Of a DNA stretch of 35,628 nt, positions 1 to 35,628 are shown piece after piece. The DNA lies in NCBI GenBank assembly GCA_002050035.1, contig MVCR01000007.1, positions 1 to 35,628 on the forward strand. The letters run 5' to 3'. This stretch comes from Planctomycetales bacterium 4484_113. Its GTDB lineage: Bacteria; 4484-113. Position 1 is the first letter of the stretch. Each line of letters starts with the position of its first letter. Position numbers and translations under genes: made by a program. The notes below the pieces were generated by a model that made no database searches, was not told the origin of the DNA, and was given only the letters and a program-made list of their open reading frames with translations.

Positions 1-1
1 C

Positions 2-74
2 TACCCCGGGCAGGAGTCGAACCTGCAACCACCCGCTTAGGAGGCGGATGCTCTGTCCGTTGAGCTACCGGGGC
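2..74 (-). tRNA. tRNA-Arg (anticodon CCT)
   Basis: Reverse complement folds as a cloverleaf: acceptor GCCCCGG/CCGGGGT, D-arm GCTC..GAGC, anticodon loop CTCCTAA (CCT), T-arm GCAGG TTCGACT CCTGC. Confidence 0.95.
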
Positions 75-140
75 ACGCAGTTCATTCTACCATTGACCGC
101 CGCTCAAGCCGCAACCTGAGTCAGCTCGGTTGAGCGCAAC

Positions 141-1427
141 CTATTCGGAGGTCTCGGTGGTTTTGGCAGTCTTCTCGGGCTTTTCCGCCTCCAGCTCCTC
201 GATGATGCGCGAGACCGCGGCGCTCAGCGGGTCGCGGTAGTAGGTGTAGATACGCTGGAAGAGCAGGCGAGGGTCTTTCGCCGCACCGCCACGCAGAAGC
301 TCCGGATTCGCCTCCACGATGGCGCCGGTGTCGGAAAGCTCATCGCGCAGGCGTCGGAACTCCTCCGCTGATGACTGGAGTCTCTTCCAGCCTTGCGGAG
401 GGAATCTGCGTTGCATCTCCTGTAGCAGTATCCCGACGCCAGCCACTCCAGGGGCAAAAGTGTAGTTTGAAGGCGGGTCCAGCCGCACCTGGGCCAGTTG
501 AAGCCGCAAGAGCGCAATCAGCGACGAAGGCTCACCGCGCATAGCCTCCTTCACGGCTTGTTCGCGGAACTGCTGGGCAATCAACAGGCTGTAGGGATTC
601 ATCTTCTCCCAGGGGTAATCGCTCTCGCCATGCTCCCTGAGAAGCATCGGCACAGTGCCGAAGGAATCAAAGGGCTCAAGCCACGGCGGTGGCAGGCTCA
701 GCCGCCAGTCGGTGGCTATCGAAAAGTGCTGCATCATCTCCCCAAGATCGTCAAGCTCAAGACGGGGAACAGAAGAGCGAACGCTTTCAGGAGTGGACGC
801 GCCACCGCTGCGATAGGCGGCAACCCATCTCAGGCCGAGCTCGTAGAGGCGGAAGACGCCGCTGTCCGGGGCGGACTGGCTCGCTGATTGCGCGTAACGA
901 ACAGCACGGGGGATGAATGCCTCAAGGCTGCGCCCGCCGGCGAGGGGATGTGCATACAGCATGCAGATGCGGGCACGGACGAAGTCCCATTCGGCTTTGT
1001 GGTTTGTCATCTCGTTGCCAGCATCGAGGACACGCAAGACCAGCTCCTGCGCTACTTCCCCGCGACCGAGCAGCCGCCAGTAGAGAAGGCTCAGTCGCTC
1101 TTCTGGTGCGCGAGTGTCGTCAGCCAGGATTTCCAGAAGCTTCGATCTCTCATCGGGGCTCAGTTCCTGTTGTCCCAGGCTGTGCCTGCGTACCAACCGC
1201 GTCAGCATCTGCCGCCCTTCAGCACTGAGACGCGAAAGAGCGCTGTCAGCGCCCCTACCACCGGTGGAGAGCAGGTGGAATCCGCCTCCGATGCCGCCGC
1301 TTTCCGAGCGCAATATCGCGAAGCCAGCGGCAACCGCAACCAGCAGAATGATGATGAGGGACACAATGCTATTCAGCCGCACAGCAAAGAGTTTAGCGCA
1401 ATCCTGTTGAGAGAAGCCTCGTATCAC
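141..1427 (-). CDS. Hypothetical membrane-anchored protein (N-terminal TM helix, helical C-terminal domain)
   Basis: 428-aa ORF, GTG start; hydrophobic segment SIVSLIIILLVAVAAGFAIL near N-terminus; no family recognised. Confidence 0.7.
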   Translation of the reverse strand: MIRGFSQQDCAKLFAVRLNSIVSLIIILLVAVAAGFAILRSESGGIGGGFHLLSTGGRGADSALSRLSAEGRQMLTRLVRRHSLGQQELSPDERSKLLEILADDTRAPEERLSLLYWRLLGRGEVAQELVLRVLDAGNEMTNHKAEWDFVRARICMLYAHPLAGGRSLEAFIPRAVRYAQSASQSAPDSGVFRLYELGLRWVAAYRSGGASTPESVRSSVPRLELDDLGEMMQHFSIATDWRLSLPPPWLEPFDSFGTVPMLLREHGESDYPWEKMNPYSLLIAQQFREQAVKEAMRGEPSSLIALLRLQLAQVRLDPPSNYTFAPGVAGVGILLQEMQRRFPPQGWKRLQSSAEEFRRLRDELSDTGAIVEANPELLRGGAAKDPRLLFQRIYTYYRDPLSAAVSRIIEELEAEKPEKTAKTTETSE

Positions 1428-1479
1428 CGAGTCAATGAAGCCTAGTGCGGTCGCGGGAAAGCACTATCGCAAGAAGTTA

Positions 1480-2415
1480 CTACGAAGTGCTCTCCAGCGT
1501 GCCCTCGCGGAGCTGGAAGACGCTCGGTTTGATGGCGAGCTTGTTGAGATAGACGCGGAAGTTCTCCTCCGTGGGGGCGTCGCCGAAGTGCTTGATCAGC
1601 GCCCAGATGGCGGCCTCCAGCACATTCGCGCCGAAGCTGCGACCGTCAATGACCGGTGTTGTGGTTACAAGCCACGAAAGCTGGCGGTCGGACAACAGTT
1701 CTCTATCCTCTTGCGTGGTTGTGTTTGTGATGACGACCTTGCCGCTCATATCCTCCGGCAGGTTGCGGCGAATGAAGTGGAAATCTCCGGCGACGACCTC
1801 CGCCCACTGAAGCCAGCGGCGATGCTTCGGTTTGGTCTTCTCCTGCTTCTTCCCTGTGGGGTATAGAACCTGGAAGGGGAGCTTCGTCATTATCGGGAGG
1901 ATGACCTTGGCGAGGTTGACTACGGTAGCATAGTGGCGGATGGGTATGGGTAAGCCAACAGCGAAGATGAGGTCGCCGAAAACAACTTCACCAGCGACCT
2001 GAGAGAGAGCAAGGCTCATCCCCATTCTATCAACCGAGCTTACGATGAGCGTCTTGCGGCCCTTGATCGGCACCTCGGGATGGGAGTCCACGAGGTACTC
2101 AATCTGCTCCTTCTCCAGAGTGTTCTTCAGTGCGCTGCCGTCGGCCACGCGAGTGGAACCGGCGGCGGCTTTCAGCTTCAGCGCGTCGCGTATCACGTAA
2201 CGGTTCCCGCCCGCATACAAGTAGAGATCAATGCCCCCAAGACCGATGGCGTCCACATCAGGGGCAAGCTGCTGGATGATCTCCACGGCGCGGTAGAACT
2301 TGCCATCCACCCCGATGCGCTTCATCTTGAGAGGAACCCCCAAGAGCTCTGTCTCCACCTCCTTGTTTCGGCGGCTGGATCCCAACGAAACCGAGACTAT
2401 TCGTATTGCTCTCAT
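1480..2415 (-). CDS. Quinate 5-dehydrogenase-like protein (as commonly annotated)
   Basis: 311-aa ORF starting MRAIRIVSVSLGSSRRNKEVETELLG..DAIGLGGIDLYL, resembling proteins annotated as quinate 5-dehydrogenase; biochemical function uncertain. Confidence 0.65.
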   Translation of the reverse strand: MRAIRIVSVSLGSSRRNKEVETELLGVPLKMKRIGVDGKFYRAVEIIQQLAPDVDAIGLGGIDLYLYAGGNRYVIRDALKLKAAAGSTRVADGSALKNTLEKEQIEYLVDSHPEVPIKGRKTLIVSSVDRMGMSLALSQVAGEVVFGDLIFAVGLPIPIRHYATVVNLAKVILPIMTKLPFQVLYPTGKKQEKTKPKHRRWLQWAEVVAGDFHFIRRNLPEDMSGKVVITNTTTQEDRELLSDRQLSWLVTTTPVIDGRSFGANVLEAAIWALIKHFGDAPTEENFRVYLNKLAIKPSVFQLREGTLESTS

Positions 2416-2432
2416 AAGCCGCTGCCGTTACC

Positions 2433-2457
2433 ATTCTAGTGCGGATTCAGCTAGAAT
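2433..2457. promoter_or_regulatory. Divergent promoter region: inverted repeat with opposing TAGAAT -10-like elements
   Basis: CATTCTAG-N11-CTAGAATG; + strand TAGAAT at 2452-2457 lies 6 nt before ATG 2464; - strand TAGAAT at 2438-2433 lies upstream of ATG 2415. Confidence 0.5.
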
Positions 2458-2463
2458 GGAAGT

Positions 2464-2754
2464 ATGCGCGGGAAGCCGCCGGAGCGGGATCTGTTTGAGC
2501 TGGAACGGGAGCTCTCGCGGCGTAAGCATCCGCGAGCGCATCCGCCAGCAAGGCAGCGCAACCCTTACCGGATTGCCGGACTCGCCACCAGCATTCCCGT
2601 TGCCCTGGCGGTGGGCCCACTGATGGGCTACTTTGTCGGTGCTTTTCTGGATGCGCACTTCCAGGTGGAATTCTGGACTCCCCTGGCGGTGCTCCTGGGG
2701 CTCGCGGGCTCGATCAGGCTCACCATCGACCTCATCAAGGAGCTGAATCGGTGA
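2464..2754 (+). CDS. AtpZ/AtpI-like small membrane protein of ATP synthase operon
   Basis: 96 aa, two TM segments, first gene of the atp cluster; motif PYRIAGLATSIPVALAVGPLMGYFVGAFLD. Confidence 0.75.
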   Translation: MRGKPPERDLFELERELSRRKHPRAHPPARQRNPYRIAGLATSIPVALAVGPLMGYFVGAFLDAHFQVEFWTPLAVLLGLAGSIRLTIDLIKELNR

Positions 2755-3140
2755 AGCGGCAGCGTTCTTTTGAGGAAGCGCTTTCCTGGAGAAGAATCAT
2801 CATCGCCACTGCCTGGTTCTCCGTGCTGGTGGGATTCGCTCTCTGGAGCAAGTGGGGGGGTAGACTGGCACTATCCTATGTCACTGGCAGCGCGTGGATG
2901 ATGCTGAACTTCTGGGCGTTGGCTTATGCGCTTGGCTTGCTGACGGCTTACAGAGTGCGCAATCGGTGGTTCATTTTTGCCGTGGTCTATGCTAAAATCG
3001 GGATGATTTACCTTATCCTCTATTGGCTCTTTCGGGTCAACTGGTTTGACCATCTTGGGCTGGTCGCGGGCATAACGACCCTCTTGATGGTTATTTTGTT
3101 TAAGGCCCTGGGCTACTCATGGTTCGTGTCGAGGTCGTGA
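2751..3140 (+). CDS. atpI: ATP synthase subunit I-like protein
   Basis: 129 aa, four predicted TM segments, overlaps preceding gene (ATGA-type junction), directly upstream of atpB. Confidence 0.65.
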   Translation: MKRQRSFEEALSWRRIIIATAWFSVLVGFALWSKWGGRLALSYVTGSAWMMLNFWALAYALGLLTAYRVRNRWFIFAVVYAKIGMIYLILYWLFRVNWFDHLGLVAGITTLLMVILFKALGYSWFVSRS

Positions 3141-3141
3141 G

Positions 3142-4089
3142 TTGGTGACGACGATCGTCTCAATCTGGCGGAGAAGGCTGGTGCGGGCGAGTCTGCTCGT
3201 TGCCCCGCTGCTGCTGTTCGCTAGCACCCGCGGGTACGCTACCGAAGCCGCGGGTGAAGCTGCCGAAGCTGTGCCCGAGATGCCCAATCTTCTCTCCATC
3301 ATCCACGGCATCTGGCACCAGCAGATCGACGCCTGGCTGGCAGCCGTCAACACTCACCTGCCCCCTCTCCTACAACTGGAATGGCGGAACTTCGAGAACG
3401 TCGGCTTCGCCTTCATCATCGCGGGTATCATCGGCACGGTTGCCATCGTCGCATCGCGCCATCGGGCACTCAAGCCTGATAGCCGGCTCTACTTGTTTAT
3501 GGAGAACATCGCAGAGGGATTCCACGACTTCTTCTCGCAGGTTCTCGGCGAGGAGACACGCAGGTACCTGCCCCTTGTCGGCACGCTTTTCATCTACATC
3601 TTCTGCATGAACATCGCTGGTTTGGTGCCCTTCTTCAAGTCACCGACCAGCGCATGGGGCATCAACCTGGCGATGGCGGTAGTGGTTTTCTTCTACGTGC
3701 AAGTGGTGGGGATCTCTCGCAATGGATTTGCCGGTTACTTGCGCCACTTCCTGGGAGATCTACCTAGCTTCCGGGAGCTAGGGTTTGCGATAGGGATAAT
3801 TGTAGTCCCTTTTATGGCGATCCTCAATGTGGGGCTGCACATTCTGGAAGAGCTCATCAAGCCGCTCTCGCTCTCGCTGCGACTTTTTGGCAACATCATG
3901 GGTGAGGATACGCTGCTCGCAGTTTTCGGGGCACTGGTGTTCTTGATTCCCGGCTTCGTTAAGCTGCCGCTGCATTTCCCCTTTGAGCTCCTAGCGATCA
4001 TCTTCTCAACCGTGCAGGCGCTCATATTCTCGATTCTGGCGGCGGTTTACATTCTGCTGATGCTACCGCATGAGCAGACAGCGCATTGA
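3142..4089 (+). CDS. atpB: F0F1 ATP synthase subunit a
   Basis: Conserved subunit a motif KPLSLSLRLFGNIMGEDTLL and C-terminal VQALIFSILAAVYI. Confidence 0.95.
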   Translation: MVTTIVSIWRRRLVRASLLVAPLLLFASTRGYATEAAGEAAEAVPEMPNLLSIIHGIWHQQIDAWLAAVNTHLPPLLQLEWRNFENVGFAFIIAGIIGTVAIVASRHRALKPDSRLYLFMENIAEGFHDFFSQVLGEETRRYLPLVGTLFIYIFCMNIAGLVPFFKSPTSAWGINLAMAVVVFFYVQVVGISRNGFAGYLRHFLGDLPSFRELGFAIGIIVVPFMAILNVGLHILEELIKPLSLSLRLFGNIMGEDTLLAVFGALVFLIPGFVKLPLHFPFELLAIIFSTVQALIFSILAAVYILLMLPHEQTAH

Positions 4090-4122
4090 TTCACAGGGAG
4101 ACCTGAGAATAGGAGGAAACAC

Positions 4123-4368
4123 ATGGATTTTACGATGGCACTTGGATTTTCGCTTCCACTTGGTGTCGGATTGGCCGCAGTGGGCTGCGGTCTCGGTATC
4201 GGGCGGGCTGTTGAAGGCGCTATGAGTGCGATGGCGCGACAGCCGGAAGCATCAGGCCGCATTCAGACGGGTATGATTATCGGCGCGGCCTTTATCGAGG
4301 CGCTTACCATCTACGCTCTGGTAGTAGCATTCGTGCTGCCGGCTATTCTCAAAGGCGCGGCGCACTAG
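4123..4368 (+). CDS. atpE: F0F1 ATP synthase subunit c
   Basis: 81 aa hairpin: [29 protein letters not shown] and [19 protein letters not shown]. Confidence 0.95.
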
Positions 4369-4389
4369 CACCGCCCGAAGGAGCACTGA

Positions 4390-4878
4390 ATGGAAGGCGT
4401 ACTTCAGATTCTGAAGATTCCCGAGCTCATCGGCAACCTGCTCGCTTTCGCCCTCCTGTTCTGGCTGCTCAAGAAGTTCCTCTGGGGCTACATCCTCGAG
4501 ACGATTGACAAGCGCAAACGCTCGATTGAGCTGGCTTACCAGGAGGTAGAGAACCGCCAACGGGAGGCGGAGAAACTGAAGCGGCAGTTGGAGGAGCGCC
4601 TGGCACGTATCGACGAAGAAGCTCACGAGCGACTGGAACAGGCTGCGCGCGAAGGGCGGCAGCTTGCCGAGGAAATCCGTGCTGCTGCCGAAAGCCAGCG
4701 CGAGAAGATGCTGATCCGAGCGCAGACTGATATCGCTCGCGAACGAGAGAAGGCACGGGTTGAGCTGAACAACTACGCCGTCGATCTCGCAATCGACATC
4801 AGCGAGAAGCTGCTGCGGCAGAAGCTAGACCGGGAGGAGCACCGTCGGCTCGTGCAGGCGCTGACCGAAGGGCTCTAA
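4390..4878 (+). CDS. atpF: F0F1 ATP synthase subunit b
   Basis: N-terminal TM (LLAFALLFWLLKKFLWGYILETIDKRK) plus long charged helix; synteny. Confidence 0.93.
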   Translation: MEGVLQILKIPELIGNLLAFALLFWLLKKFLWGYILETIDKRKRSIELAYQEVENRQREAEKLKRQLEERLARIDEEAHERLEQAAREGRQLAEEIRAAAESQREKMLIRAQTDIAREREKARVELNNYAVDLAIDISEKLLRQKLDREEHRRLVQALTEGL

Positions 4879-4882
4879 TAGT

Positions 4883-5440
4883 ATGGCTGTCTACGAGACA
4901 CGAGCGGCAAAGCGCTACGCGACGGCGCTATTTGAGCTAGCTGGCGCACGCGGCGTGGTGGAGCGCGTGGATGAAGAAATCCATCAGGTTGCGAGCATTC
5001 TCGCAGATCCCCGTCTGCGCCGCTTCCTATTGCAGCCGCAGATCCCACGAAAGAAGAAGCTGCAACTTCTCAATACCGCGCTTGGCGACGGCGTGCATCC
5101 GCTGCTCCTAAGCACGCTTCAGGTGCTGCTCCGGAAAGCACGTCTGGGGCAGTTTGCGGCTGTCGCATCCTACTATGATCTGCTCACCGATCGCCTACGC
5201 GGTGTGGAGGAAGTTACCATTATCACCGCCGTAGAGCTTCCGCCGGAAGACTACGAAGCCGTACGAGCGAAGGTCGCCAAGTACTCCGAGTACCCCAACC
5301 TCCGGCTGGCAACGAAAGTGCAGCCAGAGATCTTGAGCGGCATCATTATTGAGCTGGGACGGGAAAAGGTCATCGACCTCAGCCTGCGCACCCAGCTGCA
5401 CGACCTCAAACAGCGCCTGATCAAGCATCGGAGGATATGA
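4883..5440 (+). CDS. atpH: F0F1 ATP synthase subunit delta
   Basis: [11 protein letters not shown]-terminus and [28 protein letters not shown]-terminus; synteny. Confidence 0.93.
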
Positions 5441-5453
5441 GAGGAACCAGATC

Positions 5454-7085
5454 ATGTCTCAACTGCGACCAGAAGAAGTAACGAGCGTGATTGCGAAGGA
5501 AATCGAAGCCTTCGAGACCGAGCTCAAGCTGGAAGACCGCGGCATTGTGCTCCAGGTAGGAGACGGCATCGCTCGCGTGTTTGGGCTCGACCACTGCATC
5601 TACAACGAAATGCTCGAATTCCCCGGCGGCGTGATGGGTATGGCACTGAACCTGGAGGAGGAGAGTGTCGGCGTAGTGCTGCTAGGAGACGACAGGCTGG
5701 TCAAGGAGGGTGACCCAGTCAAACGCACCGGTCGCGTACTGGAAGTGCCAGTAGGCGACGCGCTCATTGGGCGTGTCGTCAACCCGCTGGGACAGCCGCT
5801 GGATGATAAGGGTCCTGTGGTCACTGAGGAGACCCGTCCGTTGGAGAAGAAAGCCGATGGGGTTGTTTTCCGGCAGCCGGTAAAAGAACCTCTGCAGACT
5901 GGAATCAAGGCCATCGACTCAATGATCCCGATCGGTCGCGGTCAGCGTGAACTCATCATCGGCGATCGTTCCACCGGCAAGACGGCGATCCTCGTAGATA
6001 CGATTATTAACCAGCGCGCAACACAGGACAGCGATAGACCCGTTATCTGCATCTACGTTGCCATTGGGCAGAAACAATCTACGGTGGCGCGCATCTATGA
6101 CATCCTGCAGAAGCAGGGGGCGATGGAGTACACCACGATGGTTGTAGCATCGGCATCCGACCCGGCTCCTCTTCTATACATTGCTCCTTATGCCGGATGC
6201 GCAATGGGCGAGCACCTGCTCTATCAAGGGAAGGATGTGCTCGTCTGCTACGACGACCTTACCAAGCACGCACAGGCTTATCGAACCCTATCGTTGCTGC
6301 TGCGGCGCCCGCCCGGAAGAGAGGCGTTCCCTGGAGACGTCTTCTATCTACATTCTCGGCTGCTGGAGAGGGCGATCAAGCTCTCGGATGAAAGAGGAGG
6401 AGGCTCGCTGACTGCCCTGCCAGTAATCGAGACCCAAGCCGGCGACGTCTCGGCCTACATCCCCACCAATGTCATTTCCATCACTGACGGGCAGATTTAT
6501 CTGGAACCGGAACTCTTCTACCAGGGCGTCCGTCCTGCCATCAACGTAGGACTCTCGGTGTCCCGCGTGGGCGGCAACGCTCAGACCAAGGCGATGAAGA
6601 AGGTTGCCGGCATGCTGCGGCTCGACCTCGCTCAGTATCGAGAGATGGCTGCATTCGCCCAGTTCGGCAGTGAACTGGATAAGGCGACACAGGCACTGCT
6701 GACTCGCGGCGAGCGGATGGTTGATTTGCTGAAGCAGGGACAGTACGTGCCGGTACCGATGGAAGAGCAAGTGGCAGCCATCTTCGCCGGCACCGAAGGA
6801 TTCCTCGACTCGTTGCCGGTCGACGAAGTGCGCATGTTCGAGGCACGTCTGATGGCATATCTCAAGGAAAAGCATCCCGGCATCCTCTCAGCAATCAGGA
6901 GAAGCGGACAGCTTGACGAAGAGCTCTCGGAGAAGCTTGCCGAGGCCATTGGGGAGTTCAAGGAGCACTTTGTCAAGCTCCCCGAAGTAGAGCGCAAGCT
7001 GCGTCTGGGACAATCCGCGACCGAAAGGGCTGCCGCCACTCCCAGTGCCGATCGAGAACCACTGGAAACTAATAAGGAGAGCTAA
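5454..7085 (+). CDS. atpA: F0F1 ATP synthase subunit alpha
   Basis: Full-length alpha subunit with P-loop GDRSTGKT and [22 protein letters not shown]. Confidence 0.97.
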
Positions 7086-7533
7086 ATGACGCCAGAGAAG
7101 GAAAACTTCAATATGGAAGACTGCCTGGGGCGCCGCGTGCGGGTAGTTCTGCACAAAGAAGCCTTTGGGCAGCTCCAGATCGAAGGCGTAACTTCGCCGA
7201 AGTTCTACGCCCGCGTACTTGGCTTTGACAGCATCGGGCTCTGGCTGGAAAACCCCAATTACCGCATTATGCCGTCCTACGACTCTGACGGAAAGTATAT
7301 CCCGCCGGAGCAAAGAAAAGAGGAATGCCACCGCAGCGCATTTCTACTCCCATGGCCCCTGATCCAAAGCGTTATCGCATTTCCCGACATTGAGGAAGTC
7401 ACACCGGAAGAGGAAGAGGAGCTCATCGGATTCGCCGCTGTCCGCGAGAAACAGAAGGAAATAAACGAAATGCGCGAACGAGCGGCAGCTCGAGCGAGCA
7501 AGAAGAAGAAATCATCGAAGGACAAATCGATTC

Positions 7534-7541
<8 letters not shown>
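7086..7541 (+). CDS. Uncharacterised protein inserted between atpA and atpG
   Basis: 151 aa ORF directly after the atpA stop; stop overlaps the atpG GTG start (7534) by 8 nt; beta-rich N-terminal part and Lys-rich helical tail. Confidence 0.8.
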
Positions 7542-10063
<2,522 letters not shown>

Positions 10064-10069
10064 GCAAGA

Positions 10070-10513
10070 ATGCCACTGAACGAGAACGACCGCTCCTTCC
10101 CGGTGAAGCTCGTGAGCCCCGATGGCGAGCTCTACACAGCCAGAGCAATCAGCCTTGTAGTACCGGTAATTGACGGTTACCTAGGAGTACTCAAACACCA
10201 CGCACCTATGGTTGCTGCCCTAGATTTCGGGGAACTGCTCATTCGCACTCCGGAGGAGCACATCGTCTCACTGGCGGTCGCGGGAGGGTTTATGGAAGTT
10301 ACGCGGAAGGAAGTGATTATCCTCTGCGATGCCGCCGAGTTTCGTGAGGATATTGATATCACCGAGGCGACGAAGCAACTGCGAGCAGCTCGGGAACGGT
10401 TGCAGAAGAAGTTCAGCGGCGTGGAACTGGAACGCGCCCAAGTCGCACTGCGAGAGGCAGAGAACCGCTTGAAGGTGGCACGTCACAAGGAGCGAAAGCA
10501 CATTGTCGAGTAG
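10070..10513 (+). CDS. atpC: F0F1 ATP synthase subunit epsilon
   Basis: VKLVSPDGELYTARAISLVVPVIDGYLGVLKHHAPMVAAL; end of atp operon. Confidence 0.95.
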   Translation: MPLNENDRSFPVKLVSPDGELYTARAISLVVPVIDGYLGVLKHHAPMVAALDFGELLIRTPEEHIVSLAVAGGFMEVTRKEVIILCDAAEFREDIDITEATKQLRAARERLQKKFSGVELERAQVALREAENRLKVARHKERKHIVE

Positions 10514-11814
10514 CACCGACAGCAATCAGGCTGATTCACGCGCCCTTCTAATCAAAGGAGGCCAGCCCCTAGAGGGGGAGGTAAACGTCTCCGGATCAAA
10601 AAATGCGGCGCTTCCTCCGGATCAAAAAATGCGGCGCTTCCCATCATTGCGGCCAGCATCCTCTCCCCGAACCCCGTTACTCTGCGCAATGTTCCCCTCC
10701 TTGATGACGTACGCTGTATGTGCGATGTGCTGGTTTCCCTGGGAGCAACCTGCCGCTTCTCCAGGCATACCCTACACATCGATCCAACAACGATGGATCG
10801 CCACACTGCATCCTACGAGCTGCTCGCTTCCAGCGCGCAGAGGTACCGCTTCCGGGCGGCTGCAACATCGGACCGCGACCGGTGAACGAGCACTTGCGGG
10901 CACTTGGCGACCTGGGGGCTCAGATGGATATCCGCAAAGGGGTCGTGTTTGCGAACACCAAGAAGCTGACCGGCACAACGATTTCCTTCACCGTCTCCTC
11001 GGTGGGGGCGACTGAGAATGTGCTGATGGCTGCAGTCAAAGCCGAAGGTACGACAGTACTTGAAAACTGCGCCGAGGAGCCGGAAGTCGAAGATCTTATC
11101 AACTTCCTCAGCTCGCTTGGTGCTCGGATAAGCCGAACGGGAACGCGGCGCCTTGAAGTCCACGGTGTTAGCGAACTGGCACCCCCGTCTCAGCATATTC
11201 ACACCATCATTCCAGATCGCATTGAGGCTGGCACCTATGCCCTCGCGGCAGTAGGAACCCGTGGCCAGATTACGCTGCGGCGTTGCCGTCCAGCCCATCT
11301 CGTCGCCCTGCTGGACAGGTTGGGCGAGATGGGAGTTGAAATCACTTCAGAGCGTAGTACGCTGCATATTCGAGCGAGCGGCGAACTCTCACCGGTGGAA
11401 CTCCACACTCAGCCCTATCCAGGATTCCCCACTGACCTGCAGCCGCAGATGGTCGTCGTGCTCACCCGTGCGCGCGGCGTGTCTATTGTCACCGAGGGGG
11501 TTTTTGAGCAACGCTTCTCCTACATACCGGAGCTCAACCGCATGGGGGGAAATGTGGCTGTGCGCGAAAGCTCAGCCATCATTGATGGCAGAGGCTCACG
11601 ACTCATGGGAGCGCCGGTGGAAGGCTACGATATTCGCGGTGTCGCCGCGCTCAGCATCGCTGCCCTCATGGCTCGCGGCGAATCGCTGATTCGCGGCTAT
11701 CATCATCTTGTACGTGGCTACGAGGGTTTCGTGGAGAAGTTCACCTCGCTCGGTGGACGCATCCGCCTGGTCAACCGCAATCACAGGCTGCGAAACAACC
11801 ATCCGGAGGGATAG
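10503..11814 (+). pseudogene. murA: UDP-N-acetylglucosamine 1-carboxyvinyltransferase (murA), disrupted by a tandem duplication and an internal deletion, or an assembly artefact
   Basis: N-terminus LIKGGQPLEGEVNVSGSKNAALP in frame 10503; next segment PIIAASILSPNPVTLRNVPLLDDVRCM... in another frame; then ARFQRAEVPLPGGCNIGPRPVNEHL... (ORF 10720-11814) in a third frame. Confidence 0.9.
10590..10641 (+). repeat. Exact tandem direct repeat, 2 x 26 bp, within murA
   Basis: tccggatcaaaaaatgcggcgcttcc at 10590-10615 and 10616-10641. Confidence 0.98.
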
Positions 11815-12034
11815 CTCCAGCGAATACCTGGAGATGCGCGTCACACCTGCTCAGTCACCTGGAAACCCACGTCCACGGTGACGGACTACCGACTGTGGCG
11901 CCTGCCCCCCCGGTCAACTCGCAAGATGGCGACGACTGACGAGGCGGCGAGCAGGTTGAATCCCCTTCCGTGTCACACACGGCAGACGACGCAGATCCGC
12001 GCCCAGACCGCCCCACAATCGTGACCGATCGTCG

Positions 12035-13306
12035 TTACGCGCCCACCTGCTGCTTTATCCACGCAGTGGAAACCGACTTCGGACGCGTGATGGCGGTTCC
12101 GAGGGCACGGTTTATGATGAGCTGGCTGAGCATACCCATCGCCCGACTCACGCTGAATAGCACGGTGTAGTAGGGGAACTCCTTCAATCCGTAATGGTAG
12201 AGCAGCGCACCGGAACCGGCATCCACGTTGGGCCAAGGGTTCTTCGCCTTGCCATGCTCTTTGAGTACCTTCGGCGCCACTTGGAAGAGCAGATCCACCG
12301 TCTTGAAGGTGTCGTCGTCCGCGCAGTGCTTTTTCCCGAAGTTATGGAAGGCGGTGAAGCGCGGGTCAACTACGCGGAGAACTGCATGCCCGTAGCCGGG
12401 GATGACCTGCCCGCTGTTGAGAAGCTCCCAACACATATCGGTGAGCTGTTTCTCCGTGGGAACGCCGCCGAAACGCTCGATGACCTTGAGCACAAAGCCC
12501 AAGCACTCCTGGTTCGCCAGCCCGTGCAGCGGTCCAGCGAGCCCGTTCAAGCCGGCACTCACAGCATAGTAGGCATCTGAGAGCGCACTACCCACGGTAT
12601 GGCAGGTGTTCGCGCTGACATTCCCGCCCTCGTGGTCGCTGTGGAGAACCAGATAGAGACGCATCATCGAGTAGGTCTCATCGGTTTCCTCCAGTCCCAG
12701 CATATGCACGTAGTTCGCGCCCCAATCCAGGCTTGGCTCGGGCGGGATACGTGAGCCCTTCTCATACCGCATGCGATAGACCCCCGCAGCCAGGCCGGTT
12801 ATCCTCCCCAGGATGTTAAGGGCATCTTCAAGCGCCGCATCCCAGTACTCCGTCTTCGCCATCTCGCTGTAACGGGCAGCGAACACGGACTCGCGCTGCA
12901 TCACCAGAATGCCGGTGTCCAGCATAGCCATAGGGTGGCTGTCCTTCGGCATCGCCGCGAGCACATCCCAGACGTAGCCGGGCACTTCAGCACGTGAACT
13001 GAGATCCTGCTGCAGAGACTTCAGTTCCTCTTCGGTGGGCAGATCACCTGTGAGGAGCAAGAAGAGAATCTCCTCCGGCAGCTTCTCTGTCAGCTCCAGA
13101 ATCGGGATACCGCGGATAATGAGTCCCTTATCCGGTTCCACAACCGAGGTGTCGCAGACCATACCCTTGACGCCACGCATACCTCCGTAAGCCTGCTTCA
13201 CCGTAACTTCGGAGATGACTCGGTCGCCATACTCCTTGACGAGCGCTTTGATCTCTTCACGAAGACCCGGAATCTGCTGCGCCAGTTTCTCCTTAAGTGA
13301 TGACAT
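12035..13306 (-). CDS. gltA: Citrate synthase, eukaryotic/mitochondrial-like type
   Basis: Motifs HSDHEGGNVSANTCHTVGSALSDAYYAVSAGLNGLAGPLHGLANQE, PGYGHAVL, PNVDAGSG; start reassigned to ATG 13306 preceded by AGGAGGGATAG. Confidence 0.93.
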   Translation of the reverse strand: MSSLKEKLAQQIPGLREEIKALVKEYGDRVISEVTVKQAYGGMRGVKGMVCDTSVVEPDKGLIIRGIPILELTEKLPEEILFLLLTGDLPTEEELKSLQQDLSSRAEVPGYVWDVLAAMPKDSHPMAMLDTGILVMQRESVFAARYSEMAKTEYWDAALEDALNILGRITGLAAGVYRMRYEKGSRIPPEPSLDWGANYVHMLGLEETDETYSMMRLYLVLHSDHEGGNVSANTCHTVGSALSDAYYAVSAGLNGLAGPLHGLANQECLGFVLKVIERFGGVPTEKQLTDMCWELLNSGQVIPGYGHAVLRVVDPRFTAFHNFGKKHCADDDTFKTVDLLFQVAPKVLKEHGKAKNPWPNVDAGSGALLYHYGLKEFPYYTVLFSVSRAMGMLSQLIINRALGTAITRPKSVSTAWIKQQVGA

Positions 13307-13550
13307 AGCTATCCCTCCTGGTTTTAGTTCTATCAGCCCGCTGAGGATTCGCTGGAAGCTCCCAGCGGGAAGTCCCCAAGAAAACCGCCCGCCTGTAAGG
13401 ACCATATGCGGGGCACATCGTGAACGTGCTCACATATAGTCGCACCGGTCCCCTCTCATTGAGCATCTTCCTGATTATAGATGCTACCCGATTCACTCGT
13501 CAACATGGTCTCAGTTCTGGTCGCCGACAGGCGGACCCTAACCAAGAAAA

Positions 13551-13573
13551 GATGCGATATCGCTGATCGCATC
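13551..13573. repeat. Inverted repeat (8-bp arms, 7-nt loop)
   Basis: GATGCGAT-ATCGCTG-ATCGCATC in the intergenic region upstream of metG. Confidence 0.6.
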
Positions 13574-13817
13574 GCGAAATCCAGCTAGGTTCTTCCGCAA
13601 GCAAAGAGTGCATTCAGCCCCCTACCGTCAACTTTGCAGGAGACTTCTTTGCGGAATGCCCAGGCACTCATCGACGGAGAGCATCCGCATGCGACAGAAC
13701 GGAGCCGCCTCCGATTGCAGCGTCGAACCAATTCTGCGCCTGCTGAAGCGATCCACATTGTCGACAGGTGCAAGGGGACCGCAACAGTCGAAATCGCCAA
13801 CGCAGCCGTGCTACAAT

Positions 13818-15809
13818 ATGGCTCTTGTGAGCAGGCGCGAAGAGCCAACAACGGGCACTGATCGCTTCTTCTTGACGACACCCATTTACTACATTAACGC
13901 TCGTCCCCATCTGGGCACATGCTACACCACGGTCATCGCTGACATTATTGCCCGCTATCAGCGCATGCGCGGGCGCGATGTGCTTCTGGTGACCGGGAGC
14001 GATGAGAACAGCCAGAAGACCGTTATCGCGGCGAAAGAAGCCGGTGAGGAACCTCTTCCCTATTGCGACCAGATGGTGAAGCACTATCACGATGCCTGGC
14101 GAGAGCTCAACATAGGACCGTACGAGTTCGTCCGCACAACGGAGGCGCGGCATGCACGTTTGGTGCAGCATTTCTTTTCCCGCCTCTACGAGCAGGGAGA
14201 CATCTATCAAGGCACCTATTCCGGCTGGTACTGCACGCCCTGTGAAACTTTCTTCACCGAGCGCGAGCTGAAACCAGAAAACCTGTGTCCGAAATGCGAG
14301 CGTCCGGCTCATCCGGTTGAGGAAGAGGCGTACTTCTTCAGGCTCTCCACTTACGAGGAACGCTTGAGACGTTTCTTCGCCGACCACCCTGATTTCGTGC
14401 TGCCGAGCTTCCGACGCAACGAGATGCTCTCGCGACTTAACGAAGGACTGCAGGACATCTGCGTCAGTCGCAGCAGTCTGGAGTGGGGCATTCGCCTGCC
14501 CTGGGACGAGAAGCACGTCTTCTATGTCTGGGTGGAAGCGCTCCTGGCCTACCTTACCGGCTCGGGCTACAGATTCGATGAGCCTGACTCCGCGCACTAC
14601 TGGCCACCTGATCTCCACCTGATGGCAAAGGACATCCCGTGGTTCCACGCTATTGTCTTCCCCGCGATGCTGATGGCTTATGGTCTGCCGCCAGCAAACC
14701 AGATGATCGTGCACGGTTACTGGCTCATCCGCGGCGGCAAGATGAGCAAGAGCAAGGGCTTGGTCATCACGCCCCATGAGGTCGTTGATCTCATGGGTGC
14801 CGACGGTCTGCGCTACTTCTACGCCCGCGAAGTGCCCCTGGGACTCGACGGTACGATTTCGCTGGAAGCCATTGTAGAACGCTATAACTTCGAGTTGGGC
14901 AATGATCTGGGGAACCTGTTGAATCGCCTCCTGCCGATGACCGAGCGCTATTTCGACGGCGCAGTGCCGGAGCAAGGAACGCCGGCCAGCGGTGATGCGG
15001 AGCTCGCCGAGCTCACCGAGAAGGTCACACAGAGAACACTCCAGCTCTACGGCGATTACGAGCTCTCCAGGGGTATTGAGGAAGTGTTCTCGCTTGTCCG
15101 CGCTGCAAACAAGTACATCGACGAGCGTAAACCGTGGGAACTCGCACAGCAGCCACAGCGCAAGGATGAGTTTAGCGCTGGTTTCAGTTTGCTTTTCACG
15201 GCTATCAGGAACATCGCAGTTCTGCTAGCACCTGTGATACCGACATCGGCGCAGCGAATCTGGGAGCAGTTGGGTCTCACAGGGGATTTGCAGGAGTTGG
15301 GATTCTCTGTTCTTGAGGAGCCGTTCCCGGCGGGAACTCACATCGGACACGCAGAGCCACTCTTTCCCCGGGTGGAGATGCCAGAAAGAACTGCCGAGCC
15401 GGCCAAACCCGTCGGTGCTCACGCAGCACCCGACATTCATACTACGGGAGAGCTTCAAACCAAGGAGGAACCAATGGAAGCAAGCCAGATCACATTCGAT
15501 GACTTTATGCGCGTTGAAATTATCGCCGCGAAAATCCTATCCGCGGAGCGGGTGGAAGGCACGGACAAGCTCATCAAGATGAACGTTGATGATGGACGCG
15601 GCGGTAGAGTGTGTGTTGCCGGAATCGGGCACGTCTACGAGCCGGAGAAGCTCGTCGGCCTCACTCTTCCGATGGTGGCGAACCTGAAACCGGCGAAACT
15701 TCGCGGCGTGCTCTCGGAAGGCATGATCCTCGCAGCTCAGGACGACGCCGGAAACCTTTCGCTAGTTGTTCTCGACAAGGATATCGCTCCGGGAAGTAGG
15801 ATCACCTGA
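13818..15809 (+). CDS. metG: Methionyl-tRNA synthetase with C-terminal tRNA-binding domain
   Basis: FFLTTPIYYINARPHLG, Zn site CTPCETFFTERELKPENLCPKC, KMSKSKG, C-terminal Trbp111-like domain (ITFDDFMRVEIIAAKIL). Start ATG 13818 or GTG 13827. Confidence 0.96.
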   Translation: MALVSRREEPTTGTDRFFLTTPIYYINARPHLGTCYTTVIADIIARYQRMRGRDVLLVTGSDENSQKTVIAAKEAGEEPLPYCDQMVKHYHDAWRELNIGPYEFVRTTEARHARLVQHFFSRLYEQGDIYQGTYSGWYCTPCETFFTERELKPENLCPKCERPAHPVEEEAYFFRLSTYEERLRRFFADHPDFVLPSFRRNEMLSRLNEGLQDICVSRSSLEWGIRLPWDEKHVFYVWVEALLAYLTGSGYRFDEPDSAHYWPPDLHLMAKDIPWFHAIVFPAMLMAYGLPPANQMIVHGYWLIRGGKMSKSKGLVITPHEVVDLMGADGLRYFYAREVPLGLDGTISLEAIVERYNFELGNDLGNLLNRLLPMTERYFDGAVPEQGTPASGDAELAELTEKVTQRTLQLYGDYELSRGIEEVFSLVRAANKYIDERKPWELAQQPQRKDEFSAGFSLLFTAIRNIAVLLAPVIPTSAQRIWEQLGLTGDLQELGFSVLEEPFPAGTHIGHAEPLFPRVEMPERTAEPAKPVGAHAAPDIHTTGELQTKEEPMEASQITFDDFMRVEIIAAKILSAERVEGTDKLIKMNVDDGRGGRVCVAGIGHVYEPEKLVGLTLPMVANLKPAKLRGVLSEGMILAAQDDAGNLSLVVLDKDIAPGSRIT

Positions 15810-15925
15810 GCTCACTTCATTCTCTGATAGCAGGAGGAAACAGCCGACTCGCAGGGGCATGCTTGCTCGCGGCTTCTCCTAATGTTAGGATTTGATTAGT
15901 TTTCAATTCTTGGAGGGCTTGTTCT

Positions 15926-17905
15926 ATGAACTTGCCGAAAAGGGTAACCATCATAATGATACTGGGAGGCGTGGCTCTGCTGGCGGCAGGAGCGTGCGGC
16001 AGCAGCAAGTCGAGTCTGCCCCCGCCTCCTGCCCCATCTCCGAACGTCACTGGCTCCCTTGCACAGACGCTTGATGAGCTTTCTGCACTGCCCACACCGG
16101 CAGGCGTTGACGACGCCCTGTTCGCACGGCTCAAGCAGGCTCTTGCCGAAGCGCTCATCGCGCGGCGGGCAAGAGCCGCTTCTATGCTGCCAACGGGGCC
16201 CGCCAACTCAGTTGACAGCCTGGACTCGACCAACACTTCCGCTGACGAAGTCGTCCTGGAATGGCAGGGGAAGAATATCGGTGATTACAGCATGGACGGC
16301 ATCGTCAACATATCAGACATCACACCACTGGCGGCTCACTTCAATGAGGAAGTCGCGTCAGCAGCGCATCCGGATACTGCCGCCTGGATCGACGGCAATG
16401 GCGACGGAGTCATCAACATCTCTGACATTACGCCGCTAGCAGCGAACTTCGGAAACTCGCTATCAGGCTATGTAGTGCTCCACGCGGAAACGGCAGGAGT
16501 AAATCCACCCACCGATGAGGATTACACCCCCTTTGGCGATACTGAGACCAATCCGGTGGTCGCCCTTCCGCCGGTTCATCCCGGTCAGCCGCCGCAATAT
16601 CGGTACACCGCTTCAGGGCTGGACACGGCGAAGATTCATTACTTCAGGGTAGCGCCGGTAAATGATGTGGACAGCGGCTGGGGTGAGGTTTCTTCTGTTG
16701 AGATTGTTCCTCCGGGTAGCCTTTTCAACCTCTTTGTCACCATTCTCTGGCCACGCGATGGTCAGACAGTCGGAGACGAGGTTCCGGTGCTCGTAGCCTG
16801 GCCAATGGCACGGGATGATATCGACCATGTAACCTACGATGTTGACGGCACTCTCTTTGATACGGAGAACGATGAACCCTACATCACCGAGTGGGATACC
16901 GGTGCACTCAGCGAGGGTGAGCATACGCTGCACGCGGTAATCACGACCGAATCCGACGAGACCGCGGAGGACTCAGTTACGGTTACGGTGCAGCATGGAC
17001 ACGAGCCAGCGGCACCCGACCCCACTGCGCCGGGACCGTATCAAGCTGGCAAGACCACCATTGATATCCCGCCAAACCCGGGAGTGCCCTTTGCGTTGCC
17101 GATGCTGGGAAGCATCCTTTACTTCCCCTCCGATGATGGCGAGAGTATCAGTGCCGACAAGCCGTTTCCGGCGGTTCTGATAGCCCGCGCTGAGGGTGTA
17201 GCGGTGGATGAGTATGATTACCTCGCGCGTCGACTGGCGAGCCACGGCTATGTTGTGCTGATTCCGAACTTCGCCCAGCAGGCGCTGCTTCCCATTCCCG
17301 GAGCCAAGATTCCTCTGGACAAGCGAGGTGCCGATCTCAACTGGGCGGCGATGTTCTTCTTTGCCACCAGTATGATGCCTGATCAAGGTTTCTATGAATG
17401 GGCGCTTCCCATGATTGCCGCGGTGGGTCATGGAACCGGATTCGCGGCAGCGGTAGCTGGGGACACCGATCCTGAGGAGACGGGAACCTTCCGGGGCATC
17501 ATTGCGCTGGCGCCCCGCGACAGCTTCTTTGGCGCTCCCTATGCGCTTGATGCGGTGCCAACGCTGCTACCTGATACGCCACTCGTGATGCTTGCCGCGG
17601 AGAATGATGGCATTAGTGAAGCCGGTCATAACTTCGACGCCTTCTACCAAACCAGCGCCGGAATCACGGTTGGGATTAGCATACTCGGCGGCAACTTCTC
17701 AGCCTTCACCGATTCGCTGGACATTGATGGCGATGGTTCCCTGGAGATCGACCGCGAGGAACAGCACGACGTGGTCGTGACTTACACCACAGCGGCGATG
17801 GGCATCATACTCAAGGGGATGGAAAACGCCTACATGGACTATGTCGTCGGCGATTATGCCCAGAACGACATCCGCACGGAGTGGCAGGCGAAGAACATAG
17901 ACTGA
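15926..17905 (+). CDS. Secreted/lipoprotein with dockerin-like Ca-binding repeats and a degenerate alpha/beta-hydrolase domain
   Basis: N-terminal hydrophobic segment with lipobox-like LAAGAC; paired DYSMDGIVNISDITPLAAHF / DGNGDGVINISDITPLAANF repeats; C-terminal region with hydrolase-like FPAVLIARAEG..DYLARRLASHGYVVLIPNF; GGAGG RBS. Confidence 0.75.
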   Translation: MNLPKRVTIIMILGGVALLAAGACGSSKSSLPPPPAPSPNVTGSLAQTLDELSALPTPAGVDDALFARLKQALAEALIARRARAASMLPTGPANSVDSLDSTNTSADEVVLEWQGKNIGDYSMDGIVNISDITPLAAHFNEEVASAAHPDTAAWIDGNGDGVINISDITPLAANFGNSLSGYVVLHAETAGVNPPTDEDYTPFGDTETNPVVALPPVHPGQPPQYRYTASGLDTAKIHYFRVAPVNDVDSGWGEVSSVEIVPPGSLFNLFVTILWPRDGQTVGDEVPVLVAWPMARDDIDHVTYDVDGTLFDTENDEPYITEWDTGALSEGEHTLHAVITTESDETAEDSVTVTVQHGHEPAAPDPTAPGPYQAGKTTIDIPPNPGVPFALPMLGSILYFPSDDGESISADKPFPAVLIARAEGVAVDEYDYLARRLASHGYVVLIPNFAQQALLPIPGAKIPLDKRGADLNWAAMFFFATSMMPDQGFYEWALPMIAAVGHGTGFAAAVAGDTDPEETGTFRGIIALAPRDSFFGAPYALDAVPTLLPDTPLVMLAAENDGISEAGHNFDAFYQTSAGITVGISILGGNFSAFTDSLDIDGDGSLEIDREEQHDVVVTYTTAAMGIILKGMENAYMDYVVGDYAQNDIRTEWQAKNID

Positions 17906-18044
17906 GCGACTGGCGATTGCGAAGAGCTTGCACAGCCCCGCCAGGCCATGCGGGATGGGGTCTGAGGCGGGGATGAGCACGCGCAGGGACTCTTACGCCA
18001 CCACCTCCCCTTGAGTAATCGACGCATCTAACGCATAATCTTGG

Positions 18045-19991
18045 GTGGTGTATCAGGAACTGGCAAACCGGATCGCCAGGGCGCTGAGCGATGCGCTCAC
18101 CGGGCTCGGCGTAAGTGGGGAAGCAGGTATCTTCGAGGATCGCACGCTTGCCGGCTTCCGCGATGCCACGACCGACAAAGAAGCGCCTCCAGTGTGGGGG
18201 AAGGGAATCCAGTTGATTGCGCCTCCGCGCGACTGGGGGATTACCTGCCTGATCGCGCCGGAAGTGGCATCGCACCAAATGGTGGACCAGCTCGTAGAAC
18301 TCCAGCAGAAGCTGGGGAAGAAAAAGGCGAAGAGACAGTTCGCCAAACTGGTGAATCCGCGGGCGGCTGAGCTGGCTAAGGAACTCACAGCTAGGGTTGA
18401 CCGCGCAGCATTGCCGGAGTTCTCACGCATCGAAGCCGAGGGAATCTACATCAACTTCTACTTCGATCCTCGTGTGATGTGCGAGCGCGTGCTCGCGGAA
18501 GTCCTGCGAGAGGGCGAGCGCTACGGTGCGGGCAGTCGGAAGAGCGAGCGCGTGATGATTGAATTCTCGCAGCCGAATACACACAAGCAGTTCCACATCG
18601 GGCATCTGCGCAATGTGCTCATCGGCAGCGCACTGGCGAATCTCTACACCTTCGCTGGCTACCCCGTAGTGCGCGCGAACTACTACGGTGACCACGGGAT
18701 CCACGTGGCAAAGGCGTTGTGGGGGTTCAAGGAGCTTCACGAAGCGAAGCTGCCAGCAGGGGAGGATGCGCTCAGCTTCCTCGGGCGCGTTTACGCAGAG
18801 GTGGAACGCAAACTGGCTTCGCTGGAGGGGACAGAGAACCTGGCTGCGCTCGAGGCGCGACATCTGCAGGTGTTGGCGGCTCTCGACGACGCATCGAGCG
18901 ATTACTACGCACTCTGGCAAGAGACGCGGCAGTGGTGCATTGACAGTTTCCACTCCATCTATGAGGAGCTGGGAGTGCAATTCGACACGGAGTTCTTTGA
19001 ATCCGAAGTGCAGGCGGAAGCGCAGCAAGTGGTGGCGGAACTTCTCGCCAAGCGCATCGCCCAGCGGGAGACTCAAGGGGACTATGCCGGAACGGTCTTC
19101 GTGGACTTCGCAGAGCTTTCAGCACCTGAGCTGGGTAAGATGGTGCTTCAGCGCTCCGACGGCACTACGCTTTATCAGACCAAAGAGCTGGTGCTCGCCA
19201 GGCGCAAGTTCACCGGCACTTTCAGGAGGGCAGCGAGCGATGACACCGGCGGCCCCATTGACACCTCCCTCTACGTCGTCGGCAGCGAGCAGAAGCTCTA
19301 CTTCAAACAGATATTCAAGATCCTTGAAGCGTGGGGCTTCCCCCAGGCACACCGATGCCATCACATCTCTTATGAGCTGGTTCAGCTTGGTGGCGGCAAG
19401 ATGAGCAGCCGAGAGGGCACCACCGTTGCCTACCGCGACTTTGTGAACGAAGCTATCGCGCGGGCACGCAAACTGACTGCCGACCGAGGCATCACTCAGG
19501 ACACAGAGGGGATCGCACATCAGGTGGCGCTCGGAGCCATCAAGTACGCCTTCCTTAAAGTGGATCCGAGCAAGACTATCGTTTTCGATTGGGATCAGGC
19601 ATTCTCGTTTGATGGCAATGCCGGGCCGTACCTTCAGTATGCCTTTGCCAGGGCACAGAAGCTCATCGCGGATTTCGACCCACCCATAAGCGAGACGACC
19701 ATCATTCCCGACAGCTACCAGCCGGAGCCTCAAGAAGCTGAACTGTGTCGAGTCATAGCGGATTTCCCTGAACGCAGTAGGATGGCACTGGCGCAGTCGG
19801 CTCCCAGCCTGGTCGCTAACTACCTCTACGAGCTAACTCGGGCGTTCACCACTTTCTACGACACCTGCCCGGTTCTGCGCGCTGAGGAGCCGGTTCGCAC
19901 TTTCAGACGCTCCCTCGTGTTCGCATTTGTACTTGTGCTAACCTTGGGAGGACGGAAGCTGCTGGGTCTCGACCTTCCGTCTGAGATGTAA
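18045..19991 (+). CDS. argS: Arginyl-tRNA synthetase
   Basis: QPNTHKQFHIGHLRNVLIG (HIGH motif), GGGKMSSREGTTVAYRDF, C-terminal DALR-like domain. Confidence 0.96.
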   Translation: MVYQELANRIARALSDALTGLGVSGEAGIFEDRTLAGFRDATTDKEAPPVWGKGIQLIAPPRDWGITCLIAPEVASHQMVDQLVELQQKLGKKKAKRQFAKLVNPRAAELAKELTARVDRAALPEFSRIEAEGIYINFYFDPRVMCERVLAEVLREGERYGAGSRKSERVMIEFSQPNTHKQFHIGHLRNVLIGSALANLYTFAGYPVVRANYYGDHGIHVAKALWGFKELHEAKLPAGEDALSFLGRVYAEVERKLASLEGTENLAALEARHLQVLAALDDASSDYYALWQETRQWCIDSFHSIYEELGVQFDTEFFESEVQAEAQQVVAELLAKRIAQRETQGDYAGTVFVDFAELSAPELGKMVLQRSDGTTLYQTKELVLARRKFTGTFRRAASDDTGGPIDTSLYVVGSEQKLYFKQIFKILEAWGFPQAHRCHHISYELVQLGGGKMSSREGTTVAYRDFVNEAIARARKLTADRGITQDTEGIAHQVALGAIKYAFLKVDPSKTIVFDWDQAFSFDGNAGPYLQYAFARAQKLIADFDPPISETTIIPDSYQPEPQEAELCRVIADFPERSRMALAQSAPSLVANYLYELTRAFTTFYDTCPVLRAEEPVRTFRRSLVFAFVLVLTLGGRKLLGLDLPSEM

Positions 19992-21754
19992 TGATGACAC
20001 GCACCGGACGCAGCTTCAGTATCAAGCGCCTCGCGCGCGCCCTGCAGGGATTCTCATTACCCCGCAACGACCCTCGGCTTGTCATTAACCACCACTTGCT
20101 GGATGTAGCTCCGATACTGGACCGCGGACCAGAGGCTGTTGAGGCTGCTTACGAGAGCAATCCACTGATTCTATTCAGTCTGCTGGAGGTAAGCCGCTTC
20201 GCGTCTCTTTTCTCAGGGGAGCTTATAGAAGAACGGCGATTCGTGCAGCTCTTCCGCCGCCGACCGCCAGTGAGCACGTTCCTTCACTTTCTCCACCCGG
20301 AGCCGCAGCTCGAACACTACGGAACATCCGGCATTTTCATCTCGCAGGCTGAAGAACCATCCGAGATCGTGAGTTTCCTTCACAACTTGCTCCGGTACGC
20401 CGAGATATTCTTCCTGTGCGAGCCGCGCGACATCTTCAGCCTGTCAAGCCTGCTGCGCTCGCATCTCCTCGCAGCCGTCGTGGTCAATGACGAGCCGGAT
20501 GAGTTTGACCTTCATCTTGTGCGAGCGCTGCACCATCTCAATATACCTCTATTCTCACAGGTAGATCTCGGCTCCTATTACAACTACATACCGGTGCAGG
20601 GCATCGACGACCTCTTCGACAAGCTCCGCCGTCTTCGTCCTACTCTGGGCACGCATCGGCTGCCTGAGACCAAGCGCGAAAGCGCGAAGAGTGTTGGCAT
20701 CCCCGAGCGCCACGAGTATGGAGGAACCTATCTTTCCTTCTACTGCGTACGTGCCATGGGAGGCATCGACGGCGTAGAAGTCCGAGGCAAGCCAACAGAG
20801 GATGTCGGACTGATCGTTGACCTGGGCGATACCGATGTCGATATCACACTGACGGCGTATATCGAGGACGAGCTATACTTACTCTTCAAGCACCATCAGT
20901 GGCTGCACTTTGAGCGCGGGGAGTTCTTCAAGCTCACCGTGCGCGGGCCTGACCGCCCCGCAGAAGAGCTGGGCCGCGCAATCTACGACCAGCTCAAGCA
21001 CCAGTTCTCGCTGCAGCAGGTTTCGGTGAAGCTGATATTCGATGCGCTCCGATTGCAGACATTGAAACCAACGATCGCTGCCTACCAGGAGGAGCGCCGG
21101 CAGGCTCTGGACAGGCGCAGCGACTTCGACGCGCCATTCTTCGCCTGCACCTACTGCCAGCGGTACTCTCGCAATGGATTCTGCCTAATCAGTGTCAACC
21201 ACCCCCCCCAATGCGAACTCTCTTACGACGCCATCCGCGCAACGGCGCTCTTCACCGATTCCACCGAGATGTTCTCTATCAAGAAAGGTGAGTTGCTCGA
21301 CCGCTCGAACATGCGATTCACCGGCACCGACAAGTTCGCTCGCATTCTCTCCCAGGGCCGCATTCGCGAGGTCGGGCTGCAATCGTTAAGCGTGTGGCCA
21401 CTTCCGGTGACGGCGTATGCGCAGAATATCGCGTATATGAAAGAGGAGTTGGGTGGCATCTTCATCATATCATCGGATTACGATGGCTACACCCCCGACC
21501 AGAAAACGTTTTGGGAACTGCTGCGCAAAGGAGTGGGGAGGCAGGTTCCAGGGATCATTGGAGTCTCTGATGCGCATATTCGTTCACCGGAGTTCCTTGC
21601 GGGCGACGGCGGTATCAGCCGTGTCGTCTGGATGCCTTCGGCACTCAAGAAACGAGTAGGGCTGCAGAAGGTGCTGCATATCGCCACCGAGCGAGACTGT
21701 TCGAATATGATGTCGCTCAAGAGTTACTTGCGCGAGAGGGGGTTCAGGTTTTGA
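19991..21754 (+). CDS. Acetyl-CoA synthase (AcsB/CdhC)-like protein lacking the Ni-binding CGC motif
   Basis: CTYCQRYSRNGFCLISVNHPPQC (CX2CX8CX9C) matches the ACS [4Fe-4S] cysteine pattern; C-terminal IIGVSDAHIRSPEFLAGDGGISRVVWMPSALKKRV matches the ACS C-terminal signature; upstream GLIVDLGD... region also alignable. Confidence 0.8.
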   Translation: MMTRTGRSFSIKRLARALQGFSLPRNDPRLVINHHLLDVAPILDRGPEAVEAAYESNPLILFSLLEVSRFASLFSGELIEERRFVQLFRRRPPVSTFLHFLHPEPQLEHYGTSGIFISQAEEPSEIVSFLHNLLRYAEIFFLCEPRDIFSLSSLLRSHLLAAVVVNDEPDEFDLHLVRALHHLNIPLFSQVDLGSYYNYIPVQGIDDLFDKLRRLRPTLGTHRLPETKRESAKSVGIPERHEYGGTYLSFYCVRAMGGIDGVEVRGKPTEDVGLIVDLGDTDVDITLTAYIEDELYLLFKHHQWLHFERGEFFKLTVRGPDRPAEELGRAIYDQLKHQFSLQQVSVKLIFDALRLQTLKPTIAAYQEERRQALDRRSDFDAPFFACTYCQRYSRNGFCLISVNHPPQCELSYDAIRATALFTDSTEMFSIKKGELLDRSNMRFTGTDKFARILSQGRIREVGLQSLSVWPLPVTAYAQNIAYMKEELGGIFIISSDYDGYTPDQKTFWELLRKGVGRQVPGIIGVSDAHIRSPEFLAGDGGISRVVWMPSALKKRVGLQKVLHIATERDCSNMMSLKSYLRERGFRF

Positions 21755-22206
21755 GTAAGTTCGCCAAAGTACTGCGTGAGACCAATCTGGAATTCACTAC
21801 CGAATCAGGTGAAGATGGCCTGGAAATCTTCGTGGTTCAGGGAAACGATGACTTCGCCGAGTTCCTCGCCCTAGTGTTCCCGACCACGGAAGGAACCCCG
21901 TTCCTACGTCTGATCTTTTTCCTCGACCGCATCCATCCTGAGAATCCCTTCGCTCAGTACGAGAGGCTTCTGGAGCTCAATCGGGAAGCCTGGATGGGTG
22001 CCTATGCGGTGGACCCGGAGACTTCAGCAGTGGTTTACGTGTTTAACTTCCCCCTGGAGGAGTTTGATACTTCGGCACTTCTAGTGACACAGGAAACCTT
22101 CCGGCTGTCGCGACAGCTCTACGAGGATGCGATGCGGGAACCCGAGCTGGGGAGGATCGCGCCATCACATTCGGATGCGCCCTCTCAAAATGAAGGCGGC
22201 GAGTAG
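21751..22206 (+). CDS. Small YbjN/secretion-chaperone-fold-like protein
   Basis: 151 aa; start overlaps the preceding stop by 4 nt (TTGA); pattern GLEIFVVQGNDDFAEFLALVFPT..LLELNREAWMGAYAVDPETSAVVYVFNFPLE resembles YbjN-type proteins. Confidence 0.5.
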   Translation: MSKFAKVLRETNLEFTTESGEDGLEIFVVQGNDDFAEFLALVFPTTEGTPFLRLIFFLDRIHPENPFAQYERLLELNREAWMGAYAVDPETSAVVYVFNFPLEEFDTSALLVTQETFRLSRQLYEDAMREPELGRIAPSHSDAPSQNEGGE

Positions 22207-22209
22207 ACC

Positions 22210-23016
22210 ATGATGAAACATCTGCCAACGGAGCCATTGCAAGTACTGGGGTTGCAGATCGGATGTTTCGCTCCCAGCATCCGAGACAATCTAACCTGTG
22301 TACTGAAGAAGCTAGAGCAAGTCCCACCCCGGCAAGCGGACCTGATTGTCCTTCCTGAGCTCATCAACACTTACTACCACTACGAGATCATGACAGAGCT
22401 GAGCGAGGGAGAAGAAGAACGGTTCCTCGACCCTATTCGCCAGATTGCCGCTGAGAAGACCGCCTACATCCTCGCAGGTTCTCTGGCTGTGAGACAGGCA
22501 GGCAAGCTCTACAATCGGAGTTTCCTGCTTTCTCCGCAAGGCGAGACCGTCACCACCTATGACAAGATGCATCTCATCGCACTTCTAGGTGAAACGGATC
22601 ACTTCACTCCGGGCAGGCAGACAGCAACAGCAGAAATCAAGGGCTGGAAGCTGGGTATCGCCATTTGCTTCGATCTCAGATTCGCCGAGCTGTTCCTGAA
22701 CTACGCTCTCGATGGCTGCCACCTAGTAGTCCTCCCGGCGTGTTGGCCGCATGAGCGTGCCAACCACTGGCGGAGTCTCCATTTGGCGAGGGCGCAGGAA
22801 TGTCAGGCTTTCTTCCTGGGCGTGAATGCCGGCGGTTTCAACGGCAAAGGTAAGACCTACGGCGGGAGTATCCTCGCAACCCCCGATTCGGTGCCGCAGG
22901 TTGAACTGCCGTGGGGAAGCGAGGGAACAATCGCAACTACGATTACTTCGGCAGGGATTGCGCGGCAGAAGCAGCTTTACGATCTGATGGTGGGCCGCAA
23001 GCGGCCGCCTCTCTAG
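22210..23016 (+). CDS. Carbon-nitrogen hydrolase (nitrilase superfamily, omega-amidase-like)
   Basis: Catalytic triad contexts VLPELINTYY (Glu), YDKMHLI (Lys), LGIAICFDLRF (Cys). Confidence 0.88.
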   Translation: MMKHLPTEPLQVLGLQIGCFAPSIRDNLTCVLKKLEQVPPRQADLIVLPELINTYYHYEIMTELSEGEEERFLDPIRQIAAEKTAYILAGSLAVRQAGKLYNRSFLLSPQGETVTTYDKMHLIALLGETDHFTPGRQTATAEIKGWKLGIAICFDLRFAELFLNYALDGCHLVVLPACWPHERANHWRSLHLARAQECQAFFLGVNAGGFNGKGKTYGGSILATPDSVPQVELPWGSEGTIATTITSAGIARQKQLYDLMVGRKRPPL

Positions 23017-25208
23017 CCGCTGCCCTGCTTTTCACCCGCAGGTGTCGCCTGCTTGTCGGAGCCTGATGCCTCCGGTGATCTCTTCGCCCGCTCTCCAGCC
23101 TTCGGAATCACATTTATCGGAATAACCTGCTGATTGTAGATGACCCAGTCCGTGGGAACGCTTACATGGAACTCGGGCTCCGGCTTCTCGCCCGCATCAT
23201 CGCCCTGACTTCCGGCACCACCCCGACCCGTTGAGACCCCTCCTTGCTGAGGCGGCTGCGCGGGCCGAGGAATTGCCACCACGACCTCATTGTTCAGCGG
23301 GGTCTCCAGTGCTTTCTCGATTATCTCATCCAGATCATGGATACCACTGTCCACCTGGACGAACTTACCTCCGCCCATCAGCATGCGACCCCGCCCACCG
23401 AATTCGTTGAGAACAGAGACGAGGGAACCGCCGCCGTGAATGATGATGCTGGTTGGACCTAGAGGGAAATCCTCTGGCAGAGGAACATAGACCGTTTTCA
23501 TCACGCGATCTTCCCGATAAGGCTGCAGACGCACGATTACTCGCAGAGTATCTCCCTGATGCACCGTCTTCGGAATCTTCGGGAGAGAATACGGAGGTTG
23601 TGCAGGCGGCATCTGCGGCATTGATGGAGTGACTTGCTGCTGCACCCACTGCTGGGGAAAGACTGAAGTCCCCGGTGCTGCAGGAGCTTCTTCCCCTTCG
23701 CTGCCGCCATCAGGAGAAGATGGCTGCTCCTCAGCCTTGTCCTCACTTTGTTCCGACTCCGCGCTCTGAGCCTCTTCAGGCTTCGCCGTCTCGGCTTTCG
23801 CCTCCGCCTTTTCCTCCTCGCCGGGAAGCAGTAGCTTGGCGTCATCTATGCTCGAATTGACTCGGTTGCGAGTGAAATCAACCGTAATCTGAAAATCAGT
23901 GAGTTTCACCTTGCGGTATATGTTGTTGGCGAGCAAAGACGCCAGAGGAAGTGCCTCGTCCCAAAGCAGTCCCACCGGAAACGAAGTATCATAGTAGTAG
24001 TTGGTGCGCTTGATCGGCTCCTTCAATCCCACGCCGTCCATCGTGAACTCAAGACGGATGGTGCCACCTTTGGAGCTGCCCGTCACCCTCATACACGCTT
24101 CACCCACCACGCTCGATACCAAGAAATCGAAGAAATCGGGGTCGCGGATGATGCTGACCTTGAATTCGCGGCTTCGCCCAAAGTCGATGTCGTTTATCCT
24201 TACGCTCAGTGGGATGGTATCAGGAACTTCTCCCAGTAATCCCCCCAGCGCGCCAAGACGATCCTGGGTTATCGCACCGACAGTGTTGATGCGGTAACCG
24301 CTCTTGAATGCCCGATCGCTGCTCTTGTAGGTGTACGTAATGTACGCCTTTCCGACAGGCATGCTGGTGCTGCCGGACAGCAGAAAGGGGTGACCGAAGG
24401 CGAGAATCTGCCCGCGATCGTCCACATACGTGACTGTCCCGATAGCAGAGATATCGATATCGCCGGAGACCAAAGACACCGCTATGGCATCACCTGGCTG
24501 GAGGGGACGCTCCCCTGCTGGATTGTGCAGCAAGCCCGCCGGACGCTGCCCGCCAATCATGGTTCCGGGAAGGACATCGACAAATGGATTGTCTCTGAAC
24601 TTCTCACGCAGTGTTTCCACGAAATGCGGGGTAGCTCCTGAAATAACAAGAGGAGCGCTCAATGCAACCGCCGCCATTTCCCCATCGGCTGCGTGTTGCC
24701 TGTTGAACTGCTGCGCTTCGCGCAACGAGCCCTTGAAGTGGAGCTTCCGCTTGATCTCAGGCTCTGGAATGACTGTATTCCCGCTGTAATCGACCACATA
24801 GCGGCTGGGGAGCGCGTCCAGCATGGTGGCGATTGGCGTGATGCCACCGATATGTGTGTCCGTATACGGTATAGCCGTGGATACAGCACCGAGAAGCTTA
24901 CCGTCTATGTAGACCGGGCTCCCGGAGTACCCGGAGGCAATCCCGTCGCTGAAGTCAACAACCGGACCGCTAAACCTGGCGAGGATCATCGGGCCACCAT
25001 CGAAGCCCCCCTCGGGAACGATGTCTATGACTTCGAAGTCGAATGTCTCGATCTTGGTTCCTCGGATGACAGTCTTGCCGGTGCCCCTGAGTCCGATCCT
25101 GACCTGGTCAAGAGGGAAGAACTCAGCAGCAGCCCATGAGGTCAGACTCAGTTGAAGAACAGCACCGAAGGCAACCAACCAGCCCAGATGGTGAATGACT
25201 ATTCTCAT
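23013..25208 (-). CDS. SpoIVB-like S55-family protease domain protein, exported
   Basis: Signal-like N-terminus; LRGTGKTVIRGTKIETFDFEVIDIVPE, ASGYSGSPVYIDGKLLGAVSTAI, ILAFGHPFLLSG; Pro/Glu-rich linker. Confidence 0.82.
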   Translation of the reverse strand: MRIVIHHLGWLVAFGAVLQLSLTSWAAAEFFPLDQVRIGLRGTGKTVIRGTKIETFDFEVIDIVPEGGFDGGPMILARFSGPVVDFSDGIASGYSGSPVYIDGKLLGAVSTAIPYTDTHIGGITPIATMLDALPSRYVVDYSGNTVIPEPEIKRKLHFKGSLREAQQFNRQHAADGEMAAVALSAPLVISGATPHFVETLREKFRDNPFVDVLPGTMIGGQRPAGLLHNPAGERPLQPGDAIAVSLVSGDIDISAIGTVTYVDDRGQILAFGHPFLLSGSTSMPVGKAYITYTYKSSDRAFKSGYRINTVGAITQDRLGALGGLLGEVPDTIPLSVRINDIDFGRSREFKVSIIRDPDFFDFLVSSVVGEACMRVTGSSKGGTIRLEFTMDGVGLKEPIKRTNYYYDTSFPVGLLWDEALPLASLLANNIYRKVKLTDFQITVDFTRNRVNSSIDDAKLLLPGEEEKAEAKAETAKPEEAQSAESEQSEDKAEEQPSSPDGGSEGEEAPAAPGTSVFPQQWVQQQVTPSMPQMPPAQPPYSLPKIPKTVHQGDTLRVIVRLQPYREDRVMKTVYVPLPEDFPLGPTSIIIHGGGSLVSVLNEFGGRGRMLMGGGKFVQVDSGIHDLDEIIEKALETPLNNEVVVAIPRPAQPPQQGGVSTGRGGAGSQGDDAGEKPEPEFHVSVPTDWVIYNQQVIPINVIPKAGERAKRSPEASGSDKQATPAGEKQGSG

Positions 25209-25317
25209 AGTGTCGCCACACTCCCTGGCAATTAGCCGCTAAATGTTACTCCCGCCGCTTGTAACTGTCAACGGCAGGACCGTGCGAGGCGGTACGACGA
25301 GCAGCGTTGCAGGGAAT

Positions 25318-25352
25318 GGAAAAACGCAGCCCCCCGTGCCCCGGGGGGCTGC
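25318..25352 (-). terminator. Rho-independent terminator of the pilin gene
   Basis: On - strand: GCAGCCCCCC ggggcac GGGGGGCTGC followed by GTTTTTCC. Confidence 0.88.
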
Positions 25353-25384
25353 AGTCAGAATCAGTACCTTTACTCGCGTTAAAA

Positions 25385-26404
25385 CTACTCGCGAGCGCCC
25401 TTGGTGTCTTCACCAGGCACCAACACGAGGATAAGACCATCACGGACGCCGTTCGGGTTTCCATAGGCAAGCTGGTCAGTAGTCACAGCGGCTGAAGCCT
25501 GCGAATACGGGCTCCCCAGGTAGCGACCGTTATCATCCTGCCAGTTCACCGTCGAGTTGGTCCAAGACCGCACTCGGATGCGCGTCCCCGTGGAAGTCCC
25601 ACCTCCACCGAAGCTCTGGTCGAAGACGATATCAGGCTCCGAGCCCAGGATATCCTTGCCCTTAGTACGGATGGACCCGTAACCACCCAGCATATACTTC
25701 TCGATGGATGCGGGCATAACGGGATCCGTATCCCGCAACGAGGTTCCGGGAGCAACGACTACCGGCCCTGCGCTCTTGTAGAAGAAAACACCAGGCAGGA
25801 ACGGATTCGGCTTGTTGCTCTTCCACAGATCCCAGAAAGGATACTCGTGGTCGCAGTGAGTGAACAGAGTCGACTGATCGCCGGTGCCACGCTCAATCAC
25901 CACGTACTCGTGGAACCGGAAATCGGCCAGCACACTACCCATCAGGGTGCAGTAGGGACCGAAACGAGTCCCCTGCTCTCTCCCTATCTGAGTACTGTTG
26001 CTCAACGGGTCACGGATGTCGTCCTGGAACCTCTGGATGGCGCCACCGTTAGTGGCGAAGGGGTTCTTAGGATACGACTCCATGTAGCCCTTCCGCAGCA
26101 ACGGATCCGAGACGATTGTGATGTCGTCGCAATCAGTGACCTCGGTGAACGGGTTTGCACCCGCGCCAGCCGAGTAATTTGAATACTTCGCCTGGCCTCC
26201 GATCAGATACGGCGGATAGAATCCACCCGTGTCCACGGCAAACCGCTCAATCGACAACTGAATGTTGTGCAGATTGCTCTTGACCTCCGCTTCCTTCGCC
26301 TTGTCCTTCACCTTAATGTAGTTAGGAAGCGCAATCGCAGCGAGAATACCAATGATTACGATAACGACGAGCAGCTCAATCAGTGTAAAGCCTTTACGGT
26401 TCAT
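25385..26404 (-). CDS. Type IV pilin-like / type II secretion pseudopilin
   Basis: Prepilin signal MNRKGFTLIELLVVIVIIGILAAIALPNYIK; AGGAGGTGA RBS; start reassigned to 26404. Confidence 0.92.
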   Translation of the reverse strand: MNRKGFTLIELLVVIVIIGILAAIALPNYIKVKDKAKEAEVKSNLHNIQLSIERFAVDTGGFYPPYLIGGQAKYSNYSAGAGANPFTEVTDCDDITIVSDPLLRKGYMESYPKNPFATNGGAIQRFQDDIRDPLSNSTQIGREQGTRFGPYCTLMGSVLADFRFHEYVVIERGTGDQSTLFTHCDHEYPFWDLWKSNKPNPFLPGVFFYKSAGPVVVAPGTSLRDTDPVMPASIEKYMLGGYGSIRTKGKDILGSEPDIVFDQSFGGGGTSTGTRIRVRSWTNSTVNWQDDNGRYLGSPYSQASAAVTTDQLAYGNPNGVRDGLILVLVPGEDTKGARE

Positions 26405-26561
26405 TGACCGTATCACCTCCTTACAATACTAAAGATATAAATAATGCCCTGGGAGCACCTCCCAGACCCATTAATGCTAACACAGACCGGGCCTGTTGTC
26501 AACGAACCGAACCTAAACTCAGGCCCCTTTTCTCAACTTCTTCCGGCCACAGCATCCCTCC

Positions 26562-27779
26562 CTACCGCACTACATTCACCAAGTTGAAAATGGGCAGGTA
26601 TAGCGATATCACAATAGTCCCCACAACCGCACCGATCAGCAGAATCATGATCGGCTCGATGATGCTGGCCAGACCACGGATAGTCGCGTCGATCTCCTGG
26701 TCGTAGTAGTCCGAGAGCTTGAACAGGATCTCCTCCAAGTTTCCCGACTCCTCCCCTACCGCTATCAGGTTGGTGACAATCGGTGGGAATACCCCCGTGC
26801 GCTTCATCGGCGCGTGAATCGATTCTCCCTCGCGAATCCGCTCCCGCACGTAGATGATGGCTCTTTGCACCACATTGTTGGATGCCGTGTTCTTCGCGAC
26901 TTCAAGAGCCTCCAGGATAGGCACTCCGGACTGGCTCAACGTGCCGAACGTCCGGGTGTACCGAGTTATCGCCACCTTCCGTGCGAGAGGACCGAAAATA
27001 GGTATGCGCAACACAAGGGGATCCAGCAGGATATGTCCCCATTTGGAGTTCCGGAAGCGCAGGAAAACCATAACCGCCACCGGAATGATGAGCAACCAGT
27101 ACCAATTGGCAACCAGCCACTGGCTAGCATGCAGAACTCGTCGGGTGAGCTCCGGCAATGCAGCCTGCCCCGCAGAAAGCTCCTCGTAAAACGCTGCGAA
27201 CTGGGGCACGATGTACATCATCATGAAAAGCGTGATACCAGTAGCAAAGGTCAAGACCACCGTGGGGTAGACCATTGCGCTCTTCACCTTGCTCTTCAAC
27301 GCCAACTCGTTCTCGTAGAAGACGGCCACTCGCTCCAGAATATTATCCAGAGCACCACCGATCTCGCCCGCCTGCACCATCGAGACGAAGAAGGTGGAGA
27401 ACGCACGCGGGTGCTTCTTCATCGCCTGGTTCAGCGTTTCACCTTCTTGAATATCCAGCTTCACTTTGTGCAAGATGACGCGGAAGGAGTTGTTCTGGGT
27501 CTGCTCCTCGATCGTGTCAATCGCCTCTGCCAGAGTGAGACCCGCATTCAGTAGTAGAGCGAACTGGCGCGAGAAAATAGTCAGCTCCTTCAACCCTATG
27601 CGGAACAAGCGCTCGAACAGAATGAAGGGATTGAACGGGCGACGGCGCTCGACAATCCGCACCACGTAGAAACCCTCATTGCGCAGAGCCTCCATTACAG
27701 CCCTAGGATTATCGGCCTCCACGGTGCTGCGAATCACCTTCCCGGCGGAATCCTGAGCAGTGTACACAAATGTTCTCAT
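26562..27779 (-). CDS. pilC: Type IV pilus assembly inner-membrane protein PilC/GspF
   Basis: LTIFSRQFALLLNAGLTLAEAIDTIEEQ, ESGNLEEILFKLSDYYDQEIDATIRGLASIIEPIMILLIGAVVG. Confidence 0.94.
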   Translation of the reverse strand: MRTFVYTAQDSAGKVIRSTVEADNPRAVMEALRNEGFYVVRIVERRRPFNPFILFERLFRIGLKELTIFSRQFALLLNAGLTLAEAIDTIEEQTQNNSFRVILHKVKLDIQEGETLNQAMKKHPRAFSTFFVSMVQAGEIGGALDNILERVAVFYENELALKSKVKSAMVYPTVVLTFATGITLFMMMYIVPQFAAFYEELSAGQAALPELTRRVLHASQWLVANWYWLLIIPVAVMVFLRFRNSKWGHILLDPLVLRIPIFGPLARKVAITRYTRTFGTLSQSGVPILEALEVAKNTASNNVVQRAIIYVRERIREGESIHAPMKRTGVFPPIVTNLIAVGEESGNLEEILFKLSDYYDQEIDATIRGLASIIEPIMILLIGAVVGTIVISLYLPIFNLVNVVR

Positions 27780-27806
27780 AGGCGTCTTACCTCTGTCTGC
27801 AACCTA

Positions 27807-27812
27807 ATTATA
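27807..27812 (-). promoter_or_regulatory. -10 element (TATAAT) upstream of pilC
   Basis: TATAAT on - strand, about 27 nt upstream of the pilC ATG; -35 weak. Confidence 0.45.
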
Positions 27813-27895
27813 CCCCAAATCGGGCATGGCAGTTGCCGAAACCATCGTGACCTAATCAAGCACCCCAACTCTCGTCAGGGCCATCGAGCGGAGCG

Positions 27896-29038
27896 CTACA
27901 CGCCAAGGCTGGACCCATCCAGTGAGGGAGTCTCTCTATCCAGGAGTTCACGGCTGCTCTTCACGCCACTAGCTGCCGCCGCCGAAATCAGACGCTGAAG
28001 ATTGCCCACATTGCCCGCATGCGCCATCGCGACCTCAAGAGTGATGAGCCGGTCCACGTAGCGGTCGCGCAGGTTCTGATCCATCGTCTGCATCCCCATC
28101 TTGGAGTGCGTCATCATCACGGAGTGAATCTGGAACTCCTTCTTTTCCCGGATGAGGTTGCGGATAGCCGGGATGTTCAGCATCACCTCAAAGGCAGCCA
28201 CGCGACCCCCGCCATCAGCCAGCGGCAGCAGCTGCTGGCTCATTATGCACTGCAGAGTATTCGCCAACTGCGCTCGAATCTGATCCTGCTGTTCCGAGGG
28301 GAACACATCGACAATCCGGTCAATAGTCAATGGCGCGTTGTTGGTGTGCAGGGTGGCGAATACTAAGTGACCGGTCTCAGCGGCGGTGATCGCCGTTGCA
28401 ATGGTCTCCAGGTCGCGCATTTCGCCAACAAGAATGACATCCGGATCCTGACGCAGCACGCGCTTAAGAGCACCAGAGAAGCTGAGAGTATCACGCCCCA
28501 CTTCCCGCTGGTTCACGTTGCACCGCTTGTGCTGATGCACGAACTCAATCGGGTCCTCAAGGGTCACAATGTGCAGATCTTTGGTCTCGTTGATTACATT
28601 CAGCATCGCAGCCAGCGAAGTGGACTTGCCGGAGCCAGTGGGTCCTGTTACTAGTACTAAGCCACGAGGGAGCATGATAACTTCCTTCATGATGGGAGGA
28701 AGGAGCAGCTCCTCCATCGTGGGCATCTTCTCGGAGATTGCCCGCATTGTGCAGTAGACACTCTCGCGCTGGAACCCGAGATTGCACCGGAACCGGCCAA
28801 TGCCCTTCTGGCTGTAGCCGAAGTCGAGCTCACGCTCCAGCTCAAACTTCTTCCGCTGGTCCTCCCTGATCATCGAGAAGGCAAGCTCGCGCACATCGTC
28901 TGGCGTGAGCGGCTTATAGTCCAGCCGCACCAGTTTGCCGTAAATGCGCAGGGTGGGAGGAACCCCAGCAGTCAGGTGCAGGTCGGAAGCACCATGCTCC
29001 ACCAACTGCACCAGCAAGTCAAGAATCGTGTATTCCAT
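27896..29038 (-). CDS. pilT: Type IV pilus twitching ATPase PilT
   Basis: ASDLHLTAG, GPTGSGKSTSLAAMLN, VLRQDPDVILVGEMRDLETIATAITAAETGHLVFATLHTN. Confidence 0.95.
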   Translation of the reverse strand: MEYTILDLLVQLVEHGASDLHLTAGVPPTLRIYGKLVRLDYKPLTPDDVRELAFSMIREDQRKKFELERELDFGYSQKGIGRFRCNLGFQRESVYCTMRAISEKMPTMEELLLPPIMKEVIMLPRGLVLVTGPTGSGKSTSLAAMLNVINETKDLHIVTLEDPIEFVHQHKRCNVNQREVGRDTLSFSGALKRVLRQDPDVILVGEMRDLETIATAITAAETGHLVFATLHTNNAPLTIDRIVDVFPSEQQDQIRAQLANTLQCIMSQQLLPLADGGGRVAAFEVMLNIPAIRNLIREKKEFQIHSVMMTHSKMGMQTMDQNLRDRYVDRLITLEVAMAHAGNVGNLQRLISAAAASGVKSSRELLDRETPSLDGSSLGV

Positions 29039-29070
29039 CTGATATCTCTCCCTTTGAATTAGAGGGATTC

Positions 29071-30882
29071 TTACGTCTCAAAGCCCTCGACCTCTGCAAG
29101 CTTAGGGGCGGTCTCCGCAAGCCCACCACGCACCGCAGCCATGGCAACCGCCTCCTCTTCTGTCTCCGCCTCATAGTCTGGCCGCGCCACTCTGAGGAGC
29201 TCACCCAAGCTGACTTGTCCAGCAAGTACCTTCTTTACGCCACTCTCCCACAGGGTGAGCATCCCCTCCTTGCGGGCCTGAGCCTTGATCGCGTGCAGAG
29301 ACGTCGTCTTGGCAATTAGATTCTTGATGGAGTTACTCATGCGGAAGATCTCAAATATGCCGGTGCGGCCCATATAGCCCACGTGCTTGCAGAACTTGCA
29401 GCCACCAGGATGATAGAGAATGGGAGGACGTCCCTCGTACTGGCTCTCATCGTACGCACCCCGCATATAGGACAACTCTTCCTCCGTGGCCTCGGAAGCC
29501 ACCTTGCAATGGGGACAGAGCTTCCTTACCAATCGCTGTGCCATAATGCCGATCACGGAAGCGTTAATCAGGTAGGGAGGTACGCCCAAGTTCTCAAGGC
29601 GCGGTATTGCTCCCGGGGCATCGTTAGTGTGCAGCGTCGAGAACACCAGGTGACCCGTAAGTGCCGCGTTCACCGCAAGGTCCGCCGTTTCACCATCACG
29701 GATCTCACCAACCATTATGATATCCGGGTCCTGCCGCACCACAGTTCGCAGCCCCGAAGCGAAGGTCAGTCCCACCTTAGGGTTAACATGCACCTGGTTG
29801 ATCTTGTCGAGCTGGTATTCCACCGGGTCTTCGATGGTAACAACGTTCACGTTCTCAGTTGCCAGCTTCGCCAGGGATGCAATGAGCGTCGTTGACTTGC
29901 CGGAACCCGTTGGCCCGGTGATAAGGATAATTCCATGGGGCTGCTCGATGAGCGAGTTGAAAACGTCCAGCTCCTCTTCATCGAAGCCGAGGTCGACCAG
30001 TTTGTACTCCTGAGCGCTCTTGTTCAGAAGGCGCATCACGATCTTCTCGCCGAAGACCGTGGGAAGAGTGGAGAACCGGATGTCGTATTGGGCATCGGCA
30101 ACCTCCAGGTCAATGCGGCCGTCCTGCGGCTTGCGGCGCTCCGATGTATCCAGACGCGCCATAATCTTGAGCCGAGCAGTGACCGCGGCAATGGCGCTCT
30201 TGGGCACCGTCAGAATGCGATGCAGCATCCCATCAACACGGTAGCGCACCACCATCTGGTCACTCTTCGGTTCCAGGTGAATGTCCGATGCCCGATAGTC
30301 CGCGGCACCGTTAAGAATCGTGTCCACGAGCTTCACGATGGGAGCATCCTCTATCTCCTGCAACGTCTGACTATCGGCAAGCGTCTCATCGATGATGTAG
30401 CCCTGCTTAATTCGTTCCTGCTGAAACTCCTCAATTGACTTCTGAGCTTCATGCGAGACTCCAAAGAACTGATCGAAGGCAAACTGGATAGCACTGGGGC
30501 TGGTAATGCGCGGCACCACTTCAAGCCCTGTCGAGAGCCGGATGTCGTCGATAGCCAGCAGATTCAGCGGATCCACCATCGCCACTATCAGGTTGGTGCC
30601 TTCCCTACGCACCGGGAAGGCCTGGTGCCGCTTGATCATATCCGGTGGGACCAGACGGGCTATATCCGGGTCAATCTTCTCCTCGTAGAGGTCAATCTTC
30701 TCTATCCCTAGCTGCCGCGCAAGCACGTCCTGAATCTCATCCTCGAGGGCAAGCTGCATATCGACAATGACCTCACCCAGTCGGCGACCCGTTTCCTTCT
30801 GCTTCTCCAGTACGTCGGCCAGCTTATCGTTCGAGATAATACCAGCCTCAATCAGCATTTCGCCAATCTTCTTATTCTTCAT
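29071..30882 (-). CDS. pilB: Type IV pilus assembly ATPase PilB/GspE
   Basis: IGEMLIEAGIISNDKLADVLEKQKETGRRLGEV N-domain, GPTGSGKSTTL, tetracysteine CPHCKVA..CKFC; start reassigned to ATG 30882. Confidence 0.94.
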   Translation of the reverse strand: MKNKKIGEMLIEAGIISNDKLADVLEKQKETGRRLGEVIVDMQLALEDEIQDVLARQLGIEKIDLYEEKIDPDIARLVPPDMIKRHQAFPVRREGTNLIVAMVDPLNLLAIDDIRLSTGLEVVPRITSPSAIQFAFDQFFGVSHEAQKSIEEFQQERIKQGYIIDETLADSQTLQEIEDAPIVKLVDTILNGAADYRASDIHLEPKSDQMVVRYRVDGMLHRILTVPKSAIAAVTARLKIMARLDTSERRKPQDGRIDLEVADAQYDIRFSTLPTVFGEKIVMRLLNKSAQEYKLVDLGFDEEELDVFNSLIEQPHGIILITGPTGSGKSTTLIASLAKLATENVNVVTIEDPVEYQLDKINQVHVNPKVGLTFASGLRTVVRQDPDIIMVGEIRDGETADLAVNAALTGHLVFSTLHTNDAPGAIPRLENLGVPPYLINASVIGIMAQRLVRKLCPHCKVASEATEEELSYMRGAYDESQYEGRPPILYHPGGCKFCKHVGYMGRTGIFEIFRMSNSIKNLIAKTTSLHAIKAQARKEGMLTLWESGVKKVLAGQVSLGELLRVARPDYEAETEEEAVAMAAVRGGLAETAPKLAEVEGFET

Positions 30883-30942
30883 AATCGAATGCCACCCTGG
30901 CCAGAATAACTTGGCCACCCTTCTGGATTTCGCCCGAACTTC

Positions 30943-30971
30943 TTTATAACACGTCCCCAGATGCAAGTCAA
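30943..30971 (-). promoter_or_regulatory. Sigma70-type promoter of pilB operon
   Basis: - strand TTGACT (30971-30966), 17-bp spacer, TATAAA (30948-30943). Confidence 0.7.
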
Positions 30972-30988
30972 TTTGACTCCACCACAAA

Positions 30989-31813
30989 TCACCATCCTAA
31001 ATGAGCATTCTCAAGGACCGTCAGAAGCACTCTATACCGGCTCTTCCCCTGCCGTAGCAGTGCCGCCTGAACCAGTGCGCGACCTCCCAGTTCGAAGTCC
31101 ACCAGGTCTCCCGCTGAGAGCGCCGTGGAGGCGTTTGTCACAGTGAGCAGGTTAACGGCGACAAAGCCTTTGCTAACAGCCTTCTTCGCTTCCTCCCGCC
31201 CCATTCCGAACGCCTTGCCGACCAGCGCATCCAGGCGTGGGGAACGGAGGAATACCGTGGCCTGCCGCGCGAAATCACCGCCGTCGAGTTTTCCCGCAAC
31301 CTCGCTCATCTCAATGGTCAGTCTGTCAAAAGCGTCTCGCACATCCATACGCCGCCGTGAATCAACGAGCAGGAACGCGCCGGAAGACCCCGCCAGAAAA
31401 TCCCCCAGCCAACCAGGATGCACGCCCTGCGAAGCCAGCATTCGCACCCATGAGCCTACCTTGCGAGCCTGGTCAGCCGCCGGACTCTCCGCTGGAACGC
31501 TCATCCGCAGCCACCTTGCCGGGAAGGTCTCGGCCAGTTCGTCCCACTCGCCGAGCAGCCGAGGTACTTCCTCGCGCAGGCGGCTCGCGACAATCGGCGC
31601 TTTGCCTGGCGGCAAGATACGTAGCATCACGCGGCGGGGCATCCGGTAGCCGCCAAAGACGCCAGCCAGCATCCGCCGCTCGGCGAAGCGCACAAGCCAT
31701 TCCGACAGCTCGTCCGGCCCGAGAAAGCCTGTGAAAACGCCCTCCGACGGAATCGCCTGCGGATGTTCCAAGAATCGAGACAGCTCGCTCAAGTTCACCC
31801 TCTCCCGCGTCAT
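30989..31813 (-). CDS. YlmH-like S4 RNA-binding domain protein
   Basis: C-terminal S4 pattern SPRLDALVGKAFGMGREEAKKAVSKGFVAVNLLTVTNASTALSAGDLVDFELGGRA. Confidence 0.75.
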   Translation of the reverse strand: MTRERVNLSELSRFLEHPQAIPSEGVFTGFLGPDELSEWLVRFAERRMLAGVFGGYRMPRRVMLRILPPGKAPIVASRLREEVPRLLGEWDELAETFPARWLRMSVPAESPAADQARKVGSWVRMLASQGVHPGWLGDFLAGSSGAFLLVDSRRRMDVRDAFDRLTIEMSEVAGKLDGGDFARQATVFLRSPRLDALVGKAFGMGREEAKKAVSKGFVAVNLLTVTNASTALSAGDLVDFELGGRALVQAALLRQGKSRYRVLLTVLENAHLGW

Positions 31814-31860
31814 CGCCGTCAGCGCGAACCGCCAGCGGCTCTGCTATACTTCATTCTACT

Positions 31861-33360
31861 ATGCCCTTTCCCTATGCCGACCTTCGGGAGTTCATTTCGG
31901 CGCTGGAAGCGGATGGCGAGCTCACGCGGGTGGCCGAGCCGGTTGACCCGGTGCTGGAAGTCACCGAGCTGACCGACCGGATGAGCAAGTCGCGCGCGGC
32001 GAAGGTCCCCGACGGGACGCCCGATTTCCTCGCGAGCGGCGGCTCGACGCTGCTGTTCGAGCATCCGAAGGACTCCGAGATTCCCATCGCCATCAACCTC
32101 TTCGGCTCGCTCACGCGAATCAGCAAGGCGCTGGGAGTGGCGCATCCTAACGAGATTGCCGACCGCATCGGCGAGCTGCTGGATTTGAAGCCGCCAAGAG
32201 GGCTGCGGGAGCAGCTCGCCTTCCTGCCGAAGTTGATGGAGCTTGCGAAATTCGTGCCCCGCGAGGTCAAACGTGCGCCCTGCCAGGAAATCGTGCTCAC
32301 CGGCGACGAGGTTGAGCTGGGGAGATTCCCCATTCTGAAGTGCTGGCCGGAGGACGGCGGGCGCTTCATCACTTTCCCGCTGGTGGTGACGCACGATCCC
32401 GAAAGCGGCACGCGCAATCTCGGCATCTACCGGATGCAGGTTTTTTCGCGCAATGAGACCGGCATGCACTGGCACATCCACAAGGACGGCGCGCGGCACT
32501 TCGAGAAGGCGAAGACGCGGGGGGAGAAGCTGCCGGTGGCGGTGGCGATTGGCGCCGACCCGGTGACCTGCTACGCTGCGAGCGCTCCGCTTCCAGGCGG
32601 GATTGACGAGTTACTCTTCGCTGGCTTCATTCGCGGGAAGCCGGTGGAAGTGGTGAAGTGCAAGAGCAATGAGCTGTTCGTGCCTGCGAGCGCGGAGATA
32701 GTGTTGGAAGGATACGTCGACCCGAAGGAGCCGCTGCGCAAGGAGGGGCCGTTCGGCGACCATACCGGCTACTACAGCGGCGTGGACGAGTATCCGACTT
32801 TTCATATCGAGACCATCACGCATCGGCGGGAGCCTATCTATCACGCCACCATCGTCGGCAAGCCGCCGCAGGAGGACTACTTCCTCGGGTATGCGACCAC
32901 GCGGATATTCCTGCCGCTGATGAAGCTGGTGCTGCCGGAGCTTAAAGACATCTGCTGTCCGCCGGAGGGGGTGTTTCACAACTGCGTGATTGCCTCTATC
33001 GAGAAGCGGTATCCGGCGCAGGCGCGGCGGGTGATGAGCGGGCTGTGGGGCATGGGGCAGATGAGTTTCGCCAAGGTGATTGTGGTCGTGGACGCCGATG
33101 TGCCGGTGGAGGATTTGAGCGAGGTCGCGTTTCAGGCGTTGGCGAATGTGGATCCGCGGCGGGATATGATGTTCTTTGAGGGGCCGACGGATGTCCTCGA
33201 CCACGCGGCGCCGCAGCCGTTTTTCGGGAGCAAAGTGGGAATCGACGCCACCCGCAAGATTGTCGGGGAGTGCGACCGCGAATGGCCCGCCGAAATCGTG
33301 ATGACCGAGGATGTGAAGCGAAAGATGGACGAGATATGGGGGAGGATATCTGGGGTATAA
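31861..33360 (+). CDS. ubiD: UbiD-family decarboxylase
   Basis: DLREFISALEADGELTRV, MHWHIHKDGARHF, LPVAVAIGADPVTCYAASAPLP, EGPFGDHTGYYS. Confidence 0.92.
   Translation: MPFPYADLREFISALEADGELTRVAEPVDPVLEVTELTDRMSKSRAAKVPDGTPDFLASGGSTLLFEHPKDSEIPIAINLFGSLTRISKALGVAHPNEIADRIGELLDLKPPRGLREQLAFLPKLMELAKFVPREVKRAPCQEIVLTGDEVELGRFPILKCWPEDGGRFITFPLVVTHDPESGTRNLGIYRMQVFSRNETGMHWHIHKDGARHFEKAKTRGEKLPVAVAIGADPVTCYAASAPLPGGIDELLFAGFIRGKPVEVVKCKSNELFVPASAEIVLEGYVDPKEPLRKEGPFGDHTGYYSGVDEYPTFHIETITHRREPIYHATIVGKPPQEDYFLGYATTRIFLPLMKLVLPELKDICCPPEGVFHNCVIASIEKRYPAQARRVMSGLWGMGQMSFAKVIVVVDADVPVEDLSEVAFQALANVDPRRDMMFFEGPTDVLDHAAPQPFFGSKVGIDATRKIVGECDREWPAEIVMTEDVKRKMDEIWGRISGV
33300..33343 (+). repeat. ubiD 3'-end direct repeat, copy 1
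   Basis: gatgaccgaggatgtgaagcgaaagatggacgagatatggggga; 40/44 identical to 33889-33932. Confidence 0.95.
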
Positions 33361-33617
33361 TGTCAGTGATGGTTCCATCGAGATTCACTTTGCTGCTCTC
33401 GCGCGACGAGGAAGAGCCCGAGAGCTTCAATGTCTCAGTCAAGGAGCTTCCCGGCTGCTACACCCACGGCAAGACCGTGGAGGAGTGCATCGCGCGCTCG
33501 ATTGAGGCAATTCAGGGCTTCCTCGAGTCCCAGGCGCAGGATGGGGAAATCGACCTTCCAGCAGAGCTCTCGTTTGATGAGATTGAAGTGGGGCTGACGA
33601 TTCCCACGACTCCCTAG
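33360..33617 (+). CDS. hicB: HicB-family antitoxin-like protein
   Basis: FTLLLSRDEEEPESFNVSVKELPGCYTHGKTVEECIARSIEAIQGFLESQAQDGEIDLP; start ATG 33360 (or 33369). Confidence 0.85.
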   Translation: MSVMVPSRFTLLLSRDEEEPESFNVSVKELPGCYTHGKTVEECIARSIEAIQGFLESQAQDGEIDLPAELSFDEIEVGLTIPTTP

Positions 33618-33837
33618 AGCTACTGGTGCCGAGCACTATCGCGCTCTCCTCAAATGGGGGTGCCGTCCTGCTGGCAGTCGGGGCAGCCACTTCTACCTGG
33701 TCAGTCCGAAGACGGGAAAGCGCTTCACCGTGCCGTGCCACGCTGGCGAAATCCTCCCAACGGGCACGCTCAAGTCCATCCTGCGCGACGCCGGTCTCAC
33801 GAACGAGGAGTACATTGACCTGTTCGGAGGGAAATGA
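33598..33837 (+). CDS. hicA: HicA-family mRNA interferase frame without a recognisable start codon
   Basis: Open frame RFPRLPRATGAEHYRALLKWGCRPAGSRGSHFYLVSPKTGKRFTVPCHAGEILPTGTLKSILRDAGLTNEEYIDLFGGK*; absent from the ORF track; +1 relative to hicB. Confidence 0.8.
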   Translation, partial: RFPRLPRATGAEHYRALLKWGCRPAGSRGSHFYLVSPKTGKRFTVPCHAGEILPTGTLKSILRDAGLTNEEYIDLFGGK

Positions 33838-33888
33838 ACGGTATTGGTCCCGCCGTCACCCACGGCGCACCAGGCTGGAGGAGATTGC

Positions 33889-33932
33889 GATGACCGAGGA
33901 TGTGAAGCGAAGGATGGAGGAGTTGTGGGGGA
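33889..33932 (+). repeat. ubiD 3'-end direct repeat, copy 2 (downstream of hicA)
   Basis: gatgaccgaggatgtgaagcgaaggatggaggagttgtggggga; encodes MTEDVKRRMEELWGR* vs UbiD MTEDVKRKMDEIWGR. Confidence 0.95.
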
Positions 33933-33963
33933 GATAGCGTCGGAAAGCTGATAGAATCAGTGT

Positions 33964-35217
33964 ATGTCTGAAGGGCCAGGCAAGACCGTCTATATTCTTG
34001 GAGCAGGTGCGTCTTCTGGTTCGCGGCTAATACCAAAGAAAGACTATCGCCTCGATGAGCTTAGTGGCGCTGTTCCTGTCAACGCCAGAGTGCCATTGAC
34101 GCACGAGTTCTTTGACGGCTCCGAAATCCCATACGGTGAACTGCGAGATTACCTTCTCAAGAACTTCGGTGAGAAGGAGTGGCACACACGCAGTGGCCAA
34201 AGAGGCGTGATGGAGGAGTTTGTTAAGAAGTGGCATGAGAGAAGCCGGCAGAACGCAGAGTTTAGCGATGCAGATATTGAGCTAGTATTCACCCGAATTG
34301 AGACTGAGCTATTCAGAAGCCCGCGGAAGGACGCCAGGCTGGAGCGAGCGAGATACTGGATAACCGAGCGTATTGTGAGAAGACTTAGGCAAGCGTGCGA
34401 GGGGAACTACTCCCTCGATTATATGAAGCTGTGCCAATTGCTCAAACCAGGTGACGTTATTGTCACCTTCAATTGGGACGACCTCATTGAGAAAGCCCTC
34501 GATTGGAGAAGCCAGGAGTGGTACCACGAATCTATCGTAGCCGTCTCCCAACATCCGGCCTGGACTGGGACGCGGGACGGTGCTAGAGTCCTTAGGCTTG
34601 ACAACTTCCAGAAGGGACCTTTCCCTCTCAAACACGCATTGCTCTTGAAACTACATGGTTCAGTAACCTGGTTTGCGTGTCCAACAACTGATTGTCCTGA
34701 ACACAATCAGGTGTATATGATACAGAAGCTTTCGCGATCCAAAGACCCAGTGACTGGGCAAGAGGTTTCTGGAGACCAAGTCCCCGAACCTTACTACGAG
34801 GACGAGGGCCTGTTGTCCCTGTACTGCAATACGTGTGGGAAGCAGATGGTGCGTGTGATCGTCCCTCCAATCACATTCAAGCCTTACGAAGACTATCCAG
34901 CCGTCAGGGTCAGTTGGTGGCTTGCCTACAGAGCGCTGCAACATGCGGACAGGATAGTGGCGATTGGCTATAGCTTCCGGGAAAGCGACGCGTACAGTGA
35001 GTGGCTTCTTGCCTCTGCTGTGAGAAATAGACCTCCAGAGAAAGAGCCGCCATTGATTAAACTAGTCTGTCCGAGCAATCCACCGCTAATGCGAGTTAAG
35101 GACATTGTTCGCGACTGGAGCGAGGTCAGTGCGATTAAGAAGCCCTTCTCCGACTGGGTTGATGACCAGTTCGAACACAGACAGGTCGAGAATGACGCGA
35201 CCGACGACAATGGGTGA
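33964..35217 (+). CDS. SIR2-like domain protein with putative Zn ribbon
   Basis: VYILGAGASSG, VIVTFNWDDLIEKAL, LLLKLHGSVTWF, CPTTDC...CNTC, RIVAIGYSFRESDAYSEWLL; visibly lower GC than neighbouring genes. Confidence 0.8.
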   Translation: MSEGPGKTVYILGAGASSGSRLIPKKDYRLDELSGAVPVNARVPLTHEFFDGSEIPYGELRDYLLKNFGEKEWHTRSGQRGVMEEFVKKWHERSRQNAEFSDADIELVFTRIETELFRSPRKDARLERARYWITERIVRRLRQACEGNYSLDYMKLCQLLKPGDVIVTFNWDDLIEKALDWRSQEWYHESIVAVSQHPAWTGTRDGARVLRLDNFQKGPFPLKHALLLKLHGSVTWFACPTTDCPEHNQVYMIQKLSRSKDPVTGQEVSGDQVPEPYYEDEGLLSLYCNTCGKQMVRVIVPPITFKPYEDYPAVRVSWWLAYRALQHADRIVAIGYSFRESDAYSEWLLASAVRNRPPEKEPPLIKLVCPSNPPLMRVKDIVRDWSEVSAIKKPFSDWVDDQFEHRQVENDATDDNG

Positions 35218-35419
35218 ATGCCTAGTTATCACATACTGGAACGAGGAGGACCGGGCGTTCATCGCCGAGGTGCCGGAGCTTCCCGGGTGCGCCGCCGACG
35301 GGGCGACCTATCAGGAGGCGCTCGCGAACGTCGAGGTGGTGATTCAGGAATGGACCGAGACCGCCAAGGAACTGGGTCGTCCGATCCCGGAAGCGAAGGG
35401 ACGCGCCGTCTCCGTCTAG
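35210..35419 (+). CDS. HicB-like protein, overlapping the SIR2-like gene
   Basis: MGECLVITYWNEEDRAFIAEVPELPGCAADGATYQEALANVEVVIQEWTETAKELGRPIPEAKG; ATG 35210 lies inside the SIR2-like gene end (8-nt overlap). Confidence 0.88.
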   Translation: MGECLVITYWNEEDRAFIAEVPELPGCAADGATYQEALANVEVVIQEWTETAKELGRPIPEAKGRAVSV

Positions 35420-35570
35420 CTCCAGGGACGACACCTTCGTTTCACTCTTGAACTCACTTCCACTAGACGTACACCAAGACGTAGCGATGCGCCAGGGGCG
35501 AGGCGGTTCGCGAAGAGACCAGCGGGCTGCTTGGGGAGTGGCGGGCGCAGCCGAGGGTATAATCACCCGG

Positions 35571-35628
35571 GTGAATGCTATGGTCTACAAGGTGCTGGTA
35601 CATAAGGCGGAGGAGGGCGGCTTCTGGG
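35571..35628 (+). CDS. Start of a third HicB-like ORF, truncated by the window edge
   Basis: GTG 35571 / ATG 35580 giving (VNA)MVYKVLVHKAEEGGFW..., typical HicB N-terminus; TATAAT at 35558-35563. Confidence 0.55.
   Translation, partial: MNAMVYKVLVHKAEEGGFW

What the first reader, a model, noticed from the sequence alone, without database searches (positions are those of the whole stretch)
19991..21754. Acetyl-CoA synthase-like protein that keeps the [4Fe-4S] cysteines but lacks the Ni-site CGC
Seen: CTYCQRYSRNGFCLISVNHPPQC (21146-21214) has spacing CX2CX8CX9C, identical to the ACS/CdhC A-cluster [4Fe-4S] ligands (recalled pattern CxLCQSFAPTHVCIxxPxRxxLC). About 65 residues on, LQSLSVWPLPVTAYAQNIAYMKEELGGIFIISSDYDGYTP aligns without gaps to the ACS segment LYS..E.PHTSCGCFEAIAFY.PEVDGIGIVHR...GETP, but the C-G-C is T-A-Y (21410-21418). 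The C-terminal RSPEFLAGDGGISRVVWMP signature is retained. No CODH, corrinoid protein or methyltransferase gene is in the window. Inference: a diverged ACS paralog, probably with an Fe-S cluster but without the catalytic dinuclear Ni site, so with an unknown role (redox sensing, scaffold, other chemistry).
Basis: partly seen in the sequence, partly recalled or inferred. Interest (0 to 1): 0.88.

Follow-up and report, generated by a model that had tools for sequence, protein, structure and literature searches.

The report
Acetyl-CoA synthase relative without nickel site

Summary
ORF 19991-21754 (587 aa) is a genuine ACS homologue: Pfam PF19436 4e-28; profile-profile comparison with intact ACS Prob 100, E 8e-43; AlphaFold model matching three-domain bacterial ACS at E 2.6e-32. 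It keeps CX2CX8CX9C and has Thr-Ala-Tyr in place of the nickel ligands Cys-Gly-Cys. It is neither a sequencing slip nor a paralogue beside a working ACS. The gene occurs in 9 of 10 genomes of its class (candidate phylum UBP7). All nine lack CGC; it is the only ACS homologue there, and no convincing CODH and no corrinoid-protein gene was found. Selection is purifying (dN/dS 0.06, closest pair). The family is one clade on a very long stem outside bacterial ACS. All nine have a type-III-chaperone/YbjN-fold gene directly downstream; eight follow argS. One member lost all four [4Fe-4S] cysteines yet keeps a family-specific motif in domain A2 and the chaperone gene, so the conserved function probably lies in A2 and protein contacts rather than the old A-cluster. 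Best reading: a nickel-free ACS-derived Fe-S regulator or scaffold; the exact role is unproven. In passing: two other genomes encode ACS with Sec-Gly-Sec at the nickel site.

The parts
18045..19991 (+). argS, arginyl-tRNA synthetase, first gene of the presumed operon; its stop overlaps the next start (TAATG)
   Evidence: PF00750 8.8e-50 and PF05746; only argS above cut-off in the genome; junction read; directly upstream of the ACS-like gene in 8 of 9 genomes
19991..21754 (+). ACS-like protein, 587 aa, three-domain ACS fold (A1-A2-A3) without the nickel-ligand motif
20750..20788 (+). Family-specific A2 hairpin motif R254-x2-G-G-I-D-G-x3-R265-G266; R254, G257, G258, D260, G261, R265, G266 invariant in all nine members and not conserved in true ACS
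   Evidence: clustering of invariant residues, permutation p 0.005
21146..21214 (+). Predicted [4Fe-4S] ligands C386, C389, C398, C408 (CX2CX8CX9C)
   Evidence: conserved in 8 of 9 family members and 21 of 21 true ACS
21410..21418 (+). T474-A475-Y476 at the place of the nickel-ligating Cys-Gly-Cys
21593..21634 (+). C-terminal FLAGDGGISRVVWM signature shared with ACS
21751..22206 (+). [quoted passage not shown] TTG start overlaps the ACS-like stop (TTGA)
   Evidence: PF10722 23.0 bits over cut-off 22; AF2 pLDDT 87.6; Foldseek DR_1245 4h5b E 2e-4 and T3SS chaperones; directly downstream of the ACS-like gene in 9 of 9 genomes
22210..23016 (+). Carbon-nitrogen hydrolase (nitrilase superfamily), fourth gene of the operon in families f1 and f3 only
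   Evidence: PF00795 1e-35; orthologues next to the ACS-like operon in 5 of 9 genomes

Best explanation
It is a nickel-free descendant of the three-domain (bacterial-type) acetyl-CoA synthase, kept as a single-copy conserved gene in candidate phylum UBP7 after, or without, the rest of the Wood-Ljungdahl carbonyl branch. It cannot make acetyl-CoA: both cysteines that hold the two nickel ions are gone, and no convincing CO source or methyl-corrinoid donor is encoded. Most likely mechanism (inferred): the A3 domain holds an ordinary four-Cys [4Fe-4S] cluster that serves as a structural or redox/oxygen-responsive element. The working surface is the A2 domain, with its new invariant R-x2-GG[IV]DG-x3-RG hairpin. 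The protein acts through protein contacts as a regulator or scaffold, made and held together with the co-translated chaperone/YbjN-fold protein encoded directly downstream. Shown here: homology, fold, loss of CGC, absence of partner genes, class-wide conservation, purifying selection, operon. Inferred: cluster binding, complex with the small protein, regulatory rather than catalytic role.
For: Homology and fold. CGC lost in 9/9 members while CX2CX8CX9C is kept in 8/9; all 21 ACS checked outside the class keep CGC. No second ACS, no CdhD/CFeSP, and no CODH-type protein except one 567-aa frame in G004 that I take to be a hybrid-cluster protein. Single clade 100/100 on a 2.18 changes/site stem, outside the bacterial ACS clade. 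dN/dS 0.056 for the closest pair. Partner gene adjacent in 9/9 with overlapping codons in several. Member L009 lost all four Fe-S cysteines, its Fe-S loop fell to 22% identity (45% among the others), yet it keeps the A2 motif and the chaperone gene. ACS-invariant A2 residues of the H-x-[GA]QRD-x2-W-x-R stretch are lost.
Against: No direct evidence of cluster binding, of a complex, or of regulation. Invariant polar residues in A2 would also suit an enzyme active site. The argS link may be ordinary synteny within one class, and in G008 argS is elsewhere. Only nine sequences from incomplete MAGs.
Confidence: 0.5

Rival explanations
1. A new enzyme: the ACS scaffold was turned to another reaction, with substrate held by the invariant A2 residues (R254, D260, R265, D277, T288, E292, D351, R354) and the [4Fe-4S] cluster used for electron transfer or as a Lewis acid.
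For: Cluster of invariant polar residues specific to the family; neighbouring nitrilase-superfamily gene in 5 of 9 loci.
Against: One member lacks every Fe-S cysteine but keeps the rest, so cluster chemistry cannot be essential throughout the family; the A2 stretch invariant in ACS is gone; no constant metabolic gene in the neighbourhood besides argS and the chaperone-like gene.
Confidence: 0.27
2. A translation-linked factor: the ACS-like protein and its chaperone-like partner regulate or stabilise arginyl-tRNA synthetase in response to redox or iron state.
For: argS is single copy, directly upstream and translationally coupled in 8 of 9 genomes; in G006 no argS over the cut-off and no ACS-like gene were found, consistent with one missing stretch.
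Against: In G008 argS stands alone on another contig, followed by an unrelated PAS-type gene. A divergent DnaB-like gene upstream of argS is conserved too, so the argS link may be inherited gene order.
Confidence: 0.12
3. A decaying ACS remnant without function.
For: Loss of the catalytic metal ligands; long stem.
Against: Open frame in nine genomes across four family-level groups, dN/dS 0.056 for the closest pair, 43 positions invariant at about 30% identity.
Confidence: 0.03
4. A working acetyl-CoA synthase with unusual nickel ligands.
For: Fe-S ligands and ACS fold are retained.
Against: Residues 474-476 are TAY/SAE/TAI/TAL/SLC and share no metal ligand; no convincing CODH and no corrinoid protein; 6 of 10 genomes carry haem-copper oxidase.
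Confidence: 0.02

Closest known systems
Bacterial acetyl-CoA synthase AcsB (CODH/ACS alpha subunit; e.g. PDB 7nyp, 7zkj, 1oao)
   Same: Three-domain order and fold (Foldseek 7nyp_A E 2.6e-32, TM 0.68 of the query; the isolated A1 domain also matched), [4Fe-4S] ligand spacing, DGG..R.VWM signature, and in several members the RxxxxF pattern of the A1 alcove region
   Different: No CGC nickel ligands, shorter and very diverged A1, A2 HxxQRDxxWxR stretch lost, no C-terminal HPAL segment, new A2 GG[IV]DG hairpin, no CODH or CFeSP partner, about 17% identity by structure
Archaeal CdhC (ACDS beta subunit; PDB 9c0s_E)
   Same: Best sequence score of any solved structure (1.4e-27); A2-A3 core; IATE....SLK..L tail
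   Different: CdhC has no A1 domain and keeps CGC; the UBP7 protein has an A1-like domain and lacks CGC
YbjN / TY-Chap1 / class I T3SS chaperones (partner gene; DR_1245 4h5b, AmyR 5fr7, CesT)
   Same: Same fold by model and Foldseek; PF10722 just over its cut-off for the window protein
   Different: Low sequence identity (about 15%) and an ACS-like neighbour, a context not described for the family in the papers found
Hybrid Cdh/Acs complexes of hyperalkaline-spring bacteria (PMC9751293)
   Same: A known case of unusual ACS make-up in bacteria
   Different: Those are complete CODH/ACS complexes; the UBP7 protein stands alone

Membership tests
Acetyl-CoA synthase (AcsB/CdhC) | A3 (A-cluster) domain homology | tested here: met
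   PF19436 99 bits, cut-off 25; HHalign Prob 100
Acetyl-CoA synthase (AcsB/CdhC) | Score above curated equivalog cut-offs (TIGR00316, NF007078, NF040764) | tested here: not met
   119, 120 and 117 bits against 356, 809 and 800; PF19436 78-133 bits in the family, 366-424 in most intact bacterial ACS
Acetyl-CoA synthase (AcsB/CdhC) | Four [4Fe-4S] cysteines CX2CX8CX9C | tested here: met
   8 of 9 members including the window; L009 has none
Acetyl-CoA synthase (AcsB/CdhC) | Cys-Gly-Cys binding the proximal and distal nickel (role: PMC8910529) | tested here: not met
   Lost in 9 of 9; kept in 21 of 21 ACS checked outside the class
Acetyl-CoA synthase (AcsB/CdhC) | A1-A2-A3 domain order of bacterial ACS | tested here: met
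   Model pLDDT 81.7; 701 alignment columns to 7nyp_A, and A1-only structures 6yua/9g03 matched
Acetyl-CoA synthase (AcsB/CdhC) | Encoded with, or at least in a genome with, Ni-CODH and corrinoid Fe-S protein | tested here: not met
   PF03599 absent in 10/10; PF03063 absent in 9/10, the one hit being a 567-aa frame of hybrid-cluster-protein size; the MAGs are 77-96% complete
Acetyl-CoA synthase (AcsB/CdhC) | Ni content and acetyl-CoA synthesis or CO/CoA exchange | not testable with these tools
   needs purified protein
YbjN/TY-Chap (partner gene 21751-22206) | Class I T3SS-chaperone fold | tested here: met
YbjN/TY-Chap (partner gene 21751-22206) | Binding of a client protein | not testable with these tools
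   client proposed from gene order only

The most novel reading that the evidence does not exclude
The scaffold of acetyl-CoA synthase, reputedly among the oldest enzymes, has been turned in a whole bacterial phylum into a nickel-free Fe-S regulator or scaffold with its own dedicated chaperone-like partner, its function moved from the A-cluster to a new site in domain A2, in lineages several of which respire oxygen.
Probability: 0.4. Interest if true: 0.8.

Novelty: new variant of a known kind. Interest (0 to 1): 0.62.

Why it matters
ACS is usually treated as a one-purpose, nickel-dependent, oxygen-sensitive enzyme and as a marker gene of the Wood-Ljungdahl pathway. A conserved nickel-free ACS family means (1) the fold can be reused, and nine natural variants show which parts survive without nickel; (2) a domain-level hit such as PF19436 alone does not show acetogenesis or CO2 fixation in metagenome annotation; (3) the four-Cys site without CGC is a natural control for what the [4Fe-4S] half of the A-cluster does alone. 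I found no description of such a family in the papers searched, which is not proof that none exists.

Tried and rejected
Sequencing error or frameshift: rejected, the same loss in nine assemblies. Paralogue beside a true ACS: rejected, no second PF19436 gene in any of the ten genomes. Pseudogene: rejected. Defence system: no PADLOC match for the three operon proteins. Viral spread: no relative in viral contigs. Wider spread: a scan of 85,462 species genomes with the family's A2 motif gave seven loci, all in genomes of the same class judging by contig and position, and 385 sampled genomes gave no further CGC-less ACS among the loci read; a CGC-less homologue without the A2 motif elsewhere is not excluded. 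A C-terminal Cys (C570) looked family-specific, but several true ACS carry it, so I dropped it as a new ligand. A conserved His in place of the nickel site (HPHP) was rejected: it is absent in the window and its closest relatives. dN/dS for distant pairs is saturated and not used. Papers on ACS pseudoenzymes and on UBP7 gave nothing relevant.

Full report
What was checked. The ORF at 19991-21754 reads through without interruption and gives 587 residues.

It is an ACS homologue. Pfam finds only ACS_CODH_B_C (PF19436, 4.3e-28, 99 bits, cut-off 25). NCBIfam finds the ACS models with E 1e-34 to 1e-39, all far below their curated cut-offs. The nearest solved structure by sequence is CdhC of Methanosarcina thermophila (9c0s_E, 1.4e-27), followed by the bacterial ACS structures. 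A profile of nine family members against a profile of intact ACS gives Prob 100, E 8.3e-43 over 461 columns, from the A1 domain through A3, with C-G-C facing T-A-Y without a gap. An AlphaFold model (pLDDT 81.7) matches full-length bacterial ACS at E 2.6e-32 over 701 alignment columns, CdhC at TM 0.76 of the target, and also structures of the isolated A1 domain. Archaeal CdhC has no A1 domain (PMC11474084, PMC11321310), so the architecture is the bacterial one.

What the missing motif means. In ACS the Cys-Gly-Cys motif holds the distal nickel through two thiolates and two backbone amides, and its thiolates also hold the proximal, catalytic nickel (PMC8910529, PMC12289521). Replacement of both cysteines removes both sites. 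The residues in their place differ between members (TAY, TAY, TAY, SAE, SAE, TAI, TAL, TAI, SLC), so no alternative ligand is conserved; only the framework P470-x-P472 and a small residue at 474 recur. The A2 stretch that is invariant or nearly so in ACS (H-x-[GA]QRD-x2-W-x-R) is lost as well. From memory, this stretch contains or neighbours the tryptophan implicated in CoA binding in Moorella ACS; I did not verify that.

A conserved family. The window lies in a 77%-complete MAG. Of ten genomes of its class, nine carry the gene; the tenth (G006) has neither it nor an argS hit over the cut-off, which fits one missing stretch of assembly. One relative's record is titled 'UBP7 HKST-UBA03', hence candidate phylum UBP7. 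In 385 sampled genomes all 21 ACS loci read outside the class keep CGC. PF19436 scores fall into separate groups: 366-424 bits for most bacterial ACS, 280 for one CdhC-type protein, 195-225 for two selenocysteine variants (below), 78-133 for this family.

It is constrained, old and alone. The closest pair (G001/G002) has dN/dS 0.056, with dS already high at 1.2. In a maximum-likelihood tree the family is one clade (100/100) on a stem of 2.18 changes per site, outside the bacterial ACS clade (100/98), and its inner order follows the genome groups. Such a stem may be misplaced by long-branch effects, so I do not claim that the split predates bacterial ACS diversification. No genome of the class has a second PF19436 gene, none has CdhD/CFeSP, and the one PF03063 hit (G004, 567 aa) has the size of a hybrid-cluster protein, an identification I did not test further. 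Six of ten genomes have a haem-copper oxidase subunit I, so at least part of the class appears able to use oxygen; four, including the window's, show none.

Operon. In all nine genomes the next gene downstream is a 130-185-aa protein related to the window's 21751-22206. Its model (pLDDT 87.6; [quoted passage not shown] A chaperone role for this superfamily is argued in PMC9503650. This fold match does not imply secretion. In eight of nine genomes the gene upstream is argS, several junctions overlapping (TAATG at 19989-19993; TTGA at 21751-21754). A nitrilase-superfamily gene follows in five of nine. In G008 argS is on another contig, followed by an unrelated gene, while the ACS-like and chaperone-like genes stay together. 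The chaperone-like gene is therefore the firmer partner.

Where the function sits. The G008 member (L009) has Ser, His, Gly, His in place of the four Fe-S cysteines. Its Fe-S loop is 22% identical to the others, against 45% between the other groups, while A2 and A3 as a whole drop only from about 40% to 32%. Yet every residue of R254-x2-G-G-x-D-G-x3-R-G is intact in all nine members, the densest cluster of invariant positions in the protein (7 in 15; permutation p 0.005), and this motif is not conserved in true ACS. I infer that the conserved function has moved to the A2 hairpin and to protein contacts, with the cluster as a common but dispensable element. Regulator or scaffold is my preferred role because the cluster can be lost, the constant neighbour is a chaperone-fold protein, and no constant metabolic gene accompanies it; a new enzyme is the main rival.

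Side finding. Two genomes in the sample (G095, G235) encode CdhC-type ACS, above the TIGR00316 cut-off when TGA is read as Sec (388 and 443 bits against 356), in which exactly the two nickel-site cysteine codons are TGA: TNUGUFE and TSUGUFE. Both genomes have a tRNA-Sec gene and a cdhA-type CODH gene nearby; a cdhB match was found next to the G095 gene. Folding downstream of the TGA codons gave stems, but no SECIS model was applied. A 2026 review of the prokaryotic selenoproteome does not mention ACS beta subunits. This deserves its own study.

Limits. Nine sequences, all from MAGs; no coordinates of the models could be inspected, so no distances are given; no metal, complex or activity data.

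Noticed in passing
L061 (G095:C157:14574-15248 -) and L060 (G235:C49:7744-8433 -): CdhC-type ACS genes with two in-frame TGA codons exactly at the nickel-site cysteines (U-G-U for C-G-C), Fe-S cysteines intact, cdhA-type gene nearby, tRNA-Sec in both genomes: probable Sec-Gly-Sec A-clusters, not listed in the 2026 selenoproteome review held.
   Followed up: partly
L009 / L021:16-1734 (G008): Family member that has lost all four Fe-S cysteines (S, H, G, H) and is separated from argS, but keeps the A2 motif and the chaperone-like gene.
   Followed up: yes
L015:5920-8184 - and orthologues in L016, L019, L020, L022, L059: About 750-aa protein with a DnaG-type zinc finger and a DnaB/KaiC-like ATPase domain, divergent from argS in six genomes of the class but not in the window.
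   Followed up: no
window 33270-33617, 33964-35217, 35105-35419: A protein with a weak SIR2-like match (PF13289, 20 bits, below the 24.5 cut-off) flanked by two small HicB-antitoxin-like ORFs (resemblance read by eye only).
   Followed up: no
window 15926-17905: Large secreted-looking protein with a dockerin-like stretch (weak, just below cut-off) and a bacterial Ig domain followed by an esterase-like C-terminus (domains; the esterase-like part by eye).
   Followed up: no
G216:C54 and C33: Genome with two ACS copies on different contig edges; the one read (L056) has an intact CGC.
   Followed up: no
G310:C417:6130-6273 -: A short PF19436-like match (positions 194-242, 32 bits) in a 560-aa frame without the Fe-S part; nature unknown.
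   Followed up: no
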